From Hydnum rufescens UP504 (taxonomy: Eukaryota; Basidiomycota; Agaricomycetes; Cantharellales; Hydnaceae), in NCBI GenBank assembly GCA_014904985.1, contig MU129032.1, forward strand, positions 119,917-183,916: a stretch of 64,000 bases of DNA. Direction: 5' to 3'. The notes under the pieces are model-generated. The model did not search any database, was not told where the DNA came from, and was given only the letters and a program-made list of their open reading frames with translations. Shown in pieces: positions 1-64,000 of the stretch (position 1 is its first letter; the number at the start of each line of letters is the position of its first letter). A program made the position numbers and the translations under genes.

Positions 1-1638
1 AACAGATCCGCTCAAGAACGTGCTCGGTAATGCTAATATTCCTTTCATTAAAAGATCATCGAAATCCGAGCATGGCCCTAGCAACAAGCAAACCGTTACA
101 AGCCGACAAAGGAACGAAGGAAGAGGAGACAGAATTTGGGCTTCTGTATGGCACGAAGGGGTGAAAAGCTGATATCTTGCTCTGCGAACAACACCAGGGA
201 GCCCAAAGAGTCATAAAGGAAAGTACTAGGGACGACGCAGAGTAGCTCAGTGTTTGTGCAACGAATGTCGCCAAAGAAGGGTTCACGACAAAGAGGAAGT
301 GTCCAGGGAGTCCTTTGTTATTTTCAAGATAGCAGCTGCCAAGTTGTAATTTTCTATGCGGATTTAAGCGTGAGGGAAACGTTGGCGGACTACGAGGGAG
401 GTAAGATATTTATTCAGTTGGGAAAATCTTACATTAAAACAAGTACGAATGGCTTCAAAGGCTTTGTCTATACCCTGGCGTAATGGAGAATAGAAATGAC
501 TTGGATGTGACATCCGGCTAGTCTATGGCGAGTGGTCAGCTGCCGGATTTGTACAAACATGGGTGCACCTACAGTTGGCAAGGGACAGCATCAACACCTC
601 AAGCATGGTGATGTGAGATGCCGTCCGCGGAGCAGGGGTCCTGTTGGTGTCATCCTCGAATAATACCATTTCCGAATCCAGTATCCCTGATATTCCGGTG
701 GTGACTGATATCACCCTGTCACATAGACACGCATCGACGCCTGAAGAGACAACGACTTCCATCTTTACTCCCATCCGAGGCCAGCAATTCATATGGCAGG
801 CGAAGCAAATGATATCCACTAGCCATGATCTCTCATAATGGCGTCCTCTCCGAAGGAGTCCATGGAAGTGACGAACATCTCTTGAAAACAGATCCACCAA
901 GGGCTCTGCGAATTGCTGTCAATGCCTTGTCCCACTCTGTCTATAGGAAACGGTCCCGGAAGTCATAGAGCCATTACTTCCATTACCTGCCGAAAACAAG
1001 TACTGTGATCGGAGAATACGCAAAAGAGTGAGTCAGACTGGAAGATTTCGTGGCGGCAAATTGGTTGGCGAGATCATGTCTTTGCTGCTGAAACAGAGGG
1101 TGAGGGAAACACAGCTACATATCAGGATTTTTCCCAACACACCCCGTGCTGCGTGACAGTATGGAATAGTGAAGTGTCTTCGCAGCGCATAGATGCGTAC
1201 GGCGACAGTGGAATACGCCGATGAGTTGCCGAGGTTTGCGCACTCAGTCACATTCGTGACATCGTTGTTATAATCGCTCCAAATCTTAGAGCCCACCTGT
1301 CCGTGCAGATCATAGTGCAGCGTGATATACCCTGATTGAACAGTATCTCCATCGTACCTCCAGCCGATCTTGGCAGTCCGCACCTCGTGATTACGATGGA
1401 CAACCGCATCTTCGTCAGTGAGTTGCCTTTCAATATCTCCTCCCGGTCCTCATCCTCATCTATGGTTGCTCTCAGTCACTGGTCATGGGGTCATGGTGTA
1501 GATGGCGGTACTGGCGGCCGAGCAGGGGATGTCCATTTCCACTACGGTATCAGTTAGCCCCTCCCTCACGTAATAGAATCTTGGTCCATAATCGATGCTC
1601 TTCCAGATGGGCCAGGTTCTTCTGATACTTCCCTTTTA
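1..1638. other. No confident gene upstream of the NACHT gene
   Basis: I find no recognisable complete gene here. Between about 1336 and 1411 the plus strand encodes a short stretch (ADLGSPHLVITMDNRIF) that loosely resembles the start of a C2-type beta-sandwich and is followed by a GTGAGT donor. It could be an upstream exon of the NACHT gene, because related fungal receptors often carry an N-terminal domain. The link is inference only, and no continuous exon chain to 1639 could be traced. The minus strand has open frames but nothing I recognise. Confidence 0.35.
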
Positions 1639-4539
1639 ATGGACCTTCCTCGAGCCGTGTATGCGACCTACAACTCTGTCCGCGAGGACGCACCGTCATC
1701 ATGTCTTGGGGGCACTCGTGTTGCTATACTGGAGGAGATTCTGACATGGTCAGGGAGCACGAACGGCGAAAGACCACCTGTATACTGGCTCAGCGGACTC
1801 GCTGGCATCGGGAAATCGACCATCGCGAAAACCGTCGCTGAACGAGCGGAAGAGAAAGCCATGTTAGGCGCTACTTTCTTCTTTTCTCGGAACGACAAAC
1901 CTTTGCGAGATCCCGGGCTCGTACTACCGACGCTCGCTTTCCAACTCGCGCATTCGGACATTGCGTTCAAGGAGGCCATCGTGAGTGTCCTCAGACAAGA
2001 TCCGATAGCTGGGCGAAAGGAACTGTTGTCTCAGCTTCAGCAATTAATCTTGACGCCCCTTCTCACTATTAATCCCCATCGGAGCCCAGTACTCATCATT
2101 CTGGATGCCCTCGATGAGTGCGAAGAAAAGGGTGCTGCCGATATTTTGCGACTTGTATTTACCTACCTCATCCAAATACCTTTCCTCCGGATCCTGATCA
2201 CAAGCCGTCCACGACCTCACCTATCCTCGGTCTTCAGTAATGTCCGGAATCTCGCGCACACGGTTCTTCACGACATTGATGCATTCGTTGTTCAGCAAGA
2301 CATCCGCCTGTATATCTCCGCCGAATTGGCCAAAATTCCAGGGAAACTTGGTCTTGATATGCCTACTGATTGGGTGACGGAGGCCCAGAAGATCTTGCTG
2401 CTAGAGAAGTGCGGGAAGTTATTCGTTTACGCAGCGACGGCGATCCGCTTCATCGGGGACGATCGTGTCCAAGATCCTCGTACACATCTAAACCTTATAC
2501 TTAATAACCAATCCCTCCAACAAGCCGGAGTGACGCCGTATTCGCACCTGGACAGCCTTTATATGGAGGTCCTTCGTAACTCGGTTTCTCTATCTAATTA
2601 TCGAGAGATTCTGAAGCGATTTCAAATCATCATCGGGAGCATCGTGCTGTTGCGCGAACCCCTCCCACTCCATTCATTGGCCAAGTTCGTTCAGTACGAA
2701 CGATACGTCGTTGAGGCTAGTTTGCGTCATCTTCATTCAGTCATTGTTCCCCCTTCTGATGTTCACGATGCCCCTCGTATCTACCACCCTTCATTCCTCG
2801 AATTTATTACCGATCCTTCGCGATGTTCCATGGCGGAATTCGTGATTGCAGCCGAGCCAGAGCAGGAATTGCGCCATGCTATCCGGTGCTTTGAACTCAT
2901 GGCAGCACATCTAAAGCGGGATGTCGCTGAGATCTCGGATCCATCACTGCTGAACAGGGAAGTGCATGGATTTGAACGGAAGGTGAAAGAGGCGCTGTCA
3001 CCGGAGGTTCAGTATGCATGCCGGTACTGGGCATCCCATCTATCGCGTGTGGAGGTCGGGGAGATGACAATGATGGAGGCATTGGAGGCATTTGTAATGC
3101 GGTCAATTTTATGGTGGTTTGAAGCAATGAGTTTGCTTGGGAGTGTCTCCCATGCTGTGAACTCAATTGAGGAGGCACACCGCTGGGCGGTATGTTTATT
3201 TCTTATTGATCCTCAGTAGTGACTGAGTTCAGAATGATTCTGATTGCAGAAAAATTCAAGAAGCAAGGCAATTGTTGTAAGAATCTTATCCGATTCCCGC
3301 CGATTCATTCTCACACATGGGGAAGTGATAAGAGCAAGTGCACTGCATGTCTATCATTCTGCATTGCCTTTCACTCCACATGACACTGCACTGTACAAGG
3401 TGTATTGTGGAGATGGAAAGGATTCTATTAAGGTTCTCCAAGGCCTGGAGTCTGCATGGCTGCAGAACTTGAGTACTTTACATGGCCATTCTGATTGGGT
3501 TACAACTTGTGCATTTTCACCTGATGGATTGCACCTAGCATCAGGCTCCTATGATCATACTGTGCAACTGTGGGATGCCATATCTGGTGCATCCATCATA
3601 AAACTGGAAGGCCATTCTGATTGGGTGATGACAGTTGCATTTTCACCTGATGGATTGTGCCTGGCATCAGGCTCTGATGATCATACTCTACAATTGTGGG
3701 ATGCCATATCTGGTGCATCCATCACAATACTGGAAGGCCATTCTGGTGGGGTTTCAACTGTAGCATTTTCACCAGATGGATTGCACCTGGCATCAGGCTC
3801 CTCTGATCATACTCTACAGTTGTGGGATGCCACATCTGGCAGGTGCATATCAAAACTGGAAGGCCATTCTGCTTCAGTTTGGACTATTGCATTTTCACCT
3901 GATGGATTGTACCTGGCATCAGGCTCCTGGGATCATACTTTACGGTTGTGGGATGCCATATCTGGCACATCTATTGCAACATTAGAGGGCCATTCTGATG
4001 TGGTTCAAGAGGTTGCATTTTCCCTTGATGGTCTTACTCTGATTTCTCACTCAGAGGTGGAGACCTTCACTTGGGATTTGACTTCCCAGCCTCCCAACCT
4101 AGCCACTGGGTCATCCGCAGCAGCCCCTGGGCCTATTGTGGGCTTGACTCCACTCATTTGGTCTCTGCAAGGCCAGTGGATCCAAGTGAAGCACCAGGAA
4201 GATGATCATGCCCGACACATATGTTACATCCCACCACCTCACTTACCCACTATCCTTGTGTCAAGTCAGCAGACCCACTCCCGAATTGCAGTTGGGTGCC
4301 GTGATGGCCGTGTGATAATCCTTGCTGTTCTAAGTGACCCCTTTAATTGGCATTTTGGTGAAGACCCAATTTATACTGGGCTGATGCCTAGTGTTACACC
4401 TCCACATTCACCTCTGACCAATCATGACACCCCTTTTACAAATGAGGAAACCCCTCTCATGGATCATAATACCCTCTATCAAAAGCATGCCTGGGGCCAT
4501 AAAATCCTGCAATGGGTTAGGCTTATGTTCTGTTGCTAG
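1639..4539 (+). CDS. NACHT-WD40 (NLR-like) STAND NTPase
   Basis: Two exons join in frame across a 60-nt intron (3190-3249, GTATGT...TTGCAG), giving about 946 residues. The N-terminal part is a NACHT NTPase: P-loop GLAGIGKST at residues 53-61 and a Walker B-like LIILDALDE near residues 152-160, preceded by the LPRAVYATYNS segment typical of Agaricomycete NACHT proteins. The C-terminal part holds five WD40 repeats (GHSDWV...FSPDG...LASGS...LWDA). Such fungal STAND proteins act in non-self recognition and programmed cell death: the repeats sense a ligand and NACHT oligomerises. That role is known for the family and inferred here. The start at 1639 may be internal if an upstream exon exists. WD40 codons look more AT-rich than the NACHT exon, hinting at domain shuffling. 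Confidence 0.88.
3478..4070 (+). repeat. Near-identical tandem WD40-coding repeats (about 126 nt)
   Basis: Five units of about 42 codons follow each other at about 3480, 3606, 3732, 3858 and 3984. At DNA level blocks such as GGCCATTCTG and GCATTTTCACCTGATGGATTG-like segments recur almost unchanged, including synonymous positions. The fifth unit decays after its first half. This high internal identity is the pattern known for fungal HNWD-type recognition genes that reshuffle repeats. Confidence 0.85.
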
Positions 4540-5597
4540 CTAGTTAGATGTCCATCAATCACCTCCATGTAGTATTGTAAATCCGTGGGTTTCATAGGCT
4601 TTATCACTGATGCCCAGAAGAGCAGTGAAAGATCCAGTGTAAATGAGTGATACATAGGTCAAATGAGGAAAGCGACAGAAAGGGAAGGGGATGAGTGCGG
4701 AAACTCCCGTAGATGCTCTCTTGGACAACCTCTTCGGCGTCTTTGTCACTGCCGCTTCTCCTGCCGCTTGTCGATCAACAGCGGATCCCTTTGTGTTTCT
4801 CAAAAACCCCCGTTCAGGAACCTGTGTTTTCGGGTCTTGCTGATCTCTGAGTTAGAACCATTAACGGTGTTCTCACTTAATTTGCGACTCGCGGCAACAC
4901 TAACACCATTCATACTCTAGCCACTGTTTTCGGGCGTCGTGCCTTTGGCCCGAAACTAAGACTTATTCACTTCAACCTGGTAACATCAACAGAAAACTCT
5001 GTATTCGTTCTTATCACCTTATCTTTCTGAGATAGCGAGATATGTCGCCGCTAGTATCTGCAGCACCCCAAGCCCTGTCTGAACTGGGTTGATTTCTATC
5101 CTGGGATCGTCCAAAATTCTTGTTGTTTGCTTTGACCCATTCTCTCTCATCGCTGGTGGTTACTTGTGCAACAACCGAGATCCACGCGGTCGCAAGAGTC
5201 GTTGGTGGCTGCTCTCCTCGTTGATGGCGCTGCTGACATCTTATGAACTATTTGTCTCTTACTTGATGACTCTGATGCAGGAAATACACATCCCTCCGCT
5301 GAAGGAACTGGCATAGGTCTGTGCCCCATCAAGCTCACATTCGAGAGTCTTCAATCTGCAAATGAAGAAGTGAGATAAGGAAGTTGCAGCAGCTAATTAG
5401 GCCTGATCGATGAAGCAATGAGCCCTAGCAATCTGGTGAGTATGATTTGTACGCGCTCAAGGCCCACGCGCTTGGGTGGGCAGGGCTCGATATATCTTGC
5501 ATCCTGCAACGCTTTATTAATTGCTCAATGATTCCCGCTCTCCCGATTACCAAATGTCGCTACAACAATAACAATACAATGCAACGGATGTCGCGCG
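4540..5597. other. Intergenic, no gene seen
   Basis: Only short unrelated open frames occur. I see no family motif, no RNA gene and no clear repeat in this stretch between the NACHT-WD40 gene and the YAF9-like gene. Confidence 0.5.
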
Positions 5598-6566
5598 CTA
5601 TTGAGATTCCAATTCCTTTTTCAGTCTCTCCAGCTCTTGTTCCTTCTCGATTAATAGCGCTCGTTGCTTGTCTGTCTCCTCCACGATCGACCGCTTTGCG
5701 GCATCCAATCTCTCCCCTTCATCGCGCTCCAGGAGCGCAGTAAATTCGGGGGCCCATCTAGATCCTTGTGGAGCTAGTGAAGCAGTATGCGCCGGATTCG
5801 GTGGTACGGCACGCTTCTTCACTTTCGGTAATGGTGTCGGCGGGTGTGCCATGAGAATGTCGAGAAAGGCTTTTGGAGGATCGGTGAATACAATTTCATC
5901 ATATTGCCAGGCGTATACCGGCTCGAGGGGGGGTTGAGGTACGACAGAAACGATGGTGGCGGGATCGGCGCCTGGGGTAGTAGAAAGGTCAGGGACGACC
6001 CATGGATGAAGTTTTAGGTGGTGTTGGAAGTTTAGAGTCTTCTCTGCTGATTCTGAGACGAAGGTTATTCGGATCGAGATGTCGAATTCACCCCACCTAG
6101 AAAAGTCAGATGCCACGGTTCAATAAGTCGACCGTTAGTGCGGAGAATTTTATAGACTTTCCCTGTCTCCGTTACTTCAAAGGGAGATTTATCGACGTCT
6201 GGACAGAGCGTAAGTTTAAGGATTCCCGCCTCATTAGGGTTGGACGCGACGTACTTCGATTTGGGGTAGGATATGTTTCATGCAGCCTAAATGTGACGCG
6301 CTTGATGAAATAGCCGAGATCATCTGCACCACCAACAGAGTCCGATTTATCTGGGACAGACGCAGCGCTGCGAATTGCGACTGTCCATCTGTGAGTATGG
6401 TCTGGCGGGATTCCGCTTCCTCTTTCCGAGGCCGTGAGTGGAACAGCAGAATTTCCGTAAATAATCGGACGATGAATCACGACGCCCTACAACCCATCAT
6501 CTTAACAGGCTGTTTCCTGTTGGCTGCAGTATAGGGGAATATACGCACTCGAACGCGTTCAGACAT
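5598..6566 (-). CDS. yaf9: YEATS-domain protein, Yaf9/GAS41-like
   Basis: This is a reader of acetylated histones, shared in yeast by the NuA4 acetyltransferase and the SWR1 H2A.Z-exchange complex. Exon 1 (6566-6549) encodes MSERVR; exon 2 (6486-6255) begins GVVIHRPIIYGN and carries DHTHRWTV, YFIKRVTFRLHETYP; exon 3 (6198-6162) encodes VDKSPFEVTETG; exon 4 (6096-5598) begins WGEFDISI and ends in a coiled coil (KEQELERLKKELE). This is the full Yaf9 order of YEATS domain plus C-terminal helix. Introns 6487-6548 and 6199-6254 are canonical. The third (6097-6161) has a good CTAG acceptor but its donor reads GA instead of GT, one substitution from the motif. So the gene may be mis-spliced, mutated or misread there. 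The identity is clear from exon content. Confidence 0.9.
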
Positions 6567-7360
6567 GGCAATAGGCAGTCACAGTAACGCGTTACGGGGC
6601 CTTTCGGAAACAGCCGGAGGGCCAACTCGGAACTCACTCCAAACCAAGCAGCATGTCCATCTTCGACAGTGGGTGTGCCAAGTTTGCTGTCGGGGAGACG
6701 CCGCTGATCTCTGTCAAAACCAATAGCCCCAAACAGGGTGCCTGGGTACCAGCGCAGTTATCAGGTCCGTCCTCGCCGCTCGCATTCTCATCCTAACTTT
6801 TTGAGCTCATTTCCAGTGGACACCGGCTGTCCTCTAATAGGCATCTACTAAGCCGATATATGTTCGTGGTGCCCGTGGCAGACTTTACTACAGTGAGCAG
6901 CCAGTCCGTCTCATCGCTCAGTAATTTATTCCTGAGATTCGCCCGTTGCAGACACCTACCTTGCCTTCTGGGCGTTGGGTGCAGCAGGGGCGGTGTACGG
7001 TATCGGGTCCGTTATAAGGTTCGTACATGGCATTGAAAACACACCCGATGTTCTGACGTCGATCCTCTACAGGGAAAGAAATCTGGAGGCTCGTGATATC
7101 TCTTTCGCAGTTATAGTGCCCCCAAAGAATAGAATTATCTCTCATATCGCAAACGTGATTCTGGCGGCGCATACCGAGCCTGGGACCTACTCTCCCCTTT
7201 TTCAATGCTTCTAGTTTTATGAGTGACTTGAGCTCTCTGGAGAGTGAGCCAGCTGGTTTCAGAGTCCCATGCGAAACGAAATTCGGATTCCCCTATGGTA
7301 CCGTACAAGACACTCTTCGTAGAAGTAATAAATTCAGGACCCATAATGATATTTCATGAT
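6567..7360. other. Unresolved interval, possible unrecognised small gene
   Basis: Both strands offer plausible but short coding stretches. On minus a frame starts at 7344 (MGPEFITSTKS) and continues in a neighbouring frame toward 6990. On plus a hydrophobic stretch YLAFWALGAAGAVYG lies near 6955-7000. Neither could be joined into a convincing model or matched to a family, so strand and function are left open. Confidence 0.3.
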
Positions 7361-9524
7361 TCAATAAGATAACCTTCGCACACCCTCATCCTCGGCAGAG
7401 AGGAAGTCCCATGTGGTGTCCCACTCCGAAGACGGCATTGACCCTTGATCTGAGCTACGTTGCAGTTCCAGGAGAGCATCTGCCGCATTAAAAGCATTAT
7501 CGAAATCCTCACTAGCCTTCACCAGGTCAGCGCCATCCACAGTTATCGGAGGACGCCTGCGAACACTCGATATCGATGGGACTTGCACCACAGGAAGCTT
7601 GAACAACCCCTTGCGAGGCGATGAGGGGTGGACATCCTCCGAAGTGGCCATTTGCCCTGAGGGCCTGAACTGGGGAGATGGCATTGAAAGAGGTAGAAAC
7701 GGTGAAGATATCCGCACAGTGGGGGTCGGTGATTTGGGTGATGCCTGTGCGTGGGTCAGGTTCGTGTTCGTTAAATGCCACCTGTCCGGAGATGAAGTAA
7801 TGACGACCTCTACGGCTCCCAAGCCTGACCGTGGGCGAATGGGTGTAGTTGGAGGCGTACGAGGAAGTATCAACCGCGGAGGCTTACGCTTGATTGGTGA
7901 AATGGGCCGGGTTTTGTCCAACTGGGTGGGATGCGAGGCAAAGTCACTAGACGTCATCACATTGGAACGATGAAGGGTAGGTGTCGTTTGTATCGGAGCT
8001 GTGTGTTGTTTCTTCAAGTTAGTCTTCGAAGGTGTCCCTGGTACGTCACCATCAATAGCGGTACGTCGCGCCTTTGGGGGTCTTCCAGTCTGGTTGGGCG
8101 GAGGTTTTTTACGTTTCCAATTTTTGGATGCCTCAAACGCATCCCGGTCGTCAATTGCCTTCGAGAAAGCTCCGACAACGGCCTGCAAGTCACCCTGAAT
8201 CCAAACATCGAAGACACCTTGCCATTCTCGCGATGGGACCGGAAAATCCAGGTTCAAATATATGGTTGAGGGCGACTGAATCAATGAAGACGAAGTGGTG
8301 TTTGCAGAAGCAGCATGAGTGGCCTGAACTGCTTTGGCGAACTCGCGGACGATGCGCTTGGTTCCGGGAACTTTAAGGCTTGACCCTGCCACAATGAGAA
8401 GGTCCGGTTTCGCAGAGGCCCTAAAACGTGGGGCAGTGACTTTGCTTGGAGTTGGAAGATATCCTTCGCTGCCAGCCATTGAACTTGGACTAGAATTTGA
8501 GGCTCCAGCCACATCACTCAGGCCTAGCAAATCCCTCCTAACGCATTCGCCCACGCCCTCGCCTTCCTGGTGCACTTCTCCGTAGAGGACAACAGAAGGT
8601 CGCATTGTTCCGATGCCTCGCTCGCGTTTCCCAATGAGCCGTCGGGTAGAGTTTAGAGAGGCGCATTGTGGACAAGGCACCGGGAGTCCCTGGGCCAGTG
8701 TGGACAATTGTGAAGAGAGCGGTATGGTGTTCGAGCATCGTTGGCAAGTAAGGTATTTGAGTGTACCATGCAAAGGTATACAACGCGGAGGTTTCGAGGG
8801 CCCTGGAAGTGGAGGGATATTGTCCGCAATCGAGCCTGAGTCGGAAGAGGTCTCCGATGGAATGGAAGGGGGTGGCGATGAGGTGACAGGGGGAATGATT
8901 TTAGAAGCTTTCTTAGAGGGCGAGTTCCTCTTTGGAGTATTCCAATGTGGTACGCCGCAAGTAAGGCCAGCTTTCTCTTCCAAATTGTCGATGTTTTGAG
9001 TGTAGAGACGGAGGAGCTGGCCTCGATCATCGAGAAGCTTTATGAAATCATGGAATGGTGTGGGACTGGCGGATGAGGAAATAGACGACAGCTGGGCAAT
9101 CATCTTGTAGAATAGGGACGTTGTTTGGGGTGTCTGTATTTTGGCCATGAACTACTGTGGGGATGCCATTTGAATAGAATGCTCACGTTGAATACGCTTG
9201 CATCAAAGAGGTCTTTGCCAGATGTTAAAAGTTCTTTCGGATTGTTCATTTTTAATGATTTGAACAAACCCTCAGAGGAGCGAAAGTCGGGAATCCCAGC
9301 AGCAACAGATATTCCTGCCCCTGAAACAGTCACAGCTAAGTATCACTGATATCGCGAATAGCTAGGGGACGTAGAAACGCACCGCATACCATCACGATCC
9401 GTTTGGCCCCCGCAATGGCCCGGGCGACCGCAAGGATATTCTCCTCGGAAGCGGATCGTACATCGAGAAAACTGGGCAGTTGCGAAGGCAGATGATCTGG
9501 ATCATCCACCAATGATACAGTCAT
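7361..9524 (-). CDS. hst4: Sirtuin, Hst3/Hst4-type NAD-dependent histone deacetylase
   Basis: Three exons (9524-9383, 9320-9187, 9133-7361) join in frame through introns of 62 and 53 nt to give 682 residues. The family removes acetyl groups from lysines using NAD+, and Hst3/Hst4 act on H3K56ac for genome stability. Visible motifs: GAGIS (48-52), FRSSEGL, TQNIDNLEEKAG, catalytic His in PLHGT (residue 214), zinc cysteines CQRC (222, 225) and CPQC (246, 249), LYGE and VAGSSLKVPG. A Ser/Pro-rich insert before the catalytic His and a long basic, low-complexity tail (about residues 430-682) match the Hst3/4 branch. The start at 9524 (MTVSLVDD) is preferred; an in-frame Met at 9575 is possible. No disruption was seen. 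Functional assignment to H3K56 is inference from the family. Confidence 0.92.
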
Positions 9525-10680
9525 CGTGCGAGAAAGCCGGGGGCCCGGAATGCACGGAAAATCAAAGAACTTCACGTTTTCTCGTCGAGGTTGTTTGCTA
9601 GATTGTCAAGGTTTTTATCTGGGTGGCGTGGGGTCGCCGGCGCTTTAGAATGACGGCGAACCCCGTTCAAGGACGGATCCAAAATGGTCGAGCTTCCGTT
9701 TCTGGGGCTTGCATTGGGGATCTCGCCAAACACTTAGTTACTTGGTCGCCTCACGCTCTGAGCCCATCCCCCCTTCTGTGCCTCATTGCGCCATTAACAC
9801 TCTGAGGAGATTATTCTCCCAGGATGCGATCCTACACCAACTAGGCAAAGCTACGGTGCGCATCAACAACAAACACCTCACACTTCAAAATCGCCTGCTG
9901 GACTACTGTAAGCGAAGGCACCCCAATCCGGAAATAATTGCCACAACACGAGCCTAAACTCTCTCGCCTATTATTTTTAATGCCGTGGAAACTCAAGTTT
10001 AATCTAACGCGACTACAAGATATCGTGAGGGCCTTCAATGGCGTGCTTCTGTGTGTTTTTCGACCTACTTTGAACGTGGAATCAGTGACTCTGTAGCTGT
10101 GGTGCGTTCAAGATTTGGGGCCGTGGCGTCACTTTCAGGACTTGAAACTGTGGTCCTCCGGTAAGGCCGGTCTATATTGTTTGAAAGAAGCTCCTTCTCC
10201 AGATAACATTATATATGCCCATCGCTAAGATTCGCTTTACTTCTTTCCCCAGCGGATCTATGTGATTCACATCCTACCTTCCCGCCTTCGCGCTTTCCTA
10301 TATATCAAGGTCCGAGAGAATAAAGTGCACTCTCTTGACGACTCCCTAATACGTGAAGTCGTAAGCTAGAAATTTTCTGGACTCTCTCTATGGATAAAAC
10401 GACTTACATGCGACTCCTGTTTAATCTGGCTCCTAATTCACCAATTAAACGACTGAACCAGAGCGGAAGCAAGAATACGAAATCGGCGTAGTCGCGCTCA
10501 ACAACCCTCCCTCCATGGCCAACAATGTGTAAATTGGCAGCATCCCAGGGGCGCTGTGGTGTGCGCTCTCAGAGAAGGATAGAGGATATCTGAGGGTCTC
10601 AATTTTTCGTGCCTATTCGGAACGCGAACGCACTATCATCCCAGTCTTTCTATCTAACGGCGTCGGCGGCTGTTATCGTC
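9525..10680. other. Gene-poor interval
   Basis: Nothing here could be assigned. Open frames are short and lack recognisable motifs. The stretch likely includes the 5' region of the sirtuin gene. Confidence 0.45.
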
Positions 10681-11362
10681 CTATCTCGCCTTGAAGAGGG
10701 AAGTTAAGACCATGGATCTGTGCTTCCTACTTCTACCAGATGCATGCCTTTCTTTCATGTCCGTGCCGCTGGATTCTTTTTTCGTGCCGTTTTTTTGCCT
10801 CATTTTCGCCAGACCAAATGCCGAAATGGAGGCAATAATCTCTAGGAGATTACCCGGGTTTGGGTGAATACTATCAATGATACTAATCCCTTCTCTGCAT
10901 GTCCCAGTGAAACTCAAGTTAGGCTGAAGTGTTCCGTCGAATTTTAGACTCGAATACATGCGGCGCGGCGGGATAGAATGCACTGGTTTTCCCCTTGATG
11001 TCTCGTACCGCCGCAAATGATACGGATACCCACGACAACCATGCACTGGAACGACCTTTGACTTGTTCTCACGGGAATATTTATGTCCTCCGCTCCTTGG
11101 CGGTTACCATCCTCTACTATGTCCCAGCACACTTGAATCTCCGCGACGATAAGCCCTGATCTTGGAAGACACATGATTTGAGAGTGACCTGTGACTACAC
11201 CTTCGCCGGTAGACCATGTATATAGAAATACCATCATATCAGTTCCAGAGATCCCCAATTGTCTTGAGTCGCCACCACTGTCCTCAGGGTGCGAAGATAC
11301 AACACCAATAGTACTAATTATACATATGACAGACCCCACCAACCCAAACCGTTCAATTCTGA
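10681..11362 (-). other. Possible small unrecognised gene or fragment
   Basis: On the minus strand a frame beginning about 11366 starts with a hydrophobic stretch (RFGLVGSVICIISTIG) that looks like a signal anchor. A second frame ending at 10681 carries FTGTCREGISIID and a basic tail. A candidate donor (GGTAACC near 11109) might join them, but the phases do not fit cleanly and no ATG opens the first frame. No family was recognised. It could also be the untranslated 3' flank of the neighbouring gene. Confidence 0.25.
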
Positions 11363-12569
11363 TCACTTTTTCGCTTTCCGCCTTTTGTTAGGGCTCGTTC
11401 CACCTCCAGAAGCCCCTGCAGTTGGAGTCTTGGCGGTGGGCGCAATCGGTGCGGCCTTAGTCTGCACTACCTCAGTCTTCTCTACCCGATCAGTCACAAC
11501 GGCGGGTTTCTTGGCCTTAGGCACTGGAGCTTTATCGGTATGCAGGAATTGCAGGAGCGTGGACGCAATTGTTCCAGTGATCAGCAATAGTAACCAACGC
11601 GGAGCCAAGGAGATGTAGCGATAGGCCCATGCGGAGAATCTAGCATACTGTGCCAGGATTCCGGCTCTGCACGATCATATGAGTGTTATTGGAATGGACG
11701 AGAGGGAGAACAGACAGACCTGCTACCCGTTGGACTCCAAGGCCCTGACCATGGCGCAACGGTTGCCCAGTCCTGATTGACAATGAAGGATCGCATTTCT
11801 TCTGGTGTTTTCATCTGGCGAAGACTACCAGGTTTGAAGAAGCGCAAAATGTCTCCACGCTCGGTAGCAATGACCAACATGGGTGCCCTAAGGACTAGGT
11901 CATTAGGATTTCAACAAAGAAAGTTTGTCGATATCAGGCGTACTTCCAAATCACCCAGCGTGTTGTGATCTCTGTTACATCCAGATAATCAACTCGGCCC
12001 CAGCGCACATTAGGAGCGTCTGCAGCATCCCGTGTAAGATTATATGCGCCGTCAAACGTGCTGTCGAAGTATGACGAAATGGGATCCTGAGACCCTATCG
12101 AGCTATTCGAATGCTGAGTTACGAATAAGTCATTACAGCGCACTGGGACGCACACAAAAATAGCCCAAACACGGTCCCTCTCCTCCTCAGGGGAGGAGAA
12201 CTGTTCCTTGAGAACCACTTCTTCATAATTCTCATCGGTGATCAGCGGTATGGCCTCAGTGAATCGAAGCGGAATGCCGTCTCTCGCAGCAGCCAGGTGC
12301 TCAGTAACATTAATCCCGAAACGGACGAGCACGCTCGACACCGCATCAGATGTCAGGAGGCTCTCTAGACCTATATTGCTCAGGTCTTTCCAGCTCCACG
12401 GCTTTCGTGGTTCGCCTCCCGGAGCTCCAGGAATTGTAGGGACAGCATTCGGAGCCGATAATGTCGAGGTCAAATATCGTGTAGCCGGTTGACCCGGACG
12501 CCAACCCTCGCTGAGATACGCCCGGGAAGAAGAGACTAGCAGCCCAATGGCGACGAAGGCATTCTTCAT
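11363..12569 (-). CDS. Secretory-pathway single-pass membrane protein, possibly thioredoxin-like
   Basis: Exons 12569-11944, 11887-11720 and 11666-11363 join in frame through introns of 56 and 53 nt, giving 365 residues. It opens with a signal peptide (MKNAFVAIGLLVSSSRAY), continues with a soluble domain of about 270 residues, then a membrane segment (RWLLLLITGTIASTLL) and a short basic tail ending KRRKAKK, which looks like an ER-retention KKxx-style end. LVIATERGDILRFF and WATVAPWSGPWSP look conserved and fit the edge strands of a thioredoxin-like fold, but no CxxC pair is evident, so any redox role is doubtful. It lies head to head with the gephyrin-like gene, only 44 bp apart. Most likely an ER membrane protein of unknown function. 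Confidence 0.75.
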
Positions 12570-12613
12570 CGATAATTATTCAGTTGAGCGTAAAAGCATC
12601 CGGTCACCGCATA
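12570..12613. promoter_or_regulatory. Very short divergent intergenic region (44 bp)
   Basis: The start codons of the ER membrane protein (12569, minus) and of the gephyrin-like gene (12614, plus) are separated by only 44 bp. Any core promoter elements must overlap or lie inside the opposite transcription unit. No motif was identified in it. Confidence 0.5.
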
Positions 12614-15159
12614 ATGAGTACTGTTGGTGTCTCGATACTTACCATAAGTGACTCGGCGGCACGCCAGGCAGTACAAGATAGGTCAGGGCCCACTCTGATA
12701 ACTATACTAGCTGAGTATGCTGGCGGAAAACTCTTCAGAGTGGTTGAGACGCGTATTGTGGCTGATGAAGAAGACCGAAATTGCTGGCATTGTCAAACTA
12801 TGGTCTGAACGCGACGATGTAGATTGGATAATCACCTCTGGGGGAACCGGCCTCGGTCAGAGAGATCGCACTCCCGAGGCAAGCATACCATAATGCGCCA
12901 CGAGGACTAGCATCCTAAACTTGTGGTCCTCATTGTAGGCCATCGCACCTCTAATCGACAGAAGTCTCCCAGGCCTGATCCATCTCCTTATGGACTCCTC
13001 TATTAAGAAGACCCCGTTTGCTGCACTTTCCCGTCCGATTGCTGGTACGGTCGGCTCCACACTTCTCGTCACCCTGCCAGGCAGCCCTAAAGCTGTCAAG
13101 GAAAATATGGCAGCCCTTCTAGATGCTGGCGTCATTCCCCACGCGATTGAACTTATAAAGGGCGGGAGTGGGAAGCAGGTCCATCGTGAGCTCGGTGTGC
13201 ATGACCGCCAAACGGTATCGCTAGGGCTTCCGACCACTGTGGCCTTGATCCAAGAGGAACAGACCTCGCAACATGGCCACCACCACCATCATCATCATCA
13301 TCACAACTACCATGGGCATGAGATCCCAACTCCAAAATCTCATGATCCTTCTCTTGGAGGTTGTCCGTTGCCGTGTTTATCTGATACCGCCTATCTGACA
13401 TATTGGATCGATTAGCCACCGCACGACATAGAGTATCCCCATATGCTTTGGTCTCTCTCGACGATGCACTAGCAATGGTCCAACGAGAATGCAAAACCCT
13501 CGAAGTTATTACTAAGAAGGCACGTCTGCCATTACTATCCGTCGACACAGATAGTTCACTGATTTCTTTTTTTTCAAGGTTGATTCCGGACTTCGCGGGT
13601 TTGTTTTGGCACGAGATGTCTTCGCCCCTCGCGCCCTCCCCTCGTCGGCAACGACGAATGTTGATGGTTATGCTGTGAAATGTAGGTCCTCCTTTATAAG
13701 GATTTTGTGACCGCATTTTTATTCGTTCCTCAGCCTCACCCTTCCCAGGAGAATATTCTGTCCTCACGCCACAGACTCATCCCCCTTCCACTGGGGTCCC
13801 AATACCAGATGGTCATGTGTATCGAATTAACACTGGGGCTCCTCTCCCTCAAGGAACAAATGCCGTCGTGATGGTTGAAGACACAGAGCTCAAGTCTTCT
13901 ACCACCACCTCCGATGGCACCGTCGAAGAAGAAACGGTGAATCTCCTTGTTGGTATTCACCCAGGGGAGAATGTGCGTGCCAGTGGTTCCGACGTCCGTC
14001 AAGGTGAACTGGTCCTCGAAAGTGGGACTATCTTGGGGAGTCTTAGTGGTGAAATAGGGACTCTTGCTTTCATTGGGCGAACCGAGGTTCGTTCCAGACT
14101 TTGAGTTCTATCCGAAACCGTTTTCTGCGGGACGTGCTCCACACATTTGACTGTCGCTTGATTCTTACAATATTTTAAAGGTCGACGTATACCGCAAGCC
14201 CGTAGTTGCCATCATGAGCACTGGGAACGAGATCGTGGACCTCCATGCAGACATTTCCATTCAGGCGCCATCTACAGGTCAAGTCTAACCAGGCTAAACA
14301 GTGGCGCCTCAAATTGATGACTGGAGCATCAGGGAATGCATCGAACACTGGCTCAGAAAGATGGGCGGGCGTTTACGACACAAACAGACCGAGCCTGCAG
14401 ACCGCTCTGGAAGGTTTGGGTTATGAGGTCATCGACCTTGGCATTGTCGAAGACGAGTTGATTGATTTCACGCGCACCATCCGCTATTCTCTGCTAACGT
14501 ATCTGCCTTTTTTCTCACCCCAACCAGCATTGCTGCCCACACTAGTACCATGAAGGCTGGTCTCCAACGTGCCGATGTACTTCTTACTACGGCGGTTCGT
14601 CCATGGGTTCCTCGGACCTGCTGAAGCCCGTTATCGAGCGACACCTTGGTGGGACGATCCACTTCGGTCGGGTGAGCGTCAAGCCGGGAAACCCACGACG
14701 TTTGCGATCGTAGAGGACTCTAAACCAATATTTGCATTACCCGGTAATCCAGCCTCGGCTTTGGTGATGTTCCATATTTTCGTCATACCGGCACTTCGGA
14801 AACTGGGTGGATGGCCTTTGCATGCATGCCATCTTCCCCGCGTTCCCGTCAAAGTAAGTGAAACCATTGGGTGTATAATCCTTACTATGACTCATGTGGC
14901 CCTCACGTAGCTCTTGGAAGATATGTACCTTGATCCACGACCCGAATTTCATCGTGTGCAGGTACGAGTTTCTGGAGAAGGTCTCGTCGCCTCCTCGACG
15001 GGGGGACAACGTTCAAGTAGGGTCGCTAGTCTTGCTGGGGCTAATGGTCTCGTTGCGCTACCGGGGCGTGATCCCGAGGGCGGCAAAGATCGTCTTATGA
15101 AAGGTGACATGGCGGATGCAGTCTTGATTGGAGAGATCCAAGTTACACATGTACAATAG
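12614..15159 (+). CDS. cnxE: Gephyrin/Cnx1-type molybdenum cofactor biosynthesis protein, interrupted
   Basis: The protein joins a MogA-like G domain (adenylates molybdopterin) to a MoeA-like E domain (inserts molybdate). Exons by eye: 12614-12878, 12939-13359, 13416-13519, 13579-13681, 13734-14086, 14181-14277, 14333-about 14490, 14528-14853, 14911-15159. G-domain motifs: [37 protein letters not shown] His-rich linker (near 13279-13302) follows. E-domain motifs: [58 protein letters not shown]. Introns 12879-12938 and 13520-13578 use GC donors. Three single-base frame breaks (about 12778, 14592, 14688) and a weak or missing donor near 14485-14499 interrupt the reading. It is either a recent pseudogene or contains sequence errors; codon-level conservation elsewhere favours a once-functional gene. 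Confidence 0.87.
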
Positions 15160-15270
15160 GGATTCCGGACCTCTCTCAGAGGCCAAGGTGTATGCCGGTC
15201 GAGATTGATTATGCCCTTGGAACGAAAAATCATGGAATAACGATACAAATAATAGTCTGTGCCTTTTCCC

Positions 15271-16011
15271 TTAGTCTCGAATTTGTTGTTGCTAGAGGAC
15301 ACCTCGCTGGGTGAATTCGCGATGTGCGATGCGCACAGAACAACGGACGGACTGACCAATGTTCTGCACTCGGTTTCTAGCGCCAGCAACTCCTTTTCCC
15401 ATAATTGTCGCTGCTTGATCAACATCTTAGCCTTCCGGTCATCATTTCTAGCGGCAGTCGATGGCTCCTGTTTAGGAGCCTGCAGAGTCTTGATCTGGAG
15501 CCAGGGGCCGTTAGATAGACAAAAATGCAAACAACTTCACAACTGATGTAGTTACTTTCTTAGCGAGAGCTGCCTCCTTCCTCTCTAGTATTTTGAGGGA
15601 CTTTTCCGCGAGTTCTAGAAGTTCATTTATCTGCGGCTCTATATCTTCGTTCTGCTGAGCAGCATATACCCGCACCCGTTTCTCGGGTATGAGGACAAAC
15701 AGCTATGGACAAACATCATTCACTACTCACTGTGCGAACTCGTGAAGAAGACACTTACACGATTATTTTGCAGTACTTTACCCAGTCGATTAAGCTCTTG
15801 GACTTCTTGCTCGAATACCTCCAATCCATCTAGAAGCTAGAGGCACGTCTAAACTTCGTATCATGAGGCGAAACATGTATGTTCCCACATAGTCATTACA
15901 GGTGGTCAAGGCGGACACGCAGGCCTCGGCTGCAGATAGGTCGTGATACACTGTGGCATTTCCAATATTTGAGTAGGCAGATGCACGAGGATGCAGGAGA
16001 CTTCGTTCCAT
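15271..16011 (-). CDS. spc19: DASH/Dam1 complex subunit Spc19
   Basis: Five exons (16011-15889, 15836-15759, 15702-15556, 15479-15357, 15291-15271) join in frame through introns of 52, 56, 76 and 65 nt to give 163 residues, the usual Spc19 length. Spc19 is part of the fungal DASH ring that couples kinetochores to spindle microtubules. The chain reads through SAAEACVSALTTCNDY, LLDGLEVFEQEVQELNR, VLIPEKRVRVYAAQQNE, EPQINELLELAEKSL and a final coiled coil with LWEKELLALETE. The pattern of an N-terminal helix, VFxLxPE-like strand and EPxINELLE helix is the family signature as I know it. It is convergent with the gephyrin-like gene, whose stop is 111 bp away. No interruption was seen. Confidence 0.82.
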
Positions 16012-19000
16012 TAATATGTTTGTTTGTCACAGTTGATACCGGGGACCCTGGAGATTGCCTATAAAAGGATCCGCGGGCTGTCCGATTACTTTTTTCTTCA
16101 GGCGTCCACTTCGACCGAACCGAAGCATTTCGCGTCCTCCATGGACGCAGCGGGTTAGTTCTCGCAATGGTGTTAAAGCATCTGGTCGATGGAGCGAGGT
16201 GCGCGTTCTTAAAGGGATGTCGTGCTCGCCAGACTGAGGCAACTCTCATCTGTCGTTTCATCGTTTGTATCCTTGGCGTTGTTGATGTCCGCTTAAAGTG
16301 CGTTGTACGTCGGGCGTAGGGGAGAGGTGACCGATGGTGAGAGGGAGCCGAGCCTCATATTCTTAGGTCTTTTGCTGTGTCGCTATGCGGCCATGGCATC
16401 TGGGCAAAACCATGAAGCTTACACTTGTTTGTCAATACTCTTCACTTGTAAATTCGCTAGGTCAATACAACCTTGGGCTTTCACGAATTTTGTGCGCTTG
16501 ACATGTAGTCTACCCAGCGTCTCCACTATGGTTCTCTTACAATTCGCCCGTCCGTGCTAGCTCAGTGGCATCTTAGTGGCATGGCTCCGTGCGTGCGATC
16601 TGTAGTGGGGGGATGATATCAACCTGCAGCTGCCTGTGGGGAATTTGGATTGAACCTTCACAGATGGTGCTTGTTGCTTTGAGATTTCTTCGAATCACAC
16701 AGACGAGGAGTTGTGCATTCATGTGAATCAACCTGTGCATTCATCAAGTGTCACGGCAACGAGGCGGGAAGCCAGGTCGATTTTCGAGAGATAGTCGAAT
16801 CCATCTGCATAGGGAATTGAGATTAGCATTGCGCAAAGCGCTCGGCGCTTCATAGCCAATCTTGTAGAGGATCGATGATGGAATGTATCAATCCTTGACG
16901 AATGATTGTCGGCGCAACTGCCGTGGGACACCCAGATCCTAGCTTGCATATGTTTCTGCCTGGTCCTGCACTAAATCGCGGGCCAGAGTTCAAGTGCCTC
17001 GCCAAAGCTGAATGCATGACGGAGTTGAGAGGAAGGCTCTATTGGGTTTCGATTGACCAGGAACCCTAACAATCCTGCACGATCTCGAATGAGGAACACA
17101 AAATTTCGCTTGCGAACTTCTCAACATTCAGCTCTTTAAAATCGGTCACCTAGGCAAGGGCGGCAGCATGCGGTGCATGTTGAGCAATGCCGCAGAAGTT
17201 ATAGGGTGAGATACCGGACTTACTATTTCTCCTGAATGATCTGATGATGACGAGACACGTGTCATGGAGTTTTAGCAAATCGGTCCACAATTGTTAGTCT
17301 CATAACCAGACCGTGCGAGACTATCCAAGTGTTGTGGATGTCAGGAACTTCCTCTCGGGTATTTGAGTGAAGCGACCCCAGGATGTACATGCTTAGAACA
17401 AGATGAGATCCCACAGCCGGCACGAAGATATTTTCCCGGTTGAAACAACTGAGCGAAGGGACAATACAGCAGCAGAGATGTCAGGCCACTAGACGCTCTA
17501 GCGAATACATCACGTACGAGGTCGCATGAAGGTAACTGCGTCGAGACAAGGCCCCAGTTGCACGGTTAAAATTGGATGCGATTTCAAGAACATGAGACGC
17601 TGACGATCTTCTTGGGCGACCCCAGTACCTGAATGAATACCCGTGCCGGGAAGAGTATATTTGCACGAGTAGGAACGTGCAGAAGAGTGATGGCATTCAT
17701 TAGAGAACTGGCAAACAAGAGAGCTGCGGCCTTCACGCCCGCCTAAAGCCGCGCCCACCATATCCCCCTAGCCCAAGCAGTGCGTGAAAAGACCATGCGA
17801 AGGGAAGCAGAGCATCTATCGTGACTGACCTGTTCGAACGGGAAGCATAACTCCCTCTAAAAACAAATTCGGGAAAATGTTCCTCATGAGGAAGAGACTT
17901 CAGGCGGTGGATGGAATCTGAATTGTTTGTAGGGAGCACAAGATACATGGCACTAGTCCTGTTCGGCGCTGTGCTGGTCGGCTGAGACGAATTAAACAGA
18001 TGTGCCGTAAAAGCAGGGGGAAAACATCTGCAGAGCCAAGTGGACGAGCGAGCGGACTCCCACCGACAAGGAGGCCGAGTGGAGAACTGCTAGAGCAGGC
18101 TTGGTGCTGTCAGGGCAAATCGGACTGGTCCGAACCATCTTCCTCTGACCATGTCAATGATCTCTACATTCATTCGGTGTTTCAAGCGTGCTCATGAGAG
18201 TTAGATTTCCAAGGGCTCTGCTCACGCAGCTCAGTGGAAGAGGCAATCTATATCTATGCCTAATTAGGATTTGATCCACGCACCCGACGTTACCAGTACA
18301 GCCTTGTAATGAGTTGTTTGTTCGTCGGTCGCCTTTCCTTTGTTCTTCTCTTCGTCAGCCTGCTGCATTACTGGGCATCCCCTTCGATGGCGAAGTCGTA
18401 GACTCGCGTCTGGACTCATAGATGCGAGAGTTTCGGCGTTCCGTTGATCATTGGGGTGCGCCCGAAACAGGTTCTGCGAGACGAAGACGACGTCAATGTC
18501 GAACCTAGCCATCCTGCTTTTCCGTTGCAATCCAATTCGCATTCCCCAGCTCGCTGTACTACATCGCGCCGGATGCTCTATGAAAGCTAACTCGTTGGGG
18601 ACATGTGCCGACCCAAGACCGCGCCAATCACACTGGGGGATTCCAACAGGGATCTCTTCATACCCAACAGTATCGGTGCATAGTACCCTACAGAGAGACT
18701 CTCTACCAATTGGTTCATCTCTTCCGGGGTCTCCTTGTCACTGAGAGCACTTGGATGCTCCCCTTGAGCTCACCTCTCTCAGTGATCAGGTGGGCCACGC
18801 TTGAAACCCATAAAGTAGGCCATGCAAGGTGGAGATGATTCTGGTTCTTTCAGAAGCTGAAAGACGCGGTCTCACCTTACCTGGCCTCCATCTGGATACC
18901 AAGCGCAAGCCTGTTCCGGTGAGTAGGGGGAATGGCCTGGCGTAATGGTCTTGACTGGATAGGATTTGGACAAAATACGAGGATTCTGGGTTCCCAGCCT

Positions 19001-20700
19001 CAGCTTCCAGCGAGAGACTGTCACGGAACGTAGCGTTGTGGATCACATTCGATCGGGGGATGATTTTCTCTATTATTGTTGATTGTGTTAAGTCTTGTGG
19101 CATCAACGAACTTGAAACTAGGGCCCTGGGTGGTTTGTGGATATCCGGTCAGTAAGTCTATCACTAGGGAAGTGATGGTCCCCAGTTAGTGGGTTTTATC
19201 TATCGCTTCCTTGAGATCGCGAGAATCAAGGTATTGGGTAAGGCATTTCTGGACAAATGTTTGCGTCTTACCTGACTCCAGAAATAATTATCTCTTTCAT
19301 GTTATCCCAGTGTCCGTCGGAGATCCTAGCATCGTGCATGATGGAACGATGCTGTCCGCCCATCAATAATCCCAGAATATTTTCCTGGCGCACTCAAGAC
19401 CGGAGATGATGCCCTATTCTCTTCGCGCCGACCCGTAGGCAGGTTTGTTTCCGAACCGACCTCCCATGTGTAGCAGGGCCCGCTACGTCAGGCATCGATC
19501 CCCATCGCGCTTCGGCAGCGTAGGTATTAGGGAACATTACTACGAGTCGCTCGGATTGAGACTTAGTCTGCCCTGAAATCGCTTGCAAACTTTCATCCCC
19601 CAAGATGAAACCAATGTGGCAGCCGCAGAAGTTCTTGTGGATTAGCCGAAGTATTCATAACAACCTGAACATCTGGTGGCGCCAGGAATTCGATTTGACG
19701 TATTACTCATATGCTCTCCTCTCTTTCCTGAGGACTGGATTTAAGGTCTTTTTGCTGCCCCGAACGCCGTCTGGAGTATAATCAGTACTTGCCATCAATT
19801 CGAAGGACCTACTGATTTGGGGTACAGTCTCACCTCTCCCTATTCTCCGAGGATGATGCGTCTTCTCACCCTCGTTTTGACCCAATATCCGGTTGAAGAA
19901 ATAGAAGCGCAAGGGTGGCACCTTTGTCCATGCCAGAAACGTGCTCACGTCTCATTATGTCTCGATTCAGGATAGCCCATCCGCGTGCATTTTGCCTGAG
20001 CCACCCAGTTAAGTTTTCAGCTAGTTCCTCAGCCTTTTCAAAATGTGTCTAGGCCCCTTCAACCCCACGTCGCTATTGTGATTGCCACAAGATCCACGTA
20101 ATACGCAACGTTCCCAGTCCCTGAAGCGCCATACGTATTTCTCAAGGACCATCACACACACCCACACATGACATGTTGATCGCCAATCTAGGCGAATCCA
20201 AAGAATAGGACCTTTTGAGGAGATATTTGCAGTGTCGTGAGGCGAAGGCAGGCAGTTTTCTGGGGTAATCGCTTTCTGAAAGGCCTGCATTCAGGGTTCC
20301 CGGTGGATCTTCAATGTGCCAGACCTTTCGTCTTGCTGGGGATTGTTGTAGTTTGCATCATTTACGTGGGGGAATGTACTTGGCGCAGGTGCAGGTGAGC
20401 CGATCTTGGACCTTGCTACTGTCTTCTATAACGAGTGCTGGGACGCGGTTCGTCCCTGTCACTTGATGCATACACTCTTGGTGACGGTCTATTGTAGCTC
20501 CTAGATCCTAATGAGAAATCCAAGGTGCGAGGAAGCTTCACGCCGCGTCCATGTTGGAATTGAGGAGCCATAGGCGGCAGTCGGTGACAGTGTGATAAGT
20601 TACTATCATCATTCGTCCGTTGGCCGAATTAAGTGCCAGATCTACTAATTGTCCCAAATATCATTCACTTGCGAAAATCAAAAAGAGCGCAACACAAATA
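16012..20700. other. Long interval without a recognisable intact gene
   Basis: Nearly 4.7 kb lacks a gene I can defend. Several minus-strand frames have protein-like composition: 19948-19703 (contains FYFFNRILGQ and ELMASTDYTPDGV), 19106-18786 (SSYFVQILSSQDHYARPFP and LVSRWRPGK) and 18542-18264 (RFDIDVVFVSQNLFRAH). They sit in different frames, are separated by many stops and could be remnants of one decayed minus-strand gene. No family was recognised. Composition is similar to the neighbouring genes rather than AT-rich. Confidence 0.4.
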
Positions 20701-20707
20701 CGCGCAG

Positions 20708-23178
20708 TCATCTCCTCTTGTCCTCTTCGTCATCGCTATCCCCAACGTCGAAGATTGGCTCTCGACGAAGCTCAGGCGAGCCACTATCCTTGGCCTTGGC
20801 CTTTCCTTTGTCCAGTTTTCTGGCTCTGCCACCAATAGGTGAGTATCTTCCATCGTTTTCGCCGCCAACATTCTGACTGAGAGGTATTGCTTCCTCTTCA
20901 TCCCGAGCGAGGGCGACACCCCCCTTGGACTTCCCGGAACGCCACCGCTTGCGGATGTAGAAGAAGAGGCCCATGACCAATGCGATAAGGAGCAGCACTA
21001 CGATAGCCGAACCCAAGTTGTATAAAGCTGTTTGGGAATGAATAAAGGCATCATTAAGCCACGATAGCCATAGAATTTGGCGATAGGGATTCACACCTTC
21101 CAATGGAGTCTCATCTGGAGCAGTTTCCTTGGCTCCCTCCGCCGCGTCCTTTTCTCCAGAAGCGGGCACCTTAGTGAGATCAGGCTTCACGTTATCGCCC
21201 ACGCTGCTGGGAAGCATCGCAGACCCCGTCAATATGGAAGTAAAGTCCACATCCATGAAGCGGAGCATCATATCATGTGCCACATGAGGCACGTCGAACC
21301 CAACCATATGTGATGCCCCGTAAATCTGGTAGTAAGGAGCTTCATGACGATGAGGGGTAAAAGATAAATATGCTTGTCACCTTGACGTAAGTCATATTCC
21401 TTTCAGAAGTCCATTCCCCAGCGTCTGTTCCGTTGAATTTCCAGGGAGCTGCCTTCGTATTTGGCTTCATACGGTAACGAAAGCCTTCCATCAGCTCGAC
21501 TCTAAAGCAAAGCAAGCAGACATCGCTCACTCCGAAACCTTTATCACCGTTCCATTCAAGGGCCTCGATTAACCTCTCAGTGCCCACATGATTGCAGATG
21601 AAGTCTTGATCGCCACTAAACAACAAGACGGGAATACTCTCGAGAAGTTTAGGTAACAGGCTATCGAAGGAGGAGACTTCTTCATCTCGAGATTTGAGCT
21701 AACAGTGGCTCGGCATCTCGGTCCATGCTTCTGCATGTTCAGTGGCATGCAAAACGGTCTTGACATCATCCCGTCCAAGGTACGGTGTGACGTAGGTAAG
21801 ATCTGGAGGCCAGTTCATGCCGCACGCAGGGAAGTCGTCTACGAGTCGAATGTCGTACACGTTCAGGCAAATTTCCTTGCCATTCACCCTGTTAGCAGGG
21901 AATGAGTCGGTTATGAAGCAAAGCCGTAACATGCGAGCAACCTACGTTTGCTGCAAGTGCTGAACAGTGGCCCCCATCACAGACTCGCAAGGGCCGAGAT
22001 GAGGGGTTGGTTCCGTGGTGTTCAGTACAGCGATGCACTTATCCAAGGTAGATGTGGCCTTGTCGTATTCCTATAATAGCCAGGAAATTAGTGGATAATA
22101 TTCCGCCCAATAGTTGGCGCCCACTTTAGTTCCTGTCTTCAGTAATTTTTCCTGCACAGCGAACTCTATATATGCAGGATACTGGGATATAGGATCAATC
22201 CACCCATTTCCGATCGCAATTCCCTTGAGGGGCGTGCCTATTTGAGTGGTGCCTAATATGGCGTCCGCTGAAGGCGAGTAACCAGGTCATAGACTAGTCT
22301 GAAGAGCCAATCAATATGTACACACCAATGTAGGGTATGTACTGGCCCGCAAAACTCTCTCCCGCAAGGTAGGTCTATTCAGAAATGATGAATATTCTAT
22401 GCACTTTGAGAATAACATGCGGACTGCGCACATCCATTTCTTTAAACTCGGGGAAAACATCGTACCAGTTCTTCAAGAATTCGACGACATTTCCCGCAAC
22501 CTAGCGCTGTAATCATTATTAGGCCTACGACGAAGTTATCAATCGCATACCTCATCCAGTTCGTGCAGATATTTATTCGTGCTGGTATAAGAATAACCTG
22601 TACCTGGTGGCTGATCCACTTTAAATGATGGCAATGGCATGTTAACTAACATTGGTCTTCCGTCAGACGAAATGGAAGGATAACAGACGATATAACACAT
22701 TTGCGTATTCTTCCCAGCCGCCGGACACCTGCTTGAGTGAATCTTTGCCGTCCATTCTCCAAGGCCCTATTTCCATCATAAGCCCATCAAAAGACGAGCA
22801 TCCAGGACCCCCCTATCAAACAAAACATCGCCAAGAATTATAAAGGAGGCCTACTCAAGACTGCAAATAAAAACAAATAAAACTGACATTAAACCATATT
22901 ATGAGCCGTTCGCGATCGGCCGTACGTCTAGCTTTGGTAAGGACGAAGTAAATGTGGGCATTGACATCGGTACTTGGTTCTGGTTTTGCGCTAGCGTCAG
23001 ACAAGATATTGCCTGCGTAGATATGTAATGGATTTGTTGGGTCCCCTGTCAACCCCGGTATGCTTGGGACGTAAAAGCTCGCAGCAGATGGGGAAGTAGC
23101 GGGGCGCTGTCTATTAATTGGTTGGCTCGCCGAAACAAGAAAGGCGGAAAGCCCTGAGGCCAGTAGTGGGGTCCACAT
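20708..23178 (-). CDS. kex1: Kex1-like serine carboxypeptidase, Golgi membrane anchored
   Basis: Ten exons (23178-22888, 22812-22689, 22618-22551, 22500-22432, 22374-22326, 22267-22125, 22070-21946, 21888-21531, 21464-21381, 21325-20708) give about 642 residues. Peptidase family S10 members of the Kex1 type trim C-terminal Lys/Arg after Kex2 cleavage in the Golgi. It has a signal peptide ([17 protein letters not shown]), oxyanion segment [18 protein letters not shown], nucleophile in [12 protein letters not shown], catalytic Asp in [10 protein letters not shown] and His in [11 protein letters not shown]-terminal membrane helix ([21 protein letters not shown]) and an acidic cytosolic tail follow, as in Kex1. 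Exon 8 holds a compensating pair of single-base shifts (about 21717 and 21688) with an in-frame TAG between them. Correct reading gives [12 protein letters not shown]. Confidence 0.92.
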
Positions 23179-23415
23179 CTCCAGATTGTTGATGGCACAA
23201 GCAAACGATAACCCGAAGTACAGAGTCCGCACAAAATACACAAGATAGAGAGAAAAGGGCTGACTTTCTGACACTCGTGAATTTGCGCCGTTTTGGCAAT
23301 GAGGTCTCAGACTAACAGAATTTTGGGCCAAGTTGCCTGGCGCACTCACGGCAATTGCCGGGACACGCGAGACAGCCTCAATTTTTCGACGCGTCTCCTG
23401 AAGTGAATTGGGACG
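23179..23415. promoter_or_regulatory. Divergent intergenic region KEX1 / NOL11-like
   Basis: A 237-bp gap separates the two start codons and must hold both promoters. No motif was identified with certainty. Confidence 0.45.
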
Positions 23416-26400
23416 ATGCAAGCCTGTTCAATCTCCGACCCGGTGCCACTAGCAACTTACTCGATAGCTGCGTCATCTTCTGAGAAAGGGTTGGTATCTG
23501 TATTTGCAACTCATACACCTGTTCCTCACAAAGAAGATGGATGGGTGACTTTAACTGCTCAGGGAGATGGTATCCACATCATGGATGTATGAGATGGCTT
23601 CTGTGCCACCCATCGCTCTGCGTGCTGATTTTACCTATTCTAGCTCGCGAATTCTCAGCCAGTTGCTTCCCATACATTAGGTCCAACGACCATGTATGCT
23701 GCTCCAGCATTGACTGTTGTCACCAAGAACCGCCGAATAACATATGTTGCCATAGAATCTTCTCCGGACATCAAGGCTAGCGAACGTGGCAAGATAGTTT
23801 GGTTTTGGATTCAGGAGTTGTCACAAAAGAGTGCCGGTACATTAGAGAGAACCACTGTGCATGTACGTGGTTAATCCCAATTTATGGGCCGCATCTTTAT
23901 CATTCCCTTCCGACTAGCTTTCACATCAAATACGAACAATCTTTACCTCACCAACTGGAAGCCACCTCATCGCTATCTCGCCACAGAATACGGTAACCTC
24001 GGTTACTCCCAACTTTGAAGTGATTTCCTCGCGGGATGGAGGGGCATCAACCGATTCCTTACTTCAAAGCTGGATATTCGCTCAACGCGAGTGTACATTT
24101 GCCCCAGGCACTGACGGTTCCGTCATAGTGCGAGTTTTGAGCCGGTCCGGAACAAAAACCATGCTTGTCATGGATATCTGCGAAGCAGATGGCTCTTTGT
24201 CATTTCTAACCGAATTACCACTTGAGGACGTCCCTCCAACCGTGCGTATCTTCGTCGGGAACAGCAATATTCCTAATGATATGTATCCCTCAGGACATTG
24301 TTGATTGTTCTTTATCTCCAGATGGCCACTTTTCGCTGATCAGTAAGTTATCAGACAGAGAGGGTCATCCGTACTCTAATGACCGGAGCCTCTAGCGCGA
24401 TCTGGACATTGGCGTTATTACCATGCCGATCTGGACAATATAGCAGGCGTCTATCCTCAACTATATCTCCATGATGCGCCACTTGCTCTGAAGTCTTTGT
24501 TATTTTCTGGAACTTCCCCATACTCACGTCCCACATCGCTTCTGCGCCTCAATACCTCCCAGGTCCTCCTTGCGTCTACATCCACCACAGACCCAAGCGA
24601 GCTTATCCTGCAGATATGGGACCTTCGTTATTCGGTTCTCCTTTTATCGTATTCCACGAGTTTCCCCAGCAGCCTTTTGGCAGGCGATGTGACAACAGGA
24701 GATATCCGTCTTAGCCTCGTAGATGCTACGTCTGGCCAGGCTGTACTCATTATGTCTACACCCCCTTCATCCGCCTCTGCCTCAAAAATCAAAGCCAGGC
24801 ACCGCTCTACTGTCGTCATAATTCCTTACGCGGCGCCTATTACGTCTACGATTGCTAATGCCATGAATCGATCCTCCATCACGGTCACCTCCAAATGGCT
24901 CGCTTCGGCCTCTCCTTTGATGTTGAATACTAGTCAAATAGTAGCAGGTCCAGACGCACCCAATGCGTTATCGCTCCCACAGGACATTTCCGGCAAGGAT
25001 GTCCTCCTCAAGGAGATGACACGCACCGTGGCTAGTGGACAATTCGACGATACAGAGCGCGCCTTTAATGCTTGGGTGCGGGAAGAAACGGAGAGGTTAA
25101 CCGAAGCGGCTGCCAAAGCACGAGATGTCGAGCAGGATTTGAATGTGAGCATGGACGATGCCACACTTACGGGAAATGGTATCAATGCGAGTACGGATCC
25201 ACTGGGAGCGCCCAGTAGAGACATCGATATCATTAGCCTATTACCTTCTACTGCGAAGAAACAACCAAAGAAAGCCTTGCCTATGAACCCTGTCGAGGAT
25301 CGCATTGTAAGTCTATTTGGTGTCGTTCTTCATTGAGTCCCGGCTACCTTTTTATTTTTCGCACTTTGTAGAATCTATCTGCTCAACTCTCGCATTCATT
25401 CGTGGGCAGTGTGTTGAAAATAGTCTTGGAAGGACAGCGTGGATCGGCTTCTGTGGACAAAATTGTGAATACCTTGCTCTACTATCGTGCTGTAACGCAT
25501 CACATGATTCCAACGGAAGGCGGCCTCCTTCGTCGGCTAGCCGAGCGGTCGGACTGGGTGCGTCCCACCCTTCCATTTAATATCAGAGACCACGCTCCTC
25601 ACCTCTCTGTTCTGTAAGGATACGATCATGACCGTGCTATTGGTCGTCCCTGATATACCCGAGGAAGAGCTTGTGCGACTCCTGAAGCTCGTCATCCAAG
25701 CTGAAATCCCTCAACAAACTCTAGAGGCCGCCCAAGGCAAAAAGTCTGGACAGAAGCAAGCAACCTCCTCTACTATGCAGGTTGACGGCGGACCAATAGA
25801 CATCGATGCTGGGGAAGGCAACGATACCCCCCAACATCTAACGGAACACCAATATCGTCACAATCAACTAAACCGCCCCGTCTCCCTGAGGTCCTTGCAG
25901 CTTTGCTAGCTTATCCCACCTCCCCAGCTGCCATGCGGGTCGCATTACGGTCCCACCTCTCTGACGTCAGAGACCTTCTCCCCGTGATTTATATCCTCGA
26001 GGGATGGACTGAAGCCTACGCGGACATGGGCTGGGAAGACATTACCAAGAAGATCAAGTCAAAATCATCTTCCAAGAAAGCTCTCGGAGAACCCCCTGCA
26101 GGTGGATTCCACGTAGCGAAACTTCGACCTCATCAAGCAGATCGGCTTCCTCCTTTCGAAAGTGTAGGTCCACTTCGCCCTTGACTGCACCTATCGTTAA
26201 TTGCCGTGATGACGAGACTGGTGCCTTTCAGATATTGGTGTTCCTACAATCTCTGCTCGACACGTCTTTCCTTGCACTAATACAACACACGCCAGCTCAC
26301 TCTCTGTTGCTAAATCTTGCAAATGTTGTCACGCCGCAAGTTGAATTTCATGTCAACTTAGAGAAATTGCGTGGTCCCCTCGAACCCTTCGCGCGTGCCG

Positions 26401-26549
26401 CGGCGCTTGCCATACAGAAAAAATCCAAAGATCCTAAACGCGAACAGGGGCCTACTCCAGCAGTGACCAGCGCGAAGGTGGCAAAGCGGACAACGAGGGA
26501 TCCTCCTGTCGTAGTAGGGCTCTATCAGCTGGAGGAATTAGTCTTCTAG
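23416..26549 (+). CDS. NOL11/UTP8-like nucleolar protein (probable)
   Basis: An N-terminal beta-propeller-like half (GDGIHIMD, SHTLGPTTMYAAPALTVV, DCSLSPDGHFSLI, ILQIWDLRYSVLL) is followed by a C-terminal helical half (DIPEEELVRLLKLVI, YILEGWTEAY, LLDTSFLALIQ). This architecture and the ISHTLGP segment recall t-UTP proteins NOL11/Utp8 of the small-subunit processome, which support pre-rRNA transcription and processing. First exon is 23416-23586, then an intron 23587-23643. Later introns begin about 23872, 24241, 24352, 25309, 25559 and 26165 with GT...AG ends. One frame break lies in a C6 run at 25827-25832, where seven C would keep the frame. The family call is from architecture and short motifs, so it is moderate; the gene itself is certain. 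Confidence 0.6.
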
Positions 26550-26654
26550 GGGGATAAGAGCCCGATGGATTCAGTTGTTCTCTTAGTTAGCTTGCTTTGC
26601 TTGGCAGCATTCATCTTATTTGCACCTTTAATGCTGACGCACGAAGGCATGGGG

Positions 26655-27854
26655 CTACCAACCCCTTCGAATCATAATGTATTGGCGCAAAAAGTTGGAA
26701 CAATGAGGGTCGGAGCGTGTCTGTTGACTTATCTTTGTATGGATATTCGAATTTCGCATCCTTACGTCTCCATAACTTGCGCCTGGGCAACATGGGTCAG
26801 TGGGATAATGGGGGGAAGAGCAATGAGGGGAAAGATAGTAGAAGGGGGCTGACTTTCGCTTGGTTGGGACGTGCTCAACGAAAACTTCGACGCAATATTT
26901 TGCCTTGAATTCGCGTATGAAACGCGGGTCCCTTGATCGTGGCCAACGTCATGTCAGTCGCATGTGGATTAAAACTTCAGATAGGAAAGAAGGCCTACCA
27001 CAGTTCGCTAGCAATACCAAGATCTTTGCAGCATCGCATAAGTGCATTGGATTTGCACCCTTCTGTGGCGGTCGGGATACCGTTCGTATCGAAGTACTCC
27101 TGTTCGCCACGGGCTACTGCGACTAGCCTTGGAGCGTAGAGAAGACCCCGTTCACGGACGAACAAAATCAGTTTTCGTTCGAACGGGGAGAAAATGGCTG
27201 GGATATGCACCTTCCGAGACAAACGAGTGCATACTCCCTGCTAACAATTTTAGGCCCCACGTTGGTCTCGCTGCGGGGTGCGAGACCCCAACCGCCCGGC
27301 CCGAACGCTTTGTTAAGGATACGCCTGTACTTAATCTCAGGAAGATAAAGCAACCCGTCTACAGGGATGACACCTAAATATGATTGTTCAGCAAGAAGAA
27401 ATCTTGACAAACCTGGTTTCATTTCTATGTCTTCAGGTTCGAGAGGTGCGCAGAGGACTTGGGCAATTTCGGGGGAGAATGGCTCTGCAGACAGGCCAAA
27501 GTAAGATTTGGACCAGTCTGCAAAAGATCCCGTCGATGGAGGGGAGTCCGCTAATTGAGCTTGGACGACACCATTAGCTACAGCTAGCACTGGCACAGAG
27601 GGCTTTTGAGATTGAAGCTCTGAGGGATCCGCAGCCATTTCATCTAATGAACTGGGATAGTCCTCATTCGAAGTCTCGTCTGCTTGAGACGCAAGCGTGC
27701 GAGTGGGTGTTTTAGTAACTGATCGTGAGACAGGCTTTGCGGAATTTTCAGGGACTGCTGAGGGTACACGGGCTCCAAGAAGCGCTGTTGTGGTGAATGT
27801 CCGTGAGGTGCAGAGCGCAAATACGCCTCGTCGGGTGAAGAGTCCCAAAGACAT
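26655..27854 (-). CDS. mgm101: Mgm101 mitochondrial genome maintenance protein
   Basis: Exons 27854-27413, 27358-27211, 27127-26999 and 26931-26655 join in frame via introns of 54, 83 and 67 nt. Mgm101 is a Rad52-like single-strand annealing protein of mitochondrial nucleoids, needed for mtDNA recombination and repair. The N-terminus is a basic, Ser/Thr-rich mitochondrial targeting region. The core shows [81 protein letters not shown] and [14 protein letters not shown], the complete conserved Mgm101 domain. The frame continues about 60 residues beyond the domain before a stop at 26657-26655, so an extra 3' intron is possible. The gene is head to head with the GCP5-like gene. Confidence 0.93.
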
Positions 27855-27912
27855 GGAGTTATGCCGTGTCGCGCTCTCCACCGCCACCGGTAGGTTCCGG
27901 AGCGCGCTCCCA
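27855..27912. promoter_or_regulatory. Compact divergent start region MGM101 / GCP5-like
   Basis: The preferred start codons are only 58 bp apart. If the gamma-tubulin complex gene uses an earlier ATG (27855 frame) the two coding regions would almost touch. Both promoters must extend into the opposite gene. Confidence 0.4.
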
Positions 27913-30900
27913 ATGCAAGCTTCCTCCTCCAGAACGCAACTTCCTCGACCTCCCTCTGCCCGTTCCTTTCGTCCCGGGTCTGCACTCTCCCAACGGCCTG
28001 GGTCCAGCCATTCGCAAAGCACTGCGCGAAGCAGACAACCGCCCCCCCGCCTAGTCCAACTCACCGGTGAGCTAGTCTCGCGCATCAAGGGGACATCAGA
28101 ATCCAGTGGTGCCTGGGCTGTGGATACGGATGCGATATCTAGGTCTTTGGAGTATGGGAGGAATAATGCCCCGGCTCAAGATGTACTGCAAATTGACAAA
28201 CGTATTATGGGGTGTGTCCAAAACCACTCTTCCAAGACGTCATTAATCAACCATGTGACATACCCAGGCTCGCCGAGAAATCGCGAATAATTCTGGACGA
28301 TGAAATAGCCGAGGCTCTGACGGTGTGCTACTCCAAATTGAAGACTCACGTCAAAGATACTTCAGACAGGGACTCGCATATCAGAGTGTGTGGGAAGCTT
28401 GCTTTAAATGGAATCTATAAAACTAATGTAAACATGTAGACGTCAAATCTTCCTGACATTGTACAATTTCTAGTAAGAACTATTAGTTCCAAACGCCAAG
28501 TATATTCAATCCTGTCCCCCACGTGCAGCTCGCCTTGTCGTCTCCGCCAGATTACGAGAGCAAGCACCAGGCTCTTAAATTTCTGGACAAACTCCGGGAT
28601 CCAGATCCAGCTGAATCCACGACTCTGACTTGGGAACAAATCCTCAGAGACGAGCCATATGAAGGACAGCACTGGGAAGGGGCATTCGGTCTCCCTCATG
28701 GCTCCACTGTCGAAGGGTGGGAAGCCCGATCCTTAAGCAGCTCCTGGGTGTCCGATGATGATGATCCATCTGTTGATGGGGTACTTGACGACGACGATGA
28801 TGGAGTCGCCATTCGAAGCACCACACCCATCACACCATCTGAGCCAGACCAGGAGGATGAACCGGACGACGTAGATGGTCCCAGGTCCCTAGAGGCCCGT
28901 GATATTGTCGGCATCCTGGCATCAAATCAATATTGGAGAGCAACATGGAGAGATAACCATCTCCCGAGCCCTGTCGTTGGCTTTGACTTGGGCAACCCAG
29001 CTACTCTTGGTAAACGATCGTTTTTTCATGTTATTATAATCAGAACATCATTCATCCAATGTTTGCGTCTCAGGCCCTACTATATCCTATTTCTTGAGTA
29101 ATTCAAATCCATCGTCTTTGGAGGCGTCAGGAAAACAGGTCCGGTCATCCTTTGCCGCCGTGAAAATTCCCACCCTGCCTGTATGCCGATCTCTTGTATT
29201 TGACAGACCTACATCACAGAGCATGATGCTGTCCGGGAAGTCCTCTTTATTCTTCAAGGTAACAAATCATGTTTGGTACATGAGGTATCATTGGATGGTT
29301 TCAATCCTCAACTACAGGTAGCTGGCTTTCCGATCTAACTCATTCCATTCTAGGGCGATCCTGATTCCCGACTGCGTCCTTTTCTTACAGATAGTTCCAA
29401 ACTGTCCTCGACTCCGACACTTCTCCGTGACGATGTACCACTCTATTTTGTTGTCATTCATTAAACGCGCTACCGTCCTTCGCTTTCTTCGCGCGTTTGT
29501 GACCTCCGTGTATGACAATGTTTCACACAACCTTCCGAAGGAATGCATGCCCAACCAACCAGCCGAGTATTCCAGGCATTCGGTGCTGGGGTATGTTCCT
29601 ATCTCCAAGATTTCGATTCATGGTGCGCTGCCAAAGAACAGTCCCTTTGTCGTGCTCGCGAGGGTCATTCCGCAACGTTAATCGTGAGCCTGCTTAACCT
29701 TGATCACGAGACGGAAAGACATGTAGGCTGCATGTTTGATATCCTCCACGACGTGCTTTATACCCTACACTCCTGTCGACCTCCTACACGTGGTTGCACG
29801 AGAGGTATCTTCCAGCTTTGATTTCACGTCCAAGGCACCTTCGATCATCAGTATGACTCTGCTAGACGCCTTGCTCTCTTCAGTTCAACTTGCTCGATCG
29901 GCTTATGGAGATCATCAAGCTGCCAAAACGCTGATGTACATTTTCACGAGATCTGTCGAGCCTCTGTGGGCAAGTATTGGAATATGGCTCAAACTTGGCA
30001 TGAGCCTGAATGATAGTATTGCTCAAGATGACGTCCTCTCAAATGCCGTGGGCCCAGACGCCGAGTTTTTCTTAAGGAGGAGAGACGTGCAGTTGGGCTC
30101 TGCGGATTTCTGGCTTAAGGGCTATACAGTCCGTCTCCATCGGTACTCTGGTGTATTTGTAGAGGAGGTCGATGACACCGAGGACACATCGAATGGGAGT
30201 GACATAGGCGTGCACACAGTTCCAGAGTTCCTTCAGCTTGTCGCCTCGGATATTTTGGCCGCGGGTAAATCTGTCGGTCTTCTTCGTGCACTTCAGGTGG
30301 ACGACTTCTTTGGTGACAGCACTAATGATGAGTACGAGTGGATGCAAGATTGGCCATCATTTCGTTCCTTGATTGGATCAGACTCACTCATTGTATCTGC
30401 ATCCACGAATCTCAACTCCTCTGATCCTCCACCTCCAAACCAACCGATTCTTGAAGCTGTCTCTCCGCCATCTAAGGAGAGCTCGAATCTCGAATCGCCC
30501 AGCGCATCAGATGATGGGGATGAGGGTCCTTGGGCGTCTGCCCCCTCTGTTCCATTTGATGCTCCGTCACATCGTCCTTTGCATTCATCTGATAATCCCC
30601 TACTTTCCGCGGACGCTTTGGCTTCCCTCATCCAAGAGCGCGTGAAGCCTTGGTGTCGTCTTGCTAATTCTCGCTTGCACCGGGTTCTTGTCGTAGACTG
30701 TGAACTATGGAGGCACTTGGGATGCATGGAGGACCTCTTTTTTACCCGCCGAGGGGATGCGCTAACCCATTTCTGCGATGTGCTTTTCGACCGGGTGGGT
30801 TGCCTTTGGATCTTCTCGCTGCAGTTATCCGCTGACACTGGAAGTAGATTGATCAGAAGAGAGCATGGTCAGATTATCATTCGTTGAATTCATTATTTCG

Positions 30901-32197
30901 TGATGTTGCCGTCTCCACCCCCGGGCGATGGATAGACCCTTCCCTTGTCAGATTCTCTTATCGAGGTCTGCGGGCCCGAAATTATACATCTTCTGTTCGA
31001 ATTCTGGATGGATTATCTGTTGAATATCAGGTTCATTCATCCTTGAACCTCTGCAGACGAAACATTAAAATCCCGTCCATCCTCAGGTGCCTTTCCCCTT
31101 GACATACTTGTTTGGACCCGCCGAGAATCAAGTGTACTCCTCCGTGTTCATCGTGCTTCTGCAGCTTCGAAGGGCGAAATCGGCCGTGGAGAGCATTTTG
31201 ATCAGAGGGGCTCTGGACTCTGCTATATCACCACCATCGACGAATCTAAAAGCTTTCCATTCTCTACGATCTCGCTTCACTTGGCTGATAAAGTACGTTA
31301 CGTTCTGATATCCTTACGTCCGAACTGATTGTGCCTTCCAGTACGTTGACGCATCACTTCATGACAAATGTGAGGATCTGGTCTGCAGGCGGTTAATACG
31401 CTGTTGACATTTGCCTTCGATATACAGGTAATACATACCGAAATTCTTCGTCTTCATGAGGTGCTAAAGAGCACGAGCTCTCTGGACGAGATGATCACCG
31501 CTCATAACCTTCAGTGCGTCATTCATCAATCTTCCTTCCTGGTGTTGCCTTTAACTCATAGGGCAAAAACAGCCTTAGCCGCCTTCAGACTCTTTGTTTT
31601 TTAGGCCCAAATGTTTGCCGCGCTATATTACTGGGTCCATTGATATGGCACTGACAAGTTATATCCTGCGCAGACCACCTCTCCGCGCAAAGCCGTCCTT
31701 TCTGTCCTTGACCTCTGTCTACATTTCACTGCAGTATACAAGGCATACTCCGGGGGTTCAGGGACAGTGGACGTGACACATCGTGCAATCCGCTTCACTG
31801 GAAGTCGACGCTCGCTGCGGCGCGGGCGGCTGAATCGCCAACAACGGCTTCGCCGGAAGAATCTCATCGGATTTACTTCTGATGCACTTCCCGCGAGTTC
31901 AGACGAGGAGGAAGAGGACGACGAGCACGAGGGAGAAATCTTGGAAAGCAGTCCGGAAGGCGATGAAGCGACGTCGACACATGAGGCCGTATCGATGGGC
32001 GATATGACTCTCCAAAGCACCATATCCCTCTCGTTTGCAGATATGGATTTTGGGAGCGTATTGATAAAATGGGAAATGAGCTGGACGCTTTGGTCCGATA
32101 TCTCTCGAAACATACGGAGGTGTTGGCGAGTGATGGAACGGAGGAAGCTGCCACATTTGCTCGGCTTGCTTTTTCTTTGGATGACTGGGACCTTTGA
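27913..32197 (+). CDS. Gamma-tubulin complex component, GCP5-like (Spc97/Spc98 family)
   Basis: A long multi-exon gene for a subunit of the gamma-tubulin ring complex that nucleates microtubules at the spindle pole body. Recognisable exons carry [68 protein letters not shown] (grip motif 1 region), [63 protein letters not shown]-like [22 protein letters not shown] and, at the end, [16 protein letters not shown] plus an acidic run. Most introns are GT...AG and about 50-60 nt. Frame changes that I cannot explain by introns occur near 29540-29780, and a T4 run at 32048-32051 needs one more T to reach the conserved ending ALVRYLSKH...LDDWDL and stop at 32197. Confidence 0.85.
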
Positions 32198-32559
32198 AGC
32201 ATGTACTATGTAGTGCGAAGTTATTTGAAATCAAGCTAAAGAGTTGAGTTGAGTTGGGACTCAATCCAGTTGCAGGTGAGACTGTCCTGGAGGCGAAGCC
32301 AGAGGTTCATCGTCATGGTAAGCGGGAAAAGAAACCTGATCCACATCATGAAAACTTGGCATGGCGGAAGGGGGATTAGAAATCCATGTTTTTGCTTCAT
32401 AAACTCAATACTGAAGCCATGGACAGCATAGGGAATATAAAAATTGAAGCCCGGGAACCGAAGAAATACATGAATTGGCAGAATCACCCCGGAGGGGCAA
32501 ATTTTTCGTGTGAGCCACCCCCCTGTGACGCGTGACATGAACCTACAGCTGAAATAGGA
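32198..32559. other. Short intergenic stretch
   Basis: No gene or known motif seen between the GCP5-like gene and the left edge of the chitinase duplication. Confidence 0.5.
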
Positions 32560-32924
32560 CAGTAGACGGGCGTGTGCTTCCAGGAGGTGCATAATTCAGG
32601 AAATCTCCATCCGGCAGGTATATTACGAATTCAAGAGCACTGCGTTGTTGTCGCAGGAATGGGCCGATGAACTGTGGCAGAGTCCAGCTGGGCACGAAAC
32701 CGTTCCACGAAACCGTTCCACCGAATGTACGAGCAAATAGACACTGCCAGTGATTTGAGAAAATATCTATGCATAATACATTTGATTATAGCTACACTAG
32801 GGATGCAAGGTCAAGCTAAAATGGAAAAGGACCGTATTATAGTAACCCTGATGTAGAGCATATACAAGAGAGACAAGACCAGCTTCGATTATGCACCCCC
32901 ACATTCTCTCGGAATGCTGGAGGC

Positions 32925-34212
32925 TTAACGACTAGAGACCTGGGTCCAGACCCAAGGAACCGAGGCCGGGAACAGTAGTGGATTAAACAGGCCATGCTTG
33001 GCTGCGACGGTACGGATCCAATCGGCGTCGGCGTTGGGGAACTGCCAGGCCATGGCACCCCCATTCCAACCCTTTGCCGTGCCTTGGGACATGCATCCAG
33101 CTAGGGTATTTGGGTCGATATAACCGGTATTGGCGTCGCGCTTAGTTCCGGGCTTCCCGATGACGATTTTGTTCAATGGAACACCGGCGGTGGCGGAGAT
33201 TTCGAAGACCGAGGTCTTAGGATAAGTTGCACTTGACTTTGTCAGGAGACCGCGGCAGTTGGTGTAGTCGGAGCCCTGTTAAATTTGTCCATTGTCAGGA
33301 AGATGGGCAAGGGGGGTACGAATGGACCGCATGCCTGGTTATAAAATTGGATATTGTACCAGTCAATAAGGCTCCCGACTTCTTTATGCACTTTAGTGTA
33401 AGCGCCGGCAGTATACTTCGGCGAGAACCAAGGCGCAAGCGCTGGTGGACGAAGAACATCAGCATCCCTCGTAGAGTGATTCCGACCAGTCAAACACTAA
33501 CGGGCATGGGTGATGAGGTATTGCCCGACGGGAAGGGCATTACGAAGAGTCCGGGTGAAGGTGATCAGCCATTTCTCTCCCCTTCCATCAGCGGCGCTAC
33601 AATAAAGTATGCGTTAATACGGGATATCTGCTTCGTAGGGGTGAATAATTGCGTACTTGATGGCTTCAAAGTCTTCGAAGTCAACATCGATACCATCCAA
33701 ATGGTTCTTCTTTACCCAGGATGCCATGGAATTAGCAGTGCGAGTTGGATCTGCACCAGCGGATGCAGGCGTGTCTGTAGCCCCGAAGGCGCTGACCATG
33801 AGCTTGATACCGGCGGCAGCATACTTGTTCTTGGTGGATATTTGGGTATCTGAGCTAAGCGAAGCCCACTGGGTGGCCTGGTCTACAGGCCCACGGAGGA
33901 GCAAGAACGACAGGATGCTATAATAGGTCACAGAGTCAGGCCGGCAGCGTGATGCGATTTAAAGACAACAAACAAAGTGTTGAATCCGGAAATCTTGGAA
34001 ACGTCAGGTGGACCGGTCTGGCCGGACACCCAAGCTAATGAACATGGCAAATTAGACCTCCACGTACCTATTCAATGCAGGACTACCGACGTACCATTAT
34101 GATAAACGACGAAGTGGGGGGTCGTCCCATCGGGGGCACGCTCAAGTGGAATTCCCTGGACCAAAGCGGCGAGGATGGTTGTACCAGCAGCAAACAAAGA
34201 GACCGCCCTCAT
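32925..34212 (-). CDS. GH18 chitinase, copy A, lacking a chitin-binding module
   Basis: Six exons (34212-34095, 34034-33974, 33917-33657, 33596-33502, 33441-33335, 33275-32925) join in frame to 330 residues. It has a signal peptide (MRAVSLFAAGTTILAALVQG) and the GH18 active-site motif LDGIDVDFEDFE, whose Glu is the acid/base residue. Downstream come APWFSPKYTAGAY, WYNIQFYNQ and AMAWQFPNADADW. The enzyme should hydrolyse chitin outside the cell or in the wall. The last intron (33276-33334) has a GC donor, as in copy B. After the catalytic domain the protein ends in PWVWTQVSSR, which aligns with the very end of copy B's chitin-binding module. The linker and most of that module have therefore been deleted here. 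No frame break was seen. Confidence 0.9.
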
Positions 34213-34693
34213 GATGAACTGGAATGATGGAATGGACTGAAAGGGGCCCAAGATCCTCACGCTTTTATACTGTAAAGCCCTCTCGCCAGGATCGCCTTTC
34301 TAGGCGTAGCCATTGGGCTCTGACCAGACGTGAACCATCATCGGGACATTGCCTCAGGACCGGGCTTCGGGAAAAGTCCGAAGCAAATAATGCAGACAGC
34401 ACAGAGTGCGTCGAAAGTAATTGGCGGGAAAAATAACGGAATCCCCATCATGATCGCAGAAAGTGCGGCACCAGCAGAAGATGTGTCTCAGTACAGGGGG
34501 AAATCCCGCAAACCCAGTATCGCCAGTCGAGCACACGATTTCGCCGCCGCGAAATCCACCCTAGTGTAAACACATAGGCGCTAAGTGCTGACTCTTGGGG
34601 GTGAGCAAAGCTGAACGGAGAGTTCCGATCCATGCACTCACTACAATTCACTGCAACCAACCCAGACTCGTATCCAGTCACGCGGGTGGTAAA

Positions 34694-35820
34694 CGTTAGC
34701 GGGTCCGGAATTAATTGGTAACTTAATTCCCGCGGAAATTAAAGATAAAATCCGAAAAATAAATGGACGTCGGCGACAAGACCGAACTTACGGGAGAGTT
34801 GCCTATCGTCATACACCCCCCCACGCCTCCGAACTTGCCAAACCATGCTTCTCAGGCCCACACATAGAACTGAACCAATATAGATGACGGCGTAGAATCA
34901 AATGGCTGTTATACGCTCACTCATTGATCTGTACACAAGCTCGTACCACGAGGCCACGGTAGTCAGAATAAACAAGGCACAAATCTCACATAGATACTTC
35001 AGATGGGTGATTGGGCGGGTACCCAGGCGATGTCTGTCGTAGATCGTCGGTGTGAACGTGGGTTGAGTCGGAGTTCAAATTTTACTTCCGACTAGTAACA
35101 ATCGACTGTGGTCTCCAAACCCTCTGATACTGTGAGGGTCTGGTTACGAGACTATTGTCCCATTTCGACCAGTCTATTTTTACAAAATTCCGACCCCGAT
35201 AAGGCTCGGAGCGTCAAAAAAAAGTCGCTGTGACCTGTGACAGAAACCTAGTGTCGAAATAGGATACTTATGTCAGGAGAGGACGAGGTCGGATTCCCAC
35301 GTCAATTTCGGTACTTCCCGCGGATTTTGACGTGGCCGAATCATCGGGTCCATTTATTATGCTCTTAACGCTGTCCTTTGATACGTCCCCGCTGTCTGCC
35401 AAATATGGAAAAACAAATGTCCTGGGCCCTGCACAGTGGTCTGGGGTTCGTGATGCCCCACAAGCCGCCCAGCAGCCAGGGTCTGCGGGGTGTCCCCGCA
35501 ATACCTGGCTTTTGTCTACCAAATAAGGAAATAAAATTTATCCCCGGTGCACTAAGTCCTATGCAGCAGAAAGAGATGCGGAGTATCCCTACAATAATTT
35601 TGAGGAAGTCCCACTTAGCAGAATGGGGTCTGTGGGATGTCCCCGCCCTACTAAGCTTCTACGGAGGTTTCCGTATTACTTTGTCTGGCGTTGAGTCGGG
35701 CGTACGGGCCTTTCGAAATTTCCCGGTAGGGTTAGGCTGCGTTATCGGATTTAAAAATTTCGGACTTGAGTTTTAATTTCCGCCGGAATTACCGTTAATT
35801 CCCGACCGGACTCTTAACTA
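34694..35820. mobile_element. Non-autonomous inverted-repeat element in the chitinase A promoter side
   Basis: The ends are imperfect inverted repeats of about 70 bp. The left end starts GTTAGCGGGTCCGGAATTAA and the right end, read on the minus strand, starts GTTAAGAGTCCGGTCGGGAA. Both continue into GCGGAAATTAAA and a following TCCGAAA. The corresponding place in unit B lacks it. The interior has no transposase. Flanks CGGGTGGTAAA and CGGGTAGTTAAA might be a decayed target duplication. Superfamily not assigned. Confidence 0.6.
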
Positions 35821-36316
35821 CGGGTAGTTAAAAATCATGCTAACATGGCAAGTATCATCTGCTCAGGCCGTGGTGGGATTACACTGTGTTCCCACTTCCG
35901 GTGAGATTGGAGTCTTTTAATACTCAATCCAGTAACTAGAGCCACAGCACTCATCGCCTCTCACTTTCTGCTGTGCTCTAGACAGGACTTTAGAATGCCA
36001 CTAGGGAGCCTTCGGCTTGGTTTCAGTCTATACCATCTCTCTTCTCTTTCATATACGATCCCGTTGGTGTCGTGGTTCACTGGACAACTCTTAGAATGTG
36101 CAGGATGCGAGACACCAACACATTCCTAGCCTTTGATTCCTCACTTGTTCAAGATATGACGCTCATCTGCCCTCATCCGCAGATATTTCGCCCGGGACCT
36201 TGTTGGAATTGGCGATGGGCGAGCTATAGCGCTCATTGCTTAGTCAGCGTGTCCTCCTAGATAGTTCTCGGGATATACTCAAAGGCTCTATCTTTCCTCT
36301 CATTGTGCGAATATAA

Positions 36317-36958
36317 GGGCCAGTTCGGCTGCATGAGAAACGCTTCTGAAGCCTGTTTCTGCAAGGTGTTTCTGAAAGTGTTTCTGCAATTTAGAAGTAC
36401 CTATTTACTTCCGACAGTTGGTAATTACCAGGCTTGCTGACCAGAATTCACGTGTCGGCCCATTTTGGGAACATCCGGAAGCAAAACCGGGAATTCGGCG
36501 CCGCAACTCAACGTTGGCCTAGGTGAGGGGGTGTATAAGCCCATTTAGGCCCATAAAATGCACAGAAGCAGACTCTTAGTTATATTTTAAGCTCACGAGA
36601 GAAGTCCCGGGTGATTTTGAAGAAGATAATTGAAAATTCCCGTTTTGGGAATTTTTGATTATCTTCTTCAAAATTGCCTGGGACTGCTTGAGTAAGCTTA
36701 AAATATAACTAAGAGTCTACTTCTGTGCATTTTATGGGCCTAAACGGGCTTATACACCCCCTCACCTAGGCCAGCGTTGAGTTGCGGCGCCGAATTTCCG
36801 GTTTTGCTTCCGGATGTTCCCAAAATGGGCCGGCACGTGAATTCTGGTTAGCCCGGGTAATAGACCAACTGTCGGAAGTAAATAGGTGCAGAAACACTTT
36901 CAGAAACACCTTGCAGGAACAGGCTTCAGAAACGTTTCTCGTGCAGCCGAAGTGGCCC
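36317..36958. mobile_element. Fold-back MITE, PIF/Harbinger-like, with TAA target duplication
   Basis: The 642-bp element is almost entirely one hairpin: each arm is about 310 bp, centred near 36643 where TCCCGTTTTGGGA sits. Ends are GGGCCAGTTCGGCTGCA and its complement with few mismatches. It is flanked by TAA on both sides (36314-36316 and 36959-36961), the three-base TWA duplication typical of PIF/Harbinger, and the GGGCC-type ends agree. Unit B lacks the insertion. No coding capacity. Confidence 0.8.
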
Positions 36959-37657
36959 TAAGTGGCTCCCCACCGATTCTTCAACAGACCTGTCTCGAAT
37001 CAAGTCGGTTTCAATCCTCGTCACATATCAATCCAGCTGACCGCCAGACACCACGCCGGGGTTCCGCGTCGCGAAAATAGAAATGTGTTCCGGGTTCAAT
37101 CGATGCGAACTCAATTGATCAGAGGCCTCTGGCGGCAGCGGCATCAGAGTGTGAGTGTGATCCACAAGTTGGCCTAGTTTGACGAGACTAGTTGCGTGGA
37201 ATGAGCGGCAGTGGATGGGCGTGTGCGTCCAGGTTGTGCGCAATTAAGGAAATATACTGTATCTACATCCAGGCAGTTACATTACAAGGCAAAATCAGGG
37301 GGACTGTGTCGTCGTGCCAGGAGTGGGCCGATGGAATGGACCTCGAAAGGTATATTCGTGGTAGAGAGCGGTCGGTTACAAAGCTGATCAACGAAAATGG
37401 TCGTTAGTAATATCAATTTCAAGTGCAGAAATCCTTGACGTTGTCTTTCAGTTATGAAATATCCGAGCAAATGGACGCTGGCAGCGATTTGAGAAAATGT
37501 ATACTAAATTTGATTACATCTAGGGGTACGAGCGAAAATGGAAGGGAAAAGACCGTATTATAGTAGATCTGATGTGAAGCATATCCAAGAAATTACAATA
37601 GACATGAAAACCAGCTTCAATTATCCACCTCAGACATTTTCTCGGAATGCTGAAAGT

Positions 37658-39198
37658 TTAACAACTAGAGACCTTGGTCCAGACCCCCGTGCCAGCGGCT
37701 GGGAGCAGCAGCATTAACAAATTATGGGATCCAGAGGGTTACCAAGCTGACTAACCTGGATTTTCATTCTGAGTCCACCACCCAGCCTTGTAGATGCTGC
37801 CATTGTAAGATACGAGCTGGCCACCAGTGTAGGCAACATTGGGGTCCCAAGCAGCAGCCGAGCAATCACCACCACCGCTAGGGGGTTGAGAAGGGGATGG
37901 GCTGGGAGCAGGAGTAGTTGTAGAGGTCGATCTAGCGGTTGATCTAGCGGTTGATCTAGCGTCGATCTACCACCAACAGGCCATGCTTGACTGCGAACCG
38001 TGGTGATCCAAGCGGTGTCAGCGTGGGGGAATTGCCAAACCATGACACCCCCATTCCAACCCTTTGCTGTGCCTTGGGCCATGCATCCGGCTAGGGTATT
38101 TGGGTCGATATAACCGTTATTGGCGTCGGCGGTAGTTCCGGGCTTCCCGATTACCAATTTATCCAATGGAACACCGGCGGTGGCGGAGATTTCGAAGACC
38201 GAGGTCTTAGGATAAGTTGCACTTGACTTCGTCAAGAGACCAGAGCAGTCGGTGTACTCGTTCTGTCAAATTTGCTCATTGTCAGGAAAATGGGAAATGG
38301 GGAAACGAATGGACTGCATGCCTGGTTATAAAATTGGATATTGTACCAGTCAATAAGGCTCCCGACTTCTTTATGCACTTTAATGTAAGCGCCGGCAGTA
38401 TACTTCGGCGAGAACCAAGGCGCAAGCGCTGGTGGACGAAGAACATCAGCATCCTTCGTAGAGTGATTCCGACCAGTCAAACACTAACGGGCATGGGTGA
38501 TGAGGTATTGCCCGGCAGGAAGGGCATTACGAAGAGTCCGGGTGAAGGTGATCAGCCAGTTCTCTCCCCTTCCGTCAGCGCGCTACAGTAAAGTATGCGT
38601 TAATACGGGATATCTGCTTCGTAGGGGTGAATAATTGCGTACTTGATGGCGTCAAAGTCTTCGAAGTCAACATCGATACCATCCAGATGGTTCTTCTTTA
38701 CCCAGGATGCCATGGAATTAGCAGTGAGAGTAGGATCTGCACCAGCGGACGCAGGCGCGTCTGTAGCCCCGAAGGCGCTGACCATGAGTTTGATACCGGC
38801 GGCAGCATACTTGTTCTTGGTGGATATTTGGGTATCTGAGCTAAGCGAAGCCCACTGGGTGGCCTGGTCTACAGGCCCACGGAGGAGCAAGAACGACAGG
38901 ATGCTATAATAGGTCACAGAGTCAGGCCGGCAGCGTGATGCGATTTAAAGACAACAAACAAAGTGTTGAATCCGGAAATCTTGGAAACGTCAGGTGGACC
39001 GGTCTGGCCGGACACCCAAGCTAATGAACATGGTAAATTAGACCTCCGCGTAGCTATTCAATGCAGGACTATCGACGTACCATCATGATAAATGACAAAG
39101 TGGGGGGCCGCCTGGGCGGAGGCACGCTTAAGTGGAGTTCCCTGGACCAGAGCAGGGAAGATGGTTGCTCCAGCAGCAAACAAAGAGATAGCTCGCAT
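37658..39198 (-). CDS. GH18 chitinase, copy B, with CBM5/12-type chitin-binding module; frame disrupted
   Basis: Exons 39198-39081, 39020-38960, 38903-38643, 38582-38489, 38428-38322, 38262-37756 and 37698-37658 mirror copy A. Signal peptide MRAISLFAAGATIF, catalytic LDGIDVDFEDFD and the GC-donor intron (38263-38321) are kept. After a Thr/Pro/Ser linker the last part encodes a small chitin-binding module: AAWDPNVAYTGGQLVSYNG, KAGWWTQNENP and, after a final intron, GTGVWTKVSSC. Two single-base losses disrupt it. At 38581 exon 4 begins CGCGCTGA where copy A has CGCCGCTGA, which would stop translation soon after. At 37960-37961 one G is missing from a 12-bp linker repeat, putting the binding module out of frame. 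It is either a pseudogene or affected by sequence errors. Confidence 0.87.
37926..37969 (-). repeat. 12-bp tandem repeats in the chitinase B linker
   Basis: On the plus strand units like GCGGTTGATCTA recur three to four times and encode Ala-Arg-Ser-Thr on the minus strand. The outermost unit near 37960 is 11 bp because one G is missing, which shifts the frame into the chitin-binding module. Confidence 0.75.
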
Positions 39199-39959
39199 GG
39201 TGAACTAGGAGAGAGTAGAAAGAGAGGCAATGCAAGACGAAAGAATGACTTGACTGATGCTCTCCAAGACCCAGGATGCTCTGGCTTATATATCGCAGAG
39301 CCCTTGGTGAGGCACAGGGCTCTCGCTAAAATCGCCTTTCCAGGCGGAACCAGCGGCGTCTGGCCAAATGCGAGCCATCATGGGAACATTGCCTCAAGAC
39401 TGGGCTCCGGGAAAAGTCCGAAGAAATAAAAGAGACAGCCAAGAGTGTGCATCGAAGGCAATTGGCAGGAAGAATGTCGGGACTCCCATCATGATCGCAG
39501 AAAGTTCCGCGCCACCAGAAGATACTTGGCAGAGTATGTCTCAATACAGGGGGGAGTCCCGAAACAACAGCATAGCTAGCACACGATTCCAGGGCTGGGA
39601 AATCCATCCTGGGTGAAGATAGGCACTAAGCGCTGACAACAGTTTTTGGCGCTGGATAAATCCGACTGGAGAGTTCCGAACCATGCATTACATAATACTT
39701 GCGCGACTGTTACGTTTACGTAAGAAAGGGATCTAGGGAATGAGGTCGTCAGGTGATTTCCATATTTACTATATTTTTTCCATGGCAGTGCTTCTAGGGC
39801 AGTGCAACTTCGAAGAGAACGACACCCGACATTCCCTCTTTATCTCAGGCTTCCATTCACTCCCTAATTCCGCGGTCAATTGAGCATGACGTGAATTCGT
39901 TACCAGGCACCCCTTAGCTCGATGGCTCCACCTTGTCAATGGTGTTCCCGTGACTAGAA

Positions 39960-40620
39960 TCATTCTGTTCATCGTTGTCCATCTAGCTCTACCCTTCGGG
40001 TACCAGTTCTTTGCAGGAGCTGTCGCTGGGATATCTAAAATATGTACATTCTATCCCCTTGGTGGATCTTTTCTACTGTCCTTTGCGTCAAATGCAGCTA
40101 GAACGCAGCTAATCGCCTTCTCTCATTGCGAGCTTCCGGAATATCGCTCCCGTCTTCTTGAGCCCCCCTGAATGCTTATAATGATTTCTGGATAGTCGCT
40201 GCGAATGGTTTCTGGGGGGAAACTACGAGAAATATTCGGGGCAGTCCGATGATGCTTGGTCTGTCCACTCTCAGTGGATGCTCCGCCAGCGCAACCGAGA
40301 GCCTTGTGGTTCGTATTCGGTCCCATGGATCCGAGGCGGATGGGCCGATTTGATTGACATCACAGCACGTGCCTTTCAAATTCGTCAAGATTCCCTTGCA
40401 AGACAAGACTACGACGCTCAAAGGCCTCATCGAAGTTATTAAACACATTCTGAAGACCGAAGGGGCTCTGGGCCTGCTCCACCGCACTCTTTTGTCTCAT
40501 TTTTGCTTCAAAACGCGCCATAACCTCATCGGCATAAACACCGGATGCTCTGTTATTGGTTGTGTTCCGAGGCACGGGCGCACCGATACCGTTCTCGCTG
40601 GGGAGTGCACAGTAACCTAG
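39960..40620 (+). pseudogene. Decayed mitochondrial 2-oxodicarboxylate carrier-like pseudogene
   Basis: Fragments of a mitochondrial carrier follow each other in changing frames: LPFGYQFFAGAVAGISK and TFYPL (first carrier repeat, PxD motif damaged), then ANGFWGETTRNI, STLSGCSASATESLVV, and VPFKFVKIPLQDKTTTLKG with TEGALGLLHRT. The order matches ODC-type carriers that exchange 2-oxoadipate and 2-oxoglutarate across the inner membrane. Stops, frame changes and small deletions (for example in the VKTRMQLE region near 40093) exclude function. It lies inside unit B of the chitinase duplication and is absent from unit A. Confidence 0.72.
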
Positions 40621-42041
40621 GTGGGTCTCTGCACCAGGAGGTGCCCTGCTGAGGGCACATAATGGGACTATGTCATTGGGTGGCTGTTTCCTCGTCAATG
40701 GATTGTTTTGAGGGACACTTGTGGCAATCTCGTACTACGTCGATAAATCGAATCCCTGGTCCATGGCCCTTGAGAATGCGGTACAAAACGTGTTTCATCA
40801 TTGGAATTCAATATTCAATATTGCGTATACTTAGTCGCGGATGGGCCACCGAAATAACGAATATGGCTGGGAAGTAGGAGGCCGAGTCGAATATCCGATT
40901 TGGACCCGGGTGCTGCACCATTGGCACACAGAAAAGACGAACAGGGTCGTGATCGCAATCCACAATCCAGTCAAGAAGTCCTCCGCGAGGCTCGAGCGGA
41001 AAACGCCCGAATACGCCACCATCCGGTAACCCCCCCTTCCTCTTTTCCTTTCTATTTCTCAGTATTTATCCATGCCCGCCGCGCATACCCGTACATGCCT
41101 CTCCTCATTCCCTATATTTCATTTTCCTCCGCTCCCTCCCATAGTTATTACCACCCACTCTGAACACATCTATATCAGTATTCGTTCATGAACGTAGCCG
41201 GAATACGAAGGACCCATGGAAAGTCATCGCTCCAGAGCTGGAACGCCTGCGGAGATGCGGTGACCATTAGCCTGTAAAGATTCCAATTGATTCATTCTGG
41301 ACAGTCTAGAGATATGCATCAAATTATCTTGGCAGATATCCGTCCATAAATCACATGATCTCTGACATGAGTCGGGATTAGCGCTCGTCGCCGCTACCCG
41401 ATCTGGCACGCTCACAGCCCTTGAAGACAAGTATCATCCACTTGCTCAGGCCGGTAGCATTCGTCGTATTCCCCTCCTGATGAGATTGGAACCCATAATA
41501 CTCAATCCAATAACTAGGGGGCTACAGCACTCATCGCCTCTCACTTTCCTCTGCACCTCGACCCGACCCTAGAATACCTGTAGGAAGCCTCTAGCCGGGT
41601 TTCGGTTACACTACCTCTCTTCTCCTCCAAGATACGAGTCCCGTTGACCCGTAGCTCACTGGACGACTGACTCTATGCCTTAATTGTTCAGGATATGACG
41701 CATATCTACCATCATACGCAGATGTTTCCCTGAATACCTGGCCCGAATAAAGTCGGTTTCAATCTTTGTCACATAGCAATCCAACTGAGTGCCAGACACC
41801 ACGCTGGGTTCCGCATCGCAAAAATAGAAGGATGGATCGGTGCGAATTCAGTTGAACAGAGAGGCTAGTGACACCTTCATCATTGGGTGTATTGGGTAAA
41901 CAGTAAAGAAATTAGAAGAACATACAAAGTCCTATGCTTCCCGAACACAAGCCAAACGGTCACAATGCTGATCCACACGATAATATGCTACCAAAAGGCA
42001 AGGGAATATGATATACGTCGTGGCCGAGCAGGACGATATCT
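40621..42041. other. No gene; unit B right flank of the duplication
   Basis: From about 41430 to 41885 the DNA matches the unit A segment 35870-37140 without its MITE. The rest, 40621-41430, has no recognised feature apart from pyrimidine-rich sequence near 41030-41160. Confidence 0.5.
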
Positions 42042-43316
42042 TTATGCAGGGGCCCCCTTTTTATCGATCCTCCTGTTGATGCCACCCAGCAAGATCTTGG
42101 CGATGTCGCGTTCAGATAGTTTTCCCCGCTCAGGGCTATAGGGCGTGGCGTCCACAATGTCCTTCAGGGAGGAGGGGTCAATGAATGCAATGTCCTGTGA
42201 TACGGTGAATAACGCACTCGGATGCTGTAGCTAGTGGATAAACTATCATCAAGCTCGCTGAGGAAGTGGGTGGCAGCGGCATCATCTCCGATTTGAACGA
42301 ACTGTATGCCAACTTGGGAGAGAGGGAAGTGTCGGGCATCTAATCGTTTGGCGGCAGTGACGATGACAGACTCAGGGTCATCACCTATTCAAAAATAATG
42401 TTTGTTCATATTACATTTCATGTAAAGGCATATAAGACTTACTGGGCGCGCCATCAGTGATAATGATGAAATTAGTCGGTTTAATTTTCTTCAGAGCATC
42501 GTGGCTTTCGCCGGCCTTATCAGAGTCCTGAGCCCCCTCGATTTGAAGGAGGTACGCGAGAAGCAATTCTTCCAGCTTTTCACCGATGGGCGTTATGCCA
42601 TCTGGATCTATTGTGTTGAAGAGTGCTTTGACGGCCTGCGCGGTCGTCATATTCCGTCCAACGCGGGGATCGTTCAGAAAGTGAACATCGATCCCGTCCA
42701 CATCGTATTGCGAAGCGACATCGGCGAGTCCGGCCAATGCTTCTCTGGTTTCGGCCCACCTAGGCCCAGCCATCTACAGTGATGCAGATAGGATTTTAGA
42801 ACTCGGGTTGGCTGTGTCTCAGCCGCGATCACGCACCGAACTGGAGTCATCGACGATGATGACTGTGTTGTATTTCTTGAGCAATTCCAGAAGATCCTCC
42901 TTGGTGGTTCTCCTGTGTGGTGCCGACCGCGTCGAATCCGCACTTACACCAACAGGATTGGTGATAATGACATGGCCGAATGTCGCAGGAGAACCGCCCA
43001 TCGATAGGCGAAAGCCGACATCTGGAGCAGGGCTAGCGGTACCGTACGTAGATAATCGAGATGTAGAGAGGGATCGTTGGTGTCTGAGTTCATGGGGGAC
43101 AGCTAGAGACGTAGGCACATTCAAGTTGGATGAGCTGGTGCTATGAGGTTGATGTAGGTAGTTGTCTGTGATCGATTCCGGTGGAATTGGCAGGTATGGG
43201 GGTGGCGGAGGGAAGAATTCAGGATCCTTGTTCCCTCGAGGGGTGGTGATGCCACGGCTATGAGAGGAAGCTCGAGAATGATGGGAATGGGAAGGACTAG
43301 AGAGGTCGTTTCCCAT
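42042..43316 (-). CDS. VWA-domain protein with possible N-myristoylation site
   Basis: Exon 1 (43316-42837) holds a low-complexity Ser/His/Pro-rich N-terminus and ends in TVIIVDDSSS. Exon 2 (42773-42443) begins MAGPRWAETREAL and ends IIITDGAPS; exon 3 starts at 42384 (DDPESVIVTAAKRLD, VGIQFVQIGDDAAA). A last exon ends DIVDATPYSPERGKL...RRIDKKGAPA with stop at 42042. The DxSxS metal-ion motif and TDGAP mark a von Willebrand A fold that binds protein partners. An upstream Met at 43346 is open, but the start at 43316 gives MGNDLSS, which fits the myristoylation pattern and is preferred. The last intron (about 42190-42240) has an acceptor at TATCACAG but the donor side is one base out of phase. 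Function unknown; related fungal proteins are uncharacterised. Confidence 0.83.
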
Positions 43317-43552
43317 AATACTGCGGATGTGGAAGTGAGTAGGCATGAAAAAAAAGAAACATCCGAAGTGGGATTATAAGCACACCAGCGGGACAAGGCA
43401 GTGAATCAAAATGGAGTCTAAGGGGCGACGTGCTGTGCGTCACTGTGCAATATCCGGAAACATCCGTCTGCTATGGTTATGGGCGCCTGGCGGCAGACAG
43501 GCGCAAGGGGATGTATGGAACAAGATTAAATACACAGCGACCAAGGCTCAAG

Positions 43553-45269
43553 TTAGCCACCTCTAACCGCCAAGCTTGGAAATGTGTCTTTGGCGGCTAG
43601 GACAACCATCTGCTTCTCGTGAGATATGTACCCTTTCACATAGCCGCGGTAGATCATGTTCGCAATGATACACTCTGCTTCTTCCACCGCCACCTCTATC
43701 CCAGACATCTGGAGGGCTCTGTGTACTAGAGATATGGGTAAGCGCGTCGGCTGAGCGGCCGCGCGCCACCTACGCGGAGGGGATTCATGCGGGGATGTAC
43801 AACCAGTGCGGTCAATAAGCACATTGAAGGATTTTTAAAACTAGTAACTCACACTTTCTTCAAGAGCCCGCGCACGCAGATTTCTCTTGCTTTCTCGACG
43901 CACAGCCACACATTCAAGCTAACGAGGCGCTGCTCACCCCAGGCTAGAACGGAATCATACCGCTTCACATCCCCGGATCGAATGGCTAATACAAAAGGTG
44001 TGTAAAGTTGCTCCAAACGCGGGAATTTTGAGAGTAGGACGCGGGAAGGCAGTCGTCCACGGAGCATTTGTAGCGGAATGAGATATGTTAAAATCAACCT
44101 TGAGGGTAAGGACGTCAAAGTATGAAATACAGATATAACACTAGAATACGACATGTACTCTTGGTTTCGAGTGGCGTCGCGATGGCAATTCGCAAATGCA
44201 AAAGAGAATTCACGATAAGCCTACGTATCACAGGGTCAATTCTAACGAGCAAGCAGGCACAGTATCGCGAACGTACTTCGACGTATTCTTCTTGTAGGAA
44301 ACGATTGAGACCAAAATAATACTTGCAGGTAACCTGGACCGAGAGTGAGACGAGCATAACAGAATACGAACCGTGCGACAACTTCCATTACCTGATCAGA
44401 CTTCGGGAATTTTTCAAACGGCGGCAATTCTGTTTGAACGGTCAAAGAGCGTAGGAGACTCTTGAACAAACTAACTCGATTGGCCTTGCGCCAACCATAT
44501 TGTAGACATCAAAGAACCGCGTGTAGAAACATTGTGAAGTCGCACCTTGATATAGCACTTCAAAGTGATTCCTACAGTTCGGTATGTGCCCCATCTTCGT
44601 GAGAACTGAGGTTTATTCGTTCTAGAGGCCCAACTTCGATGAATTATACACATTGCATCCATTGGTAAATACGCACCGGTCCATAATACAGTTGCTGAAC
44701 GCTTTGTTGCATATTCGTGCCGCATCCTCAAGAAAATCCGACTTCTCGTTCTTCTGAAAGGCCTCTTCGTCGGCTAATGCGGCGAGAGCGCGGAGTTCAT
44801 ATAATAGGCTATACAGAGCTGGTAATACCCATCGCCCTTGAGTGGTGAAGTACCGAAAGAAATGACTATACACAGTATTGTCAATATATATATAGAAAAC
44901 CAAGCCTCCAAGTCATCACAAATACGTGACACTCAACTTGACCAGGGTGGCCTGCTCTTTATACGCTTCCCTATTGTTTTCGTCCATACTATTGGTGATT
45001 ACTTGAATCAGAGCGATAGTAACCTCGTCCCATGGCGATGGAAATGCCCCTTTAAATCGATTAAGGGCCTCGCGCTAAACCACACATCGACTGTGAACCT
45101 ATGGCTGCGAAGGGCAATAGGATTAAAATTTTACACTACAATCACCCACGTTCTGGACCAGGCGATGACCGGTCTGATTCCTATTCCCGTCTCTCGAAAG
45201 CAAAGATCCCAATAGCTCGCCGTCAGTGGTAGCAAGTGGGATCGCCAAGTTCGATAGATATGCCTGCAT
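43553..45269 (-). CDS. csn12: CSN12 / PCID2-like PCI-domain protein
   Basis: A multi-exon gene from MQAYLSNLAIPLAT (45269) to a stop at 43553. Segments in order: WDEVTIALIQVI, EAYKEQATLVK, FFRYFTTQGRWVLPALYSLLYELRAL, EDAARICNKAFSNCIMDR, GTYRTVGITLKCYIK, LFKSLLRSLT, VTCKYYFGLNRFLQEEYVE, ILTYLIPLQMLRGRLPS, LYTPFVLAIRSGDVKRYD, and the winged-helix end RLPISLVHRALQMSGIEV with IIANMIYRGYVKGYISHE. These are the TPR-like repeats and PCI domain of CSN12/Thp1/PCID2, known in COP9-associated and TREX-2 (mRNA export) complexes. Which complex applies is not decidable here. The exon 1 junction near 45140 is uncertain (donor GTCCAG or GTGATT). It is divergent from the DsbA-like gene with 66 bp between starts. 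Confidence 0.88.
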
Positions 45270-45335
45270 ACTAGCACGAGATCCGGCAGTTGCCTGATAC
45301 CCTAAGCAGGTGAATTCGGCAACTTCGCTTCTACG
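45270..45335. promoter_or_regulatory. Compact divergent intergenic region (66 bp)
   Basis: Only 66 bp lie between the start codons of CSN12 (45269, minus) and the DsbA-like gene (45336, plus). A shared bidirectional promoter is implied; no motif was identified. Confidence 0.45.
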
Positions 45336-46230
45336 ATGGCTCTTCGTCCCTCGTTGAGTTTCCTCCGCATTGGATCTCCTACGGCGCCTCACACTCTCGA
45401 ATTCTGGCTTGACTACGTGTGCCCTTTCTCGGGTAGGCTTTACTCTACAGGGAGTGCTTCCGATCAGGCCAAGATGTTCATCGTGTCTTATAGCCAAACT
45501 GTTTATAAATGCTCTGGATCCCATTATTAAGCCGGCCGTTACGAATGAGGATGGTCATCTGAAGGATCGCGTCAAGGTTATCATCAGATTGCAAGTCCAA
45601 CCTTGGTATGGCCACCATCGACAGATGTGTTGGTAATGCATTCTACTTATATTAGTTCTGCCGAATGGAAACGTCTAGGCATGCATCGTCCACCCTCACC
45701 CACGAAGCTGCTATTGCCGTGGGACGGGTCGCGCCCGAGTCTTTCTGGGACTATACCCTCCTTGTAGGTCGTCTTATTTGGCCGTTCCAGAATGGGACTG
45801 CTTACTGTGTCACTCTTGCGAAACCTAGCTTTTGAAGCGACAGACTGAATTCTTTGATCGTGCCGTTGCAGATCTCACCCCTACGGAAATTCGCAAGAAG
45901 CTCGTCGCCTTAGCTGGAGAGGTACCCTCCATCGATAAATCGAAGCTTCCCACTATACTCGATCATCTGACGTACAAGACGACCCCGAATGGAGGGGTAG
46001 ATGTGACCGATGACCTGAAGTGGAACGGTAAAGATCGTCCTAGTAATGCTAGCGTTCCTCGTCAAACTCTAATATTTCTGTCCCTTCTTTTCGTAGTTAA
46101 ACTCGGTAGGCAGAATGGCATTCATGTCAGCCCAACAGCTATCTGGGATGGTGTCATTCAGCCGGATGTTTCGTCCTCTTGGGCTCAGGCAGAGTGGTCG
46201 AAATTCCTTCTCGACAATGTGAAGGCCTAA
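45336..46230 (+). CDS. DsbA-like thioredoxin-fold protein
   Basis: Exon 1 (45336-45432) encodes SLSFLRIGSPTAPHTLEFWLDYVCPFS, exon 2 starts at 45494 (AKLFINALDPII, VKVIIRLQVQPW), then after an intron from about 45612 comes HASSTLTHEAAIAVGRVAPESFWDY, TEFFDRAVADLTPTEIRKKL, LDHLTYKTTPNGGV, DDLKWN and finally KLGRQNGIHVSPTAIWDG...LLDNVKA. This is a thioredoxin fold with an alpha-helical insert of the DsbA/FrnE kind. The first active-site position reads CPFS with a single Cys, so it is not a classical CxxC oxidase; a role like the conserved fungal thioredoxin-like proteins of this length is likely but undefined. The conserved cis-Pro lies in HVSPT. No frame break was seen. Confidence 0.82.
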
Positions 46231-47090
46231 AAATGGCATAACCCCGCTATCTATTTTTGTCCAGTATGTTGTAACATGTCTCTGTAGCCCCGCTTCAAAA
46301 TCAAACGAAGACAAATTTGTATGGCCTCTCTGACACCGTAAGGGAATAATCCGGTTACACGATGGACGAGAGTAGGGTCATCCCCTCTGGTGCACCAAAG
46401 CATGGCGCACATTGTCAACATCCTACCCCCCGTATGTGCGATGGAAGACCCCCTCCAAATAGCCTCCAAACTTATCTCCGCGAGATGTCACCGGTGATCA
46501 AGACGGCAAGTATGAAGAAAGACTGATACTGGGAAATGAGAACGGGATCATCTATATCAGATTTAGGACTTTCTGACTTCTGTTCTCATAGACCTCAAAG
46601 AGAAAGTGGAAGCGTGAAACAGGGCCAGCAACGACAAAGTTGGACGTGGGAATGGGCTGTGGGACATTCGACCTAATGTGAGTGGAAATACTACAGCACT
46701 TTCTCTGGAGGGGATAAGATGGGCAGGTACAAGGGAAAGTGGCGCCGTACAAGCTCGCATCACCACCTGATCTCACCTATCAACACAATCAATTAGCGAA
46801 CAGGCCTCAAGATGAACGAAGGCCAGATATTCTTATATGCTTCCTACGTCGTTGCATCTGAAGAGACGTCAGACTGCACCGCCCACCTAAGAGTAAGGTG
46901 AGTACAGCACACTTCAATCGGTCGGTGTCTCCGGATCTCTCGGTGTGCAAAGCAATTTCCTTCATTAAACTGTCTATGTGGTTGTACGCGCTGTTTTACC
47001 GGTATCAGCATCGTTCGCATCCTTATGAGAAGTTAGAAAAACAAGCGTACTATAAAAAGTTCTGTCACTGCCATCGGCATGTGAAATGAT
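46231..47090. other. No confident gene
   Basis: Short frames on minus (46469-46251 with MLTMCAMLWCTRGDD; 46776-46552) have protein-like composition but could not be joined or matched to a family. They may be remnants of a small gene or untranslated flanks. Confidence 0.4.
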
Positions 47091-47492
47091 CTACAGCCAA
47101 TGGGCGCCAGGGATTCTGCCGCCCCAGCCTCCCAAGAACCACCCAAGGGCCACCCCTCCGAAACCGTCATATAATAGTATGGTCCATAGTTCCACCTTCC
47201 CCGCCGCCGAAATTCCGGATCCGACTTGAAAGAGCTTCAGCCCTGCGATCGTCCCTAAGAGCATCCGCACCGGTACGCTCGCATGCAAAAACACGTTCTG
47301 GTGCAGTGGCACGTATGCTGTGCATAGGTACCCCAATGCTAGTGCGGTGGTGCTTATACCGAGCATGGTAGTAAGCTCCGACACACGACCGGGTGGGGAG
47401 CGACGGAAAATTTGGTTAAGGCCTAGTGCGAGCAATCCCAGGGCGTGGAGAAGAATGGGCCATGGCAGGTTGATTCCAGGAATGATGGCCAT
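47091..47492 (-). CDS. Small four-helix membrane protein, conserved fungal type
   Basis: A single-exon frame of 133 residues starts MAIIPGINLPWPILLHALG and has about four hydrophobic helices (WPILLHALGLLALGL, LGISTTALALGYLCTAYV, VPVRMLLGTIAGLKLF, FGGVALGWFLGGWGG). The short loops and the SVPVRML and WTILLYDGFGG motifs look like a conserved uncharacterised fungal membrane protein. The start gives no cleavable signal peptide. No neighbour suggests its role. Confidence 0.68.
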   Translation of the reverse strand: MAIIPGINLPWPILLHALGLLALGLNQIFRRSPPGRVSELTTMLGISTTALALGYLCTAYVPLHQNVFLHASVPVRMLLGTIAGLKLFQVGSGISAAGKVELWTILLYDGFGGVALGWFLGGWGGRIPGAHWL

Positions 47493-48349
47493 GTTTGGCT
47501 TCGCTAGCGACGAAAGGGGATTACTACGATTTTACTGGCGAGTGTGGGTGGGCGTAGGCGTGCGCGTGCACGAGTTGCTGTGTTGAAAGCCGCATTTTTG
47601 ACTGGAGGGCTCAGAATATGATTTGGAGAGTGGTGTCTATTGTGCCTTGATGAATTGTTGGGGATTGAACTGTCAGCTTGGTTGCTTCTCCACTATGTGA
47701 AGTCGGTTGGGGGCTTCTCAACCTCAACAAAGCCCAGAAAAATACGAGGCGAACAATCACTGACAGAATACGGGATCTGCTTACCAACTGTTCTGGACCC
47801 AATTGAGAGGCCCATCTCGAATTAGGAAACACGACACCCAAGCCGTTGAGGGGAACGTTACTACGTACACTACAGTACCTGTGCGGGAAATACAGGAATC
47901 TCAATGGGACTGGTAAATATAATCCCATGATTGAGTATCACACGGTCAGCGCCGAATATTTAGTCTGCTACAATTGAGATTCACGACGATAGACTATAAA
48001 AGTTACTGCAGACAGTCCTGAACAGACTATGGACCACCTCTGCAGGGAGATACAGTTGTCAGGACGGGTGGGATCGACAATGCAGTGCACCGCCACAGCA
48101 TCAGTGTCATCAGCGTATCGCTTTCATTTGGTGGCTTGCTGAATGTCCACGCGATGAGCAACTACACCTACACTTCTCCCGAACAAACCACGACACAAAT
48201 GGCCTCTAATACAAAGATAAGGCTACTGCACCTATATAGATTATCCGCGTCTGGTGCTCTGGTCACCTTTCTTATTGCGTGCGTTCTCGTTACATGTGCC
48301 AGTATCAGTTGATACAGCAAACTCCTCTGACTACTCAGTGATCCAGGAT
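47493..48349. other. No gene recognised
   Basis: A frame at 48085-48312 contains a hydrophobic helix (SGALVTFLIACVLVTCAS) but no other support. Nothing else could be identified. Confidence 0.4.
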
Positions 48350-49641
48350 CGATGCCTTCCCGCAGGATCCGGGCTCATACTTGTTCTCTCTTTATTGCAA
48401 GGCTGCCCACGTTGAACGTCGGATCGGCCAACCTGTACCGCTAAGATTAGCGTTTGACCCTCGACACGCTGATTTCGACGTATGGTACGAAAGCAGGTGT
48501 ATATTTCTTCTTGTCTGCGCTGTCTAACACCTTCGTCTAAGTCTCAGTCCCAAGGATGGCTTCCCTCACAGTAGTCTATTTGGACTACGAGTGTGGCTTC
48601 GACGACCTGCTCTCCAGTCAAGCCGGATGGTGATTTTCAGGCACCGCCTCTTCACTGACGAGCATTTCTGGATTGGCAAAGACCCCGATTTTAATCTTCC
48701 TTGGAATGGCAGCGTACTCGCCATCCCCTCTCACGTCCAGAGAAGAGAACACATCCACCCAGCTGTCATCCAGGGTGTCCCTATCACTTTCATCGCCAAG
48801 TGAGCAATCCCGAGTTGCCTCTTCGACACTAATGACTGACCCAATGTTACAGATTGAGCGAGTCTGTTGGTGTTCATGAATATCTCATCTCATTGGAGTA
48901 CGATATTGGAGGTACGTTCTGGTGTCCCCCCCCTTGGCCGCTCTAACTGTGTATTTTACAATCAGGTGTGCACACGAACTCTCTGCCAGTGATATAGACG
49001 CACGTATTACGTGCCACCTCAGCGAAGTGTCCTTCGTCATTTATACCATCCCAGCGAAGCCCACGGCCACAGGCTCGACTCACCGTCTTTTCTTCTGGAT
49101 CCGCACTCACGGCGTATGTCAACGTCTGTGGAAGACAGATACGTTTCATGTGACGGGCCTCACTCTTCCAAATGATTTCAGGACTGATAACCTGATCCTT
49201 GCCACGCCTGACATGCGAAACCCAATCCAAGTCGAGATGATACAAGAAGACGAGCCTACGACCGCAATGCCCGTAGAGATACAGCCTCCCCTCAGTACGC
49301 GCTCCAATAACCCATTTACTGCCCTATCGAGATCCGCGTCTCCCGCCGCGTCGACACTCCCGCCAAACTCATCAACGTCGCTGTACAGTACGGAGAAGAG
49401 TATATACGCGCACGAACAGGGGGAGAAGGTCCCGACGTTCAATCAAGAGAGTCGCAATCATGCTCGTCCTCTGGACCCAATTAATGTGTCCATGGTGTTA
49501 ACTACTTCTGGGGCAGTTCCGGAGGCAGACGACGATCCCGTTCCGTCGTATCAGGCCTCATCCAACCACTCATATCGTCCGTCACTCTGGGCACATTCGA
49601 CACACAGTTTTCCCGGATGTGGAGGATGTCACGCGAGCTAG
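48350..49641 (+). CDS. Unrecognised protein, arrestin-like appearance
   Basis: Plausible exons run through PLRLAFDPRHADFDVWYE (about 48440-48495), FRHRLFTDEHFWIGKDPDF (about 48628-48690), LSESVGVHEYLISLEYDIGG (48852-48911) and, after an intron with acceptor CAATCAG at 48965, ITCHLSEVSFVIYTIP and THRLFFWIRTHG, ending in a Ser/Pro-rich tail at 49641. Beta-rich segments spaced this way recall arrestin-like adaptor folds, but no diagnostic motif is seen and the first exon is not located. Frames change near 48600-48720 without clear splice sites. Confidence 0.4.
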
Positions 49642-50379
49642 AGGCAGAACGGGTGTTTGACTAGCTGATCGCGGCGTTTCCTAGTACAGTTTATGTATCT
49701 GTTTGTAGTTGAGGTGGTATATTTCTGAGCGTTCCAGAGCTGAAATTTCCGCGTCCCGCGTCACCCAGCCCCCAGGGAACTGTGGTGACGAGAAGGGCTT
49801 TTCTGGGGGCCGAGTTGATTTGCAGGGCGTGGGATGTCATCTCTCGCATGTTCCCTTATCACAGAAGCGGTCATGCCAACTTCTGTGTGGATTCCCATAT
49901 TTGGGTTGGCCTTGAGACTCAGGGTTCAGCGTGGACCGCATAGAAAATTTATGCTCCGTAACGTTTTTGAGTTCAATCGCAAAGTGTTCGGGTGGGAGAT
50001 CGATTGCGTAACAGAATTCACTGGCCCTCAAGGCGATGATCATCGATGCCCATAACGCTAGGATCATCTAAGATACGAAGAGGTGACACTCAGAGCGAAA
50101 AAAGTGTGATTTATCCGTCGCGTAGACGCGCCAACGCGGGGAGCGCTGAGAACAGGTACAATCATACTCAGCATATTGTACTTGCTAGATACAACGGCAG
50201 ACGCGAGATTCTTGCAGAGACTCAGGCTAGGGTGTTTGTCGGCCCGGGGTGGGAATATCATGAAAGCGCAGCGCAAGCTCTGCGAATGGAAAAAAAAAAG
50301 AAACCAACGCGCCTCAAAGTGGCACGGAAGCAAAACCGTTTTAACATATCAACCACATCTTCGGGCGCGCACGCTCTTT
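49642..50379. other. Intergenic, no gene seen
   Basis: No supported coding region. An A-rich run at 50290-50300 is the only notable feature. Confidence 0.45.
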
Positions 50380-52397
50380 ATGGCCCCCCTCTCAGTCTTT
50401 CTCTCTCTCCTGGCTGCTTCAGCCCTGTCTCTTGCGGATCGAAGTGAACCATACGTTCGCCGATCCCCACGGTTCGCCCACTCAATCCACTTTGATGCAT
50501 GTCATCACTTACACTTCGTACAACAGCCATCTTGATGCAATGCCGGAAATCCGGGCTACCAGTAACACAACAGAATGCGTTCCCCCCGACCCTGCGGATA
50601 CCCTGAGCGACAGGATTAATCTTGCACTTAACTCGTCCGGTCCTGGATATGTACTTCGGCTGTGCCAAGATACCCAATATTTTATCCAAGCGCCCCTCCT
50701 TTTTGCCGCGCCAAATCAAGAGATATCGACTATTGGATACCCAATTCCTCAACTGGACGGTACAGATCACCGTGCAACGTTGGTCGTGAGCGGGCCAGTC
50801 TTTCCAAATGGCACTGGCCATGCCTGTGCGATCTATGGTACGTAATGTCTCTTCTATACTCCATAACCTGTGGGCTCATGTCTAGGAGGATAGGCCAATG
50901 CCCCACTTGTAATGGCATCCAGATTCGCAATTTAAGGGTGATCCGATCCCCTCTTTCCCTCTTTATTGCGACATTCTTATACCGATATTCTTTTGTTACT
51001 CCCTCAATTCCCTGTTCCCCTAGATCAATGGATCCAGGCTGGGAGCCCCCCCTATCAATGGGGGTGCCAACATAGAAATTGGAGCCGCAAACAGTGGCCA
51101 ACTTGTCGAATACGTCAAGTCCTTCGACCCTCGCGGGTGGTCATGCCTTCATGTCATGGAGGGGGGATTAACTTGCACGAATACGACGATTCGGTACAAC
51201 GATATTGGTATATAATCTTCCCCCTGTTGGATTCTCGTTCCCCTTACACATTGGATTTGCTTTCTGACAGGTCCATGCGGAAGTGACAACTTTCAAGCAC
51301 GTATAGCATCAACTGTTTCTTGAAGTCCTACTAAATCTGTCGCCTCCATCTAGCAATGGTCTGACGGAATCAGTCTTAGCTGCAGAAATAGCTACGTTCA
51401 CGGAAATTGGATCAATACTGCGACCGATGGTGGAATCGTCATTTTTGGCAGCCCTGGCTCTCTTATCGAAAATAATACGATCTGGGTTGAGACAGCGATC
51501 ATGATTGGTGGTATCGTGCGTCCTTTTTTGATTGTACATCCTGCTCGCGATAGTTTTTTGACATTCACGGTCTTTCCATTGAAGAATATGGTCGACTATA
51601 ATCCTTTCAGTGGGGATTATCGCGGCACGGTTGTTCGGAACAACACTATCCGTGGCGGTTTTGCGAATTCTCCGGAGACTGCAGGCGAGCAGAAAGGCGA
51701 CAACAATGTGACCGCCATGATTAAGTGAGCTCTCACCCACTGGAGGGTTTAATATCGCCATTGACTCATTGGCCTGGCTTAGGATCGGAATCGCAGTGGG
51801 TCCTCGCACATGGTTTGGAAACCAGTTTTTAGCGAACGTTAGCACTGGAGGCATAGTCCTTGATAATGTGTTCACGGGTGCAGTGAGTTAGTTTCGTTCC
51901 CACGAGTTGGTGCCCCTTTTCAACTGTCACTGTAGTTCGGCTATGCCATCGGCATTAATTCTGCGACAAATTTCACCATCAGTGGAAATTCCCTCTTTGG
52001 GAATACGTCGTTCATCGGAAGCCGGGGACCTAATTGTACCAACGATGATACCACGCCCATACCCTCCGCATTCATCTACGATCAGAATCGCGTCCTCCAA
52101 TCAAGTCTTCAATCCGATATGGCCAGCGTCCCCGATGCGGATGCTCTCACCTGTATCGTGCCGAGTGATGGGAACTACTGGCCCTTCGGTGGAGAACCCA
52201 CTCCGGTCGTCCCAGGCGAAGTTTCACCTTCAGGCAGTAGTAAACATAGCGACAATGGTGCCAAGATTGGAATTGGCATCGGTGTCCCGGCGGCCGTCAT
52301 CCTATCTGGGTTGATCGCTTGGTTCTTGCGGAAATGGTACCTGGCTCGGCACGATTCGCACGTCCCACTGCCTAGGAGACGTACACGTTTGCGCTAA
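50380..52397 (+). CDS. Secreted right-handed beta-helix protein with C-terminal membrane anchor
   Basis: The start at 50380 gives a signal peptide (MAPLSVFLSLLAASALSLA). After an early intron the chain runs CVPPDPADTLSDRINLAL, GPGYVLRLCQDTQYFI, APLLFAAPNQEISTIGYP, then short beta-helix rungs: CNGIQIRNLRV, NGGANIEIG, VEYVKSFDPRGWSCLHVMEG, TTIRYNDIGPCGSD, LSCRNSYVHGNWI, TDGGIVIFGSPGSLIENNTIWV, YRGTVVRNNTIRGGFA and AIGINSATNFTISGNSLFGN. It ends DGNYWPFGGEP, a Ser/Pro stretch, a membrane helix (IGIGVPAAVILSGLIAWFL) and a basic tail. Pectate-lyase-like rungs with Asn ladders suggest a polysaccharide-related surface protein, but no catalytic residues can be assigned. Introns occur about 50841, 50937, 51208, 51515 and 51728. 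Confidence 0.8.
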
Positions 52398-54267
52398 CCC
52401 GAAGAGGACCTGTGCCCATTATCTATAGATAGTTCTTCTTAATTTTATACCGTTGGTGATGGTCCCTCTGTATACTACCCGCTTCAAATCTGTTCATAGA
52501 CTTTGCTGCCCTACTCTTGCCTTTTTCATGCTTGTCAGGGACCTACTGTTGATGTCATGTTTTTTGCGCCTGTCGTCGCATTTCTTTGTCCTCATTTCTT
52601 TTGTCTGCTCATTCCCTGTCACTCTACCCGCATTATCTATTGAGGATAAATATAACGCCTCGAGTCGGCTAGACCTTGCGAAAAAGAGAACGAGCCCGAT
52701 TTATAAACCGAGTAATTATGAAAGTGACAACAATATAGCTTAGACTATTGGTAAATAGGTCTTGCCACTTGTGGAAGACAAAAAGGTGGGCCACACGACC
52801 AGAACCAAAAATGGCCGTCAGGCAAGTACAGTATATATGACGCGAGAACCTTGCTACACTTGGAAAAAAAAGTGCCAAATATGGCCCTCAAAAGAACCCC
52901 AAGCCATAATCGGTCCAAGATGGTGTAGAAGCCTTCTAACAAAATCCCAAGAATATCCAAGTTTGATCATTGAAATGTTGGAGGTATCTCCCCGATTATG
53001 TAATACGACTCGACCATCAATGCCCGTTTCTGCCCCCCCCATCCACGGGTTAAAAAAAAAAGCAGGTTAATTCACAGCATCTTGCCTAGCATCTTCCTAC
53101 CTTCTGTTGGGGGTTGCTGTTCGTCTGAGTCTATGTACGACAGGATGATCTTGAATATCGAGGATTATAACCATGACGCGACCATCCCCGCATCGAAGTG
53201 CAGCCCTACATTGGCCATTGACTCCTGAGCAAGGATGAACTTGGGTGTGTCGGCCGGCAGGGTTATGAGGAGTCGATTCGCACTCGGAATTCATCTGTCA
53301 ACGAAGCCACTCCAACCAGAAGCGAAATCCAATGGTCAATACTATTACAGTACTAAATACACACATCCACACCGCTGACTGGTGAGCTTCTTGAATCGAG
53401 CGTACAGCGGCAGAGCAGGCCCCAATCAGATACAGTATATTGCTTCAAGCCACCCTAAAATTGACGGCACCGAGAATGCCTCCAGGCCTCGCTCGGACCG
53501 GTCTCTTCCCCCTAATTTGACATACGAGAAGTGTGATGCCCAATATCTAAGTACACGCGCATTGCGCCTCCGGCCACAATATATCCTCTCACGGTCTGTT
53601 CCAATCCATCCACTAGACAGGGCGCTTATGACGCTCTGGAAGTTCCGCACGCATCGAATTGTTCCGAGAAGCCTTGCACAGTAAGGTACAGGGGCTCCAA
53701 AACGAGGCTCGCATGATACCGAGATCAATTCATTCAACGACATTTAGGATAGCCACCTGACATAGGGGTGCCATCGAGTGCGTCGTGAGCAAGCTCCAGT
53801 ATTGCGACCGAGATGCCTTTCGTGGCCATTCCAGGCTTGAAGAATCGTCACATCTGGGAAAAGTTATGTAGGCAGACAGCGATTCGAGGGGGAGCAAAGT
53901 ACGGGTGGTTCGCTCTATTTTCACTGATAGGTGGGTTGGGTTGCAAGATTCAATGAGAGCGAAAACAAGTAATCCTTCAGCCTCATATCAGTGTATTGCA
54001 TTCAAATCGAGAGATCGAGATCTGATCTCAGGGGAATTTTTCTTCAACTTTTTTTTGGATTGTTCAAGAATCTCAAACTGCTTTTCCACACTTCAATGAA
54101 AACAACTGTAGGCCCAATGAATACTCGAACGAAGAAAGGACGCCAATCATTACACGATACAACTGAAAATCCTTGAAACTGGTGTAAGCTGCGCAGGAGA
54201 GGAGTATCAGAGAAAACACATACGATCGACGTGTCCATGGATCAAAAGATCGACCTCGCAACATCCT
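52398..54267. other. Gene-poor stretch
   Basis: Nothing coding was recognised. The DNA has long A and C runs (for example A10 near 53051) and no clear repeat. A small gene could have been missed. Confidence 0.45.
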
Positions 54268-54894
54268 TCAACGTGTTTTTTGCCGTGTCCTTTGCCGTCC
54301 CTGTGCCGACCATTCCTGCCTCTTTCTGAGCCTCGTCCCCTTTGCGGGCACTGCCGAGTGGCTAGCCCAGGCATGGCCACACTTAGAAGTGTGCGAGCCA
54401 TCGCGCTTCCGCGCGTCGAAATCTCCACAATTACACTTGTTGCACTGCTCGATATCGCTCCATTCTGTCTTTAGAGTGCCATCGCGGTCCCGATGACGTT
54501 GAGCTCGATACTTGCCGATCAGCTTGTGCAACTTCCACAAAGCGATGGTGGTTTTCGACACGCTTATGGTCAAGCCGGCTGCAGCGGCATTCAACCCTGT
54601 GTGCAGCGAGGCATTGGCGACCGGAGCGGCATTCGACACTAGGACATGAGGCGCATGCCCCGCGGTACTAGCGGCAATGGTAGCGGCAACGGTATGGTGA
54701 GCAGCGGCAGTTGCGGCATGATGAGCAATGGCGACGGCAGTGACATGATGAACGAGGTATATGCCGCCTTTAATAAGGAAAGGGACGAGGAGAAGTGGGA
54801 GGGGCATGGTGGCGGTTGGTCCAAGAGGAAAGATGACCTTGAGCCTAGTCGACCGAGCAAAGGCTTTTATCTCGATTTTGGGCGCTTGTGTCAT
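54268..54894 (-). CDS. Hypothetical protein with Ala/His-rich hydrophobic segment and Cys cluster
   Basis: A single frame of 208 residues. Residues about 30-45 are hydrophobic (LPLLLVPFLIKGGIYLV) and followed by an unusual Ala/His-rich region (HHAATAAAHHTVAA). A C-terminal cluster CNKCNCGDF ... SKCGHAWASH has the spacing of a metal-binding site, then a strongly basic tail. No family was recognised. The composition is unusual enough that a chance frame cannot be excluded, but the Cys/His cluster supports a gene. Confidence 0.5.
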   Translation of the reverse strand: MTQAPKIEIKAFARSTRLKVIFPLGPTATMPLPLLLVPFLIKGGIYLVHHVTAVAIAHHAATAAAHHTVAATIAASTAGHAPHVLVSNAAPVANASLHTGLNAAAAGLTISVSKTTIALWKLHKLIGKYRAQRHRDRDGTLKTEWSDIEQCNKCNCGDFDARKRDGSHTSKCGHAWASHSAVPAKGTRLRKRQEWSAQGRQRTRQKTR

Positions 54895-54971
54895 TGCTAT
54901 TTAGAATTTTCAATTCCTACAAGGCACCCTTCGGCACCTGAAGAGCGGGCATGAAGCTTCCGGTCTATACG

Positions 54972-55240
54972 GTGCCCGCCAGTTGAGGACTTTTCGCCCT
55001 GGAAACAGAGAACCGGGAATCCCTTTCAGGGATTTTAAATTAAAATTTAATGCAATTTTCGGCAAATAGCGCACTGCAATATCAACACCAGTGCAAGTTG
55101 ATTGAGGGGGCATAAATACACTTAAATGCAGAAAGCAGTTGAGGACTTCTAGCCTGCGAACGCAGAACCGGGAATCCCTTTTAGGGATTTGTAATTAAGA
55201 TTCAATATGAATTTCGGCAAATAGCGCAAGGCAACATCCG
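54972..55240. repeat. Direct repeat of about 105 bp, two copies
   Basis: Copy 1 (about 54972-55075) and copy 2 (about 55135-55235) share CAGTTGAGGACTT, AGAACCGGGAATCCCTTT, AGGGATTT and TTTCGGCAAATAGCGCA in the same order, with roughly a tenth of positions differing. No coding content. Confidence 0.75.
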
Positions 55241-55308
55241 AATCCAACTTTCCGCCCACCCGGATGTAAAACCAAGAGGTGCAATTTATTTTGAATGCGA
55301 CTCAACAC

Positions 55309-55952
55309 TAGTGTTGCCGCGACTCGGCTTGGCGTGGCTTAGACTTGACTTCGGGCGACTCCACAGGACTTCCGAGAGACTTGACTTATCTCTGAAGTCC
55401 AAGCCAAATTTGGGACTTGACTTGACTCCGAGTCGACTTGAATCCTTTTTTTTGTATACTTATATGTACAATAATGATAGCATAGAGTCAACCTCTCATC
55501 TGATATTTCCATGACCTTGCCAAGTGCCTAATGTGTCTTCTCACACACCCCGGCCATCCAACATCTGTGCAGTGCTCACTCTGAACATGGTAGGCCGGAA
55601 ATTAATGGAGATTAAAGCGGAAATTAAATATAAAATCCGAAAATATTGTTAAATCCGATCAACATCCTTGAAAAGACCAAAACTTGGGGTGAGTAATTTC
55701 ACCACCAGGGCTGCAGTAACATGGCTATTGCACTGCCGAGTGATCTAGCTACATGAAGCTTAATTTTATGTTATTTCAGCGCAGATATACTTGCTAATGA
55801 AGTCTTGACTTAAGTCCACTTCAAGTCAAGCCAAGTCCTTCAAAGCCAAGTCCAAGCAGAATATTTGTAATCAAATGACTTGGCTTGACTTGACTTGAAA
55901 CGGACTGCCTCGGGACTCAAGTCGGCTTAAGTCCGAGTCCACAGCAACACTA
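55309..55952. mobile_element. Non-autonomous hAT-type element with 8-bp target duplication
   Basis: The element is bounded by TAGTGTTGC at the left and GCAACACTA at the right, and flanked on both sides by the identical octamer CTCAACAC (55301-55308 and 55953-55960). An 8-bp duplication with TAGTGTTG-like ends is diagnostic of the hAT superfamily. Subterminal regions are filled with GACTTG and CAAGTC motifs in inverted orientation, as expected for transposase-binding sites. There is no transposase; the interior includes sequence (GCGGAAATTAAA...AATCCGAAAA) shared with the ends of the element at 34694. Confidence 0.85.
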
Positions 55953-56029
55953 CTCAACACCATCCGGATGCAAAACCGGAAATAACTCAACACAAGTTGA
56001 GGATGGATAAGTTGCTAGATATGATCTTT

Positions 56030-56365
56030 AGGTAGCAGAGACATAAGCAAATAGTTCATAAATTATATATTTTAAGTGATTTAACAAGCTTTGAGCAGGT
56101 TTGGAGAAGATTCTCCAGAATTGCAAAAAAGGAAATTTCCACCTTCTTGTGTGTGCAACTATGGGGGTAGGGGAGGTCAGAATACCATGTAGATGTCCCC
56201 TTACCATAGCACAAGGGCTTTGCATGGTGCAAACCGGAGTACTGCATGGGTGCTTAATTTGAACTTGGAGAAAACTTCAACTTTGGCAGGGTTTGAACCA
56301 GGGGCACAACAAAACCTATACTCACTCACTAAGACTATTACCTACTACACTACACAGGAGACATA
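56030..56365 (-). mobile_element. Probable tRNA-derived SINE
   Basis: Read on the minus strand from about 56365, the head contains TAGTGTAGTAGG (complement of 56341-56352), which fits the pol III box A, and GGTTCAAACCC (complement of 56289-56299), which fits box B, about 50 bp apart as in tRNA genes. No cloverleaf with a plausible anticodon arm was found, and a non-tRNA body of about 250 bp follows, so a SINE is more likely than a tRNA. Its 3' end and target duplication were not located. Confidence 0.5.
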
Positions 56366-57059
56366 ACTCAGGACTATTTTATACATATATAACACCCTCC
56401 TGATCTGCTGCTGAGTTGTCAGGCAAGGCGTTATAGAAGAAGGATTGGGAGCTCTGATGACTGTCAAATCAAACTCTGGTTCAGCCAGTGTGTAGATGGG
56501 AGACTGTATTTCTGTTTTTATTCAATGGGCTGGTTCGCTCTGATGGTTGATCACTCTCTAACAAGTTGTGTATGGTATTCAGTGATGGTAAGGCAATGGT
56601 ATGGACTAGCTATAGTCAATGATATATCATGGGATGCTTGTGAAAGGCTTATACGTGTTGTATTGAACTGTTTACTGCTATTTGTGTGTACCTATTTGTG
56701 TCCTCCTGGTCAAAATGCAGATTATAAAGAGGGTACTAGACTAGTTTAAGCTTGATTCAGTGTGTCAATGTGTTTCTTTCTTCTTCTGACTTGACTTTGT
56801 TATTACTCACCTTTCCTTGGATGTCCAGCAACTCTAACCTTAGGTCCTGCAACTATCCTTGGCTTAGTATTTCACGTAGAGGGCTTCCAGTGACTTCAAC
56901 CTTGTATATGACTTAGCTCCAGATGGCTTTAGATCAGTACTCTCTTCAGATGCAAGCAGATTTTGTAGACAGTAGTATATTCCAGTAGTGAGAAGATGGG
57001 GGGATACAGGAAAATCTACCAGCTTTTATACCTTTCTGAAGGTGGCTGTGTTTAAAGAA

Positions 57060-57265
57060 TATGACTCACTCCTAGGTGAGTCATATGTGAGAACAAAAGG
57101 GTTGTCAAGGAGGGTGAGTCATTCATAAGGTGGTTGCATGATAGGTGAGTGATTCATAAACAGAACAAAAGGGTTGCTAAGAAGGTGTTATCTTTCATAA
57201 AGTGGTTGCAAGGAAGGTGAGTCATTCATAAACAGAACAAAAGGGTTGCTAAGGAGATGTTATCT
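57060..57265. repeat. Tandem repeats of about 55-70 bp
   Basis: Units built from GTGAGTCATTCATAA, AACAGAACAAAAGGGTTG and CTAAGGAGGTGTTATC recur about three times between 57070 and 57265, with small indels between copies. No function seen. Confidence 0.7.
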
Positions 57266-57469
57266 TTCTTATCTGTGAGGTTCTAGAAGTTATTTGTGGC
57301 AATGGGAGATGAAATCAAAGGATATTTCCGAGTTCTTGGAGATTAATTTGTTTGTAGTCCAGTGGTTAAGATGTTTTTGTTGCTGGTTGATAATGGGGAC
57401 AAGTGCATGGGATGGGATTCGATGCAGAAACAACAGTTTGCATCTGTAATAGACATTCTTGGTATCATT

Positions 57470-57800
57470 AGATGCGGATTTTTAACAGCTTTCTGGGAGT
57501 GGTGGTTTCGAGCGGATCCGGTGTAAACTGACAGAGAAATTCATTTTTTACTGATGGGTGTTGATTCTGACAGTAATATTGTTCTGCAGAGTTCAGTTTT
57601 GATCTGTTCTTCGTGCGCTCAGTACCGTTGGATGCGGATTTTTTATATCTTTCCAGGCGCGGTTGTTCCGAAAGGATTGAATGCGAACTGACGGAGAAAT
57701 TTGTTTTTTTACTGGAAATCCCAGATTTTGACAGTAAAATTGGTCTGGAGAGTGCATTTTTGGTCCGTTCAACTTGTGTTTAGTACCATTCGAAAGGTGT
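57470..57800. repeat. Direct repeat of about 160 bp, two adjacent copies
   Basis: Two neighbouring copies (about 57472-57630 and 57632-57795) each begin GATGCGGATTTTT and share CTGAC-GAGAAATT, TTTTTACTG, GACAGTAA and TCTG-AGAGT blocks in order. They are clearly diverged. Non-coding. Confidence 0.65.
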
Positions 57801-59004
57801 GAATCATGGCTTTCCAAGAGTTATATGGGTGTACCTCTCTGATCAAAACTGATGGAGTAATCGAATGAACTCTGTTTTCATGCATAGTCGTAATTAATTT
57901 CGTAATAGGTCACATGATCATTCCAATGGCTGGGATCAATGGATATTTGCATTTTCTGATACTTGATGTTTTTATCTTCCACAGATGGTGAACACTTTTA
58001 ATTGCAGCCCCTTGCAATGTCTTTTATCTTTCCCTGGTTTATACAACTGAACCTGAGTTGCCTTTCCTTGTGTAATACCACCATTTCCACCCTTCAAACC
58101 AAAGCGAAATTTCCTGCAAGTTTATGCTTTGAATTTGGTGATAGAAGTCGCTTATTGTTGGGTATGGATCTTTTAATTTCCGCGTTTTCAATAGGTTTTT
58201 CTTTGTATAAGTCTTGGATTATCAAGCAAACACCCACTTTGGATTACATTGTTCAGGTGGAGGTCAAGAGAATCTGTGGAGAAGATTTGACGAGGCACAG
58301 ATATGTTCTCTGGAATGCGGAGGAGAAGGACAAATTTGATTTTGAGGTTGTGACGTAACGAGGGTCAATTGTTGAATGGTTCTCTGAACTCGTACATTGT
58401 CCAATTGACTCTTTTTGTCTTTATAATGCCGTCAAATGCGACTTGGGGATTTGGGAAATAACGGATGATCATATGGGATTCAAGGTGGGTGAATGGTTCA
58501 GGATAGAGATAGTTGAATTGCCGGTAAATGATTGTGTGAAGTTCCAATGGCATGGTGAACACTTTTGATTTGTACCTTGGGGATAGTTGTTCGATTTGCT
58601 TTTATGTCATTTTTGCATCCGTAGGTCTGTAATCATGTGTCAACCTTTAATTTCGCTTAGGGATCTCATAAGTTTGGGTTCCTTCATTGATCAGCAGGGT
58701 CATTTCCATCAACATCTTGCTGTCATTTTTATATGTCAATGTCATTGAAATGCAGTGGAGGAGGTGGAGGTTTCATTTTTGAAAATTATCATACGACAGC
58801 AGGGATTGTGTGAGTGAAATATGGGTTTGGACACGCATCATCCATCTTGCCAAATATTACAAGGACTAGGCCAATTCCAATGAAGAGACGACCATCTGAA
58901 CTGAAGTCCTCGGTTCGTGTTTGGCTCAAGTAGGCATAATAGAAGTGGTCGGTGTTGCCTTCAATATTGGGATAGAATACACCAAATTCTCCTACATGCA
59001 GTGA
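57801..59004. other. AT-rich interval without a recognised gene
   Basis: Frames at 58002-58358 (plus; contains SAFSIGFSLYKSWII) and 59025-58789 (minus; contains VGEFGVFYPNIEGNTDHFYY and LFIGIGLVLVIFGKM) look faintly protein-like but match no family and could not be extended. The minus-strand frame starts inside the left edge of the large palindrome. Confidence 0.35.
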
Positions 59005-59028
59005 TAGGTCAGGCTGGTCAGTCAAATT

Positions 59029-59082
59029 GGGGACCTAATTAGGTACCATTTTCGGGCAGAAAATGGTACCTAATAGGTCCCC
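59029..59082. repeat. Terminal hairpin of the left arm
   Basis: GGGGACCTAATTAGGTACC and its complement flank a short GGGC loop, forming a stem of about 24 bp. The mirror copy lies at about 63912-63965. One base (A) differs between stem strands. Confidence 0.8.
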
Positions 59083-59336
59083 AGACAGTATGGCCGAAAT
59101 TCGGCCAAAATACGGCCATTCCGATTCATTTCAGCCAATCCATGGCTGTGCTAGATTATTTATTTATTTATTATTATTATTACTACTATAATTATATACA
59201 TATTACGCTATATACATATTATCCCCCCCCCGGGGTCTGCCACCACAGGGGGGCAGTTCATGCAGGTCGCAGGTTTGCAGGTGGTGGGCCAGGTTAATAA
59301 ATAACACATTAGTAGAAGAAAAGTACCTTAAATCCA

Positions 59337-60614
59337 CCACACCCGCTGCAGCGGGTGTGGCTCATATGCCCCAGTCGGGGGCCTGGGCTCCATTTGGGCA
59401 GACTCCCGAGGGAGTGTTTGCGGTTTTCGTTCGTACAGGCGTTCGCGGTTTTCGTTCGTGCGGTCGTGCGGGGTTTCGTTCCTGGTTTTCGTTCGCGGTG
59501 TGTCGTTCAGTGGGTTGTTGTCTGGGGTCGCGCCGGGTTTTGTTGGTGGGTCGGTGGATTCGGGCTTGGTGGTGTAAGTTTCATGTGTTAGCTAAAATTA
59601 AAAGAATACATACATTATATGGCCACACACCCGCCGCGGCGGGTGTGTGGCCCTATTCTCCTGCTCTTCTGGTTCGTGGTTTCGTATGGGCAGGGTTGGG
59701 TTGGTGGTGTACTCGTTGGCTTGGGGGCCCGCGCATTGAGGTTGGACAGCTTGACCTAGAATAGAAATAAAACATCAGTTATATCAAAACTCGCGCAAAA
59801 AGAGCAGCGACTGCTGCTCTTTTTGCACGTTTGCAGTTATTAAAAAAAAACATATCTAATATTGCCACACACCCGCCGCAGCGGGTGTGTGGCTCCCTAC
59901 TTTCGTCTTGGTGGTGTCGTGTGCCTGCCTTCATTCGTTTATTCGCCCGTTTGGGCATTCCAATTCGCATGACGCGGGGGCTTTCGGTCGTGGGGGGAAT
60001 ATCCTGGCCTAGAATAGGAAATAAAACATTAGTTAAAAATTTAAAAACAGCGCAAAAAGAGCAGCAAGTGCTGCTCTTTTTGCGCCGGGTGGGAACATGG
60101 ACTTAGCTTATATAGAACCACACACCCGCCGCAGCGGGTGTGTGGTTCGCATGGCCACTCAGGCGGTGTATCACCACCTCTCGTGTTTTCGTTCGGGCTC
60201 GGTTGGCTGGGTGTTGTTTCGTTGGGTTTTGCATCACTGGGTTTTGCATTGCAGGGTTTCGTGTCGCTGGGTTTCGCGTCGCTGGGTTTCGTGTTGTTGG
60301 GTTTGGTCTCGTTGGGTTTCACATCGTGTGGTGTCGCATCGCATGGTGTTGCGTCGCATGGTGTTGCGTCGTTGGGTCGTGTCGTTTCGTTTGGCGTGTT
60401 TTCGGTTCGCGTATTACCGTATGGGGTCTGACTGGCTGGGCCTCATCCTTTGGCACCCGGGACCAGGCTATGACCTAGAATAATAAAGGGTTGTTAGTAA
60501 AAAAGTTCAAAGCAGCGCAAAAAGAGCAGCTTTCACTGCTCTTTTTGCACTGTTGTATCTACTAGAAAAAATACTCACCTTGTGACCACACACCCACAGC
60601 AGCGGGTGCATGGT
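59337..60614. repeat. Left-arm array of alternating A and B mini-palindromes
   Basis: A palindromes (CCACACCCGC / GCGGGTGTGG type): 59337-59360, 59621-59652, 59864-59893, 60116-60147, and a degraded one at 60584-60614. B palindromes (GCGCAAAAAGAGCAGC / GCTGCTCTTTTTGCGC type): 59793-59828, 60050-60085, 60515-60550. After the first two A copies the order is B-A, B-A, B-A. GC-rich cassettes of about 100-330 bp follow each A, and most end in CCTAGAATA(G)GAAATAAAAC-like sequence before the next B. Confidence 0.85.
60220..60375 (+). repeat. 15-bp degenerate tandem repeats in a left-arm cassette
   Basis: Units of the form CGCTGGGTTTCGTGT recur about ten times with drift (GGGTTTTGCATCACT, GGGTTTCGCGTCGCT, GTGTTGCGTCGCATG). 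The mirror array lies at about 62620-62775. Confidence 0.75.
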
Positions 60615-60675
60615 CGTGCGTTTGCCTTTTCGGCGGTTCCTTGTTGTGGTTGCGGAGATGGGAAGCAAGATGGAG

Positions 60676-61310
60676 ATTCAACGCCGGCAATTGCCGATAC
60701 TCAAGAAGTGCCCAAGCGCTGGCGCTGCAAGCACAGTACACAATAGTACCAAGCATGTATATGTGAAATAGATACTATATAATAAACATTTGTCCAGGAA
60801 AACCCGAAGAAGACGATGATAATGAGTTAGAGCTCAATAAGGCATGAGATCGCTAATTGCAGAGTGGATTGGGCCACTTCTACACATCAGAATTGGCCCA
60901 AATTTAAATATAGTAGTTTATATATCAGCCTACATGGGCAATTGACTATCTCGGACGATTTTCGCATTTTTCAATTTTTCACGCTTCAATTCCCTAATGG
61001 GAATTGAAGGCATGAAAAATTGAAAAATGCGAAAATCGTCCGAGATAATAATCGCCCATGGAGTGTATATTAACACTACTATATTTAATTTGGGCCAATT
61101 CTGATGGCGTAAAGTGGCCCAATCCCACTCTGTAATTAGCGATCTCATGCTTATTAGCTCTGACTCATTACCATCGTTTCTTCGGGTTTTCTGACACATT
61201 TTTATTATATATCTATTTATAATATACATGCTTGGTATATTGTGTTACTGTGCTTGCAGCGCCAGCACTTAGGCGCTTCTTGAGTATGGCATTTGCGGCG
61301 TTGAATTTCG
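60676..61310. repeat. Internal palindrome P (about 635 bp) in the left arm
   Basis: This segment is itself a complete inverted repeat centred near 60999 (CAATTCCCTAATGGGAATTG). Outer parts share ATACTCAAGAAG / CTTCTTGAGTAT and GCGCTGGCGCTGCAAGC / GCTTGCAGCGCCAGC. Its mirror in the right arm is 61684-62325, centred near 61995. Confidence 0.85.
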
Positions 61311-61339
61311 CACTCTACGCAGCCACACCCGGCAAGCGA

Positions 61340-61650
61340 CGCACACGACCACGACACAAGCAACAGCAAGCAACAGCAGCAACAAGGCAGCAACAGCAGC
61401 AACAGCGCACAGCAGCAGCAACCACGCAGCAACAGCAGCCAACAGCCCGTGTGCGGCAGCAACAGCAGTCAGTGTGTGGTCGTGTGGTCCGTGTCATGGG
61501 TCGTGGTCGTGCGCTGTTGCTGCTGCTGTTGCTGCTGCTGTTGTGTCGTTGCTGCTGTTGTGCTGTTGCTGCTGTTGCTGCTGTTGCTGCTGTTGCTGTG
61601 CTGTTGTGCTGTTGCTGTTGTGTCGTGGTCGTGTGGTCGCTTGCACGGTG
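61340..61650. repeat. CAG/CTG-rich centre of the giant palindrome
   Basis: The left half is built of AACAGC units and the right half of TGTTGC/GTTGCT units, so the palindrome turns over in a trinucleotide-like tract. The unpaired centre is about 40-60 bp around 61470-61520 (contains GTGTGTGGTCGTGTGG). Confidence 0.8.
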
Positions 61651-61683
61651 TGGCTGCGTAGAGTTGCGAAATTCAACGCCGGC

Positions 61684-62325
61684 AATTGCCGATACTCAAG
61701 AAGCAGCCTAAGCGCTGGCGCTGCAAGCACAGTACACAATAGTACCAAGCCATGTATATTATAAATAGAATACTATATAATAAAATGTGTCCAGGAAAAC
61801 CCAAAGAAGACGATGGTAATGAGTCAGAGCTCAATAAGGCATGAGATTCGCTAATTACAGAGTGGATTGGGCCACTTCTAGCATCAGAATTGGCCCAAAT
61901 TTAAATATAGTAGTGTTATATATACACTCTACATGGGCCGATTAATTATCTCGGACGATTTTCGCATTTTTTCAATTTTTCATGCCTTCAATTCCCTATT
62001 TAGGGAATTGAAGGCGTGAAAAATTGAAAAATGCGAAAATCGTCCGAGATAGTCAATCGCCCATGTAGAGTGTATATATAACATTACTATATTTAAATTT
62101 GGGCCAATTCTGATGCTGTAGAAGTGCCCAATCCACTCCTGCAATTAGCGATCTCATTGCGCTTATTGGCTCTAACTCAATATCATCGTCTCTTCGGGTT
62201 TCCTGGACAAATGTTTATATTAGTATCTATTCACAATATACATGCTTGTACTTTGGTGTACAGCTGGCTTGCAGCGCCAGCGCTTGGGCGCTTCTTGAGT
62301 ATCGGCAATTGCCGGCGTTGAATCT
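61684..62325. repeat. Internal palindrome P' in the right arm
   Basis: Mirror copy of P, centred near 61995 (CAATTCCCTATTTAGGGAATTG). Because P is symmetric, P and P' are also direct repeats of each other. Confidence 0.85.
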
Positions 62326-62383
62326 CCATCTTGCTTCCCATCTCCGCAACCACAACAAGGAACCGCCCGAAAAGGCAAACGCA

Positions 62384-63660
62384 CGACCACGCACCCGCTG
62401 CTGCGGGTGTGTGGTCACAAGGTGAGTATTTTTTCTAGTAGATACAACGGTGCAAAAAGAGCAGTGAAAGCTGCTCTTTTTGCGCTGCTTTGAACTTTTT
62501 TTACTAACAACCCTTTATTATTCTAGGTCATAGCCTGGTCCGGGTGCCAAAGGATGAGGCCCAGCCAGTCAGACCCCATACGGTAATACGCGAACCGAAA
62601 ACACGCCAAACGAAACGACACGACCCAACGACGCACACCACGCGACGCAACACCACGCGACGCGACACACAGCGATGCGAAACCCAACGAGACCAAACCC
62701 AACAACACGAAACCCAGCGACGCGAAACCCAGCGACACGAAACCCTGCAATGCGAAACCCAGCGACGCAAAACCCAACGAAACAACACCCAGCCAACCGA
62801 GCCCGAACGAAAACACGAGAGGTGGTGATACACCGCCTGAGTGGCCATGCGAACCACACACCCGCTGCGGCGGGTGTGTGGTTCTATATAAGCTAAGTCC
62901 ATGTTCCCACCCGGCGCAAAAAGAGCAGCACTTGCTGCTCTTTTTGCGCTGTTTTTAAATTTTTAACTAATGTTTTATTTCCTATTCTAGGCCAGGATAT
63001 TCCCCCCACGACCGAAAGCCCCCGCGTCACGCGAATTGGAATGCCCGAACGGGCGAATAAACGAATGAAGGCAGGCACACGACACCACCAAGACGAAAGT
63101 AGGGAGCCACACACCCGCTGCGGCGGGTGTGTGGCAATATTAGATATGTTTTTTTTTAATAACTGCAAACGCGCAAAAAGAGCAGCAGTCGCTGCTCTTT
63201 TTGCGCGAGTTTTGATATAACTGATGTTTTATTTCTATTCTAGGTCAAGCTGTCCAACCTCAATGCGCGGGCCCCGAGCCAACGAGTACACCACCAACCC
63301 AACCCCGCCCATACGAAACCACGAACCAGAAGAGCAGGAGAATAGGGCCACACACCCGCCGCGGCGGGTGTGTGGCCATATAATGTATGTATTCTTTTAA
63401 TTTTAGCTAACACATGAAACTTACACCACCAAGCCGAATCCGCCGACCCACCAACAAAACCCGGCGCGACCCCAGACAACAACCCGCTGAACGACACGCC
63501 GCGAACGAAAACCAGGAACGAAACCCGCACGACCGCACGAACGAAACCGCGAACGCCCTGTACGAACGAAAACCGCAAACACTCCCTCGGGAGTCTGCCC
63601 AAATGGAGCCCAGGCCCCCGACTGGGGCATATGAGCCACACCCGCTGCAGCGGGTGTGGT
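62384..63660. repeat. Right-arm array of A and B mini-palindromes
   Basis: Mirror order of the left array: A-like 62384-62415, B 62450-62485, A 62852-62883, B about 62914-62950, A about 63108-63138, B about 63172-63207, A about 63350-63380 and A about 63635-63659. Loop bases show small differences from the left arm (CCGCAGC against GCTGCGG), as expected for diverging arms. Confidence 0.8.
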
Positions 63661-64000
63661 GGATTTAAGGTACTTTTCTTCTACTAATGTGTTATTTATT
63701 AACCTGGCCCACCACCTGCAAACCTGCGACCTGCATGAACTGCCCCCCTGTGGTGGCAGACCCCGGGGGGGGGGATAATATGTATATAGCGTAATATGTA
63801 TATAATTATAGTAGTAATAATAATAAATAAATAAATAATCTAGCACAGCCATGGATTGGCTGAAATGAATCGGAATGGCCGTATTTTGCCGAATTTCGGC
63901 CATACTGTCTGGGGACCTATTAGGTACCATTTTCTGCCCCGAAAATGGTACCTAATTAGGTCCCCAATTTGACTGACCAGCCTGACCTAGAATCAGTTGG

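Follow-up and report, generated by a model that had tools for sequence, protein, structure and literature searches.

The 5-kb palindrome assembled at the end of contig MU129032.1 of Hydnum rufescens UP504 is best explained as one real hAT-like transposon insertion overlaid with a mirrored fold-back artefact of the assembly, a reading to which we assign, from the sequence, a probability of a little under four in five. The outer palindrome is probably not genomic, while the transposon family underneath it appears to be real and is made up of dispersed, non-autonomous hAT-like DNA transposons of ~5.4 kb. The stretch of DNA that was analysed (the window; 64,000 nucleotides, contig positions 119,917 to 183,916 in assembly GCA_014904985.1) ends together with the contig at 183916, 11 bases beyond the palindrome.

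Comparison of the region with itself by blastn gave a single inverted match, 59005-63989 against 63989-59005, with 94.1% over 5076 columns (arms ~94% alike). This bore out an earlier note, made from the sequence, which had described one inverted repeat with slightly diverged arms. The second palindrome that had been claimed for each arm was recovered in the same self-comparison at 60673-61309 (86.3%) and 61668-62326 (87.9%), and the hairpins claimed at the tips were found at 59028-59083 on the left and 63910-63966 on the right. The boundaries given in that note were accurate to within a few bases, as the transposon end (CAGGCTGG...) lies at 59010; the 5 flanking bases outside it are common to both arms. 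The left arm (59010-61466, + strand) starts with CAGGCTGGTCAGTCA, aligns with the element at locus L009 up to position 2475 of the latter and represents the first ~2.45 kb, or 5' half, of the putative transposon. The right arm (61467-63984, - strand) is a mirrored copy of this 5' half and, judged by the self-match, the junction, the derived sites and the flanks, probably an assembly fold-back of the left locus. The centre (61310-61667) is a CAG/CTG-rich, error-rich junction zone.

The arm sequence has 646 matches in the genome. The family has the ends CAGGCTGGTCAGTCA...TGACTGACCAAGGTG, and its terminal inverted repeats are short and imperfect, of the form CA...TG, with CAGGCTGGTCAGTCA and inverted CACCTTGGTCAGTCA alike at 12 of 15 positions (hand count). 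Three full-length copies (L009, L012 and L015) measured 5376, 5419 and 5386 bp, and in each the second half differs from the first. An 8-bp target duplication was present at five of the nine loci at which both ends occur in a single orientation; it was exact at L012, L015, L021 and L028 and had one mismatch at L009, and under the search setting used no 8-bp duplication was found at L020, L023, L025 and L026. At L023 a 7-bp repeat was seen by eye. The mobile family envisaged in the earlier note was supported by many copies and by target duplications, whereas its proposal that the 5-kb palindrome itself is a mobile unit or a maintained structure was not supported: the full-length copies that were read consist of one arm and a different second half, and the ends of the palindrome carry no target duplication. 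In the family architecture a palindrome of 640-660 bp occupies the centre, and two types of hairpin occur in arrays, one type being set in units with spliceosomal-intron signals. The nested inner palindrome (~640 bp in the left arm, with a central hairpin of ~106 bp) was found again in other family copies and may be a divergent promoter-like core. A solo origin of this inner palindrome was rejected, since flanking element sequence accompanies it among the matches listed and read. No transposase was found inside the element, and for mobility it would be supplied in trans. The genome contains 90 matches to the hAT dimerisation domain PF05699; on the four of these 90 loci that were read (~3.2 kb each) the family ends were absent.

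The left arm is inserted in a dispersed repeat (56430-59009). Four copies of this host repeat (L030, L031, L032 and L034) read GATAGGT|AGTG across the insertion site, and TGATAGGT (59002-59009, + strand), which AGTG follows in these empty sites, is the 8-bp target duplication that the left insertion would be expected to have made. Beyond the insertion the host repeat is AGTGCGAGTTG-like. The 16 bases from the right end of the palindrome to the contig end (63985-64000, - strand) are not the host continuation and resemble a noisy copy of the left flank. There is no target duplication at the palindrome ends, where the flanks TGATAGGT and ACCTAGAA differ. The last 5 bases of the right flank equal those of the left, which was matched by 12 of 20000 random sites, and the anchored flank alignment (155 of 20000 random sites) scored above the flanks of all 17 other copies. 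The flank match between the two arms is short. In a search of the assembly the expected right junction, the 3' end of the element joined to TGATAGGT, did not turn up, as the three matches each had 2 mismatches; the true second half of the left insertion was therefore not located.

Both arms become increasingly error-rich towards the centre. Pairwise gap openings numbered 4-10 among L009, L010, L012, L013 and L015, against 24-39 for the left arm and 28-44 for the right arm when compared with other copies except L014 (23 and 30 against L014), and there were 50 between the two arms. Indel noise alone is no mark of a false join, because L011, which lies inside another contig, also showed 21-25 gap openings against the same five copies. 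Inner transversions numbered 18 in the left arm and 22 in the right, and in the other copies 0 (L009, L013), 1 (L010), 2 (L015), 5 (L011, L012) and 6 (L014). Of the 21 substitutions counted in the outer part of the left arm, 20 were CpG transitions. Seventeen of the 23 derived outer sites of the left arm are absent from the right arm and 6 are common to both; L016, which has many more derived sites, shares 7 with the left arm. Twelve changes were right-only, but 11 of them fall into what read as two misaligned indel blocks (59440-59449 and 60328-60330), and the twelfth, at 59692, reads as a split site, which suggests that real right-only changes are near 0. Our first estimate, that the outer parts of the arms came from unrelated copies, was dropped after this derived-site comparison.

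The object present in the genome would be a single ~5.4 kb non-autonomous hAT-like insertion that lies, with its 8-bp target duplication, inside an older repeat, and the contig would follow it correctly for only the first 2.45 kb. The reversed locus may have been appended through a palindromic (inverted chimeric) long read, or because the path through the assembly graph turned back at the hairpin/CAG repeat close to 61467. Correction with reads from other copies may then have made the false outer arm more like the consensus of the family; the contig stops just past the repeat boundary. The shared and left-only variants, the error gradient, the resemblance of the flanks and the contig end would all follow from one locus that folded back and was partly corrected to consensus. 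Hallmarks of an assembly fold-back are present: a mirrored locus with its flank, an error-rich centre, a contig end and no second copy among the matches listed. Counting against it, a right arm without the 17 left changes requires the assumed correction step, and L016 has more derived sites in common with the left arm (7) than the right arm has (6, of which only 2 are private to the two arms); the indel noise of L011, the failure to locate the expected right junction and the shortness of the flank match also weigh on that side. The earlier note had held that the lack of a second copy together with a read-level breakpoint near 61497 would indicate an assembly join; the former was found among the matches listed, and for the latter there is a junction at ~61459-61467 in an error-rich hairpin/CAG repeat, so that this expectation held only in part.

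The palindrome could instead be present in the cells, as a genuine inverted duplication that arose by breakage or template switching at an element hairpin. The 6 derived sites and 5 flanking bases common to the arms agree with this, the hairpin/CAG repeat at the centre is a plausible point for turning round, and in certain hairpins the loop is inverted from one family copy to another, which suggests strand exchange at hairpins. However, equal ageing of two real arms is disfavoured because left-only changes number 17 and real right-only changes are apparently near 0; the error-like centre and the contig end only 11 bases on also speak against a duplication, which we consider unlikely. Two separate family insertions, head to head and truly adjacent, both of them interrupted at almost the same internal point, would suit a right flank unlike the host continuation, the occurrence of ATTCTAGGTCAGGCTGGTCAGTCA (at up to 2 mismatches) nowhere else in the genome, and the fact that just 2 of the 6 derived sites common to the arms are found in no other copy. 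Such an arrangement needs two breaks at near-identical element positions (2475 and ~2518-2527) and the chance sharing of 5 flanking bases, and its probability is very low. Least probable, and largely refuted, is a family of fold-back transposons that moves as the entire 5-kb palindrome. The many arm matches and the mobile ends would fit it, but among the matches listed a mirrored arm was joined to none of the other 19 best copies of the arm, and the 14 of these that were fetched each held a single arm or pieces of one, followed by other sequence. In the 20 family loci two 5' ends never formed a 5'..5' pair flanked by a target duplication, and the copies are asymmetric. A scan for mirrored outer ends lying no more than 30 bases apart, which has no bearing on wider mirrors, found none. 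The assembly fold-back over a real insertion is preferred, and reads would be needed before the 5-kb palindrome is reported as a stable feature of the genome; it looks like an instance in which a repeat rich in hairpins has closed a contig with a false mirror image.

In the window one hairpin motif matched 12 times and a second 15 times (up to 2 and up to 1 mismatches, respectively); every match was within the element, and the numbers expected by chance were 0.66 and 0.24. The inverted-repeat structure is therefore beyond chance. By motif match, H1 hairpins (CCACACACCCGC..GCGGGTGTGTGG) lie at 59623-59650, 59865-59892 and 60118-60145, and H2 hairpins at 59795-59826, 60052-60083 and 60517-60548. 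An intron-like unit with a GTGAGT donor, hairpin H2, a CTAAC branch-like site and a TTCTAG acceptor was read by eye at 60475-60578 (- strand) and has an orthologous unit in L009; its mirror copy, also read by eye, is at 62422-62526 (+ strand). Across the 63-Mb genome there are 1263 exact H2 hairpins. Intron signals surrounded H2 in one orientation in 87 of 216 cases, in both in 0 and in neither in 129, compared with 9 of 520 control positions, and H1 adjoins H2 at all 6 fetched H2 sites. The second half of L009 contains nine candidate introns with spliceosomal-intron signals. A protein-coding spliced reading of this half was rejected, as stops persist in all three frames when the nine are removed; the longest open stretch is then 217 aa, in T-poor sequence, and for a 160-aa part of it none of 38 candidates qualified as a relative at E 0.01. 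No known RNA family was recognised, Rfam giving 0 matches for the window when gathering thresholds were applied, and the earlier statement that no coding gene explains the palindrome was upheld, none having been found. Read outward, the halves may consist of intron-like units with one hairpin per intron and often one at an exon end. We tentatively propose, as a possibility we think doubtful, a non-coding DNA transposon of a new kind, in which two divergent, multiply spliced transcription units would start from the palindromic core, with one hairpin per intron and many exons ending in another, and spliced RNAs with regular hairpin arrays would serve mobility or escape from silencing.

Palindromic (inverted chimeric) read artefacts likewise pair a sequence with its own reverse complement directly behind it. 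The case in PMC13265396 concerns whole-genome-amplified DNA, which limits it as a parallel. At the level of titles and abstract openings, no description of this hAT-like hairpin family was found among the publications listed, which hints that the family may be undescribed. It resembles non-autonomous hAT elements (Ds-like elements and long MITEs) in its 8-bp target duplications, CA...TG ends, short imperfect terminal inverted repeats and lack of a detected internal transposase, and hAT dimerisation domains occur elsewhere in the genome. Target duplications of 8 bp are also made by the P-element superfamily. Unlike Ds-like elements and long MITEs, the family has an interior of two-type hairpin arrays, with many H2 in intron-signal units, arranged round the 640-660-bp palindrome. 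Fold-back elements such as FB, TFB and Galileo share long inverted repeats with the assembled copy, but here the long inverted repeat was seen only at this contig end and the full-length copies that were read are asymmetric. Introners and introner-like elements, too, are introns that occur in large numbers and resemble one another. The intron-like units of this family contain a stable hairpin and, in contrast to introners, are arrayed inside a large transposon; the 6 H2 sites fetched, all with H1 alongside, gave no demonstrated lone unit in a host gene. The abundance of H2 and the one-orientation intron signals make the underlying family worth a study of its own, and raise the question of whether a transposon with no protein gene found uses splicing and hairpins.

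The 5-kb inverted repeat at 59005-63989 was confirmed in the assembled sequence by aligning the segment with its own reverse complement (94.1% over 5,076 columns); the alignment contains 118 mismatches and 126 gap openings, every position pair being counted twice. The nested structure described in the earlier note was likewise recovered, with an inner palindrome (60673-61309 and 61668-62326) and hairpins in either arm. The window (C124:119917-183916) ends with its contig, 11 bases past the palindrome. The arms meet in a CAG repeat and an H1 hairpin, one of two hairpin types repeated in the element interior; the left arm (59010-61466, forward strand) reaches element position 2475, and the right arm (61467-63984, reverse strand) about 2518-2527.

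The assembly (63 Mb, 539 contigs) was searched with one arm, giving at least 646 matches; 37 of 1,409 first-look candidates were scored, and 20 family loci (L009-L028) were retrieved for reading. Full-length copies measured 5,376 bp (L009), 5,419 bp (L012) and 5,386 bp (L015), and in all three the initial 2.45 kb corresponded to the window arm while the second half was a different sequence. The element ends were CAGGCTGGTCAGTCA and TGACTGACCAAGGTG. Among nine loci having both ends in one orientation, five carried an 8-bp target duplication when one mismatch was allowed (four of them exact) and four had none at this threshold. Exact matches to the 14-base 3' end numbered 356 genome-wide (188 + 168), against 0 for its reversed control. 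These features fit a hAT-like transposon of the non-autonomous kind. Genome matches to the hAT dimerisation domain numbered 90, but no transposase partner with the family ends was present at the four of these loci that were read. At L023 the element was apparently inserted in an H1-like hairpin of a similar element (3' flank ACCACACACCCACCCAAGCGGGTGTGG), i.e. nested within the family.

The mobile family proposed in the earlier note was thus supported by many copies and target duplications, but its fold-back form was not: the best 21 arm matches listed comprised the window's own arms and 19 others, and at none of these 19 was a mirrored arm joined at the inner end. Fourteen of the 19 were retrieved, those on contigs C415, C417, C50 and C95 and the second match on C55 being left out, and N stretches occur in L014, L016, L018 and L019. 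An oppositely oriented copy begins 2.6 kb past the outer end of L015; it is a separate copy whose outer end faces that of L015, and no mirror. At L016, a locus with 5,378 N, the arm doubles back for ∼350 bp (locus positions 5379-5749), another scrambled join in the family.

The left arm was inserted in a dispersed repeat (56430-59009), whose tested part had 42 matches of at least 79% among the matches listed, the window included. The empty site read GATAGGT/AGTG in four genome copies of this repeat (L030, L031, L032 and L034); L033 had a small indel there, and L035 and L036, which are more distant, differed. The right flank of the palindrome, ACCTAGAATCAGTTGG, was neither a continuation of the host repeat nor a target duplication. 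Since the window end is the sole place in the genome where ATTCTAGGTCAGGCTGGTCAGTCA occurred, allowing up to two mismatches, and since the right junction expected of the left insertion was not found in the assembly, the true second half of this insertion is either absent from the assembly or altered. The five end-adjacent bases of the right flank equaled those of the left flank, as at 12 of 20,000 random window sites. In an anchored flank alignment the left flank scored 7.0, a value reached by 155 of 20,000 random sites, vs. a best of 5.0 among 17 other copies.

Over the outer 1,600 positions, 17 changes were left-only, 12 right-only, six shared and one other. All 17 left-only changes and five of the six shared ones were C-to-T or G-to-A transitions. 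Eight of the left-only changes, and the shared ones at 59271 and 60253, were absent from every other copy lettered at that position. Of the right-only rows, eleven were read as two misaligned indel blocks (59440-59449 and 60328-60330) and the remaining one (59692) as a position at which the copies split, so the clean derived sites of the right arm are those it shares with the left. The left arm had one to three derived sites in common with each of seven other copies and seven with L016; for the right arm the range was 0-3 with every other copy. In L009-L016 the changes over these positions were mostly CpG to TpG/CpA, 28-69 in seven of the eight copies and four in L009; such changes are expected of methylated repeats. 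Indels were concentrated toward the center: relative to the column majority of five clean copies (L009, L010, L012, L013 and L015), which flatters those five, the left arm had 26 events (23 from 60631 inward) and the right 24 (17 from 62502 inward), vs. 19 in L011, 11 in L015 and 0 or 1 in the others. Pairwise gap openings numbered 4-10 among the clean five, 21-25 between these and L011, and 21-29 between these and L016, which adjoins a gap; they rose to 23-39 for the left arm and 28-44 for the right against other copies, and to 50 between the arms. Inner-part transversions, with all ten sequences in the yardstick, were 18 (left) and 22 (right), compared with 0 in L009 and L013, 1 in L010, 2 in L015, 5 in L011 and L012, 6 in L014 and 100 in L016.

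Taken together, the unmirrored copies, the flanks, the error gradient, the derived sites and the flank match suggest that the right arm most likely represents the left locus in reverse, noisy and partly corrected to the family consensus. We consider the 5-kb palindrome as described to be an artefact with a probability of roughly 0.78, a confidence slightly lowered because the variants shared with L016 and the restriction of the copies to the matches listed weaken two of the arguments. A real inverted duplication of the locus in the genome would likewise produce shared variants and a shared flank, but the one-sided changes and the error-rich center point the other way, which makes it unlikely.

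The hairpin and intron-like arrays of the interior set the transposon family apart as a variant of hAT-like elements. L009-L028 contained 359 perfect hairpins of 11 bp or longer vs. 1 after a simple base shuffle. The second hairpin type, H2 (GCAAAAAGAGCAGC..GCTGCTCTTTTTGC), had 1,263 exact genome occurrences (reversed control 0); it is self-complementary, so that the same sites are counted on both strands. Of 216 H2 hairpins at 26 loci (clean flanks, up to three substitutions), 87 were flanked by a GTRAGT donor on one side and by a branch-like CTRAY plus YAG on the opposite side; 129 showed these signals in neither orientation and none in both, while they accompanied 9 of 520 control positions away from H2 in the same loci. 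A looser count of 251 hairpins gave 98 complete H1-donor-H2-branch-acceptor units, 94 of them distinct. The second half of L009 contained nine intron-like units of 94-114 bp, one with an altered donor, and L012 and L015 contained eight each under the same rule. On the opposite strand this rule gave a single unit per copy in L009, L012 and L015 and two or three per copy in L023, L025 and L026, so that fewer units stand behind an outward reading of the first half. One such first-half unit was located in the window sequence at 60475-60578. The T content of L009 was 11% in the exons between introns vs. 36% in the introns. If RNA of the family is spliced, these units would be the candidate introns.

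Stem pairs, picked from L009, were compared with five other, related copies in 2,053 gap-free cells (177 set aside). Of these, 1,930 were unchanged and 111 changed on one side (67 broken, 32 G-T, 12 Watson-Crick). Both sides had changed in 12 cells (10 Watson-Crick, one G-T, one broken) vs. 2.2 expected under independent changes, an expectation that is too low because CpG pairs with CpG in stems and mutates fast. The selection of the stems from L009 and the relatedness of the copies also call for caution. When the partner was shifted by 1-2 bases there were 0-6 double changes, of which no more than one was Watson-Crick. Some loops were inverted between copies (TTCG/CGAA at element position 3818 in L013; GGCG/CGCC at 4129 in L012), which points to exchange between hairpin arms in DNA; the compensated changes could stem from such exchange rather than from selection on RNA.

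A second near-perfect palindrome, ∼640 bp long, 88% self-inverted and having a hairpin at its center, was present at 36316-36959, with the ends GGGCCAGTTCGGCTGCA and TGCAGCCGAAGTGGCCC. It looks like a palindromic MITE, and blastn did not match it with the inner palindrome of the 5-kb structure. A direct repeat of about 1.7 kb (84.8%) flanks it at 32986-34636 and 37975-39687. Open frames at 1639-4539, which we take from the look of the sequence to be NACHT-like and WD40-like, include a tandem repeat (81%) at 3484-4031. A sirtuin-like open frame at 7361-9145 places the host among the basidiomycetes, probably near Cantharellales: its best match was from Cantharellus anzutake (55%), and the next named sources were Tulasnella and Mycena.
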